Source: Nitrospirota bacterium | Lineage (GTDB): Bacteria; Nitrospirota; Nitrospiria; 2-01-FULL-66-17 | NCBI GenBank assembly: GCA_040757335.1 | Contig: JBFLXB010000004.1 | Coordinates: 1 to 64,000, forward strand | Length of the DNA: 64,000 nucleotides | Direction: 5' to 3' | In this document: positions 1-64,000 of the stretch, piece by piece | Layout: every line of letters begins with the position of its first letter | Position numbering within the stretch: position 1 is the stretch's first letter | Notes under the pieces: generated by a model | What the model was told of the DNA's origin: nothing | Databases searched by the model: none | The model's input: the letters and a program-made list of their open reading frames with translations, nothing else | Position numbers and translations under genes: made by a program

Positions 1-126
1 AAACCAACGGTTGTCCATTCCATCTACCGTCACGCAGCGAATCCGTGAGCTGAAGAGCCGGATGCGCGAATCGCGCACGTCCGGATCTGTGGGGGACCCG
101 GGTGGCAACACCCGGGTCTACCCGAC
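1..126 (+). mobile_element. 3' end of a group II intron (domains V and VI)
   Basis: Positions 55-88 form a 34-nt hairpin with the domain V layout: an AGC triad at 56-58, a lower stem 55-62/80-87, a two-base bulge near 78-79 and a GC-rich upper stem. Positions 89-126 follow as a domain VI-like helix: a perfect 10-bp stem (95-104 with 109-118) closed by a GCAA tetraloop, then the usual CTACCCGAC-type 3' terminus at about 118-126. The base opposite the triad G is A at 85 where a pyrimidine is normal, so the ribozyme may be degenerate. The intron body and any reverse transcriptase lie outside the window. Confidence 0.6.
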
Positions 127-186
127 AATCTTTAGTTTCGAGGGGACGGACGGTTCATCGAAACACCGCTTTCCCGAGCGCTAAGA

Positions 187-1773
187 TCAGGCCACCGGCC
201 GCTGGCGCTCGTCGCGTGGTTTGACGCCCGCCCGTGCCGCCGCGGTGGCGGCGACAGCCAGACCCACCACCACCCCGAACAACGCGATGCCGGCAAGTTG
301 CGCCCAGGTGCCGACCGTCTCCGGCGTGAACACGTCCCCGAGGCGCGAGAGCAGCGCGAACGAGGCGGTGGGATCCTTGTGCACGGCCTTCATGCCGGCA
401 AGGGCTGCGGCGCTGAACGCGGCGAGTGCAGCGGCCAGCACCGCGCCTACCATGCCGCGCGCGAGCAGTGCGGCGGGCGACAAGGGTTTGCCGCGTTGCG
501 CGGTGTCCGGTGCCAGCCGCGGTTCGCGACTTCCCAAGGGGGTAAATCGTTGGAGCATGATCATGCCGGGGATGCCGACCAGCATGGTGAACAGAAAGAA
601 GTCCCGCCAACCGATCGCATCCACCAGCACACCGGTCACAGGTCCCGCCAGCAGGCGCGGGAGCGCGAAGAGGCTGGAGAAGAGCGCGTATTGCGTGGCG
701 GAAAAGCGTTTCTGCGTCATGCGCAGCAGCAACACGCCGAACGCGCCCGTGCCCATGCCGGTGGTGAGGCTCTCGAAGCCCATCGCGCTATACATCACCG
801 GCCGGTTAAGGCCGATCATCGCCACGGCCACATAGCCCAGATTGGAGACGATCTGCAGGGCGCCGAAGATCCAGAGCGCGTGGCCCAGGCCGATCGCGGT
901 GGTCAGCGCGCCGCCCAGGAACGTTCCGGCGAGCGTGGCGATCAGGCCGATGGTGGCGGTGGCCACGCCGACGTCGATGTTGTCGAACCCTACCTGTACC
1001 AGGAACGGCCGCACCAGCGCACCCGCGAGGTTGTCAGCGAGCTTGTAGAGCACCACGAACGCCAGGATCTCCCACGCGCGATGCGTGCCGAGAAAGCCGA
1101 CGAACGGGTCCCACACCGCCTCGCGCAGGCTACGCGGGGCGGGAGCGGCCGCCTCGTCCGGCTTGGGCGCCGCCACGGTGACGAAGAATATCGGGACGTA
1201 GAAGACGGCGAGCACCGCGAACACGGTTGGCCACGACCACAGGCCGGCCAGGGTAATCGCCAGGCCGCCGGCCGTGAACATGGCCGCGCGGTAGAGCGCG
1301 GTCCGCGCCCCCACGGCCACGCCCTGCTCCTCAGGCCGAAGCACCTCCACCGCGTACGCGTCGATCGCGATGTCTTGGCTCGCGGACGCAAAGGCGATGG
1401 CCAGCGACACGGTTCCGATGATCCACACCGCGTCGGGATGAAGGGCCAAACGCGCCAACCAGAATGTGAGCGCCAGGAGCGCCACTTGTGTGGCGAGCGC
1501 CCACCCGAGTTTTCGGCCCAGGCGCGGGATCGGCAGGCTGTAGCGATCCATCAACGGCGCCCACGCGAATTTGAAGGTCCACGGCGCTTGGGCCAGGGTG
1601 AACAGGCCGATGACTTTGATGTCCACGCCCTCCTGCGCGAGCCAGGTCGGGATCGCGATCCACACCAGGCCCAGTGGGAGGCCGGAGGAGAAGGACAGAA
1701 GGGTGACCGCGGCGGTGCGCCACGCGCGCAGCGCGAGCCAGACGGCGTGCCAACCAGCGGGACGGTCTGTCAC
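187..1773 (-). CDS. AmpG-like MFS permease (PAT family)
   Basis: A 528-residue polytopic membrane protein. From about residue 15 it has a run of about 12 hydrophobic segments, beginning with a segment rich in SSGLPLGL and a loop reading WAPLMDRY, both typical of AmpG-type transporters that import anhydromuropeptides or related solutes across the inner membrane. A further hydrophobic pair lies in the C-terminal about 100 residues after a Pro-rich linker, making the protein slightly longer than a plain MFS member. The start is GTG at 1773. It follows, on the same strand, the GspE-like gene but with a 134-bp gap. Family assignment is fairly firm. The substrate is not known from sequence, and ampG is only the closest model. 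Confidence 0.75.
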   Translation of the reverse strand: MTDRPAGWHAVWLALRAWRTAAVTLLSFSSGLPLGLVWIAIPTWLAQEGVDIKVIGLFTLAQAPWTFKFAWAPLMDRYSLPIPRLGRKLGWALATQVALLALTFWLARLALHPDAVWIIGTVSLAIAFASASQDIAIDAYAVEVLRPEEQGVAVGARTALYRAAMFTAGGLAITLAGLWSWPTVFAVLAVFYVPIFFVTVAAPKPDEAAAPAPRSLREAVWDPFVGFLGTHRAWEILAFVVLYKLADNLAGALVRPFLVQVGFDNIDVGVATATIGLIATLAGTFLGGALTTAIGLGHALWIFGALQIVSNLGYVAVAMIGLNRPVMYSAMGFESLTTGMGTGAFGVLLLRMTQKRFSATQYALFSSLFALPRLLAGPVTGVLVDAIGWRDFFLFTMLVGIPGMIMLQRFTPLGSREPRLAPDTAQRGKPLSPAALLARGMVGAVLAAALAAFSAAALAGMKAVHKDPTASFALLSRLGDVFTPETVGTWAQLAGIALFGVVVGLAVAATAAARAGVKPRDERQRPVA

Positions 1774-1907
1774 CGCCGAGCCTCGAAGGGAGGCGCCGCG
1801 AAGCGGACGTGCGTCTCAGGCATGCTGATGAGGGATCAGTAAAACGCCTGGAGTATAGGAGTGCGGTGCGAACAAGGCAAGGAAAGGGCCGGAATCACGA
1901 CGCGGGA

Positions 1908-3929
1908 CTATTCATTGACGGCGCGGCGCCCCCGCCGACTCTGGAGGGGGGACAGTTCCACGACCGCGGGGTGATCCTCCTTGCGGCGACAGCGCGGACA
2001 GTAGGTCCATCCTTCGCGGAGGGTTTTCCCGCACTGCGGACACCGATTCGCGACCGGGGTGCCGCACGAGGGGCAGGTGAGAAAGTCCGAGTGCAGGACC
2101 CCCTGGCACGTGGCGCACAACGTCTCGTACGACCCCTCCACTTCCACTACCCGGAGCAGTTCGTCGACGCTGGTGGCGCCCTCGCGAATCATCGCGAGGC
2201 CGGCCTGAAAGAGCGTGGTCATCCCGGCCGCCAGGGCTTCGTGTTGGACTTCGTGGTCGGGAGCACCGGCCATCACCAGTTCGCGCAGCCGCGTGGTCAT
2301 TACCAGGATTTCGTGCAAGCCGAGTCGCCCGCTGTGCCCGGTTTGTTGGCACGCCGGGCAGCCCACGGCGCGGTGGACGCTCATCGACCGTCCGACCTTG
2401 TGCGGGACGCGCAAGGTGAGCAATTCCTCTTCGGTAGCGGTATCCCTGCGGCGGCAGGTCTCGCAGAGGCGCCGGACCAGGCGCTGTGCAATGACCCCCA
2501 CCACCTGAGAGGCGACGAGGTACCGCGGCACGCCCAGATCCACTAGGCGCGACAAGGTGGAGGGCGCGTCGTTGGTGTGGAGGGTGGAGAGCACCAGATG
2601 GCCGGTCATGGCGGCACGAACCGCGATCTGGGCGGTCTCCGCGTCGCGGATCTCCCCGATCAGGATCACGTCGGGATCCTGGCGCAAGACCGCCCGCAGG
2701 CAGGCCGCGAACGTGAGGCCGATTTCCGCGTTGACCTGCATCTGATTGACCCCCTCGAGCTGGTATTCCACCGGATCTTCCACGGTCGCGATATTGACCG
2801 CGATCGTGGCGAGGCGTTGGATCATCCGAAACAGGGTGGTGGTTTTGCCGCTGCCTGTCGGCCCGGTCACCAGAATCAGCCCCTTATGGTGCGTCAGGAG
2901 TGAGGCCATGAAGGCCTCATCGCGCGGCGACATCCCGAAGGGGCCCAACGCTTGGGCCGCCGAGGATTGCAGCACGCGCATGACGATTTTTTCCCCGTGT
3001 TGCACCGAGACCACCGACACCCGCAGGTCCAACTCCTGTTGGTTCACCATGACCCGCACCGCGCCGTCCTGGGGGAGTCGTCGCTCCGCAATGTCGAGCT
3101 TGGCCAGGACTTTGAGCCGCGAGACCAATGCTCCTTGCACCCACTTGGGCAGGCGCATGTCTTCACGCAACAATCCGTCCACGCGGTAGCGCACCCGGAC
3201 CTCGCGCTTCTCGGGTTCGATGTGGATGTCGCTGGCTCGCAGCGTGACCGCTTTGGTCAGGATCATGTTCGCCAAGCGGATAATGGGCGCGAGCCGGCTG
3301 CGGTCGGCGAGGGATTTGGTTTCCTCGGGCGTGAGCGAGATTTCGGGGACCAGCTCCACTCGGACGTCGCTGAACTGCGAGGAGCTTTCTTCGACCAGGG
3401 CCTCCACCAGCGCGCCCTCGCGATCAGGGTCGGATTCCGCGGCTTTGTACCGCGCGTCGATCGCCTCGAGGAGGGCGCGCCGGCTGGCCAGCACGGGCTG
3501 GACGGGCGCGCCGCTGCAAAACCCGAGGTCCTGGATCGCTTCGTAATCGAGGGGATCAGCAAGGGCGACCACCAGCCGCTTGCCCTCGAAGCGGATGGGA
3601 AGCGCGGTGTATTTTCGGGCCACGGCGGGCGGAACCAGCAGCAGGGCGTCCGGGTCGCTGGGCGTCTGCGAGGGATCGAGTTGCGGCAGACCCAGTTGGC
3701 TCGCGAGAATGGCGAACAACTCGCCCTCCGTGAGGTAGCCCATCTCGATCAATGTCTCGCCCACGCGTCCGCCGGTCTCCCGCTGGCGCGCCAGGGCGGT
3801 CTCCAGTTGCGTGGGCGTGAGGGTGCCCCGTTCGATCAACAAGTCGCCGAGACGTTTGCGGGCGATGAGGGTCTCCTTGCCAGGAACCGGGTGCGGCCTA
3901 AAGGTAGAGTCGAGCGGCCAGACCGTCAA
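1908..3929 (-). CDS. GspE/PilB-type secretion ATPase with C-terminal double zinc ribbon
   Basis: A 673-residue ATPase. Residues about 22-160 are a MshEN/GspE N-terminal domain (GDLLIERGTLTPTQLE style). The P-loop GPTGSGKTTT is near residue 353, followed by Asp-box, Walker B (DPDVILIGEIRD) and His-box (LSTLHTNDA) motifs. The usual four-Cys zinc site (CETC and CPAC) is present. After the normal family end, from about residue 604, four additional CxxC pairs (CATC, CPSC, CPQC, CPRC) form a double zinc ribbon. Such enzymes power type II secretion or type IV pilus assembly from the cytoplasmic face. No gspF/gspD/pil partners are in the window, so this is an orphan copy. The start used is TTG at 3929; no better start is visible downstream. 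Confidence 0.85.
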   Translation of the reverse strand: MTVWPLDSTFRPHPVPGKETLIARKRLGDLLIERGTLTPTQLETALARQRETGGRVGETLIEMGYLTEGELFAILASQLGLPQLDPSQTPSDPDALLLVPPAVARKYTALPIRFEGKRLVVALADPLDYEAIQDLGFCSGAPVQPVLASRRALLEAIDARYKAAESDPDREGALVEALVEESSSQFSDVRVELVPEISLTPEETKSLADRSRLAPIIRLANMILTKAVTLRASDIHIEPEKREVRVRYRVDGLLREDMRLPKWVQGALVSRLKVLAKLDIAERRLPQDGAVRVMVNQQELDLRVSVVSVQHGEKIVMRVLQSSAAQALGPFGMSPRDEAFMASLLTHHKGLILVTGPTGSGKTTTLFRMIQRLATIAVNIATVEDPVEYQLEGVNQMQVNAEIGLTFAACLRAVLRQDPDVILIGEIRDAETAQIAVRAAMTGHLVLSTLHTNDAPSTLSRLVDLGVPRYLVASQVVGVIAQRLVRRLCETCRRRDTATEEELLTLRVPHKVGRSMSVHRAVGCPACQQTGHSGRLGLHEILVMTTRLRELVMAGAPDHEVQHEALAAGMTTLFQAGLAMIREGATSVDELLRVVEVEGSYETLCATCQGVLHSDFLTCPSCGTPVANRCPQCGKTLREGWTYCPRCRRKEDHPAVVELSPLQSRRGRRAVNE

Positions 3930-3944
3930 GCCACAGCGGTGTGC

Positions 3945-4712
3945 TCACGGGCGGTTGGTAAAAAAGCCATCGACCCCAAGGCGCAACAACCGAGCCTTGT
4001 CGCGCGCGCGGTCCACGGTGTACGGAATCACCGCATGCCCTGCGCGATGGATCGTGCGGACGAGATCCGCCGTCACGACGCGCGCTGGAGGATGGATGGA
4101 GCACGCCTCAAGGCGCCTGGCTCGTGCCAGCGCGGTGCGCAGCGACCAGGGATGCACCAGCACGCCGATCGCGATCGAGCGGTCCAGGCGCCGGAGGCGT
4201 TCGAGATAGCGCACGTGGAACGACGAAATCAACGCCCGGCGAGCCCAACCGAGGCGGCGCAGCACTCGCAGCAACTTCGATTCGAGGTGCGGGTAGAGCC
4301 GCTTCCTTCCGGTTTTGAGCTCGATATTGGCGGCGGCCCTCCCATCCAGCACGCGCAGTACCTCGCGAAGCGTCGGGACCCGTGTGCCTTCGAACGCCGG
4401 TGAGAACCACGCTCCGGCGTCCAGTCCCGTGATCTCGCGACGCGAGCGGGTTCCAACCGCCGCGCGCACTCCGGTGGTGCGCCGGAGCGAGGCGTCGTGG
4501 ATCACCACGAGCTCGCCGTCTCGAGTCTGGTGCAGGTCGAACTCGATCACGGGCGCTCCGGCCTGGAGCGCGAGTCGAAACGCGGGAAGCGTGTTCTCGG
4601 GGGCCGCGGCCGACGCGCCCCGGTGGGCGATGATCAAAGGGCGGTTGCAGCGCCGCGCTCTTATCGCCGCCTGGAGGACCGACCGCACTGGCCGAATTGA
4701 CTTGGCTGTCAT
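3945..4712 (-). CDS. glycerophosphodiester phosphodiesterase
   Basis: A 255-residue GDPD-family TIM barrel. The signature AHRGASAAAPENT lies at residues 29-41, with catalytic His-Arg and the Glu of PENT, followed by EFDLHQTRDGELVVIHD, which gives the metal-binding Glu/Asp and the second catalytic His. It hydrolyses glycerophosphodiesters to glycerol-3-phosphate and an alcohol. No clear signal peptide is seen, so a cytoplasmic UgpQ-like enzyme is likely. The ATG start at 4712 is 38 bp from the divergent GTG of the DUF3467 gene. The gene ends 15 bp before the secretion ATPase start. The family is certain; the physiological substrate is not. Confidence 0.9.
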   Translation of the reverse strand: MTAKSIRPVRSVLQAAIRARRCNRPLIIAHRGASAAAPENTLPAFRLALQAGAPVIEFDLHQTRDGELVVIHDASLRRTTGVRAAVGTRSRREITGLDAGAWFSPAFEGTRVPTLREVLRVLDGRAAANIELKTGRKRLYPHLESKLLRVLRRLGWARRALISSFHVRYLERLRRLDRSIAIGVLVHPWSLRTALARARRLEACSIHPPARVVTADLVRTIHRAGHAVIPYTVDRARDKARLLRLGVDGFFTNRP

Positions 4713-4750
4713 GATCCGGTACAGTCCTTCGCTGCGTCCGCGAGATCGTC

Positions 4751-5059
4751 GTGAGCACCCCGGAACCGCCGAATCCGCCCCTCCAAATTCAGGTCGAACT
4801 CGACGACGGCGTCGCGCAGGGCATTTACACGAACCTTGCGTTGGTGGCGCATACGGAAACGGAGTTTCTGTTCGATTTCCTGTTCGTCCAGCCCCAGCAG
4901 CCCAAAGCCAAGGTTCGGGCGCGAATCATTTCCAGCCCGAGCCACACCAAGCGATTTTTTCTCGCGCTGCGCGAAAACATCACTCGATACGAGGTCCGCT
5001 TCGGAGAAATCAAGGTGTCCGAGGGCGGACCCGGTCCACGCGGCCTCCCCCACGAATGA
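4751..5059 (+). CDS. DUF3467 family protein
   Basis: A small 102-residue protein matching the DUF3467 pattern: a GIYTNLALVAHTETEFLFDF strand pair, then an AKVRARIISSPSHTKRFFLAL helix and an ENITRYEVRFGEI end. The start is GTG at 4751. Its TGA overlaps the ATG of the next gene (ATGA at 5056-5059), so the two are translationally coupled. The family has no established biochemical role. It faces the divergent GDPD gene across 38 bp, which must hold both promoters. Confidence 0.75.
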   Translation: MSTPEPPNPPLQIQVELDDGVAQGIYTNLALVAHTETEFLFDFLFVQPQQPKAKVRARIISSPSHTKRFFLALRENITRYEVRFGEIKVSEGGPGPRGLPHE

Positions 5060-6180
5060 CGCGGTGGCGCGGAGTCCCGTTGGTCGCGGGGCTCTTGTTC
5101 GCCGTACTCGGAGTCGCCTCCCGAGCGGCCGCGGCTGACCTGCCCCGGCCGGTCGCGCTGCACGGCGCGTTGACGCCCGATGGCGCGTCGGCCTCCATAC
5201 AGGTCACCGTCGGCAATCCGTTGCCCAACCACGTCAGCGCACCCGGTGTGCTGGAAGTGTACCTGTCCCGCGACGGCGTGATCGACGCCGACGACGTGCG
5301 CCTCGATCAACGGCCGGTGACCGCCGTTGCAGCGGGCGGCCGGGCCGAGTTCGACCTGAGGCCCGCCGTGCCCCCGCAGCCTCCGGGACGGTATTACGTG
5401 ATCGCGAGGGTGCTTCCCGCCGATCCCGCCGCGGCGCCGCCCCGCGCGACCGACGCGCTCTGGGGCGTGCCGCTGGCGCTCGGCCCCGATCTGGTGATCG
5501 AGGACCTTCGCGCGACCAACCGGGCCGAGGGCGCGCAGGTCACGGGGCGCGTGCGAAACCGCGGGACTCACACGGCGCCCGCGGTCTCGGTCGGCGTGCT
5601 GTGGACCCTCCGCGACGATCCGGTCACCCGAGCCCAGGAGTCCGCGGCGCTGCCGGAGGTGGCGGCGAACAGCACGGCGTTGTTCGACGTGCTCGTGACG
5701 CCCGGCGATCTCCCCGCCGGGGAGTACGGGCTGATGGCCGAGGTGGATCCGGACCAACGGATCGCGGAATCGGACGAGGACAATAACCGATCCCGGCTCG
5801 CCGCCGGGTTCCGCCTGGGACCGGACCTGGTGGTCGCCGAGTTGTCGGCCCGTCAGGAAGGCGGCGCCGTGGTGGTCCGCGACGCGGTCTCGAACCAGGG
5901 CAATCGGAGCGCTGACGGCTGCGGGATCCTGTTCTTTCTGTCGCGAAACGGGGTATGGGATCAAGGCGACGTCTCGCTCGGGTACCGGCTGGTGCCGTCC
6001 CTCCAGCCCGGAACCGACTCCCGCGCCGAAACGCACCTGCCGATCCCACCACGCGGCTTGTCCACGGCCCGCTACTTTCTGATCGCCAAGGTGGACGGCG
6101 CCAACACCGTGGCGGAAAGCCGTGAAGGCAACAATCTGGCCCTGGCCCCGGCGCCGCTGGATCTGCGACTCCCGCCCTAA
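5056..6180 (+). CDS. secreted protein of three CARDB domains
   Basis: A 374-residue exported protein, ATG at 5056 overlapping the previous stop. Residues 1-26 are a Sec signal peptide (VAGLLFAVLGVASRAAAA). Three CARDB-type Ig-like modules follow at roughly 30-140, 145-255 and 258-372. The second and third open with GPDLVIEDL and GPDLVVAEL and close with the family ending ESDEDNNRS / ESREGNNLA. CARDB modules act in cell-surface adhesion or as spacers. There is no anchor after the last module. The long upstream frame extension to 4315 is not coding. Confidence 0.8.
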   Translation: MTRWRGVPLVAGLLFAVLGVASRAAAADLPRPVALHGALTPDGASASIQVTVGNPLPNHVSAPGVLEVYLSRDGVIDADDVRLDQRPVTAVAAGGRAEFDLRPAVPPQPPGRYYVIARVLPADPAAAPPRATDALWGVPLALGPDLVIEDLRATNRAEGAQVTGRVRNRGTHTAPAVSVGVLWTLRDDPVTRAQESAALPEVAANSTALFDVLVTPGDLPAGEYGLMAEVDPDQRIAESDEDNNRSRLAAGFRLGPDLVVAELSARQEGGAVVVRDAVSNQGNRSADGCGILFFLSRNGVWDQGDVSLGYRLVPSLQPGTDSRAETHLPIPPRGLSTARYFLIAKVDGANTVAESREGNNLALAPAPLDLRLPP

Positions 6181-6194
6181 CTGGGTCCCGCGCC

Positions 6195-7181
6195 TCACGG
6201 CCCTTCCTCAAAGATCCGCGTAAAGTGCGCCAGCATCTTGTGTCGGGCGTACGAGGAGAACAGCCCGGCGGTGTAGTGCCCTGCGGGCAGCCAGACCAGA
6301 TCCGGTCGTCCGAACCCGCGCCAAAGAGCCTCGACATACGATCGAGGGATGACGCGGTCGAAACGGGCGTTGATCATCAACACCTTGCGAGGCGATACCA
6401 GGGGCGCGTAGGTGAGGGGGTCCACGTCTTCGAGCGTGGGCGCAACCGACTCGTTAAAGGACCGGCGCGTGAGGCCTTGCTCCGCGATCAGACTGTCCCG
6501 GATGCGCTCCAGCGAGGACTGGTGGGAGTCGCGGATAATGCCGGCCAGGTTGCCGCCGCCCAGGAGCAGCGCCGCGGCGCGAATTCGGGGTTCCACGGCG
6601 GTGAGCAGACTCCCGACCAGCGCGCCGTGCGACATGCCGACCAGCGCGATCCGACCACCGTCGATTTCTTGGCGCGTGAGCGCCCAGTCCAGGACACGGC
6701 GCGCGTCGATCACCCGCGCCCGCAACAGATCCCGAAATAACGGAAGGCTCGCGGGGCTGCCGTAGAGCCGGCCGATGTCGCCCTGGCTGCGAAAGCGGAC
6801 GCACGCGTAGCCCTGCTCGGCAAAATAGACCGCGAAGCCTTGTGAAAAATAATCGCCGCGCGTAATCGGCAGCAGCAGCACGAGCGGAAAGCGCTTCCCC
6901 TCGTTGGGAAGGTACAGGAAGGCTTCGACCGGTTCCACGCCCGGCGCGTGCAGGACCGACGAAAACGTGAGTCGGCTGACCGTGTAGGTCCCGCGCCGTT
7001 TGACCGAGCCGATCCGCGGCTGCAACGGCACGGGCGGGACGTCGAACAGCGCGGTGTGCCGATCCGGGACCGGAAACGAAGACCGATCCGGGACCGGCAC
7101 CGAAGCTGCGCACGCGGTGAGGGTCAGGACCAGGCCGAGGCGCGCGGCGCGGGCTGCGACGGCGAACGGCTTACTGCGCAT
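6195..7181 (-). CDS. lipoprotein alpha/beta hydrolase
   Basis: 328 residues from ATG 7181, chosen because it gives a signal peptide with a lipobox LTAC (Cys24) and overlaps the upstream stop. The frame stays open further upstream but that part has no signal. The alpha/beta-hydrolase core is visible: LVLLLPITRGDYFSQGFAVYFAEQGY, nucleophile elbow GMSHGAL (Ser), a late Asp in NARFDRVIPRSY and His in LPAGHYTAG. It resembles dienelactone hydrolase/acetyl-xylan-esterase-like enzymes. It should sit in the envelope as an anchored esterase. It is the last gene of a four-lipoprotein operon (7171, 8505, 9836 upstream). Substrate unknown. Confidence 0.75.
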   Translation of the reverse strand: MRSKPFAVAARAARLGLVLTLTACAASVPVPDRSSFPVPDRHTALFDVPPVPLQPRIGSVKRRGTYTVSRLTFSSVLHAPGVEPVEAFLYLPNEGKRFPLVLLLPITRGDYFSQGFAVYFAEQGYACVRFRSQGDIGRLYGSPASLPLFRDLLRARVIDARRVLDWALTRQEIDGGRIALVGMSHGALVGSLLTAVEPRIRAAALLLGGGNLAGIIRDSHQSSLERIRDSLIAEQGLTRRSFNESVAPTLEDVDPLTYAPLVSPRKVLMINARFDRVIPRSYVEALWRGFGRPDLVWLPAGHYTAGLFSSYARHKMLAHFTRIFEEGP

Positions 7182-8508
7182 CGGCCAGGAATCCGTGTCG
7201 GCGTCCCAACCAGTAGGCGACCAGGTAGTCCACCCCAGCCAGGGACACGCGCGGGTCGCCGCGGCGATCGAGTCGATAGGGGTTGGAGGCCCATTCGAAC
7301 GACGACCGCGGGCGCTCATCGACCGGGACCGGCCGGCAAGCCTGGGGGGCGCCGTGTCGGTCGTCGAACCAGGCGCGGCACACGTCGCGTCGCGTGCTGT
7401 TGACCACGGTCTCGTCGCGTTTGGGAAATGGAAACCGCGTCAGCGTGTCCATTGCCAACGCCAAGGCGGTCTCGTCGCGCCACCCCGGGTCTTCCACCGC
7501 CTGGGTGATGAACGCGAAGAACGGATTGCCTTCGGCCCGAACCACGCCCCACACGCGCCCTAACGCCTCGCGGTATCGTTCGACGAGTTCCGGGTCGCGC
7601 TCGAGCCGAATCAGCGGGTACAGGCCCAGGTACGCGAGGTTGTTGTCCGAGTGGTTCACGCCGAACAGATACTCCCACCAGGGATCGCGCGCGCGCACCG
7701 CGGCGCGCCCGTATCCGCGATCGAGCAGGGTCGCGTACGCGCGGTCGAAGCGCTCCGCCCGTGTGACCGACACCGCGACCTTCGCGAACGTCAATGCCAA
7801 GAGCGAGTTGAGCGGCTCGGTCAACGCCCCGCCGGCGAGGTCGCCGTGTTTGGTGGGGCGGCCGTCCGCGTCCACGATCCGCCACTCGTGCGCGATCAAA
7901 CGGTCGACCAGCGCGGCCACGCGCCGCGCGATCTCCTCGCGGTGGGGAGCATCTTCTTCCAGCGCCTCGAAGGCCGCGGCGTACCCGAAAAACACGCCGG
8001 CGTACTGGTCCACGCTCACGTCGCCCAGCCAGCGAAATGCCCGCCACGGCCCTGAGCCCTGCCGCCACGTCGGCCATTCTCGCGGCACCGGGCCGCTCGC
8101 GCGTTTGACCATCCTCGCCAGCACGCCGGGAACGCCGGTGGCGTCGTGGAGGAGGTGCAGACCCGCGAGACCGCGGTCCAGGCGTTCGGCCGCTGCCGGA
8201 TCGCGGGTGGCCATCCACCGGAACGCCTCGGCCGCCACGTAGCAGCCGGTCCAGATCGCGGCGTCCTGAGCGTTGAGTGGATCATTCGGGTCCGGCGGGT
8301 CACGACGCTCGCTGAGCACAAGCCCTTCGGGCGTGAGGTGCGGGATCATGGCCGCCTCGAACCGCAGCGCCTTGGCGAGCAGTCGGCCGTCGCGGGGCGG
8401 CGCCTGCGGCAGGGGCCCGAGCGGCCGGCGAGCATCCGGAATGCTCACCCGAGGCCGACAGCCCGCCACCGCGAGGGCCGCGAGCAAGACTGCGCGCCGC
8501 GAAATCAC
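7171..8508 (-). CDS. lipoprotein with alpha-toroid-like fold, function unknown
   Basis: 445 residues; GTG at 8508 overlaps the preceding stop (GTGA). Residues 1-17 are a signal peptide with lipobox VAGC. The rest is helix-rich with regularly spaced Trp/Tyr/His residues (AIWTGCYVAAEAFRWMA, DQYAGVFFGYAAAFE, NHSDNNLAYLGLYPLIRLE), the pattern of alpha/alpha-toroid glycan-active proteins such as epimerases or lyases, but I recognise no specific family. It overlaps the next gene by 11 bp. Being in an operon with a ceramidase-like enzyme, a PHP phosphoesterase and an esterase suggests a role in degrading an envelope or external lipid or glycan. Confidence 0.6.
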   Translation of the reverse strand: MISRRAVLLAALAVAGCRPRVSIPDARRPLGPLPQAPPRDGRLLAKALRFEAAMIPHLTPEGLVLSERRDPPDPNDPLNAQDAAIWTGCYVAAEAFRWMATRDPAAAERLDRGLAGLHLLHDATGVPGVLARMVKRASGPVPREWPTWRQGSGPWRAFRWLGDVSVDQYAGVFFGYAAAFEALEEDAPHREEIARRVAALVDRLIAHEWRIVDADGRPTKHGDLAGGALTEPLNSLLALTFAKVAVSVTRAERFDRAYATLLDRGYGRAAVRARDPWWEYLFGVNHSDNNLAYLGLYPLIRLERDPELVERYREALGRVWGVVRAEGNPFFAFITQAVEDPGWRDETALALAMDTLTRFPFPKRDETVVNSTRRDVCRAWFDDRHGAPQACRPVPVDERPRSSFEWASNPYRLDRRGDPRVSLAGVDYLVAYWLGRRHGFLADAQ

Positions 8509-9878
8509 GGCGCGACCGGTGGGAGCGGACCCAGGCGCGACAAACCGCGGGAGACCACCGCGGACAGATAGCGATCCATGTACGGGCCGTTGAACGACAT
8601 TCGCGCCTCGTAGTGGGGGGTCTCGTAATACTCCGAAGGGATCACGTACCCCACATAGTCATTGGCGAATCCAACGACCACGGCGCGTCGGCCCAAGCGA
8701 GTGGCCTCGGCCTTCCAGGCCGCGCCGATCTGCGCGGAGAGGTCGCACGGCACGCCGATGAGGATCCCGTCGCCGATTACCGCAAGGGTGACGCTGGTGG
8801 CACGGTCGAAGAGCAGATCGCCGACCACCCGCGGAAGACGTCGGTGGGGCGAGACTTTGATCTGCGAGGCCGGCAGGTCGAGCGTCAACCGCCAGGAGCC
8901 CAGCGCCGCGCGACCAGCCCAGGTGTCTGCGGGCAGGCGATCCCTGGCGGTCTGGACGCGATCCGCGAGATCAACGCCCATGGCCTCCGTGGCTGTGAAC
9001 CGATCCCGAGCCTCCGGTGGGACGCCGGTTTGATCAGCCACCGCGCCGGCCGTGAACAAGGCCACCCCGCCCCGCTCTTCCAGCGAGCGAGCGAACGCGC
9101 CCGGATAGTCACCCGACAACAGCGCGTTGTCCGCCTTGAGGACCGTGGCATGGGCGGAAAAATTGACCACGGTCGCCAGCGGGATCCCGGCGGGTCGCCG
9201 CACCGCCAGAAACGGGACCGCGGCGTCGGCATATCCGTCGGGAATCATGCGGTTGGTGACGCGATCGGGCGCCATGGCCTCCCCCCACGCGACTTCGGCG
9301 GGGGCAAGGTCGCGTATCGCGGTAATCGCGGCCGTCGACGCACGATCCACCAAGAAGCGAAACAGGGTCTCGTCGTACTCGCCGGCCGCAAAGCTCTCCC
9401 ACACCCTGCGGGCGACGGCGCCGAAGCTGGAATGCGTGTGGGTTGCGGCAACGATCAGGTCCCCGCCCGCCACGTTGACCTCGCGATCGAGGCGCGCCTC
9501 GATGGCGGTCACCATGTCGTCGGTGACGGCCAGGAGATCCAGGGAGACCAGCACGAGCGTGCGCTCGCCTGCGGCCAGCGCCAATGCGCGAGCGTACACC
9601 CGGTCGTGTACGCCCTGGGACGGTCGGCCCAGGCGGTTGCCATAGCCCGCGAGGGGCGGGGAGCCGGTCGGCGTCATGTCCACCCGAGCGGCTCCGGCCA
9701 GCAGAGGCTGCGGCTCGATCGGCGTCACCCGGTCGGCTTGAGCGAGCGCCGCGGTGAACGCGGAGGTGGACTCGACCGGCGTGTGATCGATGGGCAGGCA
9801 GCCGCTCGCTGGGAGGGCCAGCAATACCCCGACGGTCAGCGCACGTAAATGGGGTTTGAGAAGATCCACGGACGCCAT
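8505..9878 (-). CDS. neutral/alkaline ceramidase-like lipoprotein
   Basis: 457 residues with a lipoprotein-type N-terminus (LLALPASGC, Cys27). The neutral ceramidase N-terminal catalytic domain is recognisable: AGAARVDMTPTGSPPLAGYG near residue 62, the zinc motif VAATHTHSSFG, and NFSAHATVLKADNALLSGDYPG, corresponding to the family's HGTS...N.LVSGDN segment. Ceramidases cleave N-acyl-sphingosine amide bonds; in bacteria without sphingolipids the true substrate may be another N-acyl lipid. The protein lacks most of the C-terminal Ig-like domain of full-length ceramidases (about 650 aa). Its first codons overlap the 3' end of the PHP gene by 43 bp. Confidence 0.8.
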   Translation of the reverse strand: MASVDLLKPHLRALTVGVLLALPASGCLPIDHTPVESTSAFTAALAQADRVTPIEPQPLLAGAARVDMTPTGSPPLAGYGNRLGRPSQGVHDRVYARALALAAGERTLVLVSLDLLAVTDDMVTAIEARLDREVNVAGGDLIVAATHTHSSFGAVARRVWESFAAGEYDETLFRFLVDRASTAAITAIRDLAPAEVAWGEAMAPDRVTNRMIPDGYADAAVPFLAVRRPAGIPLATVVNFSAHATVLKADNALLSGDYPGAFARSLEERGGVALFTAGAVADQTGVPPEARDRFTATEAMGVDLADRVQTARDRLPADTWAGRAALGSWRLTLDLPASQIKVSPHRRLPRVVGDLLFDRATSVTLAVIGDGILIGVPCDLSAQIGAAWKAEATRLGRRAVVVGFANDYVGYVIPSEYYETPHYEARMSFNGPYMDRYLSAVVSRGLSRLGPLPPVAP

Positions 9879-10975
9879 TGTCCTTGCACCGAGAGCGCTA
9901 CTTCCGCGCGGTAGACCCCAGCCCCTGGCGCGGGCAGCGAGAGACGAGCGGCCTCAGCGTGCGCCACGGGGCGCCCGTCGCGCAGCACGGTGATCAGCCC
10001 GCGATGGGGTGCGAAGACCTCGACCGTCAACCCGTGCGCGACCGGCACCTCGTCGCCCATGTGCCACGCTGTCCCGGTCCCGTCAATCACGCGGAACTCG
10101 AAATCCGGGGCGGGCTTGAACACCTCGAAGGCAAAATAGACCCGACCCTGGCGAAGGGCGGCCAGCAAGCCGTCCCGCGTGCGATCGGGGGCCAGGACAT
10201 ACAGCGGCACGAGCCGAAACGCCAATGGGTAGGGATCGAGTTGTCGCCCCAATACGCGGACGTTCTGATGCGCGTCCGGGGTGGCGACGGCGGTCAAGCG
10301 GCGCCGAGTGGTTTGTTGGTCGAAGGCCGCCAGCGCGCGGTCGGGCCGCCGGATCGTCCTGGACAAGATCTCTCCGGGATAAGTGCCGTACCAGACCGCC
10401 ACGTCCAGCGCCCATGCCAGGTACCGCCAGCGGTGGGTCTTGGCTTCATCGTACAGGTCCCAGACTTCGACCCCGGCCACCGAGGGTTCGTCCCACAACG
10501 TGAGCCGGTTGGGATGGGCGCCGATTGGCAGCCCGCCCTGCGCCGTGATTGCGGTCGCCACCTCGGCGCAGGTCAGACCCTGGGGGTCGAGGAAGCGGTC
10601 GATCCCGACGGCGAGCAGGTACTGGTCGTCGCACCGAAACTCGGCGCCTCGGATCAGGAGCACGCCGTTGCGTTCACCCGCCATGCCGGACTCGAAGATC
10701 GCGGGGCGGTTGTGATCCGTCAACATCACGAAGTCCAGACCCGCGGCGCGGGCCGCACGCACGATCTCATCTTCATCGCCGCGGCTGTCGTGGGAGAGGT
10801 GGGTATGGACGTGCACCACGCCTTTGAACCGTCGAAGCTCCGGGTCCGCCGGGGAAGCGGGCTCCGCGGGCAGCGCGGCGAGTTCTTGGCGGATGGCGTG
10901 GAACGTAGAGGGAAGGGTGCACCCGACCGTCACGCTGAGGGCGACGAGCCCCACGATCGCGGACGCACCGCGCAT
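9836..10975 (-). CDS. PHP-domain phosphoesterase lipoprotein (CehA/McbA type)
   Basis: 379 residues with an N-terminal signal ending VTVGC (Cys19). The PHP metal-binding motif VVHVHTHLSHDSRG lies at about 53-66, followed by GLDFVMLTDHN and RGAEFRC, and later ATPDAHQ; these supply the trinuclear site. CehA-like members hydrolyse phosphoesters or carbamates. The C-terminal 90 residues look like a beta-sandwich. It is first in the four-gene lipoprotein cassette, downstream of tlyA on the same strand with a 31-bp gap. Family firm, substrate unknown. Confidence 0.8.
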   Translation of the reverse strand: MRGASAIVGLVALSVTVGCTLPSTFHAIRQELAALPAEPASPADPELRRFKGVVHVHTHLSHDSRGDEDEIVRAARAAGLDFVMLTDHNRPAIFESGMAGERNGVLLIRGAEFRCDDQYLLAVGIDRFLDPQGLTCAEVATAITAQGGLPIGAHPNRLTLWDEPSVAGVEVWDLYDEAKTHRWRYLAWALDVAVWYGTYPGEILSRTIRRPDRALAAFDQQTTRRRLTAVATPDAHQNVRVLGRQLDPYPLAFRLVPLYVLAPDRTRDGLLAALRQGRVYFAFEVFKPAPDFEFRVIDGTGTAWHMGDEVPVAHGLTVEVFAPHRGLITVLRDGRPVAHAEAARLSLPAPGAGVYRAEVALSVQGQWRPWIFSNPIYVR

Positions 10976-11006
10976 ACCGAAATAGTACTTGAAGGTGCCC
11001 GAGCGA

Positions 11007-11765
11007 TCAAGCGCGGGGGGCGACGACGAGCGCGACCAGGTACTCCTGGTTGCCGTCCCGCCCCTGGATCGGCGAGGGGATCGTCCCTTTCCAGGCCAGT
11101 CCCGACCCCGCGGCCGCCGCCACCACGTCCTCCACGGCGCGGATCCGCTGGGCCGGGTCTCGGACGATCCCGCCCCGGCCGACGTGCGCGCGTCCTACTT
11201 CGAACTGCGGTTTGACGAGCGCGATCACCCGCGCCTCGGGCCGGAGAAACTCCGCGGCCTTCGGGAGGACCAGGCGCAGGGAGATGAACGACACGTCGAT
11301 GACCGCGAGATCGATCGGGTCGGTGATGGTGGCGCGCGGCAAGCTCCGGATGTTCGCGCGCTCCACCAATCGGATGCGCGGGTCGCTGCGGAGTTCCCAT
11401 GCGAACTGTCCGTATCCGACATCCACGGCCCACACGCGGGTCGCCCCCCGCCTGAGCAGGCAGTCGGTGAACCCGCCGGTCGATGCCCCGATGTCCAGAC
11501 ACACCAGGCCGTGGGGGTCGATCCCGAACGCGTCCAGCGCCGCGGCGAGTTTCATTCCTCCGCGGCTGACGTAGGGATGTTCGGGACCTTCGACGTGCAA
11601 CGTGGCGTCCGCCGCGACGAACTCCCCGGGTTTTTCGACCGGGCGATCGCCGGATCTCACCAGCCCCGCCAAGATCAGCGCGTGGGCTCGCGCGCGGCTG
11701 GGGGCCAGGCCGCGGGCCACCAAAGCCAAGTCCGCTCGTTGTTTCTTGATCGGTGCACGCGACAT
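11007..11765 (-). CDS. tlyA: TlyA-family rRNA 2'-O-methyltransferase
   Basis: About 252 residues from ATG 11765; GTG at 11771 is an alternative. The N-terminal S4 RNA-binding domain (RADLALVARGLAPSRARAHALILAG) is followed by a VSRGGMKLAAALDAFG linker and an FtsJ-type SAM methyltransferase core, VCLDIGASTGGFTDCLL and VWAVDVGYGQ, with KDKE-family residues. TlyA methylates 2'-OH of cytidines in 16S and/or 23S rRNA; older annotations call it hemolysin A. It is divergent from ftsH with about 97 bp between starts. Confidence 0.9.
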   Translation of the reverse strand: MSRAPIKKQRADLALVARGLAPSRARAHALILAGLVRSGDRPVEKPGEFVAADATLHVEGPEHPYVSRGGMKLAAALDAFGIDPHGLVCLDIGASTGGFTDCLLRRGATRVWAVDVGYGQFAWELRSDPRIRLVERANIRSLPRATITDPIDLAVIDVSFISLRLVLPKAAEFLRPEARVIALVKPQFEVGRAHVGRGGIVRDPAQRIRAVEDVVAAAAGSGLAWKGTIPSPIQGRDGNQEYLVALVVAPRA

Positions 11766-11862
11766 GCTCACACCGTAGCAAACCGTTCGCCGGCGGCGCA
11801 ACCGGCGAGCCCTTGCGCTTTGTGGGGCGGGCCGTGTATCAAGGATCGAGGAGTGCGTCACG

Positions 11863-13674
11863 ATGGACAAGAAACAGCTACGGTTCTCGATCTGGTACGT
11901 GGTGGTGGCGCTGTGGGTCGTGGCCCTGATCCAGTTGTTCGTGACTCCCGCCTTCGGCCCCTCGGAGCTCTCTTACAGCGACTTCAAGGCCGCGGTGGCG
12001 GGAGACAAGGTGGAAGAGGTGTCGATTTCAACCGCCACGATTCACGGCCGTCTCAAAGCCGACCAAGCCGGGGACTCGGCGCGTCTTTTCAACACCATCC
12101 GAGTGGACGATCCGGACCTCTTGCGCGATCTGGAGGCCCACGGCGTGAAAGTCACGGGCGTGATCGAGAGCACCTTTCTCCGCGATTTACTCTCCTGGGT
12201 GGTGCCGATTCTGGTGTTTGCGGGAGTGTGGCTGTTCCTCATGCGCCGGATGGGTCAGGGCCAGGGCGGGTTTATGACCGTGGGCAAGAGCAAAGCCAAG
12301 ATCTACATGGAGCAGGATATCAAGGTGCGGTTCACCGATGTGGCGGGCGTGGATGAAGCGCAACAGGAGCTGCGCGAGGTCATCGAGTTTCTCAAGACCC
12401 CCGGCAAATTTACCCGCTTGGGCGGCAAGATCCCCAAAGGCATCCTGTTGGTGGGTCCGCCGGGAACCGGGAAAACCCTGCTCGCGCGCGCCGTGGCCGG
12501 GGAGGCCGCAGTTCCGTTCTTCTCGATCAGCGGGTCCGAGTTCGTGGAGATGTTCGTCGGCGTGGGCGCCGCGCGGGTGCGCGATCTGTTTCTGCAGGCC
12601 AAACAGAAGGCGCCGTGCATCATCTTTATCGACGAGTTGGACGCCTTGGGGAAAGCGCGCGGGATGGGACCCATGGCGCATGAAGAGCGCGAACAGACGC
12701 TCAACCAGCTCCTCGTCGAGATGGACGGGTTCGATCCGCGCGTCGGGGTGATCCTGATGGCCGCGACCAACCGGCCGGAGATTCTGGATCCCGCGTTGCT
12801 CCGCGCCGGGCGCTTTGATCGCCACGTGGTGGTGGATCGCCCCGATCGGTTGGGCCGGCTGGCAATTCTCAAGGTTCACGCCCGCAGCGTACCCCTTGGG
12901 CCCGACGCGGATCTCGAAGTCATCGCCGGAATGACGCCGGGCTTCGTGGGGGCGGATCTGGCCAACCTGATCAACGAATCCGCGCTGCTGGCGGTTCGCC
13001 GGGGCAAGGACCTGGTGGGCGCCGCGGAACTGCAGGAGGCCGTGGAACGGGTCATTGCGGGGCTTGAGCGAAAGAACCGCGTGTTGAATCCCATGGAACG
13101 CGAACGCGTGGCGCATCACGAAATCGGTCACGCGCTGATGGCGTTGTCGATGCCCGGCATGCACCCGGTCCAGAAAATTTCGATCATCCCGCGCGGCGTT
13201 GCCGCGCTCGGGTACACGCTGCAGTTACCCACCGAGGACCGCTTTCTGATGACCAAGTCGGAGCTTGAGGATAAAATCGCCATGCTCCTGGGTGGCCGCG
13301 TGGCGGAAGAGATCATCTATCACGAAGTCTCCACCGGGGCCCAAGACGATCTGATGAAGGCCACCGACATTGCGAAGAGCATGGTTAAGACATACGGCAT
13401 GAGCGCCAAGCTCGGCGGGGTCACGTTCGACGGCGCACGACAACCCACGTTCCTGCAGGCAGCCCCAGCCGGCGCTCCTGCGGACTACAGCGAAGCCACG
13501 GCGCGGGAGATTGACTGCGAGGTGCGGTCCATCATCGACGCGCAATACGCCCGGGTGCGGGCCACGCTGCAAGCGCGTCAGGATGCGCTGCGACGGGCGG
13601 CCGCCGTACTGCTGGAAAAAGAGACCATGACCGGCGACGAGTTGCGGACGTTCGTCGCGTCGCCCGCCGCATAG
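11863..13674 (+). CDS. ftsH: ATP-dependent zinc metalloprotease FtsH
   Basis: 603 residues, ATG at 11863. Two membrane segments (about 8-28 and 112-130) enclose a periplasmic loop. The AAA+ domain has Walker A GPPGTGKT near residue 197, Walker [12 protein letters not shown] and the second region of homology [20 protein letters not shown]. The peptidase domain has zinc motif HEIGH near residue 419 and the third ligand region in [21 protein letters not shown]. It degrades membrane and short-lived cytosolic proteins as a hexamer. Length is typical. It is divergent from tlyA and followed by the M61 peptidase on the same strand. Confidence 0.95.
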
Positions 13675-13695
13675 TCCGCAACGCATCACGCGTCG

Positions 13696-13723
13696 TTGGC
13701 CCCGGGCGGGTTTCTGCTACAAT
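13696..13723 (+). promoter_or_regulatory. sigma70-like promoter for the M61 peptidase gene
   Basis: TTGGCC (13696-13701), 16-bp spacer, TACAAT (13718-13723). The GTG start at 13730 is only 6 nt past the -10 box, so the transcript would be leaderless, and no Shine-Dalgarno sequence is seen. Confidence 0.45.
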
Positions 13724-13729
13724 CGCGCC

Positions 13730-15556
13730 GTGCCCGCGTCCGATCCGATTCGATACCGTATCGAGCCCGTCGACCCCGCCGCTCACCTGTTCGAGGTGAC
13801 GTGTACGATTCCCGACCCGGACCCGAACGGCCAGCGCGTGGCCCTGCCGACTTGGATTCCCGGCAGCTATCTCATCCGGGACTTCGCCCGTCACGTGGTG
13901 ACGCTCCACGCGCGGTCACAGGGTCGGCCGGTTCACGTGATCAAGCTCGACAAGGCCAGCTGGCGCTGCGACCCGGTCAGTGGTCCCTTGATCATCGTGT
14001 GCCGCGTGTACGCGTGGGACCTGTCGGTTCGCACCGCGTACCTCGACACGACGCGGGGCTACTTCAACGGCACCAGCGTGTTTTTGATGGTCGAGGGACA
14101 AGAGCACCGGCCGTGCGCCGTGGAGATCGCGCCACCGCCTGGCGGGGCGCGCGACTGGCGCATCGCGACCGCGATGCGCCGAAGCGGTGCGGACCCGTAC
14201 GGGTTCGGCGGCTATTGCGCAGCGGACTACTACGAACTAGTCGACCATCCGGTCGAGATGGGGAACTTTGCCCTGGCGTCGTTCACGGCGTGCGGGGTCC
14301 CGCACGATGTGGTGCTCACGGGGCGCCACCGCGCGGACGTCGAGCGCCTCGGCCGAGATCTGCAAGCCGTCTGTGAACACCACATTCGGATGTTCGGAGA
14401 ACCCGCACCATTCGATCGGTACGTGTTCCTGATCCACGCGGTCGGTGACGGCTATGGAGGGCTCGAGCACCGGGCCTCCACCAGCCTGCTGTGCTCGCGC
14501 AACGATCTCCCGAACCCCGGCGAGGCCGAGGTCAGCGACCAGTACCGCACGTTTTTGGCATTGGCAAGCCACGAGTATTTTCACGCCTGGAACGTGAAGC
14601 GGATCAAACCCCAAGCGTTCGTGCCCTACGATCTATCTCGAGAAATGTACACGCGACTGTTGTGGGCGTTCGAGGGCATCACCTCGTACTACGACGCGCT
14701 GGCGCTGGTCCGCACCAAACGCATCACGCCGACGAGCTACTTGGAGCTGTTGGGTCAAACCATCACGCGACTGCTGCGTGGGGCCGGGCGGTTCAAGCAG
14801 ACCGTGGAAGAGTCGAGCTTCGACGCGTGGATCAAATTCTACAAACCCGATGAAAATACCCCGAACGCCGTGGTCAGCTATTACACCAAGGGGGCGTTGG
14901 TCGCGTTGGCGCTCGATCTCACCATTCGACGTGAGACCGCGAACACTCGGTCGCTGGACGACATCATGCGGGCGTTGTGGGAACGGTACGGCAAGACCGG
15001 CATCGGCGTTCCCGAAGACGGCGTGGAGCGGATCGCCTCGGACGTGTCGGGGCTTGATCTACGGGCGTTTTTTGATCACGCGCTGCGGAGCGCCGAGGAC
15101 CTGCCGCTCTCCGAGCTGTTTGCGGCGTTCGGCATCGACCTCGCGTTGCGGCCGGCGGAGTCGGAGCAGGACAAGGGCGGGAAGCCAGTCGCCAACCCCC
15201 GCCCAGCCAGGTCGACACTCGGAGTCCGCTTGGCGGATCAGACTCCGGACGCGACGTTGGCCGCGGTTTACGACGGCGGCGCGGCTCGCGCCGCGGGTCT
15301 GGCCGCCGGTGACGTGATCGTTGCGGCCGACGGGCTGCGGGCCACGCGGGCAAACCTGGATGCCCTGGTCGGCACGCACCCGCCGGGAAACACGGTCCGC
15401 ATCCATGCGTTTCGCCGCGACGAATTGATGGTATTCGACGTGGTGCTCAGGGCCGCGCCCGCGGATACCTGCGTCCTCACGCTGCGGGATCCGGTCGACG
15501 AACTGACTCGGTCCCGGCGCGCCGCGTGGTGGGCTGAGGTCAACCCGGAGACGTAA
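13730..15556 (+). CDS. M61 family glycyl aminopeptidase with PDZ domain
   Basis: 608 residues. The N-terminal beta-sandwich (about 1-170) is followed by a gluzincin domain with HEYFHAWNVKRIKP near residue 280 (zinc ligands and catalytic Glu) and the downstream Glu in WAFEGITSYYDALAL. A PDZ domain covers about 490-560 (LGVRLADQTPDATLAAVYDGGAARAAGL). M61 enzymes remove N-terminal glycine or other small residues. No signal peptide is evident, so it is probably cytoplasmic. GTG start at 13730. The gene converges on the fibronectin-III gene, with a 17-bp overlap of the coding ends. Confidence 0.88.
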   Translation: MPASDPIRYRIEPVDPAAHLFEVTCTIPDPDPNGQRVALPTWIPGSYLIRDFARHVVTLHARSQGRPVHVIKLDKASWRCDPVSGPLIIVCRVYAWDLSVRTAYLDTTRGYFNGTSVFLMVEGQEHRPCAVEIAPPPGGARDWRIATAMRRSGADPYGFGGYCAADYYELVDHPVEMGNFALASFTACGVPHDVVLTGRHRADVERLGRDLQAVCEHHIRMFGEPAPFDRYVFLIHAVGDGYGGLEHRASTSLLCSRNDLPNPGEAEVSDQYRTFLALASHEYFHAWNVKRIKPQAFVPYDLSREMYTRLLWAFEGITSYYDALALVRTKRITPTSYLELLGQTITRLLRGAGRFKQTVEESSFDAWIKFYKPDENTPNAVVSYYTKGALVALALDLTIRRETANTRSLDDIMRALWERYGKTGIGVPEDGVERIASDVSGLDLRAFFDHALRSAEDLPLSELFAAFGIDLALRPAESEQDKGGKPVANPRPARSTLGVRLADQTPDATLAAVYDGGAARAAGLAAGDVIVAADGLRATRANLDALVGTHPPGNTVRIHAFRRDELMVFDVVLRAAPADTCVLTLRDPVDELTRSRRAAWWAEVNPET

Positions 15557-17834
15557 CCGCCCCTGCCGCGGGCCAGCGGACGAGCCGTCGCCGCATCAGG
15601 TAGATCGCGACCAGAGCCATCAGCACCAGATCGGCAGCCTGCCACGGCCCGGACGGCGGGTCACCGTTGCGCGGGATGATCATTCCGCAACCCCCTGTCT
15701 GGGGCGAGGAGTCTTCGTTGAGCGAGCTCAAAGATGCCCCGGACATGGCTGACGCGAACGCCGTGTTCTGGCGATTGCCCGAGAAGTCGTACGACGCGGC
15801 GGCGTAGTAGTAGGTCACCCCGTCGATCAATCCGTCGTGGAGCGCCTCGCCCGCCTCTCCGGGCTGGCCCGAGAAGTCCCCCAGGATCTCCCCGTCGGTC
15901 GGACCGGTGGGGAATCGGTCTAGGCGGAAGCGAATCTGCACGCCGACGAAATCCGCATCCGGAGGGTTGTTCCAGCGCAATCTGATCTGGCCAAGCTCTC
16001 CGGTGGCCGAAAATTGGCGCACGTCCTCGGGAGCTGTGGTGTCCGCGACCGTGGGGAGAACCACCGTCAGGTCGTTCGAACGGGATACATTGCCAGCGGC
16101 ATCCGCACTCTGCGCCCGGACGTGGTACGTGGCTCCGGCGGTCAAGCCGGTGAGCGTTTGGCTGTGGCTCGACACCAGGGTCGCGCTGGCCGGAGATTGT
16201 TGCCCGTAGGCCGTGGTGAGGCCGAACTCGACCCACGAGGTCGCCGGCTCGTTGGTGGACCACGTCACCACGACGGACGTCGGCGTCGCGTTTCCCGCAG
16301 CCAGGTTGGAAATCGTGGGGCCGGTGGTGTCGGGCGCGGCGGCCGTGGTGAAGGTCCTATTGGTCGAGACCGCGACGTTGCCGGCCGCATCCGCGCTGCG
16401 GACGCGGTAGTTGTAGGTGGTTGCGGTTTGGAGCCCGGAGAGCGCGGCGCTGTGGGCGGTGACCAGCGTGGCGTTGAGGGTGGTGGAGGCGCCGTAGGCC
16501 GTGGTGGTGCCGTAGTCGACCTGGGTGGTGGAAGCCTCGTTGGTGGTCCAGGTGATGGTCGCGCCCGCGTTGGTCACCGAGCCCGACGCAATGCTTGAGA
16601 GCGTGGGCGCGGTGGTGTCGGGTTGCGCGGATGTCGTGAACACAAAGTCGGCTGACGACGCCGTATTGCCGGCCGCGTCCGCGCTCCTGACGCGGAAGTG
16701 GTAGGTCGTTGACGCAGTGAGTCCGATCAGGGATCTGCTGTGGCTGGTGACCAGGGTGGTGTCGGTGGACGACGATCCATAGGAGGTCCCGAGGCCGTAG
16801 TCCACCACGGACGTCGACGGCTCGTTCGTGGACCACGTAATCACGGTGCTCGTGGCTCCCGTGGAACTGGCGACCACGCCGGAGATGGTGGGCGCCGTGG
16901 TATCCGGCGCCGCAAGCGTCGTAAAGGTGGCATCGCCGGAGACCGCGACGTTGCCGGCCGCGTCCGCGCTGCGTACGCGGAAGTGATAGGTGGTGCCGCC
17001 CTGCAAACCGACGAGCGCGGCGCTGTGAGCGGTGACGAGCGTGGCGTCGAGCGTGGTCGAGGCGCCGTAGGCCGTGGTGGTGCCGTAATCGACCTGCGTG
17101 GTCGCGGCTTCGTTGGTGACCCACGTGATGCTGGCTGCCGCGCTGGTCACGGAGCCGGACGTGATGTTCGACAGCCCCGGCGGCGTGGTGTCCGCGGCCG
17201 ACGCGGTGGTAAACGTGTTGTCCGCCGACACCGCGGTATTGCCGGCGGCATCGGTGCTGATCACCCGATAGTGGTAGGTGGTGGCGGCCGATAGTCCGCT
17301 GAGTGTCCGGGTGTGGGCGGTCACCCGCGTGGAATCAAGGGCGGTTGAACTCCCGTAGCTGGTGGTGAGCCCAAATTCCGCCAGCGATGTCGACGCTTCG
17401 TTGGTCGCCCACGTCAGCGTCGTGCCGGATGCGGTGATGGCGCTGGCAGCAACCGCGGAAATCACGGGTGGGGTGGTGTCGGGGACGACCTTGCTCACCT
17501 CGTTGGAGAACCCGCTCAGCCCGCCCGCGGTGTTTTCCGCGGTCACCGCAAAATAGTACGTTCCGGGACCCAGCCCGGTGACGGTATACGAAGTCACCAA
17601 ACCAACAGGAATCACCGTGGTGTATGAACCGGAGCTGGTTCCGTAGTGGACGTTGTACCGGGCCAAGTCAGGCTCGGTGTTGGCGTCCCAAGACAAGATG
17701 GCGTCTGCCGCAAAGACTGGAGTTCCCGACCCCAAGACGACGAGCGCCGCGAACAGGAGCGCGCCTATCAAAGACAGTACGGACGATGGGTGCGATTTGA
17801 GATTTTGTGGAATGCTGGGACTGCTGGTTGTCAT
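15540..17834 (-). CDS. secreted fibronectin type III repeat protein with C-terminal anchor
   Basis: 764 residues. Residues 1-42 are a Sec signal peptide ending PVFA. Seven beta-sandwich modules follow: one FnIII (about 45-128), five tandem about 95-residue purple-acid-phosphatase-type modules each ending GNxxxSxxxxFTT..DTT, and a final FnIII with a TYYYAAASYDFSGN strand. Modules 2 and 4 are near identical. The tail has a GGCGM motif, a Pro-rich linker, one hydrophobic helix (LVLMALVAIYL) and MRRRLVRW, the layout of C-terminal sorting signals (motif, helix, basic cluster). It should be a surface adhesin or scaffold. Which sorting system applies is not clear. Confidence 0.8.
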   Translation of the reverse strand: MTTSSPSIPQNLKSHPSSVLSLIGALLFAALVVLGSGTPVFAADAILSWDANTEPDLARYNVHYGTSSGSYTTVIPVGLVTSYTVTGLGPGTYYFAVTAENTAGGLSGFSNEVSKVVPDTTPPVISAVAASAITASGTTLTWATNEASTSLAEFGLTTSYGSSTALDSTRVTAHTRTLSGLSAATTYHYRVISTDAAGNTAVSADNTFTTASAADTTPPGLSNITSGSVTSAAASITWVTNEAATTQVDYGTTTAYGASTTLDATLVTAHSAALVGLQGGTTYHFRVRSADAAGNVAVSGDATFTTLAAPDTTAPTISGVVASSTGATSTVITWSTNEPSTSVVDYGLGTSYGSSSTDTTLVTSHSRSLIGLTASTTYHFRVRSADAAGNTASSADFVFTTSAQPDTTAPTLSSIASGSVTNAGATITWTTNEASTTQVDYGTTTAYGASTTLNATLVTAHSAALSGLQTATTYNYRVRSADAAGNVAVSTNRTFTTAAAPDTTGPTISNLAAGNATPTSVVVTWSTNEPATSWVEFGLTTAYGQQSPASATLVSSHSQTLTGLTAGATYHVRAQSADAAGNVSRSNDLTVVLPTVADTTAPEDVRQFSATGELGQIRLRWNNPPDADFVGVQIRFRLDRFPTGPTDGEILGDFSGQPGEAGEALHDGLIDGVTYYYAAASYDFSGNRQNTAFASAMSGASLSSLNEDSSPQTGGCGMIIPRNGDPPSGPWQAADLVLMALVAIYLMRRRLVRWPAAGAVTSPG

Positions 17835-18313
17835 GTCGGTCTAGCTCACCCTTCTGTTCGATTCTGGAACCTCACGATCCTTGTCTGCGTTTTGCGCTTT
17901 GAACATGCGAGTGCGCAAAACCACCGAAGCTCTCAGCAAAGATGGTGCCAACCCAAGATCGGTCGAAAGCGCGATGAAAGTGGTCGGATTTCTCGACAGG
18001 AACCGATCTCAAGGCAGGGGTGTCAGGTCGTCAGGAAACGATGTACTCGGTGCTGAATCGTAATCAGGATCACAGTTTCAGTGTGTCAGGCACGGATCGC
18101 GGACAGATCGAAGCGTCTTCGATGCGTCGACGCCGCTCGAGGCACCGGCGGCTCAGGGGCAAGTGCACCGCCCGGAATCTAGACGGTGCGAAGGGACAAC
18201 TGCCAGGTTTTCAGCAATCTGGTGCAGACCCAGCCGACCTCGACTTTTGAGGGGGGGACGTGGTATGGCGTGGCTGTCTATCGTGGACGTTCACCGCGCA
18301 TTCGGACGTTACG
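17835..18313. other. 479-bp intergenic region without a supported gene
   Basis: This lies between the divergent starts of the FnIII gene (17834, minus) and the MEKHLA gene (18314, plus). Only short open frames without ribosome sites or recognisable products are present, including one of 76 codons at 18020-18250 that I do not believe. The region must hold both promoters, but I see no strong match. No tRNA or riboswitch motif was recognised. Confidence 0.5.
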
Positions 18314-18832
18314 ATGAACGATGCTCGTAGCAGCCAGCCGGAGTCGCGCTCCCTGAGCAATAGCGTAGCGCCGCCCCGTATGAGCAGAGCGCTTGCGGAG
18401 CATCTTCGGCGGCTCTCAGCGAGCTTTTCTCGTTGGACCGGCCGGGACTTGGTTGCAAGGCCGAGCGATGTCAACGATTTGGCCAGGCAATTGTTCGAAG
18501 CGCCGTTCGTCCTCCTCTCGCACGGGACCGAGTCGGATCCGATCCTCAACTACGGGAACCGGATGGCGCTGACCCTGTGGGAGACCGATTGGGAGCGATT
18601 TACGCGTATGCCGTCGCGCCTGACCGCGGAGCCGCTGGCCCGTGGCGAACGTGCGCGCGTTCTGGCCGATGTGGCACGTCAGGGCTATACCGATACGTAC
18701 CGAGGCGTCCGGATCTCGACCGGCGGACGTCGGTTCCTGATCGAGCGCGCCGTGGTGTGGACGATTGTGGACGCTGACGGACGATACCAGGGCCAGGCCG
18801 CCATGTTCGAGCAGTGGATGTACCTCGATTGA
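18314..18832 (+). CDS. MEKHLA-domain (PAS-like) protein
   Basis: 172 residues from ATG 18314. The frame is open from 18260, but the family begins near the chosen start. Matches the stand-alone MEKHLA/PAS-related family: PILNYGNRMALTLWETDWERFTRMPSR, then SAEP-like TAEPLARGERARVL, GYTDTYRGVRIS, RRFLIERAVVW and GQAAMFEQW. Cytosolic, probably a sensory or ligand-binding fold of unknown ligand. It is followed 18 bp later by the DUF167 gene and the two may be cotranscribed. Confidence 0.8.
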   Translation: MNDARSSQPESRSLSNSVAPPRMSRALAEHLRRLSASFSRWTGRDLVARPSDVNDLARQLFEAPFVLLSHGTESDPILNYGNRMALTLWETDWERFTRMPSRLTAEPLARGERARVLADVARQGYTDTYRGVRISTGGRRFLIERAVVWTIVDADGRYQGQAAMFEQWMYLD

Positions 18833-18850
18833 TGTGAAGCGCAGCGCACA

Positions 18851-19147
18851 GTGTCCCGCCTATCCGTGAAAGTGATTCCCAAGGCTTCCTCAACGCGCAT
18901 CGTTGGCTGGCTGGGCAAGGCCTTGAAAGTCGCGGTCACCGCGGCGCCCGAAGGGGGGCGGGCCAACGCAGCCGTGTGCGAACTGCTCGCGTCGTCGCTG
19001 GGAGTGGCGACATCCCGTGTGCGGTGCGTTGCGGGGCACGCGTCGTCGCGAAAACTGTTCGAAATCGACGAATTGACCGAGACGGAGGTTGTCGCGCGCC
19101 TCGGTCGTCTTGGGGCTAGCCCGCAGGCCCATTCCCAAGAGTCCTGA
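18851..19147 (+). CDS. DUF167 (YggU) family protein
   Basis: 98 residues, GTG start at 18851. The family pattern is clear: LSVKVIPKASSTRIVGW, ALKVAVTAAPEGGRANAAVCELLASSLGV and VRCVAGHASSRKLFEI. YggU-like proteins are small alpha/beta proteins without a settled function. Length is typical. Downstream, base composition shifts to much lower GC. Confidence 0.88.
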   Translation: MSRLSVKVIPKASSTRIVGWLGKALKVAVTAAPEGGRANAAVCELLASSLGVATSRVRCVAGHASSRKLFEIDELTETEVVARLGRLGASPQAHSQES

Positions 19148-19362
19148 CCAGTACCTGAGGAGATCCCACCTCTGCGTTCTGTCCCGGGGAACAACTACCT
19201 TGGGACTCCCGCTGACGCCGCAAACAGGCCACTCGTGTCGTTACGAAGAAGATAACGCTCAAGTTTTTGCCCGACATCTCCAGGGATTCGGACGTCGTAT
19301 TAAGAAACATGCTAATAGTTTCAACGCGTTAAATAAGATTTTGGATTGTCTAAAAAAAGTTC

Positions 19363-19398
19363 TTGCCTGGGACAAAATTTGGGATTATATTCCCAAAT
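19363..19398 (+). promoter_or_regulatory. promoter overlapped by a perfect inverted repeat, upstream of the DUF6502 gene
   Basis: TTGCCT (19363-19368), a 17-bp spacer and TATATT (19386-19391) make a good sigma70-type promoter. A perfect palindrome with 8-bp arms ATTTGGGA/TCCCAAAT and 6-bp centre spans 19377-19398, covering the -10 box and the expected start. The ATG at 19399 follows directly. The layout suits autorepression by a dimeric regulator. Confidence 0.6.
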
Positions 19399-20232
19399 AT
19401 GAAAAAGGACATGAGCCAGGCCCTTTCGGCCGCGATTCGAAAGTTGCTTCGCCCCGTAATTCGCATCCTGCTGAGGAACCACGTTTCCTTCGGAGTGTTT
19501 TCAGACCTGGCGAAACGGGTCTATGTAGAAGTGGCCATGGAGGAGTTCGGATTGCCCGGGCGAAAACAGTCCGTTTCCAGGGTGTCCATCCTGACCGGTC
19601 TATCCCGCAAGGAAGTGGGGCGCGTCAGGCATCTGCCCATCCCGGATGACGCGGAGGCTGTCGGGCGCTACAACCGGGCGGCTCGGGTAGTGACCGGCTG
19701 GGTCCGAGACGAGGCCTTTTCCGACGGACAGGGAAACCCGGCCGTTTTGTCCGTGGAAGGAACCGGGGCCACCTTCGCCGAGTTGGTCCGGCGGTTCAGC
19801 GGGGATGTACCGGCCCGGGCGGTCTTGGACGAGCTGTTGCGAAACGGCCTGGTGGGGCGTCGGGGGGAGGGCAAGGTCCGCCTTCTGGCCCGTGCCTATG
19901 TCCCACGCAGGGAGGAGACAGAGAAACTCAGCATTCTGGGAACGGATGTATCGGATCTGGTTCGCACCATCGACCATAATCTTCGCGCCGGGGAGACCGA
20001 GGCCCTCTTTCAACGCAAGGTCGCCTATGACAACCTGCCCGAAGAAGTCCTGCCGCAACTGAGAGAGCGCACCCGCGAGCGAGCGCAGGCCCTCTTGGAA
20101 GAGATGGACCGATGGCTTTCACAACATGACCGAGACCTGAATCCTTCCGCCCAGGGGACAGGGCGAAAGCGTGGCGGCATCGGTATTTATTATTTTGAAG
20201 AAGAGTTCCCGGAGGGAGGAAGGGGAAAATGA
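19399..20232 (+). CDS. DUF6502 family protein
   Basis: 277 residues from ATG 19399; a second ATG at 19411 is possible. Matches the DUF6502 family: LSAAIRKLLRPVIRILLRNHVSFGVFSDLAKRVYVEVAMEEF, then QSVSRVSILTGLSRKEVGRV, which looks like a helix-turn-helix segment, and a C-terminal Arg/Glu-rich helix. No signal or membrane segment. An HTH plus an adjacent operator-like palindrome suggest a DNA-binding regulator, but this is inference. It is coupled to the DUF5666 gene by an ATGA overlap. The preceding 160 bp are AT-rich relative to the window, consistent with acquisition by transfer. Confidence 0.8.
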   Translation: MKKDMSQALSAAIRKLLRPVIRILLRNHVSFGVFSDLAKRVYVEVAMEEFGLPGRKQSVSRVSILTGLSRKEVGRVRHLPIPDDAEAVGRYNRAARVVTGWVRDEAFSDGQGNPAVLSVEGTGATFAELVRRFSGDVPARAVLDELLRNGLVGRRGEGKVRLLARAYVPRREETEKLSILGTDVSDLVRTIDHNLRAGETEALFQRKVAYDNLPEEVLPQLRERTRERAQALLEEMDRWLSQHDRDLNPSAQGTGRKRGGIGIYYFEEEFPEGGRGK

Positions 20233-21242
20233 CGCGCATGTTTTTGAAGAGGATGTTAGTTCTGGTGCTGCCCATAGCGGTCCTGGTCTCCTGTAGCGCC
20301 GACAATAGCACGTTTTCGGGCGGCGGCATCGGCGGCACGGGAGTCACCGTGGGCCCCATTACGGGATTCGGCAGCATTTTTGTGAATGGCGCCGAGCTGG
20401 ACATCTCCAACGCCACCGTGACCTTGGAGGGCGTGGATGACGATTCAGGCGATCCCAATCGCAGTCTGAAGTTGGGGATGGTGGTGGTCGTGCGTGGGAA
20501 CTTCAGCCCGGACGGCCTCACCGGCGTGGCCACCAGCGTGGCCTTCGAAGACAACCTGGAAGGCCCCGTAGATAGCGTGGACGCGGGAAATCAATTGACA
20601 GTGCTGCGTCAGACAGTGGTCGTGAATACCTCCACGGTTTTTGACGGGTTTAACGCTCTGAGTGAGCTGAGCCAAGGCGAGATGGTGGAGGTCAGTGGTC
20701 TGGTGGATGCCAACGGAAATATTCTGGCCACCCGAATCGCGTTCAAAGGGGACGACTTTAATGCTGTCGGGGAACTCGAGATCAAGGGGACTATCCGGAA
20801 CCTGGATACCACGTCGAAAACTTTTGTGATTGGAGCAGCGACAACTCCCCTGGTAGTGCAATACACCGGGGCCGAGCTGAAACTTGAAAATTCTCCCAAT
20901 GGCGTGCTGGAAAATGGTCTGTTCGTGGAAGTGGAGAGCAAACAACCTCCGTCGGGCGGGGCCATCCAGGCCAGTGAGGTCGCGGTGAAGAGCCCCTTCT
21001 CCGACTCCCTGGGCGAGGAAGGTGATCATGTGGAGATCGAGGGCTTTGTGACGGAGTTCAGCTCGCTTGATCAGCCCTTTAAGGTGAACGGCATTCTCGT
21101 CCTGACCACTGCCGCCACCGTGTACGAACATGGCTCGGCCATCGACGTGGCGAACGGTGTGCGACTGGAGGTGGAAGGGACGTTGGATGCCGACGGTGTT
21201 CTGACGGCGGTGAAGGTGGAGTTTGAGGACAGCAGCGGATAG
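20229..21242 (+). CDS. DUF5666 domain lipoprotein
   Basis: 337 residues; ATG overlaps the DUF6502 stop. N-terminal lipoprotein signal LVLPIAVLVSC (Cys18). The rest is repeated small beta-barrel units of the DUF5666 type: GPITGFGSIFVNGAELDISNATV, LKLGMVVVVRGNF, VDSVDAGNQLTVLRQTVVV, GEMVEVSGLVDANGNILATRI, with four to five copies. It should be an exported, anchored protein. DUF6502 and DUF5666 genes are coupled here, implying a shared process. No biochemical role is known. Confidence 0.85.
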   Translation: MTRMFLKRMLVLVLPIAVLVSCSADNSTFSGGGIGGTGVTVGPITGFGSIFVNGAELDISNATVTLEGVDDDSGDPNRSLKLGMVVVVRGNFSPDGLTGVATSVAFEDNLEGPVDSVDAGNQLTVLRQTVVVNTSTVFDGFNALSELSQGEMVEVSGLVDANGNILATRIAFKGDDFNAVGELEIKGTIRNLDTTSKTFVIGAATTPLVVQYTGAELKLENSPNGVLENGLFVEVESKQPPSGGAIQASEVAVKSPFSDSLGEEGDHVEIEGFVTEFSSLDQPFKVNGILVLTTAATVYEHGSAIDVANGVRLEVEGTLDADGVLTAVKVEFEDSSG

Positions 21243-21388
21243 GAGAGCCGCGATGATGGCGGAGACGCGCTCGTGACGTTCCTGAAGGGATCTCCAAGAG
21301 TAGCCCTCGGCGGGGCCGTTGTGGAGCGGGAGGCGGTATTCGTTTAGCGTGAGGCTGCCGGATCACGTTTCACCGGATCACATTTCAA

Positions 21389-22387
21389 ATGTGGGCGCAT
21401 AGCAGCAAGAGGGGCGAGCAAGGAGAGCGGGAAGAACAGCCAAAGCCCAAGTACGCGCGCTGGAACCTTGAACCGGGCGCATCGATCGCGGACGGACGCT
21501 GGGTCGTCAAGCGGCTTGGCGGGGGAAGCCGGTACGAGGTCTACCTGGTCTGGGATGAAAGGCTTTTTGCGCTCATGGTGGCCAAGATCCTACGTCCGGA
21601 CCAAGCCGAGGATGCCCGGGCACTGGATGAACTCAGGCGCGAGGCTGAGGTGCTCGAAAGACTGGCTCATCCGGTCCTCGTGCGGAGCTTCGGAACCGTT
21701 GTCGCGGGTTCCTATCCCCACATCTTGCTCGAGCATATCGAAGGTCCCACTCTCGACAGGCTGATCAATCGACACGGGCAACTTCCGCTCGAACAACTTC
21801 TCCCGCTCGCTCTGCATATGGCAGCGGTTCTGCACTACCTTTCAGTCGAGGGCTTTGTTCACCTGGATGTGAAGCCCGGCAACATCATGATGGGCATACC
21901 GCCTCGGTTGATCGACTTGAGCATCGCTCGATCCGCGGAGAGCGCCAAGCTGCTCCGGGCCCCAATAGGCACCGACGCCTATATGGCTCCGGAGCAGTGC
22001 GATCCAAAGTCCTTTGTGGGATGCATGGGCACTGCAACGGATATGTGGGGCCTGGGGGCGACTCTGTATCATGCAGCCACTGGACGGCGGCCCTTCGTTC
22101 GCGCTCCCGCAGCTCGGGACAACACCGATCCCGGGGTCCGCTTCCCGCAACTGGTTGATGCGCCCGGTCCGTTTCCGAAGGGCATTCCTGCGCCCCTTGG
22201 GGACCTCATTTTGAGGATGCTGGATCGAAATCCTGCCGCACGGCCAGCGCCCGCAGAATTGCCCTTGGTATTGGAGCCGCTTGTTGCTGGGCTTTCAGGT
22301 GGGATCAGGGTTTCCAAGCTCGGCATCCACGCTCGGTCCAGTACCTCAAAATGGATCGATGCCGTGGTTGCGCCGTCAGAACGATAG
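21389..22387 (+). CDS. Ser/Thr protein kinase with altered DFG motif
   Basis: 332 residues, one kinase domain of about 270 residues. It keeps the Gly-rich loop (LGGGSRYEVYLV), the VAK lysine, the alpha-C Glu, the catalytic loop HLDVKPGNIMM and an APE motif (GTDAYMAPEQ). The DFG motif reads DLS (LIDLSIAR); Asp is retained, so activity is plausible, but the activation segment is unusual. There is no membrane segment or sensor domain after the kinase, so it is probably soluble. It is followed 46 bp later by a Thr-rich repeat lipoprotein with a strong ribosome site, suggesting one operon. Confidence 0.85.
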   Translation: MWAHSSKRGEQGEREEQPKPKYARWNLEPGASIADGRWVVKRLGGGSRYEVYLVWDERLFALMVAKILRPDQAEDARALDELRREAEVLERLAHPVLVRSFGTVVAGSYPHILLEHIEGPTLDRLINRHGQLPLEQLLPLALHMAAVLHYLSVEGFVHLDVKPGNIMMGIPPRLIDLSIARSAESAKLLRAPIGTDAYMAPEQCDPKSFVGCMGTATDMWGLGATLYHAATGRRPFVRAPAARDNTDPGVRFPQLVDAPGPFPKGIPAPLGDLILRMLDRNPAARPAPAELPLVLEPLVAGLSGGIRVSKLGIHARSSTSKWIDAVVAPSER

Positions 22388-22433
22388 GGCTGCTCGACGT
22401 TCATGAACCAACTTTACCGAAGAGGAGAAGGCC

Positions 22434-23324
22434 ATGACTAACGAATCCTGGCAGGGAGCTGCTGCGACCTACCTTCGGCTCGCTGGTGAAGAAGCCGACC
22501 AGGAGGAAGGGACGTGGAGGTCACGGGTGTTGCGGGTGGGAACTGTGTTCGCGACGATCATGGTGGCGTTTGGCTGCGCAAGCGATGATGGGAGTTCCGG
22601 GTCGGCCTTGGCATTTAAAGCTGATGGTGACGGTGATGCGGACACCACCGCCACGGCCACTGGGACTGGCCCCAATACGGCGACCGCCACGGCGACTGGA
22701 GGCGGTGATGACGGAACGGGTACTGGAACCGCCACGGGTACCGGTCTCGACACAGCGACGGCTACGGGCACCGGAACCGGGGGACCTGGCACCGCGACCG
22801 CGACTGCGACCGGTGATGGGAATGCCACGGCTACCGACACCGCCACCGACCCGAATACGGTCGACGGCACCGGGACCAACACGGCGACGGGGACGGGCCT
22901 CGACACGGCGACGGCTACGGGAACCGGGACCGGGGGGCCAGGCACTGCCACGGCCACCGCGACTGGTGACGGGAACGCCACCGCCACCCTGACAGCCACC
23001 GACCCCAATACCGCTGAGGGAACAGCCACTGGTACGGACACCGGAACAGGCCTTGACACCGCCACAGCCACCGGAACCGGAGCGGGGGGTCCGGGGACGG
23101 CCACTGGCACGGCCACTGCCACAGGGAATGCCACGGCCACTGATACCGCCACAGCCACCGATGTAAACGCGGTTGACAGCAGAGTCACTGCTGACGGAGA
23201 TCTGACGGCCACGAACATCCAGACCGGGATGCCCAATACATTCACTGACACCGGTACTGGCACATGGACAGGCCCTGATCCGAACGATACGGGTACTGGC
23301 ACAGGAACTGGAACGAACCTTTGA
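22434..23324 (+). CDS. Thr/Ala/Gly repeat lipoprotein
   Basis: 296 residues, ATG preceded by AGGAG at good spacing. An N-terminal hydrophobic stretch ends in a lipobox-like AFGC (Cys48). Residues about 60-270 are low-complexity Thr/Ala/Gly/Asp with three tandem units of 51 residues, each beginning [11 protein letters not shown] and containing [19 protein letters not shown] and DPNT; the third is shorter. The DNA repeat is 153 bp. Alternating Thr suggests a regular beta or solenoid stalk. The opposite strand also has an open frame (Val/Pro/Ala) but no start signals. Real expression is likely from the ribosome site and lipobox; function unknown. Confidence 0.65.
22740..23180 (+). repeat. 153-bp tandem repeat, about three copies, in the Thr-rich lipoprotein
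   Basis: The segment starting with the codons for [11 protein letters not shown] recurs every 153 bp (51 codons) twice exactly in length, with a third, shorter unit. Copies differ by scattered substitutions. There are no unique spacers, so it is not a CRISPR array. Confidence 0.7.
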
Positions 23325-23577
23325 TCAATGCATACAGGGAAGTTGGCCTGACCGTGCTGGATTTCGGGCAGAAGAAGTTGGGACGGAACCTGGAACGGGT
23401 CTACCCGCTCCTGTATCGGAAACGTAATCCTCAACGTAATTGGTCTGTTTCTGAGGACTCGCGTACGCGCAGGACAGGTTGCCCGCGTTGGTATAAACTT
23501 TGCTACTCAAACTCTAACGCCGCGCTGTGTAAGAGCGGCGGGGTATAGCCGATATTGAGAGCGCCGGGAGCGCCTAC
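23325..23577. other. intergenic region before the multihaem operon, with a hairpin
   Basis: 253 bp without a supported gene. At 23518-23540 an imperfect hairpin (CGCCGC pairs with GCGGCG, inner CT/AG, loop GTGTA) lies about 40 bp before the cytochrome ATG. It has no T-tract, so it may be a 5'-leader structure rather than a terminator. Confidence 0.35.
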
Positions 23578-24714
23578 ATGATAGAAAGTCCATATGCAGG
23601 ACGTTGGGGCACGCGACTCGCAATCTCCGCGATTATTGGACTCCTGATCTGGGTCATCCACGGGGCGTTGGCTGGACAGGCCGCGCCTCCAGGGCAAGTA
23701 TTCAACCACGACCGGACCCTGTTTCCGCTTACCGGGCAACACCAGCGGTTGGAATGCGAGGCCTGCCACACTGGCGGCCGGTACGAGAGCCTGCCTACGC
23801 AGTGCGGGTCCTGCCACAAAGCGCCCGCCAGACATGTGGTCGATCAACGGACTGCCGCAGCCGCGGGCGGGTGCGACGCGTGCCACGACACCACCGACTG
23901 GAGCCGCGCGAGTTTCGTCCATACCCCTGCGATGACCGGCGGGTTGTGCAGTACTTGCCACAACGGCCAGCGAGCCGTGGGCAAGCCGGCCGGCCACATC
24001 GCCACCACCGCGGAGTGCGGCACCTGCCACACCACCACCAGTTTCGCCGGCGCGGGATTTCAGCACGATGCCACGACCGCGGGCCGGTGCGACACGTGCC
24101 ACAACGGACGGACCGCCGCGGGTAAACCCTCTGGGCACCTTGCGACCACCGCGCAGTGTGATCAGTGCCACAATACCAGGAGTTTTGCCGGCGCGGGATT
24201 CCAGCACGATGCGACGGCGGCAGGCCGGTGCGACACGTGCCACAACGGGCGGACCGCCGCGGGTAAGCCCTCCGGACACATTGTCACCACCGCGCAGTGC
24301 GATCAGTGCCATACCACGACGAGTTTTGCGGGGGCGACGTTCCGTCACGACGCGGCGACGACCGCAGGCCGGTGCGATACCTGCCACAACGGGCGGACCG
24401 CCACGGGCAAACCCTCCGGTCATCTGGCGACGACCGCGCAGTGTGATCAGTGCCATCGCACCACGGGGTGGACGCCGGCGACGTACACGAGTCACGACAA
24501 TCCCCGCTTGATCGGCGGGCACGCGGGCCTGGACTGCAAGATCTGTCACCCCCAGGCGTTCACCTCGGTGTTTTATCGCGACGGGGTGCAATTCGGGTTC
24601 TGTTCCAACTGCCACAAGCGCGACTACGACCCCGTAGACCACCACAAGAACGTCAGCCTGCAGGTCAACGCGAACTGCGCCAACTGTCACGAGCATGCGG
24701 GGTATCGGTTCTAA
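23578..24714 (+). CDS. membrane-anchored 14-haem cytochrome c
   Basis: 378 residues. One N-terminal hydrophobic helix (about 13-32) acts as signal or anchor; the rest is periplasmic. I count 14 CxxCH haem-binding motifs, from CEACH near residue 60 to CANCH near the end. The middle is built of 47-residue units, each with two haems (CDTCHNGRTAAGKPSGH... CDQCH), repeated with near identity. Extra conserved His (FxHD, SGH) probably supply distal ligands. It belongs to the cytochrome c3-like repeat group. It opens an operon of five redox or envelope genes; the next gene overlaps its end by 20 bp. Confidence 0.9.
   Translation: MIESPYAGRWGTRLAISAIIGLLIWVIHGALAGQAAPPGQVFNHDRTLFPLTGQHQRLECEACHTGGRYESLPTQCGSCHKAPARHVVDQRTAAAAGGCDACHDTTDWSRASFVHTPAMTGGLCSTCHNGQRAVGKPAGHIATTAECGTCHTTTSFAGAGFQHDATTAGRCDTCHNGRTAAGKPSGHLATTAQCDQCHNTRSFAGAGFQHDATAAGRCDTCHNGRTAAGKPSGHIVTTAQCDQCHTTTSFAGATFRHDAATTAGRCDTCHNGRTATGKPSGHLATTAQCDQCHRTTGWTPATYTSHDNPRLIGGHAGLDCKICHPQAFTSVFYRDGVQFGFCSNCHKRDYDPVDHHKNVSLQVNANCANCHEHAGYRF
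23890..24471 (+). repeat. 141-bp tandem repeats inside the 14-haem cytochrome gene
   Basis: Near-identical blocks start at about 24040, 24181 and 24322, i.e. 141 bp (47 codons, two haem motifs) apart, with a more diverged copy upstream. They indicate recent growth of the haem chain by duplication. Confidence 0.7.
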
Positions 24715-26389
24715 CGCGAGGCGCGGAATCGGGTGGTGGGCGGTGACGGTGCTGAGCGTAACGATCCTCCTTCAAGGATGCGGGGGCGCGAGCAGGCGAG
24801 TCCCCCCGTCGCCGAGGTTCGCCAACGCCGAGATCGAGGCCGCGTACAAGAACGGTGAGTCGGCGTTGCTGAACGGCGACTACGTCAGAGCCCGGCGTGT
24901 TTTGATGCAGATCATCTCCCAGTACCCTGGCGAGAACGACCTCGCGCAGGTGCAGTGGCTCATCGCGAGGACCTACGAGCTGGAGGGTCGTTCGATCGAG
25001 GCCATCTCGGAGTACAAACGATTTCTCACCAACTTTCCCGACCATCCCAACGCGCCGGACGCCGATGATCGGCTCCGTCTGCTCGAAAAGGCGGCGCGGC
25101 CGAAACCGGCGCAAGCGGTCCGAATGGTCGGGGCCTTGTCCACGGATTACGAATTTGGCAAGGACCTGACGCCCGATCCGTTGACCACGTTGAACCGGGT
25201 GACCACGCGTCTGGACGCCCAGGTGCGCAATCTCGACGCCGGCCAGGGCAAACTGGTCTTCAGCGGGCTTCGATCGTTCGACTTGGAAGACAGTCGCAAT
25301 GATCGTGCCCGTCTCCAGAAGCTCTACGGCGACTGGCGCAACGCGGTGGATACCTTCTCGGTGCGGGCAGGACGGCAACCCTCCACCCCGGGATCGCTCT
25401 CAACGCGGTATGACGGCGCGGAGATCCATTACCGGGTGATACCTACGGTGGCGCTGAATGCGGCGGCGGGATTTCCAGTGGATCTGTCGACCAGCGGCGC
25501 GTTTTCGACGGATACGCGGTTTTACGAAGCTGGCGTCAGCGTGGCGGACCTCAGCGGCTCCACCGGCCGCGTCTACGCGGTACAGCAGACGGCCGGGAGT
25601 GTCGTGGACCGGCAAGCCGTCGGCGGAAATATTCAAGGAGTCTGGGGTCGTTTTGGGTTCAATGGGAACCTCGACTACGACACGAGTTTCGGCGAGTTCA
25701 ACGATCGGTTTCTCTCCCTGGATTACGCGTTGAAGGAATCGCTTCATATCGCGGTCGCGCAGGATATCCGAAACGACCCCTACCTGCAGATGAGTACCGC
25801 GCTCCAGGATCCGACGGCAATCACCCCCGGAATCGGATCCCTGGAGGAATTCGTGGACCTGGTTGGTGAAGACGCGGTCCGCAATTTGGCACAGCTCCAC
25901 ACGATTGATTCGACGGACACGCGGGTAGGCGTTCGATGGACGATCGATGAGCACTGGACCTCGACCGCGGATTACGCGTACACCACGAGCCGCATCACAC
26001 AGGCGGACGGAAGTCGGATTCGAACCACGTTCAACCGCCTCTCCGGGTACCTGGCGCAATACAACGCCTGGCGTCTTCCCGACTCGGCGTCGGTGTTGGT
26101 CATTTTCCAAGACGGCTCCGATCTCGCGACGGATACACTCTCGCTCACGGCCGGGGAGCGCATCGCCCCGGCCACGACGCTGCAACTCAAGGCGCGCGTG
26201 GAGTACACCAATTTTAAGAACGGGGGGACGGGTGACTCGATGCGGTACGTCCCCGGGTTGGTGCTCGACGTGGCGCCCGCGAGGTTTCTCTCCGTGACGG
26301 CCGAGGGCGAGTACACGATCGAGAACCGATTTCACGAGCCCGGACGCACGGCGATCTTTTCTCGCCTGAATGTGACGCTGCTGTTTTAG
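24695..26389 (+). CDS. lipoprotein with TPR domain and outer-membrane beta-barrel-like region
   Basis: 564 residues, ATG 24695 inside the end of the cytochrome gene. Residues 1-29 are a lipoprotein signal (TILLQGC, Cys29). Residues about 45-130 are two to three TPR-like helical hairpins (AAYKNGESALLNGDYVRARRVL, AQVQWLIARTYELEGRSIEAISEYKRFL). Residues about 145-564 show alternating hydrophobic/polar strands with aromatic girdles and end in LLF, as in outer-membrane barrels. An outer-membrane porin-like barrel beside multihaem cytochromes recalls porin-cytochrome conduits, although it is not recognisably MtrB. The position inside the redox operon supports that role; it is inference. Confidence 0.7.
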   Translation: MRGIGSNARRGIGWWAVTVLSVTILLQGCGGASRRVPPSPRFANAEIEAAYKNGESALLNGDYVRARRVLMQIISQYPGENDLAQVQWLIARTYELEGRSIEAISEYKRFLTNFPDHPNAPDADDRLRLLEKAARPKPAQAVRMVGALSTDYEFGKDLTPDPLTTLNRVTTRLDAQVRNLDAGQGKLVFSGLRSFDLEDSRNDRARLQKLYGDWRNAVDTFSVRAGRQPSTPGSLSTRYDGAEIHYRVIPTVALNAAAGFPVDLSTSGAFSTDTRFYEAGVSVADLSGSTGRVYAVQQTAGSVVDRQAVGGNIQGVWGRFGFNGNLDYDTSFGEFNDRFLSLDYALKESLHIAVAQDIRNDPYLQMSTALQDPTAITPGIGSLEEFVDLVGEDAVRNLAQLHTIDSTDTRVGVRWTIDEHWTSTADYAYTTSRITQADGSRIRTTFNRLSGYLAQYNAWRLPDSASVLVIFQDGSDLATDTLSLTAGERIAPATTLQLKARVEYTNFKNGGTGDSMRYVPGLVLDVAPARFLSVTAEGEYTIENRFHEPGRTAIFSRLNVTLLF

Positions 26390-26441
26390 GAGTGCGCTCC
26401 CGCAGGGGGCGGATAGGGACAACGAACAGGGAGGAACGGAG

Positions 26442-26747
26442 ATGGCGAGGGAATATGCGGTGGCGAAGGTCAGCGAAGTCGGTCCCGGTCAACGCAAACT
26501 CGTGGCGGTAAATGGCGCGAAGGTCGTGTTGATCAACCAGGGCGGGACGTATTACGCGATCAACAACGAATGTCCGCACGAGGGCAATCCGCTGTGTGAC
26601 GGCGAAATTAAGGACTGCACGCTCGTGTGCCCCACGCACGAGTGGGAGTTTTCGCTGAAGACCGGCGAGGCCGATGACCATCCGGGGTTCGAGGCCCAAG
26701 TGTATCCCGTGCGCGTGGACGGAGCCGAATTGAAGATCACGATGTGA
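26442..26747 (+). CDS. Rieske [2Fe-2S] protein
   Basis: 101 residues, ATG with AGGGAGG upstream. The Rieske motif is complete: CPHEGNPLCDGE with CxH, and CPTHEWEF with CxxH, giving two Cys and two His ligands. No membrane helix or Tat signal is present, so it is the short soluble ferredoxin/NirD type, not the membrane-bound bc1 type. It would carry single electrons. It sits 32 bp before a gene for a putative di-haem b membrane protein and between two multihaem cytochromes, so it likely serves that chain. Confidence 0.9.
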   Translation: MAREYAVAKVSEVGPGQRKLVAVNGAKVVLINQGGTYYAINNECPHEGNPLCDGEIKDCTLVCPTHEWEFSLKTGEADDHPGFEAQVYPVRVDGAELKITM

Positions 26748-26779
26748 GCGCACTCGTGTGAACTGAAAGGACTCAGGAT

Positions 26780-27676
26780 ATGGATGCCACACTGTCGTCA
26801 GCTGAGGCCGCGCCGATCCGTCTGCAGTGGATGCGGCCGTCGTCGGGTGTACTCGAGACTTTCAAGTATGTGGGCTTTGCTCTGATCTGGGGCGTGGGGC
26901 CGCTGTACGTGATGACGTACGAACCGTATGCCTCGAAGTCCCCGTTCGGCATCGCACTCGGCATCACGGGGCTTGTCTGTATGCTGGTTGGAGCCGGGAT
27001 GTACTCGCTCCGCAAACGCGCGGCGCGCTTCAAGAAAGTCGGCAAACTCTCGGGCTGGCTCTCGGCGCACATCGCGCTCTGCCTGGCGGGCCCCACGTTC
27101 ATCATGTACCATGCCACGTTCAACGTTCTGGCGCCGAACTCGGGCGTCGCAATTTACAGCATGCTGATCGTCGTGGGCAGCGGGCTCTTCGGTAAATACA
27201 TTCACGGCCACGTACTGCAGACGCTCGGCGGCGAACGCGCTGGCCTCAGACAGATCGAAAAGCAGCGGAGCCTGATTGATCTCGAAGTCGCGGGTCAGAG
27301 CGGAGTGCCGCAGAAACTGCTGGACAAGATCCAACAATTCTTCGAGGTCCGAACCGCCGTAAAGGACGTCGGCGTAGCGAAATCGTTCTACCTGCTGGCG
27401 AAGCTGGACGTGCTCGAGCGCGCCATTCTCCGGCAGGCTGCCGAAGAGTTCAAGGCCGGATTGCTGATGCGCCGCGACCTCAAGCCCCAGCAACGCGGGA
27501 TGCTGGAGGTGGGGGGCCTTCAGGGGCTGGCGGTCAAGACCGGGTTTGAGAAGCGCATCGCATTGGTCGAGGCCACGGAGCGCGCGTTTCGGTTCTGGCA
27601 CCACTTGCACCTGCCGCTGCTCGTCGTGCTGGTTGTCACCGTCGTCTTCCACCTGACGGCGGTCCTGCTATTCTAA
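26780..27676 (+). CDS. putative di-haem b-type membrane protein
   Basis: 298 residues with about five hydrophobic helices (about 28-46, 55-75, 94-117, 121-141, 275-297) and a cytoplasmic or periplasmic helical domain of about 130 residues between the fourth and fifth. In helix 3, His97 and His111 are 14 apart (SAHIAL...MYHATF); in the last helix, His277 and His291 are also 14 apart (HLHLPLL...VFHLTAV). Paired His with this spacing bind two stacked haems in cytochrome b, ferric reductase and NADPH oxidase cores. I recognise no exact family. It starts 32 bp after the Rieske gene and ends 4 bp before the 24-haem cytochrome gene. Confidence 0.7.
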   Translation: MDATLSSAEAAPIRLQWMRPSSGVLETFKYVGFALIWGVGPLYVMTYEPYASKSPFGIALGITGLVCMLVGAGMYSLRKRAARFKKVGKLSGWLSAHIALCLAGPTFIMYHATFNVLAPNSGVAIYSMLIVVGSGLFGKYIHGHVLQTLGGERAGLRQIEKQRSLIDLEVAGQSGVPQKLLDKIQQFFEVRTAVKDVGVAKSFYLLAKLDVLERAILRQAAEEFKAGLLMRRDLKPQQRGMLEVGGLQGLAVKTGFEKRIALVEATERAFRFWHHLHLPLLVVLVVTVVFHLTAVLLF

Positions 27677-27680
27677 CCGT

Positions 27681-29438
27681 GTGCGGCTGATCCCTGGGCG
27701 GGCTGGTCGCCCGCTTCTCCTGCTCCTCCTGCTGGTTTCGGTTTGGCCCGCCATGGCCTATGGCATCAGCCTGTTCAAGGGCGTGATGCCCGGTAAGGTG
27801 GCCGAGCCGCACGTCAAGGTCGAGGAGAAGTGCTTCGAGTGCCACGCCGCCCTGGGCAGGTCGTTCCAACCCAAGTGTGTCATCTGCCACAAAGAGGTCG
27901 GTGCAGACCTGGCGAACACGCGCGGGTTTCACGGGAAGACCGACACCGCCAAGTGCGAGGTCTGTCACAGCGAGCACAAGGGCCGCGCCTTCCAGTTGGT
28001 CACGTTCGATAAGAAAACATTCGACCACCATAAGACCGAGTACCCGCTTGCGGGCAAACACCTGGAGGTCGCGTGCGACAAATGCCATCAGAAGCCCAAA
28101 TTTCGCGAGACTCCGCGGGTGTGCTACCGATGCCATCAGGACGACGACTACCACAAAGGCACGCTGGGAAAGGAATGCGAGCAGTGCCACGTCGATACCT
28201 CGTGGAAAGAAATCCGTTTTGACCACGACAAGACCGACTTCCCGCTCGACGGGAAGCATGAGCCGGTCAAGTGCGAGCAGTGTCATACCAAGGAGTTGGA
28301 CGTCAAACAGACTCCTACCGCGTGCGTGGCGTGCCACAAGAAGGCCGACCCGCACAAGGACATCTTGGGCGAGAAGTGCGAATCGTGTCACACCGACCGG
28401 GATTGGAAAACATCGATCATCTTTAACCACGACAAGACGGACTACCCCCTGACGGGAAGGCACCGCGACACGAAATGTTTAGACTGTCACAAAACCCCCA
28501 GGCTCCAAGAAACTCCGCAGGTCTGCTACACCTGTCACAAGAAAGACGACCGTCACAAAGGGAATCTGGGCATGCAGTGTGCCGACTGCCATACCACTGC
28601 CGACTGGAAAAAGTTTCGCTTCGACCACTCCAAGACGCGCTATCCGCTCGTGGGGAAGCACGTCGAGGTCGGGTGCGATCAGTGTCACGCGGGCGAGCGG
28701 TACCAGAACATTCCGATGGAATGCGCTGGGTGTCACAAAGCCGATGACCCCCACAAGAACAAACAATTCAAGAATATCTTGGGCTTGAAGTGCGAGACGT
28801 GCCACACGGAACGCGACTGGAAGAAGCCGACCTTCGACCACAACAAGACCGACTTTCGGCTCCTCGACACACACCGCGAGACAGAGTGCCTTGCGTGTCA
28901 CACCACGCCCAAACTGGACCAGACGCCGACCACGTGCATCGGCTGCCATCGCAAGGATGATGTACACAAGGACAAGCTCGGAAATCGCTGCGAGACCTGT
29001 CACGACGCCAAGACCTGGAAGAAGGCGCCGACCTTCGACCACCAGAAGACCGAATTTCCGCTCAGAGGCAAGCATGAGCCGGTCGAGTGTAAGACGTGCC
29101 ATCGGACGCAACTGTTCGCCGATACGACGAAGGTCTGTTTTGAGTGCCACAAGAAGGACGACGACCACAAAGGGAAGTTCGGCACGAAGTGCGAGCGCTG
29201 CCATACCGACCGAACGTGGGAGCGGAAAGACTTCGATCATCGCAAGGAGACCGGCTACGCCCTGCAAGGAGCGCACGGGAAGGTCAAGTGCACGGAGTGC
29301 CACATCCGGCCGCTCTTCACGACCAGGACTCCGACCGTCTGCGGCGTTTGCCACCGCAACGACGACCTCCACGACGGGGCGCTCGGGCCGCGTTGCGACA
29401 AGTGCCACACGGTTGTCGAGTTCGCGATTAGGCGATAA
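27681..29438 (+). CDS. periplasmic 24-haem cytochrome c
   Basis: 585 residues, GTG start. Residues 1-26 are a Sec signal (LLLLLLLVSVWPAMA). I count 24 CxxCH motifs, evenly spread. The chain is a series of about 66-residue units with three haems each, with the recurring frame FDHxKTxFPLxGKH, C..CH, C..CH..DDxHKG, C..CHT..xW, typical of large cytochrome c3-like wires. Lys is abundant, giving a basic surface. No C-terminal anchor. It ends the operon and would provide a long haem chain in the periplasm. Confidence 0.92.
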   Translation: MRLIPGRAGRPLLLLLLLVSVWPAMAYGISLFKGVMPGKVAEPHVKVEEKCFECHAALGRSFQPKCVICHKEVGADLANTRGFHGKTDTAKCEVCHSEHKGRAFQLVTFDKKTFDHHKTEYPLAGKHLEVACDKCHQKPKFRETPRVCYRCHQDDDYHKGTLGKECEQCHVDTSWKEIRFDHDKTDFPLDGKHEPVKCEQCHTKELDVKQTPTACVACHKKADPHKDILGEKCESCHTDRDWKTSIIFNHDKTDYPLTGRHRDTKCLDCHKTPRLQETPQVCYTCHKKDDRHKGNLGMQCADCHTTADWKKFRFDHSKTRYPLVGKHVEVGCDQCHAGERYQNIPMECAGCHKADDPHKNKQFKNILGLKCETCHTERDWKKPTFDHNKTDFRLLDTHRETECLACHTTPKLDQTPTTCIGCHRKDDVHKDKLGNRCETCHDAKTWKKAPTFDHQKTEFPLRGKHEPVECKTCHRTQLFADTTKVCFECHKKDDDHKGKFGTKCERCHTDRTWERKDFDHRKETGYALQGAHGKVKCTECHIRPLFTTRTPTVCGVCHRNDDLHDGALGPRCDKCHTVVEFAIRR

Positions 29439-29451
29439 CACGCGCCTCCGC

Positions 29452-29480
29452 TTGACCCGACGTGGGGCTTGCCGTAGGAT
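29452..29480 (+). promoter_or_regulatory. sigma70-like promoter
   Basis: TTGACC (29452-29457), 17-bp spacer, TAGGAT (29475-29480), lying between the 24-haem gene and the small membrane protein at 29516. It suggests a separate transcript for the next two genes. Confidence 0.5.
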
Positions 29481-29515
29481 GCGGCCGGTTCAATGGCCAT
29501 TCCGAAGGCCATTCC

Positions 29516-29923
29516 ATGACGGCGACCACACTGATCGAGGAGGGCATGACCCGGAGCGCGGCGGCGGTGTTGGCCGGCTATTTTCTGTTGGCCGTGTCCA
29601 TTGCGTCAAAGTTCTGGTTGATCCGGTATTTTTCCCCCCAAATATTGCCCGCACCCGGCGAAGACGTGTTTCCGCATCCCGGATGGCTCCTCGCCCTGTT
29701 GGGCTCGGACGTCGCGCTCATGATTGCGGCGGGGTACGTCACCGCCAGGGTCGCTCGTCGCGCGCCGATCGCTCACGCGGTGGTCCTGGGGGCGGTCATG
29801 GTGGTGCTCGGCCTGACGTGGATGCTCGCGTTCCGGGGGTGGCTTCCGCTCTGGTACCAGGTGGTGCTCGTGTCCCTTGCGATTCCGGCCGCCGCAACCG
29901 GCGGGTCCTTGCGGGGCGGGTAG
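29516..29923 (+). CDS. small membrane protein, function unknown
   Basis: 135 residues from ATG 29516, with about four hydrophobic helices (AAAVLAGYFLLAVSIASKFWLI, LALLGSDVALMIAAGYV, AVVLGAVMVVLGLTWMLAF, YQVVLVSLAIPAAA). No recognised family. The promoter at 29452-29480 fits this start. The next gene, encoding a small secreted protein, starts 56 bp downstream with a ribosome site. Confidence 0.55.
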   Translation: MTATTLIEEGMTRSAAAVLAGYFLLAVSIASKFWLIRYFSPQILPAPGEDVFPHPGWLLALLGSDVALMIAAGYVTARVARRAPIAHAVVLGAVMVVLGLTWMLAFRGWLPLWYQVVLVSLAIPAAATGGSLRGG

Positions 29924-29979
29924 CGACCGCGGGGACGCGGAGTCTTCCGCGGATCCCCGGCGCAGAAAAGGAGGGTTCG

Positions 29980-30402
29980 ATGACCGGTCGGTGGTTACGC
30001 AACGCGTTTCTCGCGGGATGGGTGATCTTCGCGCTGGTTGGCGCCGCTGTCGCAGCCGATCCGACGAACACGATGTCGGAGTTGGAGCGCTATGTGCGGA
30101 TTCAGATCGAGATCGGCGCCGCGATGAAGGAGTTTTTCTCCACCATGGGACCTGGGGCCGGCAGCCCGCCTCCCAGTGAGCGGGAGGCGATGGTGGCGCA
30201 GATCGATCAGACGGTCGCGAGTATCCTGAAGAAATACGGCCTCACCACCGAGGAGTACAACGCCCGCAAGCGCGAGGTGTTCAGCGATCAAGACGCCGTC
30301 AACGCGTTTTTGGCCCAGCACCCCGACCTGAAGGCCCAGTGGGAGGCCCTGCCGTTCAGGGGTGGCGGCGGGCACGGTCGTTCTCGACCGCCTGCGGAGT
30401 GA
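29980..30402 (+). CDS. small secreted protein, function unknown
   Basis: 140 residues, ATG 29980 preceded by AAGGAGGG. Residues 1-25 are a signal peptide (WVIFALVGAAVAA). The mature part is helical: MSELERYVRIQIEIGAAMKEFFSTMG, AMVAQIDQTVASILKKYGLTTEEYNARKREVF and a Gly-rich tail. It resembles small periplasmic helical proteins with a TTEEYN-type turn, but no family is assigned. It converges with the YdcF-like gene, 6 bp apart. Confidence 0.65.
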   Translation: MTGRWLRNAFLAGWVIFALVGAAVAADPTNTMSELERYVRIQIEIGAAMKEFFSTMGPGAGSPPPSEREAMVAQIDQTVASILKKYGLTTEEYNARKREVFSDQDAVNAFLAQHPDLKAQWEALPFRGGGGHGRSRPPAE

Positions 30403-30408
30403 CCTCGG

Positions 30409-31209
30409 CTAGTCCGACGCGGCCTTCCCTGCCAAGTCGTAGAGCCACAAGCCCACCCATTCGTTGATCGCGCGCGTGCTGTGGTGCAGGTTCCGGATAT
30501 CCGGAAGGTATTCTTTGATCCCGGATTCGCGCGCGCCTGCGAGGTATCCGCAGGGGAACGCCGCGGGCTCAAACCCATGCTGTTTGAACAGCGCCATCGC
30601 ACGCGGCATGTGGAGGGCGGACGTGACGAGGGCAATGCGCACGCGTGCCCCCAGGAGCTTCTTCGTCTCCACCGCGTTTTCGTAAGTGGTTCGGGAGCGG
30701 GATTCGATCTCGATCGTCGCGGGCGAAGGCCCGAACGTCTGCAGCGTGCGGGCCATGATCTCGGCTTCGGGGGTGTAATCGGCGAACGGGTCCGCGTTGC
30801 CGCCGGACAACACCAGCACCGGCGCGAGGCCCTGCGTCACCAGGCTTCGACCGCAGAGCAGCCGTTCGAGCGACGCCGGCTGGAGCTGGTCCTCGGCGCG
30901 CAAGCCGCCCCGTCGACTGACGCCTCCCGCGAGGACCACGACCGCGTCGTACCAAGGCTTGGCCGGCGGCTTTTCGATCCGGGCGGGTTCGGGATAACGG
31001 TGCTCGAGCGTGCGGGCCAGCGTGCGGGCCACTGGAGGGAGCGACAGGCCGTACGTCAGCACCAGGGCCGCCACCAGGCAGGTTTGCAGCAATCGGCGGC
31101 GGCCGCGCCATAACCCGAACAGCGCGAGGACCAGCAACAGCAGAATCCAACTCAGCGGGTAGACGGCGATTTTGACGATCTTGTACGCGGCGTAGACGAA
31201 CGAGGACAT
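30409..31209 (-). CDS. YdcF/SanA-type DUF218 protein
   Basis: 266 residues from ATG 31209. Two N-terminal membrane helices (about 8-30 and 38-58) precede a DUF218 domain: YDAVVVLAGGVSRRGG, VLVLSGG, EAEIMARTLQTFG, IEIESRSRTTYENA and LVTSALHMPRAMALF. Members of the ElyC/SanA/YdcF group are inner-membrane proteins linked to envelope and peptidoglycan precursor homeostasis. The frame is open further upstream to 31338 but without a membrane signal, so the inner start is preferred. It diverges from rplM. Confidence 0.85.
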   Translation of the reverse strand: MSSFVYAAYKIVKIAVYPLSWILLLLVLALFGLWRGRRRLLQTCLVAALVLTYGLSLPPVARTLARTLEHRYPEPARIEKPPAKPWYDAVVVLAGGVSRRGGLRAEDQLQPASLERLLCGRSLVTQGLAPVLVLSGGNADPFADYTPEAEIMARTLQTFGPSPATIEIESRSRTTYENAVETKKLLGARVRIALVTSALHMPRAMALFKQHGFEPAAFPCGYLAGARESGIKEYLPDIRNLHHSTRAINEWVGLWLYDLAGKAASD

Positions 31210-31321
31210 TGAATGGTCACCGAGTCGGCCGAGCACGCTTGTAGCAGAAAACCGGCCAATGATCAAAGGGAGCAACGTTCCGGACCCGGGTACGAGCGGC
31301 TGGGACGGCGGTAGAATCTCC

Positions 31322-31351
31322 TTGACAAGCGACCGCAATTTTTGTGTTAAT
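31322..31351 (+). promoter_or_regulatory. rplM-rpsI promoter
   Basis: Consensus TTGACA (31322-31327), 18-bp spacer, GTTAAT (31346-31351) preceded by an extended -10 TG at 31343-31344. A leader of about 40 nt precedes the rplM ATG. Confidence 0.65.
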
Positions 31352-31397
31352 ACCTGCTTTGCAAGCTCGGGTTGACGATGGAACAGGGGTGTTTCTG

Positions 31398-31853
31398 ATG
31401 AGCAAGACGTTTTCAGCGAAGAAGGCCGACGTGAAGGCGGCCTGGCACCTCGTGGACGCGGACGGCCAGATTTTGGGACGGCTGGCCACGCAGGTGGCGA
31501 TTTTACTGCGGGGCAAACACAAGGCGATTTTCACCCCGCACGTGGACACCGGCGATCACGTGATCGTGATCAACGCCGACAAGGTCCGGCTGACCGGCGA
31601 CAAATTGCGGCAAAAAATCTATCGCCGCCACAGCGGGTATCCCGGGGGGCTCAAGGAAGTGTCGGCCGGCATCCTGCTCCGAGAGAAACCGGAGCGGCTC
31701 GTGACCCTGGCGATCAACGGCATGCTCCCCAAGAATAAACTCGGGAAACACTTGGCCACCAAGCTGCGCGTGTACCGGGGCGCGACGCACCCGCACGTGG
31801 CGCAGGCCCCTCAACCGTTCACGCTCAAGACCCGCCAGCAAGGAGGCGCATAA
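31398..31853 (+). CDS. rplM: 50S ribosomal protein L13
   Basis: 151 residues. L13 hallmarks: [78 protein letters not shown] and HPHVAQAP. Binds 23S rRNA early in large-subunit assembly. ATG 31398 gives the normal length; the frame is open upstream. Its stop overlaps the rpsI ATG by one base (TAATG). Confidence 0.97.
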
Positions 31854-32242
31854 TGGCCGCTCCATTCTCCGGAACCGGACGTCGCAAGAGCGCGGTCGCG
31901 CGGGTGATCCTTCGGCCGGGCAACGGGATGATTCTGATCAACCAGCGGCCCTACGAGGAATATTTCCCTCGCGACGCGTGGAAGTTCCAAGTGCGACAAC
32001 CGCTTGAAGCCACCAGCCTGATGGGCCGGTACGACGTGTCCGTGAACGTCGCGGGCGGAGGGTTGAGCGGTCAGGCGGGCGCGGTCCGCCACGGCATTGC
32101 GCGCGCGCTGCTGGAGGTCAACGGGACCTTGAGGCCGCGGCTCAAAGCCGACGGACTGCTGAGTCGGGACCCGCGGGTCAAAGAGCGCAAGAAGTATGGG
32201 CAGAAGGGCGCCCGTCGGCGCTTCCAGTTTTCGAAACGGTAA
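31853..32242 (+). CDS. rpsI: 30S ribosomal protein S9
   Basis: 129 residues. S9 signature: [17 protein letters not shown], the [21 protein letters not shown] segment and the C-terminal [18 protein letters not shown] tail that contacts P-site tRNA. Second gene of the rplM-rpsI operon, followed 21 bp later by a strong terminator. Confidence 0.97.
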
Positions 32243-32263
32243 CGACCTCAACCAGGATCGATC

Positions 32264-32294
32264 AAGGGGAAGGTCAACCGGCCTTCCCCTTTTT
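32264..32294 (+). terminator. intrinsic terminator after rpsI
   Basis: Perfect 10-bp stem AAGGGGAAGG (32264-32273) with CCTTCCCCTT (32282-32291), 8-nt loop, and a T-run to 32294. Confidence 0.9.
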
Positions 32295-32374
32295 CGTGGA
32301 ATCGACGCGCGATGTCCCGGCGTGGGCCGAATGATCATGGCACCCTGGGTGAGGGCGTTGCGCTGAGAAGGCGG

Positions 32375-33433
32375 ATGGCACAGGCCAAACCGATTCGGGT
32401 CGCGGTGGTCGGCGCCACGGGATACACCGGCGGCGAACTGCTGCGCCTTTTGGTGGGCCACACGGGGGTGCGGCTCACCGTGGTCACCTCGGAACAGTCC
32501 GCGGGCAAACCCGTGTCCGAGGTGTTCCCCTCGCTCGCAAGGGTGATCGACGCGCCGCTCGTCGCGTTCGACGCGGAGAAGGTGGCGGCGAACGCCGACG
32601 TGGCGTTTGTGGCCCTGCCGTCCGGCGCGGCGATGGATGCGGCGGCTGCGTTGTGCGGCTTAGGGTGTCGGGTGGTGGACCTCAGTCCCGACTACCGCTT
32701 CGTGGAACCTGCGGTGTACCAGCGCTGGTACGGAAACCCTCACCGGTATCGCAAACTTCTGGGCCGTGCCGTGTACGGCTTGCCCGAGCTGCACCGCCGC
32801 CAGATCGTCAAGGCGCGGCTGGTAGGGAATCCCGGCTGTTACCCCACCGGTGCGATCATCGCGCTCGCTCCGCTCGCGCGCAAAGGGCTTCTGAAGCCCA
32901 GTTCGCCCGTGATCATCGACGCCAAATCCGGGATTTCCGGTGCGGGTCGGGGAGCCGCGCTGCCCTATCATTATCCCGAGGCCAACGAGGGGCTGATGGC
33001 CTACAAGATCGGGCGGCATCGACACCAGCCGGAGATCACCCAGGAACTCGGTCGCCTCACCGCGCCGGCCCCGTCGGTCGTCTTTACCCCGCACCTGACG
33101 CCCATGACGCGAGGCATTTTCTGTACGATCTACGTGGAAACCGCCAAGGCGCTGACGCCTGAACGCGTGGTGGCGCTCTATCGCGCCGCGTATCGCGATG
33201 AACCGTTTATTCGCGTGCTGGAACCCGGCGAGTCGCCGCAGACCAAAGCGGTGTGGGGCTCCAACTACTGCGATCTGGGCGCGGCGTCGGCTCCCGAGAC
33301 CGGATGGGTGATTCTTATGACAGCGATCGACAACTTGGTGAAGGGTGCGGCAGGTCAAGGCATCCAGAACATGAACCTCATGTGCGGGTTCCCCGAAACC
33401 CAGGGGCTGTCCGCTCCGCCGGTGTTTCCGTGA
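32375..33433 (+). CDS. argC: N-acetyl-gamma-glutamyl-phosphate reductase
   Basis: 352 residues from ATG 32375 with a GAGAAGG ribosome site; the frame is open from 32312. The Rossmann motif VAVVGATGYTGGELLRLL is at the N-terminus, the catalytic Cys is in GNPGCYPTGAIIAL near residue 154, and KSGISGAGRGA follows. Catalyses the NADPH-dependent third step of arginine synthesis. Its TGA overlaps the argJ GTG (GTGA), so the genes are coupled. Confidence 0.95.
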   Translation: MAQAKPIRVAVVGATGYTGGELLRLLVGHTGVRLTVVTSEQSAGKPVSEVFPSLARVIDAPLVAFDAEKVAANADVAFVALPSGAAMDAAAALCGLGCRVVDLSPDYRFVEPAVYQRWYGNPHRYRKLLGRAVYGLPELHRRQIVKARLVGNPGCYPTGAIIALAPLARKGLLKPSSPVIIDAKSGISGAGRGAALPYHYPEANEGLMAYKIGRHRHQPEITQELGRLTAPAPSVVFTPHLTPMTRGIFCTIYVETAKALTPERVVALYRAAYRDEPFIRVLEPGESPQTKAVWGSNYCDLGAASAPETGWVILMTAIDNLVKGAAGQGIQNMNLMCGFPETQGLSAPPVFP

Positions 33434-34653
33434 CGCGGCAGGCCGACGCGCCGGTCCACGTGTCTGGGGGCGTCACCGCGCCCAAGGGATTTCGTGCGGC
33501 GGCGGTGTCCGCTGGGATCAAGAAGCGGGAGCAGCCCGATCTGGTGCTGCTGGTATCGGACGCCGAAGCGTCGGTGGCCGGGGTGATGACCACCAACCGC
33601 ATCAAGGCCGCTCCGCTCCTGCTCGACCAACCGCGGATCAAACGGGGGCGCGGCCGCGCCGTGGTGATCAACAGCGGGTGCGCCAACGCGTGTACAGGCG
33701 CCGAGGGACTCGAGGACGCGAAGGAAATGATCCAGGAAACGGCTCGCGCCCTTGCCCTGGACGAGCGCGACGTGCTGGTGGCGTCCACCGGCGTGATCGG
33801 TGCGCGGTTACCTATGGATCGCGTCAAAGCCGGCATCATCCGCGCGGCGGCCCAGCTCACCCCGTCGGGCGGCCCGCAGGCCGCAACCGCCATCATGACC
33901 ACCGACACCATGCCCAAGGAGATCGCGATCCGCGAAGCGAGCGGACGCATCGCCATCACCGTGGGCGGGATGGCCAAAGGGGCCGGCATGATCCACCCCC
34001 AGATGGCGACCATGCTCGCCTTCATCACCACCGACGCCGCGGTGCCCTCCCGCACGCTGCAGACGTTGCTCAAGCGAACCGTGGCCTCGACCTTCAACAC
34101 GATCGACGTAGACGGTGAAACGAGCCCCAATGACCTGGTGTTGTGTTTCGCCAACGGTCTGGCCAAGAACCCCCCCCTCACCTCGGGCGCGGGCCTGGCC
34201 AAGTTCGAAGGATTGCTGCACCAGGTCTGTGAGCGCCTGGCGCTGATGATCGTCCGAGACGGCGAAGGCGCCAACAAACTGGTGACGCTGCGCGTGACCG
34301 GAGCCGCCAACGCCGTGGCCGCCAAACGCGTGCTGGAGGCGGTCGCGCGTTCGCCCCTTGTGAAGACCGCGTGGCACGGCGAGGACCCGAACTGGGGTCG
34401 AACCATTTCGGCCATCGGCAACGCGGGCGTGCCGGTCAAACCCGAGCGCATCGCGTTGCTCGTGGGACCGGTCGCGGTGGTGAGGCACGGCGTGGGGCTC
34501 GGACCGTCCGCTGAAGCGGAAGCCGCCGTGATCTTGAAGCAGGCCGAATTTAGCGTGACGGTGGACTTGGGTCAGGGCAAAGGCGAGGCCATCGTGCGTA
34601 CATGCGATTTGTCGCAAGAGTATGTGCGCATCAACGCCGCGTATCGATCCTGA
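33430..34653 (+). CDS. argJ: ArgJ ornithine acetyltransferase / N-acetylglutamate synthase
   Basis: 407 residues from GTG 33430. Family motifs: GGVTAPKGFRAAAVSAGIK, NSGCANACTGAEG, VLVASTGVIGARLPM (oxyanion hole), and the self-cleavage site KGAGMIHPQMATMLAF, where the Thr near residue 193 becomes the nucleophile of the beta chain. The C-terminal end VRTCDLSQEYVRINAAYRS is complete. It recycles acetyl groups in arginine synthesis; whether it also makes N-acetylglutamate from acetyl-CoA cannot be told from sequence. Confidence 0.95.
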   Translation: MTRQADAPVHVSGGVTAPKGFRAAAVSAGIKKREQPDLVLLVSDAEASVAGVMTTNRIKAAPLLLDQPRIKRGRGRAVVINSGCANACTGAEGLEDAKEMIQETARALALDERDVLVASTGVIGARLPMDRVKAGIIRAAAQLTPSGGPQAATAIMTTDTMPKEIAIREASGRIAITVGGMAKGAGMIHPQMATMLAFITTDAAVPSRTLQTLLKRTVASTFNTIDVDGETSPNDLVLCFANGLAKNPPLTSGAGLAKFEGLLHQVCERLALMIVRDGEGANKLVTLRVTGAANAVAAKRVLEAVARSPLVKTAWHGEDPNWGRTISAIGNAGVPVKPERIALLVGPVAVVRHGVGLGPSAEAEAAVILKQAEFSVTVDLGQGKGEAIVRTCDLSQEYVRINAAYRS

Positions 34654-34827
34654 GGCGAGTGGCGCCACGAAGAAGTGGCGCCAAGCCACGAGCGCCGCCG
34701 AGACGGTGAGGCGGCCGTGGCACCTTAAGAGAGCGACAACACAGCAGCTCGCGGCGCCTTGCATCCGCCGCCTTCTTGACGCTCAGCGGTGGCAGAACCG
34801 TGTGACCGGAAGATCAAAACCTCACGA
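34654..34827. repeat. structured intergenic repeat between argJ and phhB
   Basis: Two copies of the palindrome TGGCGCCA (34660-34667 and 34676-34683) are 8 bp apart and can pair as a hairpin; no T-run follows. Further on, 34753-34766 contains GCGCCTTGCATCCG, found exactly again at 53638-53651 in another intergenic region. I see no gene here; both flanking genes point inward. Confidence 0.45.
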
Positions 34828-35163
34828 TTAGCCGTGGTAGGCGCGGTCGGCCTTCGCAGCTAGATAGAAATCACTCTCGGTCAACCCGTTAATTTTGTGG
34901 GTCCAGATCTCGATGCGGCAGCGGCCCCAGCCGATGTGGAGATCAGGGTGATGGCCTTCGCGTTCCGCGATCTCACCCACGCGGTTGGCGAAAGCCAGGG
35001 CGTCGGCGAATTCTTTGAATTGAAACGCGCGTTCGATCCGCGTGCTCTCGTGCGTCGCGGTCCAGCCGGGTTCCAGTTCTTTCAATAACGCGTCGACCTT
35101 GTCGCGCGGGAGCGGCGGTACGCCGCCGCGGCAGGGGATACACGCATTGTCTGCGAGTCCCAT
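34828..35163 (-). CDS. phhB: pterin-4-alpha-carbinolamine dehydratase
   Basis: 111 residues from ATG 35163, one base overlapping the hpnD stop. The DCoH fold motifs are present: GWTATHESTRIERAFQFKEFADALAFANRVGEIAEREGHHPDLHIGWGRCRIEIWTH, with the catalytic His pair in EGHHPD and the later His in WTH. It dehydrates 4a-hydroxy-tetrahydropterin to recycle cofactor or acts in other pterin chemistry. Coupling with hopanoid genes is not functionally explained. Confidence 0.9.
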   Translation of the reverse strand: MGLADNACIPCRGGVPPLPRDKVDALLKELEPGWTATHESTRIERAFQFKEFADALAFANRVGEIAEREGHHPDLHIGWGRCRIEIWTHKINGLTESDFYLAAKADRAYHG

Positions 35164-36023
35164 CAGATCCTCCTTTCCCGTGACGATGCCGGGCGAGCCA
35201 AGCGGACGCCCACCCAACTCGTCAACGCGATCGCGGCTTTGGTTGAGGTGTTGAGTCGCACCGGCTTGTCGAACAACCGGTAGCCCGACGCCTCGATCCG
35301 GTCCAATAGCGCTTCATAGGTTCGTCCCATGATTTCCGGCACCAGCAGGCGGCGCGGGTCGGGCAGGAGCATCCGGGCGCGCTCGTGCGCGTCGCGCGCG
35401 CGTCGGCATTGGAATGCCATCAAGCGCTCGAACGCGGGCGTGTGTCGGCACGCCAACAGGTCGTCTTCGGAATACTCGAACGCCGCGAGGTCTTCCAGGG
35501 GCAGGTAAATCCGGCCCAGGGCCGCGTCGGCTTTGACGTCCCTGATGATGTTGGTGAGCTGCAAGGACAGGCCCCGCTCGATCGCGTAGCGTTGCGCGGC
35601 CTCGCCGTCAACGCCGAAGATTGGCAGGCACAGGAGCCCCACGGTTGATGCCACGCGGTAGGTGTAACGGGACAATTCAGTAAACGTCTGATACCGGGGT
35701 CGGCCGATGTCCATGGCCACGCCCAGCAGCAACTCGTCGAAGTGCTCGCGGGGGAGGTGGTACGCGTTCACAACCGGCGCCAGCAGCATACCCACCGGGG
35801 TCTCGGGCGTGCCCTGATAAATGCGATCCAGCTCGCGGCGCCAGGTGAGCAGGCCGGCGCGCGCGGTATCCACCGAGTCCGCGTGGTCCACCGCATCGTC
35901 CACCGCGCGGCAGAACGCGTACACCGACTGGAGGGCGCGCCGTTGCGGCCGCGAGAGCACCAGAAACGCGTAGCGGAAATTGCTGGCGTGCGACGGCGGC
36001 TTGACGACGTCCGCGACGGTCAT
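35163..36023 (-). CDS. hpnD: presqualene diphosphate synthase HpnD
   Basis: 286 residues from ATG 36023 (ATGA overlap with the hpnC stop); the frame is open upstream but that part is not conserved. Squalene/phytoene synthase family: YAFLVLSRPQRRALQSVYAFCRAVDDAVDH with the first Asp-rich motif, YTYRVASTVGLLCLPIFG and LTNIIRDVKADAALGRIYLP with the second. HpnD condenses two farnesyl diphosphates to presqualene diphosphate, with HpnC next, for hopanoid synthesis. Confidence 0.9.
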   Translation of the reverse strand: MTVADVVKPPSHASNFRYAFLVLSRPQRRALQSVYAFCRAVDDAVDHADSVDTARAGLLTWRRELDRIYQGTPETPVGMLLAPVVNAYHLPREHFDELLLGVAMDIGRPRYQTFTELSRYTYRVASTVGLLCLPIFGVDGEAAQRYAIERGLSLQLTNIIRDVKADAALGRIYLPLEDLAAFEYSEDDLLACRHTPAFERLMAFQCRRARDAHERARMLLPDPRRLLVPEIMGRTYEALLDRIEASGYRLFDKPVRLNTSTKAAIALTSWVGVRLARPASSRERRI

Positions 36024-36937
36024 TGCGCGCTCTTGGCCGGTGAGAACAGGGCGGCCCGCGCGAGCAACGCGGTTTTGGATCCCAACCCCAGCGAGGGCCG
36101 CCTGCGGAACACGTCGTACCGCGCGGCCTCGATCCGTCTGAGAATCGCGGTGCCCCCGAGCCACACCAGCCGCATCTCGAACGACAGATCGCGGCCCACG
36201 CGATCGAGCAACGGCCGTCCCTGATCGAACAGACTGCGGGTGCGCTCCACCATGTCGGCCATGAGGCGCACAAACGCGTCGTCAACCACCCCGGCGCGCA
36301 ATTGTTCCTCGCTGTAGCCGTGTCGGGCCATGTCTTCCAGCGGCAGGTAGATCCGGCTCTTTTTCGCGTCGATCGCCAGATCCTGCCAGTGGTTGGTCAA
36401 CTGGAGCGCGGTGCAGATGGCGTCCGACCACTCGTGGATGTCAGGGTCGCGGTAGCCGAACACGGAGAGCACCAGTCGGCCCACCGGGTTGGCGGACAAG
36501 CGGCAGTACCCGAGCAGGTCATCGAAGGTCTTGTAGCGATCGACCACCACGTCCATCTTGAACGCCATCAACAGGTCTTGAAAGGGTTCGACCGGCAGGC
36601 GGAAGGTCTCGATCGTGTCCTTGAGCGCGATGAACACGGGGTGCTGGGGTTTACGCCACATGCACTGCAGGAGCTGGCCCTCCCAGTTCTCCAGCAGCGG
36701 GAGCCGCAGGTTGTCGAGGTACTGGCCTTCGTCGGCAAAATCATCGGCCGTGCGCGCGAACGCGTAGATGGCCCACAGATATTTGCGTTTGTCGTCCGGC
36801 AGGAGCCATGAGCCCACCGGGAAGTTCTCGTAGTGGGTTCTCGCGAGCATTTCGCAGTGCGCAAAGGACTCCTCCAGGCTCCAGACCTTCTCTTCCTGAA
36901 GCCCGAAGTCGCGCGGGACTTGGGGGAGGCCGCTCAC
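36020..36937 (-). CDS. hpnC: hydroxysqualene synthase HpnC
   Basis: 305 residues, GTG start at 36937. Trans-isoprenyl diphosphate synthase fold: HYENFPVGSWLLPDDKRKYLWAIYAFARTADDFADE carries the first Asp motif, and LTNHWQDLAIDAKKSRIYLP the second; the HYENFPV opening separates HpnC from HpnD. It converts presqualene diphosphate to hydroxysqualene. The FAD-dependent HpnE and squalene-hopene cyclase are not in the window. Divergent from purT. Confidence 0.9.
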   Translation of the reverse strand: MSGLPQVPRDFGLQEEKVWSLEESFAHCEMLARTHYENFPVGSWLLPDDKRKYLWAIYAFARTADDFADEGQYLDNLRLPLLENWEGQLLQCMWRKPQHPVFIALKDTIETFRLPVEPFQDLLMAFKMDVVVDRYKTFDDLLGYCRLSANPVGRLVLSVFGYRDPDIHEWSDAICTALQLTNHWQDLAIDAKKSRIYLPLEDMARHGYSEEQLRAGVVDDAFVRLMADMVERTRSLFDQGRPLLDRVGRDLSFEMRLVWLGGTAILRRIEAARYDVFRRRPSLGLGSKTALLARAALFSPAKSAQ

Positions 36938-37038
36938 ATCGTGGTCATAACACAGGCCTTCTCAAGGGGTCAACGAGCCAGCTTCCGCAGCCCGCCCGCA
37001 CCGTGTTATGATCGCCCCCTCTCCTTGGAGGTTCACGC

Positions 37039-38238
37039 ATGCGAATCGGCACCCCGCTGAGCCCCTCGGCCACGCGCGTGATGTTGCTGGGCGCGGGCGA
37101 GCTGGGCAAAGAAGTCATCATCGCGCTGCAGCGCCTGGGCGTGGAAGTCATTGCGGTGGACCGCTATCCGAACGCCCCAGGCCACCAGGTGGCGCACCGC
37201 CATCACGTCATCAACATGGCCGATCCCGCGCAGCTGCGGGCTGTCATCGAGCGGGAGCGGCCGCATCTGGTGGTGCCGGAAATCGAAGCCATCGCGACCG
37301 AGGCATTGGTCGAGATCGAGCGCGAGGGCTGGACCGAGATCATCCCCACCGCGCGCGCCACGCGTCTCACCATGAACCGCGAAGGGATTCGCCGCCTGGC
37401 CGCCGAAGATCTGAAGCTGCCCACGTCGCGCTACGCGTTCGCGGAAAGCCGCGACGCGTTGCAGCGGGCGATCGACTCGGGAATCAGTTATCCGTGCGTG
37501 GTCAAGGCCGTGATGTCGTCGTCGGGGAAGGGCCAATCCGTGGTCAGATCCCGCGAGGACGTGGATCCGGCCTGGCAGTACGCCATGACCGGCACGCGGG
37601 TGCAACACGGGAAGGTGATCGTCGAGGAACTGATCGAGTTTGACGTTGAGATCACACAACTGACCGTGCGTGCAATCGGCGAGTCAGGCAAGGTCGAAAC
37701 GTTCTTCTGCGAGCCCGTGGGCCACGTCCAGATCAAAGGCGACTACGTTGAAAGCTGGCAGCCGCAGGTCATGACAAAGACCGCGCTCGTCAAGACGCGC
37801 GAGATTGCCGAACTCGTGACCGACAACCTCGGCGGCCGCGGCATCTTCGGCGTGGAACTCTTCGTCAAGGGCGATCAGGTCCTGTTCTCAGAAGTAAGCC
37901 CCCGGCCGCACGACACCGGCATGGTCACCATGATTAGCCAATGGCAAAGCGAGTTCGATCTGCACGCGCGCGCGATCCTGGGGTTGCCCGTCTCGACCAC
38001 CTTGCGAGCCCCTGGCGCGAGCGCGGTAATCTACGGCGGGGTAGAAGCCAAAGGCATCGCGTTCGAGAACGTGAACCGCGCGCTGGAGGTGCCGAGCGCG
38101 GAAATCCGGCTCTTCGGCAAGCCCGAATCCTTCACCAAGCGCCGCATGGGCGTGGCGCTGGCGATCGGGAAGGACACGGACGAAGCGCGGCAACGTGCGA
38201 AATTGGCCGCGAGCCTAGTAAAGCCGGTCGTGACGTAA
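37039..38238 (+). CDS. purT: formate-dependent phosphoribosylglycinamide formyltransferase
   Basis: 399 residues. ATP-grasp enzyme: N-terminal [48 protein letters not shown]-binding [19 protein letters not shown], and [32 protein letters not shown]. Forms formyl-GAR from GAR, formate and ATP in purine synthesis. The ATG follows GGAGG at suitable spacing. A -10-like TGTTATGAT lies just upstream, with no clear -35. Confidence 0.95.
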
Positions 38239-38267
38239 CCCCATCTCCAAATATAGGGAGGCCGACC

Positions 38268-38348
38268 ATGAAGCGCTGGGCCTTTCTTGCCATGGGCCCG
38301 ATTGGGACATTCGGACAGGCAACGGTTGTTCACACCTGCTCAAGTTAG
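38268..38348 (+). CDS. possible 26-codon small ORF
   Basis: ATG with AGGGAGG seven bases upstream, encoding 26 residues beginning MKRWAFLAMG and ending VHTCSS. It lies between purT and the SnoaL-like lipoprotein gene, whose ribosome site follows directly. It could be a leader peptide or a decayed gene start. The evidence is only the ribosome site. Confidence 0.25.
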   Translation: MKRWAFLAMGPIGTFGQATVVHTCSS

Positions 38349-38365
38349 CCGGGAAGGAGTCGGTC

Positions 38366-38905
38366 ATGAACACGAAGCTTCCGGTAATGATCGCGGTGCT
38401 GCTTGCATGGATACAGGTCGGCTGCACGGATTCCAAGAGCGCGGCTGAGTTGGCGAAGGTCAGGATGACGGAGCAGATGGAACAGGCGAATCTGGCGACC
38501 TTCGACGATCTGGATTTCAACGTCTTTTCCGGTCAGAAGTGGGACGAGCTCGGCAAGAGCCATTCCAAGGACATCATCGTTCACTGGCCCGACGGCCGGA
38601 CCACCACCGGGATCGAGCCGCACATCGAAGACCTGAAGGCTATGTTCGTGTTTGCGCCCGACACGCGGATCAAAGAGCACCCGATCAAGATCGCATCGGG
38701 CGACCGGACCGCGGTCATGGGAGTCACGGAGGGGACCTTCACTCAGCCGATGCCGATCGGCGACGGTAAGACCATCCCGCCGACCGGCAAGGCGTTTAAG
38801 GTGACCATGGTCACGATCGGGCACTGGAAAGACGGTGTGATGGACGAGGAATGGTTGATGTCGGATAACCAAACCTTCATGAAACAGATCGGCCTGGCTC
38901 GATAG
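38366..38905 (+). CDS. SnoaL-like polyketide-cyclase-fold lipoprotein
   Basis: 179 residues, ATG with AAGGAG upstream. Lipoprotein signal ending IQVGC (Cys20). The mature domain matches the SnoaL-like ester cyclase group: DELGKSHSKDIIVHWPDGRTTTGIEPHIEDLKAMFVFAPDTRI, then AVMGVTEGTFTQPM and a final GHWKDGVMDEEWLMSDNQTFMKQIGL. Such NTF2-like cones bind small hydrophobic ligands. The function is unknown. It converges with truA. Confidence 0.8.
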   Translation: MNTKLPVMIAVLLAWIQVGCTDSKSAAELAKVRMTEQMEQANLATFDDLDFNVFSGQKWDELGKSHSKDIIVHWPDGRTTTGIEPHIEDLKAMFVFAPDTRIKEHPIKIASGDRTAVMGVTEGTFTQPMPIGDGKTIPPTGKAFKVTMVTIGHWKDGVMDEEWLMSDNQTFMKQIGLAR

Positions 38906-38933
38906 CCCAGGCCGTCCAGAGCGCACGCTTTGT

Positions 38934-39785
38934 TTACAGCGCGATCAGCGGCTTCGGTTCACCCGGCGGTGGGTCGCCGGGGTAGCACACACGCTCCAAG
39001 AACAGGCCGGCGGCGGGGGCGGTCCAGGTGGGAATCTGCTGGGCGTACCGCCGGCTGAGCTCTGAGAGCGCGAGTCCCGCCGGAACCTCCTTCGAGCCGA
39101 TTCTGACCAACACGCCCACGATCCGGCGCACCATCTTCCAGAGAAAGTGGGAGGCGCCGATTCGGATCATGAGCAGCTCGCGGTGGCGCGTGACCCGCAG
39201 CTCGTCCACCTGGACTTTGGTAGAACCGTCCCCCGTCCGTGCGTCCGCGAAGGCTTTGTAGTCGTGCAGGCCGAGAAACGCTGGCAACGAGCGGTCGATG
39301 GCGCCCAGGTCGAGCGCGTGCTTCACCCACCAACAGTAGTTTTTCGCAAACGCTGTACGTCGCAGGCTGATCTGGTAAAGGTAATAGCGAGCGACGGCGG
39401 AATGCCGGGCGTGGAAATCCGGTCCCACGGGTTCGACCTTGAGCACGTTCACGTCTTTGGTCAGGCGCCGGTTGAGTTCGTCGAGCAATACCGACGGGGC
39501 GATCACGCGCGGGGAGTGGAGCGAGACCACCTGCGCGAGGGCGTGGACCCCGGCGTCGGTCCGCCCGGCTCCGGCCATCTGGTAGTCCTTAGCCAAGAGT
39601 TCGTTCAGCGCGTTCTTGATCACTTCCTGCACCGTCATGGCGTTGCTCTGTTCCTGCCACCCCCGGTAGCGAGACCCGTCGTATTCGATCGTGAGTTTGA
39701 AGTGACTCCCTGCAGCAGTCGCGACCAGCTTGGCCCGTCGCACATCGGGACGCCGGTGGGGCAGGCGCTCGCGTGGTGCTTTCAC
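38934..39785 (-). CDS. truA: tRNA pseudouridine synthase A
   Basis: 283 residues, GTG start; the first about 26 residues are basic and not conserved, so a later start is possible. Core: FKLTIEYDGSRYRGWQEQ, AGRTDAGVHALAQVVSLHS with the catalytic Asp, DFHARHSAVARYYLYQI, and IRIGASHFLWKMVRRIVGVLVRIG. It modifies uridines 38-40 of tRNA anticodon arms. Confidence 0.93.
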   Translation of the reverse strand: MKAPRERLPHRRPDVRRAKLVATAAGSHFKLTIEYDGSRYRGWQEQSNAMTVQEVIKNALNELLAKDYQMAGAGRTDAGVHALAQVVSLHSPRVIAPSVLLDELNRRLTKDVNVLKVEPVGPDFHARHSAVARYYLYQISLRRTAFAKNYCWWVKHALDLGAIDRSLPAFLGLHDYKAFADARTGDGSTKVQVDELRVTRHRELLMIRIGASHFLWKMVRRIVGVLVRIGSKEVPAGLALSELSRRYAQQIPTWTAPAAGLFLERVCYPGDPPPGEPKPLIAL

Positions 39786-39921
39786 GCGTGAATCGCCTTG
39801 GGGTCAGGGCTGAGCATTGTGGTCGGGGTTTGCGTGCCACGCACGGGCCGCAGACTACGGGCGATCGCGCAGGAAGTCAATTGAGACAATCGCACGGGGC
39901 AGAGTCCGGTGCCTTCGCGGG

Positions 39922-40389
39922 TTAGGGTTTCCTCAGTAGCCGCAGGTCGAACTCAAACGGCTGGGGCGAGGAGCGGGTGATGGTGGGGAAGTGGGGGTGT
40001 TCGGGGTTGATCAGGTAGTTGGTGTGATGCTCCACCACGGCGCTGGGCACGGCCAGGACCGCCGAGGATCGGGAGAGGAGCCATTCGTCTCCGCGTCGCT
40101 GCAATTCAGGCGGTGCCGGATACGAACGCCACTTGGCGGGCAGGGTGTGGGGCTGGACACGGGTGACTAGGGATTCCTCGAACGTGGCGGAGATCAGCAC
40201 GAAACTCGGCAGGATGGTGGGGTTGCCGAGCTGGACGAGGATCTCAAGCGTCGCGAGCGCGGGGGAGTCCGCGGTGTAGACCATCTTGACGCCCGGCGAG
40301 TTCCAACGCCCGCCGCTGGCGCGTGCGCCCTCGCCGTCGAACGCGTGGGTGGCGTAGGGCTTCTTGACGATACGCCAGCTCGTTATCAC
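39922..40389 (-). CDS. RES-domain toxin
   Basis: 155 residues, GTG at 40389, directly abutting the antitoxin stop. RES family: WRIVKKPYATHAFDGEGARASGGRWNSPG with the conserved Arg pair, VYTADSPALATLEILVQLG with Tyr, Ser and catalytic Glu, and a late Ser in SSAVLAVPSAVV; these are the R-E-S residues. RES toxins degrade NAD+ and are silenced by the upstream Xre/MbcA-type protein. The full length suggests an intact toxin. Confidence 0.88.
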   Translation of the reverse strand: MITSWRIVKKPYATHAFDGEGARASGGRWNSPGVKMVYTADSPALATLEILVQLGNPTILPSFVLISATFEESLVTRVQPHTLPAKWRSYPAPPELQRRGDEWLLSRSSAVLAVPSAVVEHHTNYLINPEHPHFPTITRSSPQPFEFDLRLLRKP

Positions 40390-40899
40390 TTACACAAAGA
40401 CGCCGTGCTCGATCCGGCTGATCGCCGCTTCCACCTCACGCGAACCGACCTCGGTCCGAGCCAAATCAAACGGCACCGCGCCGCCCAGCGCGGCCTGAGG
40501 GCTCGACAGCCATTTCCTGGTGGCGACCGTGTCTCCCTCGAACAACTCCAGCGCTCGGGCGAGCAACCGGGTGGCACGCAGCAGCCGATCCGACTCCTCC
40601 GGGGTGAGATGGCCTTCCTGGCGGCGACGCGCCAGGGTTCGGGGCGCGATGTGCACGAGTGCGGTCATCTGCGACTGCGAGAGCGAGAAGTTGCGCTGAA
40701 AGCGCTCGAGCGTTTTGAACGACAGGCCACTTTCCACCATGCGAAGCAGGCGGGCCGAATCGAACGCCTTCAGGCCCAACAGGATCACATACGCATAAGG
40801 TCCCGGGCTGCCTTTTCGCAGAAAATCCACGAAATCCGCGACGTCTTTCGAGTACGGTTCGTCCGGCGGCGTCGGCGGGGCCAGTTGAGGGGTGCTCAT
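40390..40899 (-). CDS. Xre/MbcA/ParS-type antitoxin (DUF2384)
   Basis: 169 residues from ATG 40899; the frame is open to 40935 but that would overlap the promoter. N-terminal HTH-like region (LKAFDSARLLRMVESGLSFKTLERFQRNFSLSQSQMTALVHIAPRTLARRRQEGHL) and the C-terminal DUF2384 toxin-binding domain (ALELFEGDTVATRKWLSSPQAALGGAVPFDLARTEVGSREVEAAISRIEHGVFV). It pairs with the RES toxin that follows without a gap, and should repress its own promoter at 40922-40951. Confidence 0.88.
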   Translation of the reverse strand: MSTPQLAPPTPPDEPYSKDVADFVDFLRKGSPGPYAYVILLGLKAFDSARLLRMVESGLSFKTLERFQRNFSLSQSQMTALVHIAPRTLARRRQEGHLTPEESDRLLRATRLLARALELFEGDTVATRKWLSSPQAALGGAVPFDLARTEVGSREVEAAISRIEHGVFV

Positions 40900-40921
40900 C
40901 GCTCTACATCCATTTGGCGCT

Positions 40922-40951
40922 ATTCTAGCTGCCAATTGGCAACCCCGTCAA
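40922..40951 (-). promoter_or_regulatory. toxin-antitoxin promoter with palindromic operator
   Basis: On the minus strand TTGACG (40951-40946), 18-bp spacer and TAGAAT (40927-40922). A perfect 12-bp palindrome TGCCAATTGGCA (40930-40941) fills the spacer, a natural operator for the HTH antitoxin. Confidence 0.6.
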
Positions 40952-41018
40952 GCAACGCGCGGGACGAGTAACAGATGCGTCCATCGTGGACGGTTCGTTA
41001 CCGGGAATCAGCCGAACG

Positions 41019-41059
41019 CTTTACACCTTCTGCGGGTTCGTGCTATAGGCTTCGCCAGG
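41019..41059 (+). promoter_or_regulatory. promoter-like sequence shared with the transposase gene at 48628
   Basis: TTTACA (41020-41025), 18-bp spacer, TG at 41041-41042 and TATAGG (41044-41049). The 41-bp stretch matches 48590-48630 at 33 positions, in the same orientation. At the place of the transposase ATG it reads AGG. Confidence 0.5.
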
Positions 41060-41068
41060 TAATCGGCG

Positions 41069-41665
41069 GTGCGATCAACGCGACAAAGACGGGTTTCTCA
41101 ACCGGTTGGCCGTAACCAAACTCGCAACAGCTCTCCGACTGCGCGCGCTTCGACGCGTGCGATAACCGCGACCTCAACTGACAGTTCCCTGCTCGATCAG
41201 ACGCACGCCGCGTTTCTCGGCGGTCCGGTGGCGATCAACGTGGCATCGTGTGACGAGAAACACATGCCGTCAGTCGCCCGCGGCTATGGGTGTCGGATCT
41301 CCAGCGACCGGCGGCGTGTCACGGTCTTTCTTTCCGTGCCGCAGGCCGAGCCGTTGTTGCGCGACCTGCGCGCCGGGCGCCCGGTCGCAGTGGTGTTCAC
41401 CCGACCCAAGACCCACCAGACCATCCAGCTCAAGGGCGCTGACGTCAAGGTCGCGCCGCTTGGCCGCGGCGACCGCGCGATCATGGCCGCATACGCGGAC
41501 GCGTTTATGGCGGAGGTTGGCGCGATCGGGTTCAAGGAGCGGTTTTCGCGCGCGATCGTCTCAGGCGCGAGCGGAGCGGCGGTGGGCGTAACATTTACAC
41601 CGATCGCCGCGTTCGTGCAGACTCCGGGGCCGGGCGCGGGGCAGCGTCTGGCTGTCAACCCATGA
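41069..41665 (+). CDS. pyridoxamine 5'-phosphate oxidase-like (FMN split-barrel) protein
   Basis: Up to 198 residues from GTG 41069; the first about 35 residues are Ser/Thr/Arg-rich and may not be translated, so the true start is uncertain. From about residue 36 the split-barrel fold is recognisable: LLDQTHAAFLGGPVAINVASCDEKHMPSVARGYGCRIS, RRRVTVFLSVPQAEPLLRDLRAGRPVAVVFTRPKTHQTIQLKG and a late AFVQTPGPGAG. Binds flavin or a related cofactor. It is coupled to the next gene by ATGA. Confidence 0.7.
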   Translation: MRSTRQRRVSQPVGRNQTRNSSPTARASTRAITATSTDSSLLDQTHAAFLGGPVAINVASCDEKHMPSVARGYGCRISSDRRRVTVFLSVPQAEPLLRDLRAGRPVAVVFTRPKTHQTIQLKGADVKVAPLGRGDRAIMAAYADAFMAEVGAIGFKERFSRAIVSGASGAAVGVTFTPIAAFVQTPGPGAGQRLAVNP

Positions 41666-43005
41666 CCACTCGGCTCGCGGACCTGCGCAGTTGTTTTGAA
41701 GGCGCGGTGCCATCGGCGTTTGCGACGTGCGACCCGGACGGCACACCGAATGTTGCGTACCTGTCCCAGGTGCATTTCGTGGACGACGAGCACGTCGCGC
41801 TGACGTATCAGTTTTTCAACACCACCCGCCAAAACATCCTGGCCAACCCGCGAGGAGTGGTGCAGATTGTAGATCCCGACACAGCCGCCCACTTCCGCCT
41901 GCACCTCGAATACTTGCGCACCGAAACCGAAGGCCCATTGTTCGAGAAGATGAAGGCCAAGCTGGCCGGCATCGCCTCGCACACCGGGATGAGCAAGGTG
42001 TTTCGCTTGCGCGGCTCGGACGTGTACCGAGTGGTCCGGATCGAGCACGTGTTCGGCGAGCCAGCGGCCGACGCATCCCACACTCAACGCATGCTGTCGT
42101 CACTCCGCGCGGGTCTAGTCGATCTCGCCCGGTGCGACGACCTGGCGCGGCTGTTCAACGAGGCGTTGCAGGGACTGGATAAGCACTTTGACATTCGACA
42201 CGCGATGTTGTTGATGCACGACGAACGCCGCAACCGGCTCTACGCCGTGGCCAGCCGCGGCTACCCCGCATCCGGCGTTGGTTCGGAGATCGGCTTCGGA
42301 GAAGGCATTGTCGGCGTTGCGGCGCGTGAACGGACGGCGATCCGCATTAGCTACGCGGCGAGCGAATACCTGTACGGTCGCGTGGCGCGGGCGGGGTTTG
42401 AGCAGAGCGGTGTGGATGCCCTTGAAACCGAGATTCCGTTTCCGGGCCTGCAGAATTCGAATAGTCAACTGGCCGTCCCGCTGACACGCGGGCGCCGCCT
42501 GCTCGGCGTCCTGTACGTGGAAAGCCCGCAAGCGCGGCGTTTCAGCTACGAGGACGAAGACGCCCTCGAGGTGTTTGCCGGCCAGTTGGCGCTGTCCATC
42601 CAGCTCTTGTCCGACGCGGCCGAACCGCCCGACGAACCGCCCGCCGTCGCCGGGCCGCCGGCACCGGTGCGCGGAACGCCGGTGGCGATCCGGCACTTCG
42701 CCGCCGACCACAGTGTGTTCGTCGACAACGAGTATCTGATCAAGGGTGTTGCCGGCGCGATCCTGCGCAAGCTGATCGGCGACTACGTCGACGCCGGAAG
42801 GACCGAGTTCACCAACTGCGAGCTGCGGCGCGATCCCTCACTGGGCTTGCCGGACATCACGGACAATCTCGAAGCGCGGCTGATTCTCCTGCAACGACGG
42901 CTCGCCGAGCGCCACGCGTTTCTCGCGATTGAAAAGACCGGGCGCGGCCGTTTCCGCCTGAGCGTTTCACGGCCCCTGCGGCTCACGGACGCGCCCGGTC
43001 GCTGA
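41662..43005 (+). CDS. split-barrel flavin-binding protein fused to a GAF domain
   Basis: 447 residues. Residues about 1-150 are a PNPOx-like split barrel (GAVPSAFATCDPDGTPNVAYLSQVHFVDDEHVALTYQFFNTTRQNI). Residues about 165-315 are a GAF domain (LARLFNEALQGLDKHFDIRHAMLLMHDERRNRLYAVASRGYPASGVGSEIGFGEGIVGVAARE). The C-terminal 100 residues carry an all-alpha/beta module with EYLIKGVAGAILRKLIGDYVDAGRTEFTNCELRRD, resembling the effector end of helix-turn-helix sensors. It is likely a cytosolic redox or ligand sensor. The two genes probably act together. Confidence 0.8.
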   Translation: MTTRLADLRSCFEGAVPSAFATCDPDGTPNVAYLSQVHFVDDEHVALTYQFFNTTRQNILANPRGVVQIVDPDTAAHFRLHLEYLRTETEGPLFEKMKAKLAGIASHTGMSKVFRLRGSDVYRVVRIEHVFGEPAADASHTQRMLSSLRAGLVDLARCDDLARLFNEALQGLDKHFDIRHAMLLMHDERRNRLYAVASRGYPASGVGSEIGFGEGIVGVAARERTAIRISYAASEYLYGRVARAGFEQSGVDALETEIPFPGLQNSNSQLAVPLTRGRRLLGVLYVESPQARRFSYEDEDALEVFAGQLALSIQLLSDAAEPPDEPPAVAGPPAPVRGTPVAIRHFAADHSVFVDNEYLIKGVAGAILRKLIGDYVDAGRTEFTNCELRRDPSLGLPDITDNLEARLILLQRRLAERHAFLAIEKTGRGRFRLSVSRPLRLTDAPGR

Positions 43006-43017
43006 TTCGGCCGCCCG

Positions 43018-43968
43018 TTACCCGATCGGGATGCGAGCCGCGTTGCGGTCAAGCCAGGTCGCAAAGTCCTGCAGAGCCGGATTCAACGCGCGGCTTGCCG
43101 ACACGCTGCGGGCGCCGCAGAAGTCCTCGTTGAAATCGCGCTTGAACTGAAACATATTGCCGAGGTCATCGGCGCCCGGAAACCCCAAGGCGCGATACGC
43201 GTCGGGCGGCATGTCGTGGTAACCAACCTCCTGACCCAGGGCCCGGGCAAGCGCCGACGCCATCTGAGCGCCGGTCAGGTGCTCGCCCGCGATGCCGACG
43301 GTCTTCCCGATAAACTCACGGCTCCTTTTAAAGATGCCGTAGGCGGCCTTGCCGATATCCTCAGTCGCGATACCGGGGAGTTTCTTGTCGCCCATGGGGA
43401 ACGCGATCGCCAGCTTGCCATCCGCGCTCTTCTTGGGACCCATGCCGAAGTAGATGAGGTTCTCCCAGTAGAACGACGTGAGCAGGAGCGTGACCGGTAA
43501 TCCCGCCTCGGTGAACAGGCGGTCCGCCTCGCCCTTGCCGTCGAAGTGCGGCACTTTATACCGCTCCCCCAGCGTGGGCATGCGCGTGTCGCTGAGGGGC
43601 ACCCAGCGACGGGTGTCTTCCAGTGTGGACCAGATCACGTGCTGAACGCCGGCGCGTTTGGCCGCTTGAGCCATGTTGCGCGCCTCGTCCACCTCGCGCT
43701 GAGGCGAGAAGTGGTCCCAGAAGAACGTGACGCAGAACGCGCCGTACGCGCCGTCGAATGCCCGCTTCACGCTCTCCTCATCGTCAATGGTTGCTTGGAC
43801 GACTTCCGCTCCGGCCTTGGCAAGCGCCTGTGCTTTCTCGGACTTCGGGTCCCGTGTGAGCGCGCGGACCGCGAACCCGCTGGTCGGGTCGTTCAGGATC
43901 GCGCGCGCCAATCCGCCACCCTGTGCGCCGGTGGCCCCGGCAATGGCGATAAGCTTCTTCGTAGCCAT
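43018..43968 (-). CDS. NmrA-like NAD(P)-binding protein
   Basis: 316 residues, ATG with AAGGAG. Rossmann motif AIAGATGAQGGGLARAIL, then AVRALTRDPKSEKAQALAKAGAEVVQATIDDEESVKRAF, VQHVIWSTLEDTRRWV and PVTLLLTSFYWENLIYFG, as in NmrA/HSCARG redox-sensor or atypical SDR proteins. Probably a cytosolic NADPH sensor or reductase without the classical catalytic Tyr-Lys pair. The mono-haem cytochrome gene lies 25 bp upstream on the same strand. Confidence 0.85.
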   Translation of the reverse strand: MATKKLIAIAGATGAQGGGLARAILNDPTSGFAVRALTRDPKSEKAQALAKAGAEVVQATIDDEESVKRAFDGAYGAFCVTFFWDHFSPQREVDEARNMAQAAKRAGVQHVIWSTLEDTRRWVPLSDTRMPTLGERYKVPHFDGKGEADRLFTEAGLPVTLLLTSFYWENLIYFGMGPKKSADGKLAIAFPMGDKKLPGIATEDIGKAAYGIFKRSREFIGKTVGIAGEHLTGAQMASALARALGQEVGYHDMPPDAYRALGFPGADDLGNMFQFKRDFNEDFCGARSVSASRALNPALQDFATWLDRNAARIPIG

Positions 43969-43993
43969 GTCTGATCTCCTTCCTGGCGGGATG

Positions 43994-44500
43994 TTATTTC
44001 CCCGCCTGCTTCGGCAGGTTCTTGGGGAAAAACTCGATATACGGCGTCGTGACCGCCACGCCGGGTCCTACCGCGGCGGGCGCGGGTACGCCGGCCGGGC
44101 CGAGCGAGCGCACAAAGTGATAGATCGCGAGCAGGTCGCTGTCAGTCATGTCGCGCAGATTGAACCACGGCATGGGCGGTCCCATGGGCTTTCGCACGCG
44201 CGCGAGCCACTGCTCCTCGGAGATGTTTTGCATATAGAGGCGGAGATTCTTGGGATAGTTCGTGCCCCATGGACCTTGGAATCCGACCGGGTTCCCGGTC
44301 AGCCATCGCTCCTCGGGAATTCCGCCAGCGGCTTCCGGGAAGCCTGGGGTGTGGCAGTCATTGCACCCACCGATCCAGACCAGGTACCGTCCGCGGTCAA
44401 GAATGGCCTTGTCCGCGTCCGGCCTCGAGTCGGCGAGGGCCGTGTAGCTCAGGAATGCGATGGCTGCCAGTACGGTGAAGCTGACGAGACGAATCTTCAT
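43994..44500 (-). CDS. periplasmic mono-haem cytochrome c
   Basis: 168 residues; ATG with AAGGAGG. Signal peptide 1-23 (FTVLAAIAFLSYTALA). One haem motif CNDCH near residue 47 in a ILDRGRYLVWIGGCNDCHTPGF context, with downstream Met residues (MQNISEEQW, MGPPMPWFNLRDMTDSDLLAIYHFVRSLG) offering the axial ligand. Matches class I cytochromes fused to or partnering dehydrogenases. It may be cotranscribed with the NmrA gene. Confidence 0.88.
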   Translation of the reverse strand: MKIRLVSFTVLAAIAFLSYTALADSRPDADKAILDRGRYLVWIGGCNDCHTPGFPEAAGGIPEERWLTGNPVGFQGPWGTNYPKNLRLYMQNISEEQWLARVRKPMGPPMPWFNLRDMTDSDLLAIYHFVRSLGPAGVPAPAAVGPGVAVTTPYIEFFPKNLPKQAGK

Positions 44501-44618
44501 GGCGTCCTCCTTCGGTTGAGGGTTGCAGTATCATGCAAGGCGTAGCATACGCGGATCGCCGCGAACGCGTTCTTAAATGATCGCTAGCAACTTCTTAAGA
44601 ATTTCGTAAACGACTGCC

Positions 44619-45080
44619 ATGGACTCTGGTGACTCGCCACACGGCCATGAAGTCACCCGCTGGAGCGGCCAGCCGGCGTGGAGCGAGTACGTGTTTCTCT
44701 GGTTCATCACGCTGGTCTTCGGCGTCCGGGCTGTCTTGTCTGTGTGGTGGGCGCAGTGGGGAATCGTGGCAATCCACGTCGGGGGCATGGCCGCGTTCGT
44801 GGGTCTCGCGGTGTTTTTTCGGCGCACCACCCGGTACACCGTGACCCAGGACGCGATTTACCGAACGGTCGGCGTCTGGGGCCAACGCGAAGACCGATTG
44901 CCGATGTCCGAGGTGGAGTCGGTGAGCGTGCGGCAGAGTGGGCTGGATCGATTGCTCGGCATCGGCACGGTGGCGCTTCATCGTGAGGATGGAACCTACG
45001 TGCGGCTGGCGGGCCTGCGCGATCCAGAGGTGATCCGCCGCAAGCTGGAGCCGCTCCTCAGGACCGCCAAGCCAGGTTGA
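44619..45080 (+). CDS. bPH2-type PH-domain membrane protein
   Basis: 153 residues. Two N-terminal membrane helices (about 25-45 and 50-66), then a bacterial PH domain: RRTTRYTVTQDAIYRTVGVWGQREDRLPMSEVESVSVRQSGLDRLLGIGTVALHREDGTYVRLAGLRDPEVIRRKL. This matches the YdbT/DUF304 family, with unknown role at the inner membrane. It converges with the alcohol dehydrogenase fusion across a GC-rich hairpin. Confidence 0.85.
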   Translation: MDSGDSPHGHEVTRWSGQPAWSEYVFLWFITLVFGVRAVLSVWWAQWGIVAIHVGGMAAFVGLAVFFRRTTRYTVTQDAIYRTVGVWGQREDRLPMSEVESVSVRQSGLDRLLGIGTVALHREDGTYVRLAGLRDPEVIRRKLEPLLRTAKPG

Positions 45081-45088
45081 ATTTTGAC

Positions 45089-45135
45089 GCACCGAGCTGC
45101 GGCCCTCGGAAGGGCCGCCGCCGCTCGGTCGGTGC
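45089..45135. terminator. hairpin between convergent genes
   Basis: Outer stem GCACCGAGC (45089-45097) pairs with GCTCGG..GTGC to 45135 with a 3-nt bulge; an inner perfect hairpin GGCCCT/AGGGCC with a CGGA loop lies at 45101-45116. It fills the whole gap between two gene ends, so it could stop transcription from both sides, but no T-run is present. Confidence 0.4.
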
Positions 45136-47346
45136 TTAGGGGACCGTGGCGCTGGTGCCTTGAGACGGAGTCGATTCCATCTCGACTTCAGCGTACTCGA
45201 TGAACGCGTCTTCGTAGATCGCCGCGATGTCCTTGCGGCTGAACGCCCGCGGATTGGTCGCCAGAAACGGGTCCTGCAAGGCTCGTTCGCTCAGGGTCGC
45301 GATTGCGCTCTTGTCCACACCCACTTGCGTCAGGCTGGTGGGAAGCCCCACATCCACCATGAGCAGCATCACGGCGTTGATCGCCCGCTGAGCCGCGGCG
45401 CGCACGCTCAATCCCTCCACGGATTCGCCCAGGGCCTCGGCCACCTTGGCCATGCGCCTGATGTCGGCGTTCATGTTGGCCTTCATCACGTGAGGCAGCA
45501 GAATCGCGTCGCCGATCCGCTCCGGGATATCGAACAGCCCCGAAAGCGAGTGCCCGAGCGCGTGCACCGCGCCGCTCCTCGCGTTGACGGCGGCGTGCCC
45601 GGCCTCGAAGGCCGCGAGCGCCATCTGCTGGCGGGCCTTCAGGTTGTTGCCGTTGGCCACGGCCGCGCGGAGGTTCTCCGCGATCAACCGTATCGCGTCC
45701 AGCGCGAGCGTGTCGCTCACGGGATTCGCGAACGTGGAGAAATACGCCTCGATGGCGTTGGCCAGGGCATCCATCCCGCTGCTCGCGGTCAGCTCCGGCG
45801 GCATCGAGCGGGTCATCAAGGGATCGATGAAGATCCGTTGCGGGATGAGTTTGCGGCTGAAGATTTCGATCTTCCGTTTCTGCGCGGTGTCCCGCACGAT
45901 GCAGAAGGGGCTGGTTTCGGCCCCGGAGCCCGCGGTGGTCGGAACCGCGTAGAGCGGCGTGATCGGGCGACTGATGCGGTCGACACCCTCGTAGTCTTGG
46001 ATCGATCCGCCGTTGGCCAACACGATCCCGACCGCCTTCGCAGTGTCGATCACGCTTCCGCCCCCGACCGCGACCAGCCAGTCCGTTCCCGACTTCTGGC
46101 AGCGACTCGCGATCTCGGCGATCACGGTGTGAGGGACTTCGCGCGAGACCTGATCCACGACGTCGCACGTCACCCCGGCCTTGGTGAGCGAGGCTTTCAC
46201 GGGGTCCACCAGGCCTTGCTGGGCGACGCCCTGATCCGTCACGATCGTGACGTGAGCGGCCTTCTCGCGGGCGACGTAACGCCCAATGTCGCGCGTACAA
46301 TGGCTGCCGAACATGACCTCGTGGGGCCAGATGGACAAGGTCGTGGACTGCGTTCGCGCGACCTTGTCTCTCCATCGAAGCGGAGGTGACGCTCTCCAGC
46401 CGATGGGTTTGATATCCCGAGTGCGCGCACGGGGGAGCCCTCCTCTGGCAAAGAGGCCGACCCACGCCATCATGGCGATGGCTCCGAGCAGCGCAGCCGC
46501 GCCGAACTCAAGGAATCCTCGGGTGTTCCAGGGAGACCGAATCGCGGCTTCAGCCGCTTCAGCGAGCTGCTGGTAGTCCTCGGCGCTCCGTGTTTGGGCC
46601 ATCTCGTTTCGGATCGCGTCCATCTCGCGCGCGATGCGGGCGTCGACGGACGCGTCATAGAAACGCGCGACTCGGTGCCCGTCCGCCACGGCGTCGGCCA
46701 GGCGGGCGATTGCCTCGCGGGGAAGCTGCGCCTGGCGGGCGCTCAGCGCGACCACGCGCGCGTCGGTGTTGAGCGCCATCCGCCGTTCCATCTCGGAGAG
46801 CACCTTGATGCGCGATTGGAGCTGCTCTTGAAAGCGCGCCGTGTTCGGCGCAGCAAAGGCGGCGGTTTGCAGGATCACCTCGCCCAGGCGCTCCTGAAGC
46901 CACGCTCCGCTGCGGACGCGCTGCTGCAGGTCGAGGGCGTCGGCGAGGGCGGCGTCGAGCGACGCTCGGTCATTGTACAGGAGCTGGGCGGTGGTGGCGA
47001 TCGAAAGCCCGAGCGCTTCCTGCAGGCGGGCGTTGCGACTGTCGGCGAAGCTGATGGCGTCGTCGCTGACGCGCCTCCAGCGCTCGGCGAGCTGGGTCAG
47101 TCGTTCGGAGTCGTACCGGTCCAGCGCGAGGATTCGGTTCCCGATCTCTTCTTGGACCTGCGGGTCCGGGCTTTGGACGGAGGACTCTTGTTGCTCGACA
47201 CCGGCACCTGGATCGCTGGTTGCGGCCGACAACACCCGACCCTCTGGGATCAGCAGCACGGTCAGCACCGCTGCCGCGAACGAGAGCATCATCCTCTCAG
47301 AAACAGCCGGCGGACGCTGGGGGTAATGATCTGGATCAGTGGTCAT
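45136..47346 (-). CDS. membrane-anchored coiled-coil protein fused to an iron-type alcohol dehydrogenase domain
   Basis: 736 residues from ATG 47346, with a strong AAGGAGG site. Residue about 19-40: first membrane helix or signal. About 50-270: helical, Gln/Arg/Ala-rich, coiled-coil-like. About 277-300: second membrane helix (GFLEFGAAALLGAIAMMAWVGLF). About 335-720: group III (iron-containing) alcohol dehydrogenase, with GGGS (nucleotide), PTTAGSGAE, and GDAILLPHVM. By alignment to FucO, metal ligands Asp526 and His595 are kept, but the usual His at 530 is Asn and at 609 is Glu. The dehydrogenase should face the cytoplasm. Such a fusion is unusual for the family and its metal or substrate may differ. 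Confidence 0.8.
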   Translation of the reverse strand: MTTDPDHYPQRPPAVSERMMLSFAAAVLTVLLIPEGRVLSAATSDPGAGVEQQESSVQSPDPQVQEEIGNRILALDRYDSERLTQLAERWRRVSDDAISFADSRNARLQEALGLSIATTAQLLYNDRASLDAALADALDLQQRVRSGAWLQERLGEVILQTAAFAAPNTARFQEQLQSRIKVLSEMERRMALNTDARVVALSARQAQLPREAIARLADAVADGHRVARFYDASVDARIAREMDAIRNEMAQTRSAEDYQQLAEAAEAAIRSPWNTRGFLEFGAAALLGAIAMMAWVGLFARGGLPRARTRDIKPIGWRASPPLRWRDKVARTQSTTLSIWPHEVMFGSHCTRDIGRYVAREKAAHVTIVTDQGVAQQGLVDPVKASLTKAGVTCDVVDQVSREVPHTVIAEIASRCQKSGTDWLVAVGGGSVIDTAKAVGIVLANGGSIQDYEGVDRISRPITPLYAVPTTAGSGAETSPFCIVRDTAQKRKIEIFSRKLIPQRIFIDPLMTRSMPPELTASSGMDALANAIEAYFSTFANPVSDTLALDAIRLIAENLRAAVANGNNLKARQQMALAAFEAGHAAVNARSGAVHALGHSLSGLFDIPERIGDAILLPHVMKANMNADIRRMAKVAEALGESVEGLSVRAAAQRAINAVMLLMVDVGLPTSLTQVGVDKSAIATLSERALQDPFLATNPRAFSRKDIAAIYEDAFIEYAEVEMESTPSQGTSATVP

Positions 47347-47806
47347 GGCGCTCCCTCCTTTGGTTGAGAACCATCCGAGAAGCAGCGGGGTGTACGCCAC
47401 GAGAGCCGCGTGGTCTAGGAAACAAACGCCGGAGGGAGGGACTCTGGCTCTAGCGCGCAGCCACGACTCCATGGAACCCGCCTCCCATGGTTCTGGCCAC
47501 TACTGCCTGCGTCGCCGTGAGGCGCTCGCTTCGGGGACGAGCCTCGTCCCCCAAATGAAACCGAGAACAGGACGAAAGAGGGGAAACGCCGTGCTTGTTG
47601 CTTAGCACTGCGCGGAGGCCAAAGTCAAGATTGTCCGACGTGGTCGCGCTTGAGGTGCGCTTGGACGCGGGGCAGCAGCGACGAGCCGCGAAAAAGACGG
47701 GATGGAGAGCGGGTGCTATTCTGGGGATATCTGCGAGTCATGTAGGATCATCGGCAATGCGTGAACGACTTGATGTAGGTAAGCGCGCCCTCGTTCTGAT
47801 CCTCGG
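47347..47806. other. 460-bp intergenic region without a supported gene
   Basis: Lies between the divergent alcohol-dehydrogenase fusion and the DUF3047 gene. It holds an 18-19 bp palindrome around GGGGACGAG/CTCGTCCCC at 47535-47553. Short open frames at 47339-47605 and 47595-47810 have no start signals or family. No strong promoter was seen. Confidence 0.45.
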
Positions 47807-48574
47807 ATGAAGGCCACGACGGCGTACGTCACCATCTTGGCTGTACCTGCGTTGGTCCTGGCGTTCGAACCAGCGGTCGGCGCAACGGATTTGTTGGTGG
47901 TCGGTGGCTTTTCCCGGGCAGTCGAAGGCGCGCTCCCCTCGGGTTGGAAACCGCAGATCTTTAAGAAGGGAAGAGACGCCAAACAGACCGTGTACGGCGT
48001 GGTCCGAGATGGAGATACGACGGTGGTGCGTGCTGAGAGCGTCGGTGCGGCTTCGGGGCTCGAGTACGAGGTGCCCGTGGACCTGAGGGAGTACCCGGTG
48101 TTGCGGTGGCGATGGAAGGTCGACAACGTGGTGGCGTCCGGTGATCCTCGTCGCAAGGACAAGGACGACTACGCGGCGCGGGTGTATGTGACTTTCGCAT
48201 TCGAGCCCGAGAAGGTGAGCTTTGGCGAGCGCTTAAGATACAAGACCGCCCGGCGCTTGTTCGGCGGCGTGCCGTACGCGGCGATTTCCTATATTTGGGC
48301 GAGCCGCACGCCGGTGGGCACGGTGGTCGACAGTCCGCATATGGGGAACATCGTCAAAATCATCGTGATCGAGAGCGGCAAAGCGCGGGTGGGCGACTGG
48401 GTGGCCGAGGAACGAAATGTGTACGACGACTATCGGCGGGCGTTCGGCAAGGAACCGCCGCTGGTCAGCGGCGTCGCCATCATGACGGATACCGACAACA
48501 CGCAGGAGCGCGCCACCGCGTATTACGGCGATCTGGTCTTTGTAAAGGAGCAGACCAGGGCCCTTCTTCCCTGA
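47807..48574 (+). CDS. DUF3047 secreted protein
   Basis: 255 residues. Signal peptide 1-26 (VTILAVPALVLAFEPAVGA). The DUF3047 pattern is present: GVVRDGDTTVVRAESVGAASGLEYEVPVDLREYPVLRWRWKVDNVV, DDYAARVYVTFAF, GVPYAAISYIWASRTPVGTVVDSPHMGNIVKIIVIESG and VSGVAIMTDTDNTQERATAYYGDLVF. A periplasmic jelly-roll-like protein of unknown role. Confidence 0.85.
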   Translation: MKATTAYVTILAVPALVLAFEPAVGATDLLVVGGFSRAVEGALPSGWKPQIFKKGRDAKQTVYGVVRDGDTTVVRAESVGAASGLEYEVPVDLREYPVLRWRWKVDNVVASGDPRRKDKDDYAARVYVTFAFEPEKVSFGERLRYKTARRLFGGVPYAAISYIWASRTPVGTVVDSPHMGNIVKIIVIESGKARVGDWVAEERNVYDDYRRAFGKEPPLVSGVAIMTDTDNTQERATAYYGDLVFVKEQTRALLP

Positions 48575-48589
48575 CGTTCGTTCTCACGG

Positions 48590-48630
48590 CTTTACACGTC
48601 CTCCTGGTTCGTGCTATAGCCTCGGCCATG
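48590..48630 (+). promoter_or_regulatory. transposase promoter (leaderless)
   Basis: TTTACA (48591-48596), 18-bp spacer, TGC then TATAGC (48615-48620). The ATG at 48628 is where transcription should begin, so the mRNA would be leaderless. The same 41-bp stretch recurs at 41019-41059. Confidence 0.55.
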
Positions 48631-49620
48631 CCGCGCGGGCCGCGTCTCGACGCTCCGGGGGTGGTGCACCACGTCGTGGTGCGTGGCATTGAGCAGCGAA
48701 AGATCTTTCAGAACGACGACGACCGCGCAGACTTCATCCGCCGCATAGCTCGCCTCCTCCCCGATACCCAAACAACGTGCCTGGCGTGGTGCGTGTTGCC
48801 GAACCATGTCCATCTCGCGCTGCGTTCGGGGCCGCGCGGGCTGTCGTTTCTGATGCGGCGCTTATTGACCGGGTACGCGGTCGCATTTAATCGTCGCCAC
48901 GGCCGCGTGGGGCATCTCTTCCAGAACCGGTACCAGTCGATCGTGTGCGAGGAGGAACCCTACTTGCTCGCCTTGGTCCGATACGTACACCTGAATCCCC
49001 TCCGTGCCGGCATCGTGAACGGGCTCAAGGCGCTGGCGGAGCATCCTTGGTGCGGGCACGGCGCGCTGCTGGGTCGGGTCGAACACTCTTGGCAGGAAAC
49101 CGCAGAGGTGCTAGCGCGGTTCGGGGACACGCCGGAGCAGGCTCGCAGAGAATACGCGGCGTTTGTCGCGGCGGAGGCCGATGTCGAGGAAGCGCCGCGG
49201 ACAGACACCGCCGAGCTCTTGGCCGCTGGTGCGACCGCCGCGCAACTCCCGTCGCGTCCTGTGGGCGCTGATCCGAATGGCGCGTGGGGGAGCCCGGAGT
49301 TCGTGGCCGGCCTCCGCGCCCGAAGCGCGCGCCCCCCTGAGCAGCCGGATGCGAGCTGTCGGTTCGTGGTGGAGGCGGTCTGCCGCGCGCTCGGTCTCTC
49401 GCCGCAGGCGCTGGCGTCGGGGCGCCGCACGCGACCGCTCTCGAACGGCCGGGCCTTGGTAGCGTACGTGGCGCGCACGCGGTATCGGATCACAGGCACT
49501 GAGTTGGCCGAAGCGCTGGGCATGAGTCCGCCGGCCGTGACGTTTGCCGAACGCCGCGGCGCACGGCTTCTCAAGCGACGGGTTGATTTGAGGAGCGGTC
49601 TTCGAGAGTTTCTAAATTAA
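48628..49620 (+). CDS. REP-associated tyrosine transposase (Y1_Tnp/HUH)
   Basis: 330 residues from ATG 48628. The family N-terminus MPRGPRLDAPGVVHHVVVRGIEQRKIF, HUH motif NHVHLAL near residue 60, and GYAVAFNRRHGRVGHLFQNRYQSIVC with the catalytic Tyr helix, followed by YLLALVRYVHLNPLRAGIV. The C-terminal third carries a DnaA-like helix-turn-helix (FVVEAVCRALGLSPQAL, YRITGTELAEALGMSPPAVTFAERRG). Such RAYT proteins are single-copy domesticated nucleases acting on REP palindromes. No IS ends are visible. Confidence 0.9.
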   Translation: MPRGPRLDAPGVVHHVVVRGIEQRKIFQNDDDRADFIRRIARLLPDTQTTCLAWCVLPNHVHLALRSGPRGLSFLMRRLLTGYAVAFNRRHGRVGHLFQNRYQSIVCEEEPYLLALVRYVHLNPLRAGIVNGLKALAEHPWCGHGALLGRVEHSWQETAEVLARFGDTPEQARREYAAFVAAEADVEEAPRTDTAELLAAGATAAQLPSRPVGADPNGAWGSPEFVAGLRARSARPPEQPDASCRFVVEAVCRALGLSPQALASGRRTRPLSNGRALVAYVARTRYRITGTELAEALGMSPPAVTFAERRGARLLKRRVDLRSGLREFLN

Positions 49621-49646
49621 TTAAGAACGTCCCCGATGTGGGGTCC

Positions 49647-50483
49647 TCAGGGCAACCTTCCGGATTTGAGGTTTTCGACCGTGAACAGGCGGTCAGCGAG
49701 GCCGGTGTTGACCGCAATGTCGCTCAATTCGACGATCGTCTTGCCTGAGCTGCCCGCAGGTTGAATTTCGGTCCGCTTCCACACCCAGCCTTGGTCAAGG
49801 TGCTCCCACGTGATTCGCTGGGTGCGGATCAGGCGCCCGGTGGCGTCGCGGTATTCGATCTTTCCGATCGTCCAATCCGCAAACGAGATCCAGAAGCGGC
49901 GTAACGGCAACAGGTCGTTGGTCACGGTGGAGCGGTCGTCCAGTATCAGGTGATCCACGCCGTCGATCGCTTCCTTCCCCACGAGTTGTCCGGTTGTGCC
50001 CACGAGGCGGGTGCCGAGCTGTTCGAAACCGAGATCCAGCGCAGGCTGCCGCCGGCTTCCGTGTTCGTGGTGCTCGTGACCCGCGATCGCCACGCGACGG
50101 ACCTGACGCAAATCAGGCAAGTACAACCAGGCCTGGGAGTCGTTTGCCCGCTCCATTTGCCAGAGCAAGAAGCCCTCGCCGCGTTTATCGAGCGGCGTCT
50201 GCGTGACCAACAGCGCCTTGCCGATCAACCCTTTGTCGCCCAGCAGGTTCTTCCAATAGAGGCGATGGGTGCTCACGCGCTCGACGCCGCGGGCGTCCAC
50301 TTGACGGACCAGCACGCTCGCGGTTTGGTCGCTGATGGCGTTGTCTTGGGCCGTAACGTGCTGTACCACTTCTTCCACGAACACGTCGCCGGCGTCGGCG
50401 CTGCGCAGGGCCCCGGGCGCCGTGCCCGCGATCAGCAGGAAGATGGTCACGCGGAATCCATTGGCCAGTGTCTTGATGGTCAT
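49647..50483 (-). CDS. outer-membrane lipoprotein-sorting (LolA-like) protein
   Basis: 278 residues from ATG 50483. Signal peptide about 1-32. It matches the DUF4292/LolA-like group annotated as outer membrane lipoprotein-sorting protein: GEGFLLWQMERANDSQAWLYLPDLRQVRRVAI, LGTRLVGTTGQLVGKEAIDGVDHLILDDR and RRFWISFADWTIGKIEYRDATGRLIRTQ. It is a half-barrel lipid or lipoprotein carrier in the periplasm; often encoded beside MMPL/RND exporters, which are absent here. It converges with the transposase gene. Confidence 0.8.
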   Translation of the reverse strand: MTIKTLANGFRVTIFLLIAGTAPGALRSADAGDVFVEEVVQHVTAQDNAISDQTASVLVRQVDARGVERVSTHRLYWKNLLGDKGLIGKALLVTQTPLDKRGEGFLLWQMERANDSQAWLYLPDLRQVRRVAIAGHEHHEHGSRRQPALDLGFEQLGTRLVGTTGQLVGKEAIDGVDHLILDDRSTVTNDLLPLRRFWISFADWTIGKIEYRDATGRLIRTQRITWEHLDQGWVWKRTEIQPAGSSGKTIVELSDIAVNTGLADRLFTVENLKSGRLP

Positions 50484-50628
50484 GTGCTTGCTTGCTCCGT
50501 CCCGATGGTGTGGTTGCGCGGTCACGCGAGGTTCTCTCACTCAGGACCCCAAAAGCAACCGATTTATTTTCCGAAGCAGGGTGGAAGTCGCTGGCGCGGA
50601 CCCTGAGCGCGCGGCGGCACCAGGGTTG

Positions 50629-51378
50629 TCAGAAGGTATACGCGATACTGAAGATGACTCCTTGGAAGGTGTCGGAGCTGTCGCCGGTTTCACTCTCGAA
50701 TCGCTGGAACTTGTACGCCTCGGCGATCGTCACCGGCTGCTTCGGAAACCGATACGCGAGCCCGATCTCGCCGGACGGGCCGCCGAACGAGCTGGAGGCG
50801 CTGCCGCTTCCCCCGAGTTCGCGTTGTAAGAACGAGTACGTGGCATTGCCATACAGGGCGAAGCGCGTGCGACCGAGGGTATAGCTGCCGAGCAATCCCA
50901 CGAACGGGCCCGAGGACGTTTGCTCGACCCGCGTGGAATTTTGCCCTGAACCGGGTTGGGGGGGAATCGTAAACTCGAAGGTGACGCTCTTGAACCCGCC
51001 GATCACGCCGAACGTGGGCAGAAAGTAGTATCCCGCGGTCAGATCGAGATCGGTGCGCTGGGCCACGATCGTGGTGTTCGTGGTCGTAATGTTGGGCGGG
51101 TTGACGACCGTTTGCGTGAACGGGAAGTCCAACTGACCGGTAAAAAACGTCGCGCCCACGAACACCTGCCGGTACCGTGCAATCGCCACGGGTCCGAACA
51201 ACGCGCCCACATAGGAACGAAATTCTCCGTTCGCGTTGAGGGCCCCCCAGTCCGCGGCCCACGTCTTGACCCCGACGGAGTAACGGATCGGTTCGGCGAC
51301 GGCGGTCGAAGGCAGCACTGCGATGACTGCGAAGAGCAGGACGCGTTGCACGGTGGCTGCGAGGCGTCGCGTCGTCAT
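50629..51378 (-). CDS. outer-membrane beta-barrel protein
   Basis: 249 residues. Signal peptide 1-28 (FAVIAVLPSTAVA). The mature chain shows about eight to ten amphipathic strands (SVGVKTWAADWGAL, FVGATFFTGQLDFPF, LDLTAGYYFLPTFGVIGGFKSVTFEFTI, FALYGNATYSFLQRELGG, GEIGLAYRFPKQPVTIAEAYKF) and ends in VIFSIAYTF with a terminal Phe, the BAM recognition pattern. Probably an eight-stranded small barrel. Its start abuts the stop of the kinase gene, so the two are likely cotranscribed. Confidence 0.8.
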   Translation of the reverse strand: MTTRRLAATVQRVLLFAVIAVLPSTAVAEPIRYSVGVKTWAADWGALNANGEFRSYVGALFGPVAIARYRQVFVGATFFTGQLDFPFTQTVVNPPNITTTNTTIVAQRTDLDLTAGYYFLPTFGVIGGFKSVTFEFTIPPQPGSGQNSTRVEQTSSGPFVGLLGSYTLGRTRFALYGNATYSFLQRELGGSGSASSSFGGPSGEIGLAYRFPKQPVTIAEAYKFQRFESETGDSSDTFQGVIFSIAYTF

Positions 51379-51379
51379 C

Positions 51380-53065
51380 TCACGGCAGCAAGGGGAGCGG
51401 CGCTTCGTCGTGCGCCGGCTCGGGTGGTGGTTGGGGCGCCGGGGTGGAGGCGCTCGAAGATTCGCGCACCGTCGAGAGTCGGGTCGCCGGCGGAGCCACT
51501 GGTTTGACCTCGGCGACTGGCTTGAGCGCCTCGGTCGCGGGTGGAGCGACGACCAGGGGCGCCGGAGCCAGGGCCTTCGGCTTGGGTTCAGGGGACGGGG
51601 TGACCGTTCGCGCTTCGTGTATCGGCGGCGCGACGCGGCTCGGCTCCTTACGCGGGGCGGTGACCGGAACGGGCGCAGGTTTCTTTGCGGGCTTGGGCTC
51701 CTTGCGTTGCGGCGGCGGTTCGATCGGACTCGGAGGAGGCGACATGGTCTCGGGAACGGGTGCCGGGACCTGAGGCGCGGGTGCCACCGCCACGGGGTGT
51801 TCCGGCGTCACCAGCGGAGACTCCACGCGGGGATCGGCCACCACCGGCTCGGTAGGCGGCGCGACCGCAACGGGTGTCGGACGCGATTCGTTCGTCGAGC
51901 GATTCAGCACCGCCCACCCGCCGACCGCGCTCACCGCCAGCGCCGCAGCGACACCCAGCCCGATTGCAATCGAACGGCCGCGACCAGCGGGCGTGGGAGC
52001 GGGAACCGAGCGCGACGCGGGGGTGGCAATCGTCCGCGTTCTCTCTGCATGTGCAGAGGGCTCCGGGCGTTTATTCGTCGGCGGCGCGGTGGTTTTGGTA
52101 ATAGTGGTGACCTGCCGATACGTTGCCGTGTCGGTTTCGATGTCCTTGTCGAACAGTGTGCGGAGGTACTCGGACAGATCCCTGGCGCTGGGCGGTGGGG
52201 AGAGGGTCCGCAGGTAACCGTTGAGCGCGTCCTCGAACGCCTGGCCGGTCGCATACCGCTCGCCGGGGTTCTTCGCGAGTGTCTTGAGCACGATCGCGTC
52301 CAAGGCCTTGGGCAACCCTTCCTTGACCGCGGATGGAACCGGCACGTCGGCGGTGCGGACGCGTTCGAGCGTGGTGAATTCGTTGTCGGCCTTGAACAGG
52401 CGCTGTCCGGTGAGCATTTCGTGCAACACGATGCCGAGCGCGAACAGGTCCGATCGATGGTCAACGGCTTTGCCCCAGGCCTGCTCCGGCGACAGGTACG
52501 CGAGCTTGCCCTTGAGCACCCCGGTCTGGGTGTGGCTGGACGACGAGGCGGCCTTGGCGATCCCGAAATCCACGAGTTTGACGTCGCCGTTGTACCCGAT
52601 CAGGATGTTCTGGGGGCTGATGTCCCGATGGATGATCCCCAGCGGCGCGCCGGACGCGGCGGTGCCGCGATAGGCGTGGTCCAATCCCGCCGCGATCCGC
52701 GCGGTGATCAGCACCGCGGCGGACAGGGGGACGGGGACGCCCCGAGCCTGCCCCTGCGCCAACACCGCGGCCAGGCTCTTGCCCATCACGTACTCCATGG
52801 CCATGTAATAGGTGCCCAACACGGCGCCGAAATCGTAGATCTGCACGATATGGGGGTGCGTGATCTGGGCCGCGAGTTTGGCCTCGTTCACGAACATCTG
52901 CACGAACTCGCGGTCCTCGGTGAGGTGGGGGAGAATCCGTTTGATGGCCACCACCCGCTCGAATCCCGCCACGCCGGTCTGACGGGCGAGGAACAGCTCG
53001 GCCATGCCGCCGCGACCGATCTTTTTCAACAAGAGGTACGGGCCGAATCGTTCTGGGGTGGTCAC
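51380..53065 (-). CDS. canonical Ser/Thr protein kinase with membrane helix and Pro-rich tail
   Basis: 561 residues, GTG start. PknB-type kinase domain at 1-290: IGRGGMAELFLA, VAIK, HRDISPQNILI, VDFGIAK, YLSPEQ. One membrane helix at about 372-392 (SIAIGLGVAAALAVSAVGGWAVL), then a Pro/Ala-rich periplasmic tail of about 165 residues without a recognised domain. All catalytic residues are present. The tail may span the periplasm to contact envelope components. It is followed by the outer-membrane barrel gene. Confidence 0.92.
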   Translation of the reverse strand: MTTPERFGPYLLLKKIGRGGMAELFLARQTGVAGFERVVAIKRILPHLTEDREFVQMFVNEAKLAAQITHPHIVQIYDFGAVLGTYYMAMEYVMGKSLAAVLAQGQARGVPVPLSAAVLITARIAAGLDHAYRGTAASGAPLGIIHRDISPQNILIGYNGDVKLVDFGIAKAASSSSHTQTGVLKGKLAYLSPEQAWGKAVDHRSDLFALGIVLHEMLTGQRLFKADNEFTTLERVRTADVPVPSAVKEGLPKALDAIVLKTLAKNPGERYATGQAFEDALNGYLRTLSPPPSARDLSEYLRTLFDKDIETDTATYRQVTTITKTTAPPTNKRPEPSAHAERTRTIATPASRSVPAPTPAGRGRSIAIGLGVAAALAVSAVGGWAVLNRSTNESRPTPVAVAPPTEPVVADPRVESPLVTPEHPVAVAPAPQVPAPVPETMSPPPSPIEPPPQRKEPKPAKKPAPVPVTAPRKEPSRVAPPIHEARTVTPSPEPKPKALAPAPLVVAPPATEALKPVAEVKPVAPPATRLSTVRESSSASTPAPQPPPEPAHDEAPLPLLP

Positions 53066-53145
53066 ACCGGCTCCACGGGCGAAACGATCGGTAAGGATAG
53101 CACACGGTTTCCAGGCGTCTTGCCGCGCGCGAGCGGCGAGCCCGC

Positions 53146-53174
53146 TTGATCATGAGCCGGAGCGGCTCTACAAT
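53146..53174 (+). promoter_or_regulatory. sigma70-like promoter for the DUF486 gene
   Basis: TTGATC (53146-53151), 17-bp spacer, TACAAT (53169-53174), with a GAGGAGG ribosome site and ATG at 53208 downstream. Confidence 0.6.
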
Positions 53175-53207
53175 CGCGGGAAAATCTGTCACGCCGAGGA
53201 GGAGCTG

Positions 53208-53549
53208 ATGCCGATTGTGTTGCAGACCACGGGCTTGTTGGTCTTATCCAACGTCTTCATGACGTTTGCCTGGTACGCCCATCTCAAACACCTCAATCAT
53301 CACCCGTGGTATCTGGCCGCGTTTGCAAGTTGGGGTATCGCGCTGTTCGAGTATCTGCTGCAGGTTCCGGCCAACCGGACCGGGTTTCAGGCGCTCGATC
53401 TGACGCAACTGAAGATCCTGCAGGAAGTGATCACGTTGTCCGTGTTTGCGCCGTTTGCGATTTGGTACATGGGCCAGCCGTTGCGATGGAACTTCTTGTG
53501 GGCCGCGCTGTGTCTGATCGGCGCCGTCTATTTCATGTTCCGGGGGTAG
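53208..53549 (+). CDS. DUF486 family membrane protein
   Basis: 113 residues, ATG with GAGGAGG. Four hydrophobic helices: LLVLSNVFMTFAWYAHL, WYLAAFASWGIALFEYLLQVPANRTG (a family motif), LQEVITLSVFAPFAIWYM and FLWAALCLIGAVYFMF. DUF486 proteins resemble small DMT-type transporters, with unknown substrate. Divergent from the kinase gene. Confidence 0.9.
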   Translation: MPIVLQTTGLLVLSNVFMTFAWYAHLKHLNHHPWYLAAFASWGIALFEYLLQVPANRTGFQALDLTQLKILQEVITLSVFAPFAIWYMGQPLRWNFLWAALCLIGAVYFMFRG

Positions 53550-53664
53550 CGCGGCCATCAACGGCCGTCTGCGGCGTTGCTGCTGTGCTTCCGGTGCTCA
53601 CGTACAGACTTAGTACGCTCCGCTCCGGTTCTCGCAGCGCCTTGCATCCGGCGCGTTGCTGACC
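53550..53664. repeat. dispersed intergenic repeat candidate
   Basis: A non-coding block after DUF486 with internal symmetry (CGTAC at 53611-53615, GTACG at 53623-53627) and the 14-mer GCGCCTTGCATCCG at 53638-53651, shared with 34753-34766. The composition resembles the dispersed intergenic elements common in Nitrospira-like genomes; this resemblance is from memory, not from a search. Confidence 0.4.
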
Positions 53665-53725
53665 ACGCTTGCCTTGACCGTTTTGCATTGATCGTGCGAA
53701 GATCCGACCCGGTTGACTGGCGGGT

Positions 53726-54481
53726 ATGCGTTATCTTCGCTTCGTTCATGACAATGTCGTGGCCTACGGCCGCCTGGAAGGCGATCTAGTCCGGGTGATC
53801 GATGGCGACTTGTTCGGGGGGTACAAGGTCACCGAACGAACCGTGTTGCTCGCGGCCGTGCGGGTGCTCGCGCCCTGCCTGCCGACCAAGATCATCGCCA
53901 TCGGCGTCAATTACAAGGACCACGCCGCGGAGTTCAAGAAGGACCTGCCCGAAGAGCCCTTGATCTTTCTCAAACCGCCCAGCGCGGTGCTGGCATCTGA
54001 AGAGGCGATCGTGTATCCGGAGGGGGTGACGCGGCGCGTGGACTACGAGGGGGAGTTGGCGGTGGTGATCCGCAAACGCGGGCGCCACCTCACCCCCGAA
54101 CAGGCCGCCGCGGTGATTCTGGGCTACACGTGCTGCAACGACGTGACCGCGCGCGACCTCCAGAAAAAAGACGGCCAGTGGAGCCGCGCCAAGGGGTTCG
54201 ACACGTTCTGTCCCTTGGGGCCGGTGATTGCGACGGAACTCGATCCGTCGCAGCTGCGCATCGAAACGCGCCTCAACGGCGAGGTGAAACAGGACGCGCC
54301 GGTCTCGTCCATGATCTTCGACGTCCCCACGTTGATCAGCCACGTGTCCAAGGTCATGACGTTGATGCCCGGCGACGTGTTGACCACGGGCACGCCGTCG
54401 GGCGTGGGGCCGATGAAACCGGGCGATGTGGTCGAGGTGCGGATCGAAGGCATCGGCACGTTGAGAAACCGCGTAGTGTAA
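53726..54481 (+). CDS. fumarylacetoacetate hydrolase family protein
   Basis: 251 residues. FAH C-terminal fold: KIIAIGVNYKDHAAEF, EPLIFLKPPSAV, VDYEGELAVVIRKRGRHLTP with metal-binding Glu residues, GYTCCNDVTARDLQKKDGQWSRAKGFDTFCPLGPVI and LTTGTPSGVGPMKPGDVVEV. Likely an acylpyruvate hydrolase, oxaloacetate tautomerase/decarboxylase or hydratase-type member; the reaction is not resolved. It lies 18 bp before dapL and may share its transcript. Confidence 0.9.
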   Translation: MRYLRFVHDNVVAYGRLEGDLVRVIDGDLFGGYKVTERTVLLAAVRVLAPCLPTKIIAIGVNYKDHAAEFKKDLPEEPLIFLKPPSAVLASEEAIVYPEGVTRRVDYEGELAVVIRKRGRHLTPEQAAAVILGYTCCNDVTARDLQKKDGQWSRAKGFDTFCPLGPVIATELDPSQLRIETRLNGEVKQDAPVSSMIFDVPTLISHVSKVMTLMPGDVLTTGTPSGVGPMKPGDVVEVRIEGIGTLRNRVV

Positions 54482-54499
54482 ACATCTCAGGAGGTGTTC

Positions 54500-55735
54500 G
54501 TGGCGTCATCGTACATTCAAGGGCGGTTTGCCGAACGGATCGGCGGGGCCAAGTTCGGCAAGTCCACCAAAATCTACAAATTCGAGAAGATCAAGCGCGC
54601 CAAGGCGGCCGCGCAGAAAGCCCACCCCGGAGTGGAGTTGCTCGACTTCGGCGTGGGCGAGCCCGATGACATGGCGTTTCCGGGGGTGGTCGAGGCGCTG
54701 CAACGCGAGGCCGCGAAATGGGAGAACCGGGGCTACGCGGACAACGGGATCGCCGAATTCAAAGAAGCCGCGGCGCGTTACCTGGGCCGCGTGTTCGGGG
54801 CTCCGGGGATCGACCCGCAGACCGAGGTGCTCCACGCCATCGGCGCCAAACCCGCGCTGGCCATGCTGCCGGCGTGCTTCATTGACCGGGGCGACGTGGC
54901 GATCGTCACGGTGCCCGGGTATCCGGTGATGGCCACGCATACGCGGTGGTACGGCGGCCGGGTGGTCGAGCTCCCCCTGGTCCAAGAACGGCATTATCTG
55001 CCGGATCTGGGTGCGCTGAAAGCCGCGGACCTGAGACGCGCCAAGCTCCTGTACCTCAACTACCCCAACAACCCCACCGGCGCGTCCGCTACCCGCGACT
55101 TCTACCAGGACGTCGTCAAGTTCGCGAAGAAACACAAAGTGATCGTGGTGGTGGACGCGGCATACGCCGGGCTGACCTACGGGGAACCGCCGTTGAGCTT
55201 TTTGTCGGTCCCCGGCGCCAAGGACGTGGGCGTGGAGCTGCACTCGTTGTCCAAAGCCTTCAACATGACCGGTTGGCGGCTGGGATTCGTAGCAGGCAAT
55301 CCATTGGTCGTCTCCGCGTTCGGCATGGTCAAGGACAATTGTGATTCCGGGCAGTTCAAGGCCATCCAGCGGGCGGGGATTTACGCGCTCGATCATCCCG
55401 AGATCACCCGTGAGATCGGGCGCAAATACGAGCGACGGTTGCGGGGGATGGTCGCCGCGTTGTCCTCGGTGGGCTTCGATGTCGCCATGCCGCGCGGGTC
55501 GTTTTTTCTGTACACGGCCGCCCCCAAGGGCGTGAAAGCCGGCCGGAAATTCCGGAGCGCGGAGGACGTGTCGGAGTTCCTGATCACCGAACGCTTGATC
55601 TCCACGGTGCCCTGGGATGACGCGGGGCACTATCTGCGCTTCTCCGCAACGTTTCTCGCGAAAGATGAGGCCGACGAGCGGCGGGTGCTGGATGAATTGA
55701 AGAGACGGTTGTCTGATTTGGGACTGGTGTTCTGA
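54500..55735 (+). CDS. dapL: LL-diaminopimelate aminotransferase
   Basis: 411 residues; GTG 54500 is chosen because AGGAGG ends 5 nt upstream (GTG 54494 overlaps that site). PLP aminotransferase class I/II: LDFGVGEPDDMAF, NRGYADNGIAEFKEAAARYL, HAIGAKPALAMLP, YPNNPTGA, VVDAAYAGLTY, and SLSKAFNMTGWRLGF with the PLP Lys near residue 250. The GVGEPDDMAFP and YADNGI features point to DapL, which makes LL-DAP directly from tetrahydrodipicolinate. It might serve another aminotransferase role; DapL is the better fit. Confidence 0.85.
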   Translation: MASSYIQGRFAERIGGAKFGKSTKIYKFEKIKRAKAAAQKAHPGVELLDFGVGEPDDMAFPGVVEALQREAAKWENRGYADNGIAEFKEAAARYLGRVFGAPGIDPQTEVLHAIGAKPALAMLPACFIDRGDVAIVTVPGYPVMATHTRWYGGRVVELPLVQERHYLPDLGALKAADLRRAKLLYLNYPNNPTGASATRDFYQDVVKFAKKHKVIVVVDAAYAGLTYGEPPLSFLSVPGAKDVGVELHSLSKAFNMTGWRLGFVAGNPLVVSAFGMVKDNCDSGQFKAIQRAGIYALDHPEITREIGRKYERRLRGMVAALSSVGFDVAMPRGSFFLYTAAPKGVKAGRKFRSAEDVSEFLITERLISTVPWDDAGHYLRFSATFLAKDEADERRVLDELKRRLSDLGLVF

Positions 55736-55738
55736 CCG

Positions 55739-56257
55739 ATGCCCGAGACCATTCGCGCCTACATCGGGGTGGGATCCAACGTCGGAAACCGGTTCGCGCA
55801 CTGCCAGGCGGCCGTGGACGCACTCGGTCGGCTGGGCGGGACGAGGGTGGCGGCCTGTTCGCGTTGGTTCGAGACCGAGCCGGTCGGGGAGATCGCGCAG
55901 GACTGGTTTCTGAACGGCGCGGTCGCGATCGACACGGTGTTGGGGCCGCACGAGTTGCTGACCAGGTGCCGTCGCATCGAACACGACCGGGGCCGCGATC
56001 GTGCGCAAGAATCCCCTGGCGGGCCGCGGACTCTTGACCTGGACATTCTCCTGTACGGCGACCGGGTGGTGGACACGCCGGACCTGCAAATTCCCCACCC
56101 ACGCATGGCGGAGCGCGCGTTCGTGCTGATTCCGCTGGAGGACATCGCGCCGCGCGCCGTGCATCCCGTGCGCCAGGCCACGGTGGCGGAGTTGCGCGCC
56201 CGCCTCGCCGATCCGCACGTGGTCCGATTGTTTGAGGCGATTAACCGGTCCGCGTGA
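55739..56257 (+). CDS. folK: 2-amino-4-hydroxy-6-hydroxymethyldihydropteridine pyrophosphokinase
   Basis: 172 residues. HPPK motifs: AYIGVGSNVGNRFAHCQAAVDAL, VAACSRWFETEPVG, FLNGAVAIDT, then the signature GGPRTLDLDILLYGD and IPHPRMAERAFVLIPLEDIAP. Transfers pyrophosphate to the pterin in folate synthesis. ATG 55739, 3 bp after the dapL stop, so it is in one transcript with dapL and dNK. Confidence 0.93.
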   Translation: MPETIRAYIGVGSNVGNRFAHCQAAVDALGRLGGTRVAACSRWFETEPVGEIAQDWFLNGAVAIDTVLGPHELLTRCRRIEHDRGRDRAQESPGGPRTLDLDILLYGDRVVDTPDLQIPHPRMAERAFVLIPLEDIAPRAVHPVRQATVAELRARLADPHVVRLFEAINRSA

Positions 56258-56278
56258 CCGGCCACTCGCGAGCGGCGC

Positions 56279-56911
56279 ATGGACCCGAAGTATCTGGTCG
56301 TCGAAGGCCCCATCGGCGTGGGAAAGACCAGCCTGGTGACGTTGCTGGCCGAGCAATTGGCCGGCAAGGCGATCCTGGAGGAGTCCGAGAACAATCCCTT
56401 TCTGCTCCGGTTCTACCGGGACCGCTGGCGCTGGGCGTTCCAGACGCAATTGTTCTTTCTGTTGTCGCGGTATCGCCAGCAAGAAGAAATGGCGCAACAC
56501 GAGCTGTTTTCCAACGTCACCATCACCGACGTGTTTCTGCCCAAAGATCGCATCTTCGCTTCGCTCAATCTCTCTCCGGACGAGCTGGTCTTGTACGACC
56601 AGGTGTACGGCCTGTTGCGAGGCCGCCTGCCCAAACCGGATCTGGTCATCTACCTGCACGCGGAGACCGACGTGCTCATGCAACGCGTCCATCAGCGCGG
56701 GCGCGAGTACGAGAAGGAGCTGACGTGGGAGTACCTGGACGCGCTCAATCGCGCGTACAACGAGTTCTTCTTCGGATACACGGATACCCCGCTGCTGGTC
56801 CTCCAGACCACGGAGATCGACTTCGTCAACAACGCGGCTGATCTCGCCGAGCTGATCCGCCAGATCCGGCACATGAAGGGCGGCGTGCAGTACTATGTGC
56901 CGGCCCGATGA
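56279..56911 (+). CDS. deoxynucleoside kinase
   Basis: 210 residues. P-loop GPIGVGKTSLV at 10-20, ESENNPFLLRFYRDRWRWAFQTQLFFLLSRYRQQ (the ENPFL and aromatic residues of the substrate pocket), DRIFASLNL with the DRS-like motif (here DRI), and QRVHQRGREYEKELTWEYLDALNRAYNEFFF lid. Phosphorylates deoxynucleosides for salvage. Sits between folK and panC, a grouping of cofactor and nucleotide genes. Confidence 0.9.
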   Translation: MDPKYLVVEGPIGVGKTSLVTLLAEQLAGKAILEESENNPFLLRFYRDRWRWAFQTQLFFLLSRYRQQEEMAQHELFSNVTITDVFLPKDRIFASLNLSPDELVLYDQVYGLLRGRLPKPDLVIYLHAETDVLMQRVHQRGREYEKELTWEYLDALNRAYNEFFFGYTDTPLLVLQTTEIDFVNNAADLAELIRQIRHMKGGVQYYVPAR

Positions 56912-56951
56912 CGGGGCGCGCGTCTCGTAGCAGCCACGGCTGGGAGCGACC

Positions 56952-57806
56952 GTGCTGACCCTCACCACCGCGCGCGACATGCATACGTGGTCGGACGCTG
57001 AACGCGGTCGCGGGCACGCGATCGGGTTTGTGCCCACGATGGGGGCGCTGCACCACGGTCACGCCAGCCTCATTCGCGCGGCGCGTGCCGCGAGCGATCG
57101 GGTCGTGGTCAGCGTGTTCGTTAATCCCACGCAATTCGGTCCCACCGAAGACTACGAGCGCTACCCCCGCATGTTCGAGGCGGATCGCGCGTTGTGCGAG
57201 CGCGAAGGCGCGGACGTGGTGTTCGCGCCCGCGGTCCCCGAGATCTACCCTCCCGGGAACGAGACCATCGTGGACGTGGGGTCGCTCGGCACCGTGCTCT
57301 GCGGCGCGTCGCGCCCGGGTCATTTCCGAGGCGTGGCCACGGTCGTCGCCAAATTGTTCGCTATCGTGAACCCCCATCGCGCGTTCTTCGGCCGCAAGGA
57401 CTACCAGCAAACTGTGGTCATCCGGCGGCTGGTGGAGGATCTGCGGTTCGGGGTCGAGATCGTGGTCTGCCCCACGGTGCGCGATGCCGACGGCCTGGCC
57501 GCCAGCTCCCGGAACGCCTATCTGTCGCCGGAGGAACGAAAACGGGCACTGCGCGTGCCCGCGGCCTTGGCCGAAGCCGAGCGGCTGATCAAGGCCGGCG
57601 AGCGCTCCGGCGGGAAGATTCGGGACGTGCTGGAGGTCTTGCTGTCGAGCGGAGCTGCGGTCCGCGTGGACTACGCAGCGGTGGTCCATCCCGACACGCT
57701 CCGGCCGGTGGAACAACTGGCCGGCCGGGTGGTGATTGCGGTGGCGGTATGGGTAGGCGCCACGCGCCTGATCGACAATGTGGAGATCGAGGTAGCTGAT
57801 GGGTGA
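56952..57806 (+). CDS. panC: pantoate-beta-alanine ligase
   Basis: 284 residues, GTG start. PanC motifs: GFVPTMGALHHGHASLIRAAR (HxGH), VVSVFVNPTQFGPTEDYERYPR, GASRPGHFRGVATVVAKLFAIVNPHRAFFGRKDYQQTVVIRRLV and RDADGLAASSRNAYLSPEER. Condenses pantoate and beta-alanine with ATP. Its last 8 bp overlap the FG-GAP gene start, which lies in another frame. Confidence 0.95.
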   Translation: MLTLTTARDMHTWSDAERGRGHAIGFVPTMGALHHGHASLIRAARAASDRVVVSVFVNPTQFGPTEDYERYPRMFEADRALCEREGADVVFAPAVPEIYPPGNETIVDVGSLGTVLCGASRPGHFRGVATVVAKLFAIVNPHRAFFGRKDYQQTVVIRRLVEDLRFGVEIVVCPTVRDADGLAASSRNAYLSPEERKRALRVPAALAEAERLIKAGERSGGKIRDVLEVLLSSGAAVRVDYAAVVHPDTLRPVEQLAGRVVIAVAVWVGATRLIDNVEIEVADG

Positions 57807-59775
57807 CGTGAGAGATCGCCGGACGACGAGAGCGAGGGCAGGAGCCCTCGTTTTTTGTGCCTTGCTCGCCGCGTGTTCGGGGGGGGGCGGCGGAGACAAC
57901 AACGGCCCCGCCTGCGCATCGTCCACGGTCAGCGTTTTGATCGAGCCCGCTGCGCCGACGGTGATTGCCAACACCCCGCAACCGTTCATAGCCACGGTGA
58001 CGGGAGCGACGAATACCGCGGTGACGTGGAGCGTGCAAGAGGCCGGGGGCGGAGACATCTCGGCAACCGGTCTGTACACCGCACCTGCCGCACCCGGCAC
58101 ATACCATGTGGTCGCGACGAGCCAAGAGGATCCCTGCGGGACCGCGACGGTTGCCGTGACGGTCGAGCAGGCTCAGCCAATCACTGTAGCCATTAGCCCC
58201 TCCGGTTCCGTGCCCGTCGAGGTCGAGGTAGGCGGCAGCCAGACATTTCTTGCGACGGTGACCGGGACCACAAACACTGCGGTGACGTGGTCGGTGCAGC
58301 CGGGCGGCGCAGGGGGCAAGATCAATCCACTAGGTGTTTACTCGGACCCAAGTACGCCCGGTGTCGACCTGGTCACTGCGACAAGCGTTGTTGACCCGAC
58401 CAAGTTCGCTCAAGTGACGGTCAATATCGTCGCAACCTCAATCATGATTTCACCGTCTGACGTCAGGGTCGGCCTCGGCGGACAGGTACAGTTTTCGCTC
58501 ACTAGACTTGTTGGTGGGGCGTGGTCCTTGAGCGGCGACTCCAAGTTTGGCACGATTAGCGTTGGGGTCGGATTATACACGGCACCGTTTCAAATGCCGA
58601 CCTCCAACACCGCGATCGAGGTTAGGCATATCAGTACTACGGACAAAGCCGTGATCACGCTGGCCAGCCGATTTCTGCCTCCGGAAACGCTCCCGGTCGA
58701 CGGGTGCGGCGGGTGTGAGACGGATCTACCCAACGCGATCGTGGCAGAAGATTTCAATGGTGACGGATTGGATGATCTAGCCACGGCAAATTCGGGAACC
58801 GGGACGCTCTCGATCTTAATCGCGGCGGACAAATCCCATTTTGGCGAGGCGGTAAGGCCTCAGGTGGGCAATCTGGCTTCCGGTGATCCCGAAGCTCTCG
58901 CTGTCGCGGATCTGAATCTTGTTGGAGGGGTGGTTGACCTGGTCGTTGCGGATGCGGATCCCAGCGGCTTGGCCGTGCGCAGTTTCCTGGGCGAGGGTGA
59001 TGGAACGTTCGGATCTGAACGTGCATCCGCGCTTTCGTCGAACAGCAACCCCCTTTCAGTTGCGGTTGGCCTCATGGATTCCGATGCATTTCCGGACGTG
59101 GCAGTGGCAAATTTCCTAACCAGCACAGTTGAGGTTCTTCAGGGCGTTGGTGATGGAACCTTTAGATCCTATACTCCCCCGACCGTGCTCACCAATGGCG
59201 TTTCAGGTCCGCTGGGCATTGTAGCGGCATCGTTCAACGGGGACGGTTGGGACGACCTCGCAGTGGCAAACAGCCAGGACGGTACCGTGTCCATCTTCCT
59301 CAGCAATGCAAATGGCACGTTTGCGGCTCCACAGGTCGTGTCGCTAGGTCAGAACAGTCCCAGCGCGTTGGCTGCGGTCGCGCTCACTGGTGGTGGCAAC
59401 TATCTGGATCTCGTTGTTACGACGGCGTTCAATAGTAAGTTGACCCCTCTCTTGAACTCCAGCGGAACGTTTACCGCTTCGCCGACCCCACTATCGACCG
59501 GCACTTCGCCGGTAGCCGTCGCGAAGGGAGATTTCAACAAAGATACGTTTCAAGACGTTGTGGTTGCGAATCAAGGCAGCAATTCCGTCACCACGTACCT
59601 CGGCCAAGGCGGCGGCTCGCTGGTTCAATCTGAAACCTATAACGTGGGCCTGCAACCCCAGGCAGTGGCGGTCGGCGACTTTAATGGGGATGGCTGGTCC
59701 GACGTGGCCGTGGCCAATAACGGCGACGACACGGTCTCGATCCTTCGGAACCGCGGCAGCCCTACCGCGCCTTAG
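57799..59775 (+). CDS. lipoprotein with Ig-like and FG-GAP/VCBS repeats (copy 1)
   Basis: 658 residues. Lipoprotein signal LVFCALLAAC (Cys26) and a Gly/Asn linker. Two to three Big-like modules at about 45-290 (ATVTGATNTAVTWSVQEAGGGDISATGLYTAPAAPGTY). About 315-655 are FG-GAP/VCBS blades with calcium-loop residues: VAEDFNGDGLDDLATANSGTGTLSI, SFNGDGWDDLAVANSQDGTV, GDFNKDTFQDVVVANQGSNSV, GDFNGDGWSDVAVANNGDDTV; together a beta-propeller of about seven blades. An outer-surface adhesion or binding protein. It has a normal TAG stop. Copy 2 follows. Confidence 0.85.
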   Translation: MGDVRDRRTTRARAGALVFCALLAACSGGGGGDNNGPACASSTVSVLIEPAAPTVIANTPQPFIATVTGATNTAVTWSVQEAGGGDISATGLYTAPAAPGTYHVVATSQEDPCGTATVAVTVEQAQPITVAISPSGSVPVEVEVGGSQTFLATVTGTTNTAVTWSVQPGGAGGKINPLGVYSDPSTPGVDLVTATSVVDPTKFAQVTVNIVATSIMISPSDVRVGLGGQVQFSLTRLVGGAWSLSGDSKFGTISVGVGLYTAPFQMPTSNTAIEVRHISTTDKAVITLASRFLPPETLPVDGCGGCETDLPNAIVAEDFNGDGLDDLATANSGTGTLSILIAADKSHFGEAVRPQVGNLASGDPEALAVADLNLVGGVVDLVVADADPSGLAVRSFLGEGDGTFGSERASALSSNSNPLSVAVGLMDSDAFPDVAVANFLTSTVEVLQGVGDGTFRSYTPPTVLTNGVSGPLGIVAASFNGDGWDDLAVANSQDGTVSIFLSNANGTFAAPQVVSLGQNSPSALAAVALTGGGNYLDLVVTTAFNSKLTPLLNSSGTFTASPTPLSTGTSPVAVAKGDFNKDTFQDVVVANQGSNSVTTYLGQGGGSLVQSETYNVGLQPQAVAVGDFNGDGWSDVAVANNGDDTVSILRNRGSPTAP

Positions 59776-60093
59776 TACATCCCTCGGTACTGGTCCCATC
59801 CCAAGACGCCCAGGCGTAGCGCCTTCCGTCTCCCGCAAAGCCGCAACCTATCAGGCACGTCATGCTACCGAGCGCCTCTTGCCCGAGGGACCTCTAATTG
59901 CATTTTGGCGTTCCGGGGAACAGCTGAAGGCCATCCGTGGTCTTTCTGTCATGGAGGGGTTTTACCCGTGAGGGGCTGTTGGCTGTGCCTGTTGACCACA
60001 GCCCTCACAGCCCGGGTCATCGAGGCCTGGGGTTTTGGTGGTGTTTGACGCAATGGATCGCGCCGAGATCATGCGTAAGGGGCGAGGAACGGC
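59776..60093. other. 318-bp intergenic region between the two FG-GAP genes
   Basis: No supported gene. It contains the structured element at 59783-59872. No strong promoter was recognised for copy 2, whose ATG lies at 60094 with GAGGAACGGC upstream. Confidence 0.45.
59783..59872 (+). ncRNA. possible structured leader RNA with a GCAAAGCC motif
   Basis: Closing stem CTCGGTA (59783-59789) with TACCGAG (59866-59872). Inside, a hairpin AGACG (59804-59808)/CGTCT (59827-59831) with an inner GGCG/CGCC, then GCAAAGCC at 59835-59842. The order recalls cyclic-di-GMP-I (GEMM) riboswitches, but the other conserved half (GGCAAACC) is not seen, so this is weak. Confidence 0.25.
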
Positions 60094-63000
60094 ATGCTCC
60101 GCGGACCCGGCTACCGAACAGTTCTGGGAGGTGCCGCAAGGCTCGTGGGCGGGTGCGTGCTTGCTGCGTGCAGCGCGGGTGATATGCCCTCCGGCTGGTC
60201 CGTCGACGTTACGATCGAGCCGGACGTTGTGACGGTGGTGGCGGGGACCTCGCAGCCCTTTGTTGCTGCGATGACCGGGACCGCGAATCCAGAGGTGACC
60301 TGGTCGGTGGAGGAGGGAAGCGTCGGCGGGGGGATCTCCTCCACCGGCGTGTACCGAGCACCCACCCGAACGGGCACGTATCACATTGCCGCCGCGAGTC
60401 TGGCCGCCCCCTCCAGCCGCGGCCGCGCAACCGTGACCGTGGTGTCCCCAGTGGCGATCAGCGTGTCGATCACCTCGCCAGCAGACCCGGCCGTCGTCCT
60501 TCCGCCCGGAGGGATCGTGGCGTTCCTTGCCGCTGTGAACGGGGCCGGCAACCGCAATGTAATCTGGACGATCGAGACCGGCCAACCGGTTCCCGGAGGG
60601 TCGATTACGGTCGAGGGCGTGTACACCGCGCCGGCGCTGGAACTGGTTCGTCCCTATCTCGACACGAGCGGTTCGATCACCGTGGTGGTCCATGCGCGCA
60701 GCGAGGCTGATCCTACCAAATCGGGCACGCGGCCGGTGGTCATTCAGGAACAGTCCGTCCCGGTCACCATCTCGCCCCCGAGTGTGGTCGTCGGCCTCGG
60801 CGGGTCTGTCACGCTCGCCCTGTCGGAAATCCTGTTCACGCCCACGACATGGACGATCAACGGTATAGGAGGGGGTGATTCCACGATCGGCACGATCTCG
60901 GGCTTTGGAGCGTACGCGGCGCCGTTTCGGCTCGCGAACCCCGCAACGGTGGTCGTGGGCAATTCAGCGGCGAGGAACGCGGTCGCCGTCACGATGGTCA
61001 GCCGATTTCTGGCGCCGGAGGCGATCCCGGTTCACGCGTGCTTCCCGTGTCTGTCCGCGCGTCCCGCCGCGCTGGCGGCCGCGGATTTCAACTCCGACGG
61101 CTTGTTCGACCTGGCGACCGCGAACGCCGGGTCCGGAACATTGTCCGTCCTGATGGCGGCGGATTCGGTCCGTTTTGCGGCGCCGTATCGCTTGCCGGTC
61201 GGCTCACCCGAAACGTCGGCGCCGCGGATTCTTGTGGCGCCTCGGCTTGATGGCGCCGGGCCGGCAGCGCTTGTGGTGGTTGACGGCGCTGGCACGGGCG
61301 GAGCGATACGGGCGCGCCTCGGCGCGGGTGACGGCACCTTCCAGAGCGAGGCCGTGTCGGAACTGCCGCTCGATGCCGACCTGGTCGCCGTGGCGTCGGG
61401 TGGGTTCGACGGCGATGCACTCTTGGATCTGGTCGTGGCGGATGCATCGGCCGGCGCTCTGCATGTCTTGCAAGGGCTGGGAGGCGGTCGGTTCTCGCTT
61501 CGCGCCAGCCTCGGAAATGCCGCCAGCATGTTGCGGCCGACCGCGGTGGCCGTTGGGGACTTCGACCGCAATGGACGCGATGATCTGGCCGTGGCGGTTG
61601 GGGACCACACCGTGTCGGTGTGGTCGACCGACCCCGATGGGAGTGTCCGCAACGCTCAGACCATTACCTTCCAGCCCGGAAACGTCCCTGTGGCACTGGT
61701 CCCGGTCGACCTGAACCGGGACGCGGCCCCGGATCTCGTCGTCACCCTTGGAACGCCCCCCGGCGTCTCAGTGGTTCTGAACTCAGGCGCTCCGCAGACA
61801 GGCCGGTTCGGCGCGCCGTCTCCGTCGATCGACGGAGGCCCGATGCCCGTTGCGGTGGCGACCGGGAATTTCAATCACGATGGGTTCCCGGACATCGTGG
61901 TGGCGGATCAGAGCGCCAACACGGTGACCACCTTTTTCGGCGATGGCCACGGAGCCCTGGTGCGCTCCGAGACGTACCCTCTGGGGCTCGTGCCGGAGGC
62001 GGTGACGACCGGTGATTTCAACGGCGATGGTTGGGACGATGTGGCGGTGGTTCACCCCAACGACGACGTGATCTCCGTGCTCCGGAATCGCGGCGGGCCT
62101 ACCCGCCCTAGAGGTACGCGACGCCGGATTGACAGACCGCCTCAAGTTCGATTGACTTACCCCCGCTGTCTTGATAGGGTACGGCCTGCGCGCGGGCCGG
62201 CCCGCGTAGACTGCTTCGGTATTGAAGCTTCCCGCATTGCCTGCGCAGAGCTTCGACCCAAGTGGAAGGAACCACTAATAAGCGCGTGGCACTCCGTGAG
62301 CGGAGTGCCGGGGAGCGCGACGCGCGATGCGGGTTCTGAGCATATGCCCACCGTGTTGGTAACTGGAAACGCGGGGTTTATCGGGTCCCACCTGACCGAG
62401 CGCCTCTTGGCGCTGGGCCACTCCGTGGTGGGGTTCGACAACTTCGATCCGTTCTACGACCCCGCGATCAAACGCCGAAACCTCGCGGTCGTGGCCTCGC
62501 ATCCCCGCTTTACCTTTGTGGAAGGCGATTTGCGGCGGCGCGACCAGGTGGATGCGTTGTTTGCGGGGCGCCGCATCGATCGCATTTTTCACGGCGCGGC
62601 GCGCGCGGGCGTTCGTCCTTCCCTGAAAGATCCGCTCCTGTATGAGGAAGTGAACGTGCGCGGCACGTTGCACGTGTTGGAAGCGGCGGTCCGCCACAAC
62701 GTGGCCAACTTCGTGTTCGCCTCGTCATCCTCGGTGTACGGGGAACAGAAGAAGGTGCCGTTCGCCGAGACCGACCCGGTGGATCACCCCATCTCCCCCT
62801 ACGCCGCGACCAAGAAGGCGTGCGAGTTAATGTGTTTCACGTACCACCACCTGTATCGCTTGCCGGTGACGTGCCTGCGGTTCTTCACGGTGTACGGGCC
62901 GCGTCAGCGGCCGGAGATGGCGATTCACGCGTTCACCCGCGCCATGACACAAGGCGCGCCGCTCAAACTGTTCGGCGACGGCAGCGCGCGGCGCGATTTT

Positions 63001-63303
63001 ACGTACATCGACGACATCATCGCGGGCGTGGTGGCGGCGCTGGACCGCCCGCATCCCTATGAGATCGTGAACCTGGGGGAATCGCAGACGATCGCCATGC
63101 GGGACCTGATCGCACGCCTCGAGCCGCTGATCGGCAAAGCCGCGATCGTCCACGCGCTCCCGGCCGAGCCCGGCGACGTCCCGATCACGTACGCGGATGT
63201 GACAAAGGCCAAGGCGCTACTGGGCTACGAGCCTTCCACGTCGATCGACCAAGGCCTGGCGCGGTTCGTGGCGTGGTATCGCGCTGAGATGGGCGCGGCA
63301 TAA
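60094..63303 (+). CDS. FG-GAP lipoprotein (copy 2) open in frame into a sugar-nucleotide epimerase
   Basis: A single open frame of 1069 codons. Residues 1-26: lipoprotein signal (CVLAAC, Cys26). About 35-310: Big-like modules; about 320-672: FG-GAP/VCBS blades closely similar to copy 1 (GDFNGDGWDDVAVV near the end). Where copy 1 ends CCT-TAG, this copy reads CCT-AGA (62107-62112), as if one T were lost, and the frame stays open through about 230 bp into an epimerase (751-1069). A cytosolic epimerase cannot follow an exported domain usefully, so a lost stop, an assembly error or chance is likelier than a true fusion. The epimerase has its own start at 62344. Confidence 0.6.
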   Translation: MLRGPGYRTVLGGAARLVGGCVLAACSAGDMPSGWSVDVTIEPDVVTVVAGTSQPFVAAMTGTANPEVTWSVEEGSVGGGISSTGVYRAPTRTGTYHIAAASLAAPSSRGRATVTVVSPVAISVSITSPADPAVVLPPGGIVAFLAAVNGAGNRNVIWTIETGQPVPGGSITVEGVYTAPALELVRPYLDTSGSITVVVHARSEADPTKSGTRPVVIQEQSVPVTISPPSVVVGLGGSVTLALSEILFTPTTWTINGIGGGDSTIGTISGFGAYAAPFRLANPATVVVGNSAARNAVAVTMVSRFLAPEAIPVHACFPCLSARPAALAAADFNSDGLFDLATANAGSGTLSVLMAADSVRFAAPYRLPVGSPETSAPRILVAPRLDGAGPAALVVVDGAGTGGAIRARLGAGDGTFQSEAVSELPLDADLVAVASGGFDGDALLDLVVADASAGALHVLQGLGGGRFSLRASLGNAASMLRPTAVAVGDFDRNGRDDLAVAVGDHTVSVWSTDPDGSVRNAQTITFQPGNVPVALVPVDLNRDAAPDLVVTLGTPPGVSVVLNSGAPQTGRFGAPSPSIDGGPMPVAVATGNFNHDGFPDIVVADQSANTVTTFFGDGHGALVRSETYPLGLVPEAVTTGDFNGDGWDDVAVVHPNDDVISVLRNRGGPTRPRGTRRRIDRPPQVRLTYPRCLDRVRPARGPARVDCFGIEASRIACAELRPKWKEPLISAWHSVSGVPGSATRDAGSEHMPTVLVTGNAGFIGSHLTERLLALGHSVVGFDNFDPFYDPAIKRRNLAVVASHPRFTFVEGDLRRRDQVDALFAGRRIDRIFHGAARAGVRPSLKDPLLYEEVNVRGTLHVLEAAVRHNVANFVFASSSSVYGEQKKVPFAETDPVDHPISPYAATKKACELMCFTYHHLYRLPVTCLRFFTVYGPRQRPEMAIHAFTRAMTQGAPLKLFGDGSARRDFTYIDDIIAGVVAALDRPHPYEIVNLGESQTIAMRDLIARLEPLIGKAAIVHALPAEPGDVPITYADVTKAKALLGYEPSTSIDQGLARFVAWYRAEMGAA
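62152..62180 (+). promoter_or_regulatory. sigma70-like promoter for the epimerase
   Basis: TTGACT (62152-62157), 17-bp spacer, TAGGGT (62175-62180). It supports separate expression of the epimerase, with a leader of about 155 nt that includes the hairpin at 62288-62309. Confidence 0.45.
62288..62309 (+). promoter_or_regulatory. hairpin in the epimerase leader
   Basis: Perfect 9-bp stem GGCACTCCG/CGGAGTGCC with a TGAG loop and no T-run. It lies 34 bp before the ATG. It may be an incidental terminator-like or stabilising structure. Confidence 0.35.
62344..63303 (+). CDS. NAD-dependent nucleotide-sugar epimerase/dehydratase
   Basis: 319 residues from ATG 62344, in frame with the FG-GAP readthrough but conserved from here. 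Extended SDR: Rossmann VLVTGNAGFIGSHLTERLL, HGAARAGVRPSLKDPLLYEEVNVRGTLHVLEAAV, SSSSVYGE with catalytic Ser, and SPYAATKKACE with Tyr-x3-Lys. RFFTVYGPRQRPEMAI and RRDFTYIDDIIAGVVAAL follow. It resembles UDP-glucuronate 4-epimerases (CapI/WbpP type), cytosolic, for surface polysaccharide precursors. The next epimerase gene begins 19 bp later. Confidence 0.9.
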   Translation: MPTVLVTGNAGFIGSHLTERLLALGHSVVGFDNFDPFYDPAIKRRNLAVVASHPRFTFVEGDLRRRDQVDALFAGRRIDRIFHGAARAGVRPSLKDPLLYEEVNVRGTLHVLEAAVRHNVANFVFASSSSVYGEQKKVPFAETDPVDHPISPYAATKKACELMCFTYHHLYRLPVTCLRFFTVYGPRQRPEMAIHAFTRAMTQGAPLKLFGDGSARRDFTYIDDIIAGVVAALDRPHPYEIVNLGESQTIAMRDLIARLEPLIGKAAIVHALPAEPGDVPITYADVTKAKALLGYEPSTSIDQGLARFVAWYRAEMGAA

Positions 63304-63321
63304 CGCGAGGGGACGTTCGCT

Positions 63322-64000
63322 ATGCGGATATTGGTGACCGGCGGCGCCGGATTCATCGGTTCTCATTTGGTGGATCGCCTGATCCAGGAAGGGCACGAGG
63401 TCTCGATCGTGGACGACCTCTCCACCGGGAAGAAAAAAAACGTCAGCCCCAAAGCCGAGTTTTACAAGCTCGACATTTTGAGCCCCAAGGTGGAGCGGGT
63501 CTTCAAGAAAGCGCGGCCCGAGGCGATTTTTCATCACGCCGCGCAGATGGACGTGCGTCGTTCGGTCAAAGACCCGCTCTTCGACGGGCAGGTCAACATC
63601 CTCGGGACCGTCAATCTGCTGGAGCAGGCGGTCAAGGTCGGGACTAAGCGCGTGATTTTCGCGTCGTCCGGCGGCGCGGTCTACGGCGAGCAGGAGCAGT
63701 TTCCTGCGGCGGAACCCCACCCCACCCGCCCGGTGAGTCCTTACGGAATCAGCAAACTCGCCGGGGAACATTATCTCTACTACTATGGTCGTACTTACGG
63801 GCTGCAATGGACAAGCCTGCGGTACGCCAACGTGTATGGGCCGCGCCAGGATCCGTTCGGCGAAGCGGGCGTGGTGGCCATCTTCACGCTGAAGTTGCTG
63901 CAGAACGAACAGCCCGTGATCAACGGCACTGGAAAACAGACGCGTGACTACATCGCCATCGACGACGTGGTCGAAGCCAACATGGCCGTGCTGAACAACC
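63322..64000 (+). CDS. NAD-dependent UDP-glucose 4-epimerase-like protein, partial
   Basis: At least 226 residues from ATG 63322; the gene runs off the window. RILVTGGAGFIGSHLVDRLI at the N-terminus, VDDLSTGKKKNVSP, FHHAAQMDVRRSVKDPLFDGQVNILGTVNLLEQ, SSGGAVYGEQ (catalytic Ser shifted to a Gly/Ala-rich motif), SPYGISKLAGEHYLYYY with Tyr and Lys, and RYANVYGPRQDPFGEAGVV. GalE-like extended SDR; it forms a pair with the preceding epimerase and likely supplies a nucleotide sugar for surface glycans. Confidence 0.9.
   Translation, partial: MRILVTGGAGFIGSHLVDRLIQEGHEVSIVDDLSTGKKKNVSPKAEFYKLDILSPKVERVFKKARPEAIFHHAAQMDVRRSVKDPLFDGQVNILGTVNLLEQAVKVGTKRVIFASSGGAVYGEQEQFPAAEPHPTRPVSPYGISKLAGEHYLYYYGRTYGLQWTSLRYANVYGPRQDPFGEAGVVAIFTLKLLQNEQPVINGTGKQTRDYIAIDDVVEANMAVLNN

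Follow-up and report, generated by a model that had tools for sequence, protein, structure and literature searches.

Gene Content and Layout of the Locus

Which electron pool would a predicted trans-envelope chain of 38 c-type haems serve when a gene for a soluble Rieske ferredoxin stands among the genes that encode it? The question is raised by five genes on the forward strand of the window, that is, the whole 64-kb stretch of DNA analysed here, which is part of contig 4 of the 3.56-Mb genome of a Nitrospirota bacterium (G000). A sequence-only reading of this stretch had described them as a five-gene block forming one unit. All five open reading frames were found where that reading had placed them, collinear and in the order A to E, and the short distances between them (an overlap of 20 bp for A/B, then gaps of 52, 32, and 4 bp for B/C, C/D, and D/E) support a transcription-unit-like block. 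Promoter and terminator scans gave no usable signal, and terminator-like sites showed no excess (5 observed vs. 5.8 expected from shuffled sequence). The earlier count of 38 c-type haems was confirmed by the CXXCH motifs on the forward strand of the window; since all 38 fell within A (14) and E (24), chance is not an issue for these motifs. The reverse strand contained one stray motif.

Gene A (positions 23578–24714) encodes a 378-aa c-type cytochrome with 14 haem motifs and a match to PF14522. It is built from A/T/G-rich di-haem repeats of about 47 aa, with 27 aa per haem, and its homologues beside B or E in related loci carry 9–62 haems. Gene E (27681–29438; 585 aa, GTG start) encodes a 24-haem cytochrome with a signal-peptide-like N-terminus, in which eight three-haem repeats succeed each other with a CXXCH spacing of 16-18-32/33. 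This build from three-haem units accounts for the haem numbers of its homologues, most of which have 21, 24, or 27 where the locus is intact. No solved relative of E was found by sequence.

Gene B (24695–26389) encodes a 564-aa protein with a lipobox, LLQGC, and an N-terminal TPR region like that of BamD/YfiO, for which a barrel-like C-terminus had been suggested. The AlphaFold2 model agreed with this suggestion: it combined TPR helices with 22 predicted beta strands (mean pLDDT 84.6) and matched porins in Foldseek (E 4e-12), rather than the soluble fold that had been named as the contrary outcome. B is also homologous to the barrel genes beside D in betaproteobacterial and gammaproteobacterial loci, and it would thus be the outer-membrane beta barrel of the cluster.

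Gene D (26780–27676) encodes a 298-aa membrane protein with five transmembrane (TM) segments according to segment inspection and model helices. No Pfam or NCBIfam model matched it, a fold search gave no usable match, its alignment profile returned only noise against the PDB, and its AlphaFold model was mediocre (pLDDT 76.7). Its motifs, on the other hand, were clear: W93-H97-H111, S134GLFG138 (S134-G135-G138), and W273-H277-H291, and both WX3HX13H motifs and SGXXG were invariant in all 31 aligned homologues. With one HX13H pair on TM3 (H97/H111) and the other on TM5 (H277/H291), two b haems are expected, which bears out the earlier call of a di-haem b-type membrane protein. The positive charges of D are concentrated in the loop between TM2 and TM3 (7 K/R) and in the 143–269 segment. 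This distribution would, under the positive-inside rule, place the N-terminus and a helical domain of about 125 residues in the cytoplasm, with H97 and H277 on the cytoplasmic side and H111 and H291 on the periplasmic side.

Assignment to the PCC3 Conduits

The set had been regarded as different from any known bc1, Alternative Complex III, Nrf, or Mtr system, and for these systems the judgement holds. The Rieske protein C has neither a TM segment nor a signal peptide and matches dioxygenase/NirD-type ferredoxins, unlike that of bc1; no Act-type family match occurred among the five proteins; and Nrf was rejected on family scores. A barrel with multihaem cytochromes across the outer membrane is shared with MtrCAB/MtoAB and the OmcB-type complexes, but the inner-membrane partner is a different one, A and E resemble MtrA/MtrC-type models only weakly and below cut-off (TIGR03508, 31.6 and 27.6 bits vs. 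a cut-off of 192), and B has no MtrB-type match. The PCC_1-3 of Manganitrophus, described as porin-dodecahaem complexes (PMC9040806), were not identified with this system.

What the sequence-only reading had missed is PCC3, and its definition covers the four core genes. He et al. (2017; PMC5566968) described PCC3 in Fe(II)-oxidising bacteria as a porin with extracellular and periplasmic multihaem c-type cytochromes and an inner-membrane protein (IMP), the signature of which is five TM segments, a WX3HX13H motif that occurs twice, and SGXXG. D has this signature in about 300 aa (WX3HX13H on TM3 and TM5, SGXXG on TM4), and the 24 haems of E lie within the range of about 21–27 for the periplasmic cytochrome. 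A has the low complexity, the haem number (at least 10), and the low aa-per-haem ratio of the extracellular one, its surface location being predicted. PCC3 of Gallionellaceae has 21, 24, or 27 periplasmic and 10–35 extracellular haems (PMC10734462), and copy 1 of Sideroxydans CL21 has 24 + 14, exactly as here (PMC12442390). On family membership and motifs, A, B, D, and E are almost certainly a PCC3 porin-cytochrome conduit.

Several differences from other members were nevertheless observed. Sideroxydans lithotrophicus ES-1 has two PCC3 clusters, Slit_0867-0870 and Slit_1446-1449 (PMC8788666), for the second of which the order IMP, periplasmic cytochrome, extracellular cytochrome, porin is given (PMC12016527). 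The homologues in betaproteobacterial (Rhodocyclaceae) loci follow this D-E-A-B order, whereas the order here is A-B-C-D-E. B is a short lipoprotein with TPRs that lacks the additional N-terminal region present in its relatives from Nitrospira, and a Rieske ferredoxin is inserted here while the iron-sulfur flavoprotein that accompanies PCC3 elsewhere (see below) is missing. Low aa-per-haem ratios and a variable extracellular cytochrome are features shared with the other members. PCC4, as presented by He et al. (2017), likewise has a five-TM IMP with the same motifs, and in its subgroup II an Fe-S gene (pfam13247) adjoins the IMP; however, by that account its IMPs have no significant overall homology to those of PCC3, it has no extracellular cytochrome, and its Fe-S protein belongs to another family. 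The same authors compared the IMP with the FRD family (PF01794; ferric reductases and NADPH oxidases), in which two HX13H pairs bind two b haems that pass electrons outward from NADPH/flavin in the cytoplasm (PMC5566968). D resembles these enzymes in layout only, having neither a PF01794 match nor a fused flavin domain.

Relatives of D were found in Nitrospirota MAGs (many from groundwater and many of Nitrospira), one Nitrospinaceae MAG, and several Beta- and Gammaproteobacteria. In these loci D was followed by an E homologue or by the contig end, and homologues of A and B lay alongside unless the contig ended there; in one betaproteobacterial locus (L160) no B homologue occurred within the stretch examined. 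Three arrangements could be distinguished. The collinear order A-B-(slot)-D-E occurred in five families (f1, to which the window belongs, f5, f6, f7, and f9), A-B was divergent from D-E in Nitrospiraceae (Nitrospira), and D-E-A-B was the order in the Betaproteobacteria, Gammaproteobacteria, and Nitrospinaceae. A lack of synteny in relatives, which had been named as evidence against the proposed unit, was thus not what we found. A DUF6502-DUF5666 gene pair upstream of A was left out of the system, since only four further loci have it in the vicinity of PCC3 or of the flavoprotein.

A Rieske Ferredoxin between Porin and Inner-Membrane Protein

Gene C (26442–26747) encodes a 101-aa Rieske [2Fe-2S] ferredoxin (PF00355, E 8e-20) with the motif CXHX16CXXH. 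It had been called a soluble Fe-S carrier, and indeed neither a visible signal peptide nor a TM segment accompanied the Rieske domain. Its closest NCBIfam models were those of dioxygenase ferredoxins and NirD, and its best solved match was a biphenyl dioxygenase ferredoxin. Judged by the missing signal peptide, C is cytoplasmic; a role as a periplasmic carrier is unlikely, because ferredoxins of the dioxygenase/NirD kind are of cytoplasmic type. Dioxygenase-type Rieske ferredoxins typically have a low potential.

Within PCC3, a Rieske gene between porin and IMP was found only in family f1, where both genomes with PCC3 have it. The second genome, the nearest kin of the window (G001, a Nitrospirae groundwater MAG of the same family but another genus; locus L016, on the same contig as L056), has the entire A-B-C-D-E order. 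Its C ortholog is 76% identical and nearly as conserved as D (76.2% vs. 76.5% identity), and the five genes gave dN of 0.15–0.33 against dS of 1.3–2.0, the latter near saturation, which indicates purifying selection. These observations bear on the possibility that C is a dioxygenase/NirD-type ferredoxin that entered the operon by chance and serves an unrelated partner. The restriction of the Rieske slot to one family would fit such an origin, as would the four other Rieske-type homologues in the window's genome (up to 45% identical to C), but the gene has kept its slot under strong purifying selection in another genus and other ferredoxins fill the slot in two more families, so that we consider a stray gene very improbable.

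The same slot was variously occupied in the other collinear families. In f5 (G006 and G015) it contained a ferredoxin-reductase-like flavoprotein and a single [4Fe-4S] ferredoxin, and in f9 (G265) a homologous [4Fe-4S] ferredoxin alone, while it was empty in five genomes (G007, G008, G011, G019, and G022). Thus, a soluble electron carrier is encoded beside D in three of the five collinear families, and these carriers represent two unrelated folds.

An Iron-Sulfur Flavoprotein That Accompanies PCC3

In the proteobacterial loci (Beta and Gamma), the gene divergent from D, about 0.2–0.3 kb away, encodes a fusion protein, in which a single TM helix at the N-terminus is combined with two [4Fe-4S] clusters and a flavin domain of the pyridine-nucleotide type (YpdA/TrxR-like). 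A positive patch after the helix suggests, by the positive-inside rule, that this protein faces the cytoplasm. We found that its occurrence followed that of PCC3 in three lineages. The fusion was present in 14 of 14 genomes with PCC3 and 0 of 236 without in the betaproteobacterial order (n = 250, Fisher P = 3e-23), in 12 of 12 vs. 1 of 29 in the Gammaproteobacteria (n = 41, P = 2e-9), and in 30 of 37 vs. 7 of 233 in the Nitrospiria (n = 270, P = 1e-26), all three P values being inflated by shared ancestry. Thresholds were E < 1e-70 for a full-length IMP and E < 1e-60 for the fusion in the Betaproteobacteria; in the Nitrospiria, IMPs were counted at full length or split at E < 1e-40. The lone gammaproteobacterial fusion without an IMP is a copy at a contig start, and of the seven Nitrospiria with a fusion but no IMP call, one (G177) carries a fragment of an IMP on the contig of its fusion.

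The fusion is absent from the window's genome. Among the seven Nitrospiria with PCC3 but no fusion, two have the Rieske slot (G000 and G001) and two the ferredoxin slot (G015 and G265); the PCC3 locus of two others (G266 and G118) is cut by a contig end, and the last (G022) is 88% complete and has an empty slot. In the collinear loci, an Fe-S protein occupied the slot in 4 of 5 cases without the fusion vs. 1 of 5 with it, a sample too small for significance and no more than a hint. Slot and fusion were not strictly exclusive, as G006 has both while G022 and G118 show neither. Where the fusion occurs in f5–f7, it lies on another contig than PCC3.

Could the flavoprotein, and by analogy the Rieske protein, serve c-haem maturation by reducing apocytochrome thiols or haem instead of acting on the wire? 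The resemblance of its flavin half to YpdA/thioredoxin reductase, and its position in Nitrospira, where it can adjoin CcmH/CycH-type and apparently other cytochrome c maturation genes, point in this direction. We regard this explanation as improbable, for the inspected betaproteobacterial and gammaproteobacterial loci have the fusion adjoining D with no maturation genes alongside, no maturation gene was seen near the operon of the window (19–34 kb), and the fusion tracks PCC3 and not c-type cytochromes generally, the window's genome having other multihaem cytochromes but no fusion.

In the main-text passages of the PCC3 papers, supplements aside, the fusion gene is unmentioned, and a search of the literature on PCC3 with Rieske proteins or with Nitrospira, again apart from supplements and from subscription papers, yielded no earlier report of an Fe-S partner. 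The f1-specific Rieske slot and the Fe-S flavoprotein tracking PCC3 are, provisionally, new here.

Proposed Route of Electrons and Its Implications

Based on the families involved and on published models, electrons would pass between the outside, cytochrome A at the barrel B in the outer membrane, the 24-haem E across the periplasm, and the two b haems of D across the inner membrane, and these b haems would link a cytoplasmic donor or acceptor with the first haems of E. C, probably of low potential, would dock on the cytoplasmic face of D and connect it to ferredoxin or NAD(P)H as soluble reductant. In f1, C would replace the 2[4Fe-4S]-flavin oxidoreductase, the membrane-anchored companion of PCC3 elsewhere. 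We put the probability of this reading, a PCC3 whose Rieske protein docks on D and couples it to cytoplasmic ferredoxin or NAD(P)H in place of the fusion, at roughly 0.5. The protein contacts, the coupling to a cytoplasmic pool, and the swap of Fe-S partners are inferred. Given the cytoplasmic type of C and the membrane anchor and positive patch of the fusion, it is simplest to assume that both act at the cytoplasmic face of D, with the Rieske protein best read as a lineage-specific adaptor.

The sequence-only reading had proposed a quinol-to-outer-surface wire. The trans-envelope wire agrees with the family and the signature, while for its inner end C and the Fe-S flavoprotein point at least equally to a cytoplasmic pool. 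In the published model of PCC3 (He et al. 2017; PMC5566968), D would exchange electrons with the quinone pool, and C or the fusion would be accessory with no direct role in the wire. The HX13H pairs of D, which are like those of quinone-active cytochromes b, and the five slots that contain no Fe-S protein accord with that model. It leaves unexplained, however, why the distribution of a cytoplasm-facing Fe-S flavoprotein adjoining D matches that of PCC3 almost perfectly in three lineages, and why ferredoxins repeatedly occupy the slot beside D; for the locus studied here we think it rather unlikely. The Fe-S and flavin companions, one of which accompanies PCC3 in nearly all cases, suggest electron exchange with the cytoplasm. 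Extended to PCC3 as a whole, the proposal would be that the system is not quinone linked but forms a direct circuit between surface and cytoplasm, in which an Fe-S/flavin module connects NAD(P)H or ferredoxin with the two b haems; we advance this wider claim tentatively and with less than even confidence.

PCC3 is a predicted conduit for extracellular electron transfer whose function has been verified in no organism (PMC12442390), and our results show it in Nitrospira, a Nitrospinaceae MAG, and uncultured Nitrospirota besides the iron oxidisers. Many of its hosts, here and in the literature, are lithotrophs, which favours electron uptake. The lowered expression of PCC3 on Fe(II) in S. lithotrophicus ES-1 (PMC8788666) weighs the other way and speaks against a simple role as Fe(II) oxidase in that strain; cytoplasmic coupling, if right, would help explain it. 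The inner-membrane end of PCC3 was assumed to be quinone linked, and the Fe-S flavoprotein now offers a specific candidate for a cytoplasmic end, for which ferredoxins possibly substitute. If this is true, cells could draw on extracellular donors and the membrane potential to make reductant of low potential for CO2 fixation, or could vent excess reductant to the outside, and autotrophs could couple extracellular redox reactions to ferredoxin or NAD(P)H with neither quinones nor complex I involved.

Genes flanking the operon

The protein encoded directly upstream of the operon (296 aa, window 22434-23324) is a Thr/Gly/Ala repeat protein with TATATGTG-type repeats; it also has a lipobox-like FGC, and a family search with it matched none. 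The genes for DUF6502 (19363-20232) and DUF5666 (20229-21242) overlap and span 19363-21242, roughly 2.3 kb upstream of the 14-haem cytochrome c gene, A. This pair also occurred close to the porin-cytochrome conduit PCC3 or its flavoprotein partner in Nitrospira (loci L078 and L169) and Gammaproteobacteria (L076 and L079). Immediately 3' of E, the 24-haem cytochrome gene, a membrane-like small protein of 153 aa is encoded (29462-29923), for which neither a Pfam family nor a redox motif was found. The second genus of the window's family keeps it at the equivalent position (L016 6074-6619).

Related and additional cytochrome loci

In some Nitrospira, the PCC3 porin was followed by putative cytochrome c maturation genes and then by the 2[4Fe-4S]-flavin fusion (L169 2020-10417 in genome G003; L061 1457-5086). 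Pfam confirmed a CcmH/CycH-type gene among those of L061, and a Sel1-repeat protein adjoined the fusion in several loci. PCC3 extracellular cytochromes with 59-62 haems were hosted by Betaproteobacteria, Rhodocyclaceae among them (L080 12740-17656; L165 11927-16978; L166 12625-17697). A second family of proteins resembling the inner-membrane protein (D), of about 200-330 aa and distinct from PCC3, was frequent in Nitrospiria (L025-L027, L117, L118), several members adjoining 7- to 10-haem proteins. Just beyond the window, its own contig (G000:C4) carries two clusters of c7-type three-haem cytochromes, at 66.6-69.0 kb (L049) and 95.7-96.8 kb (L050), which suggest additional electron-transfer systems nearby.
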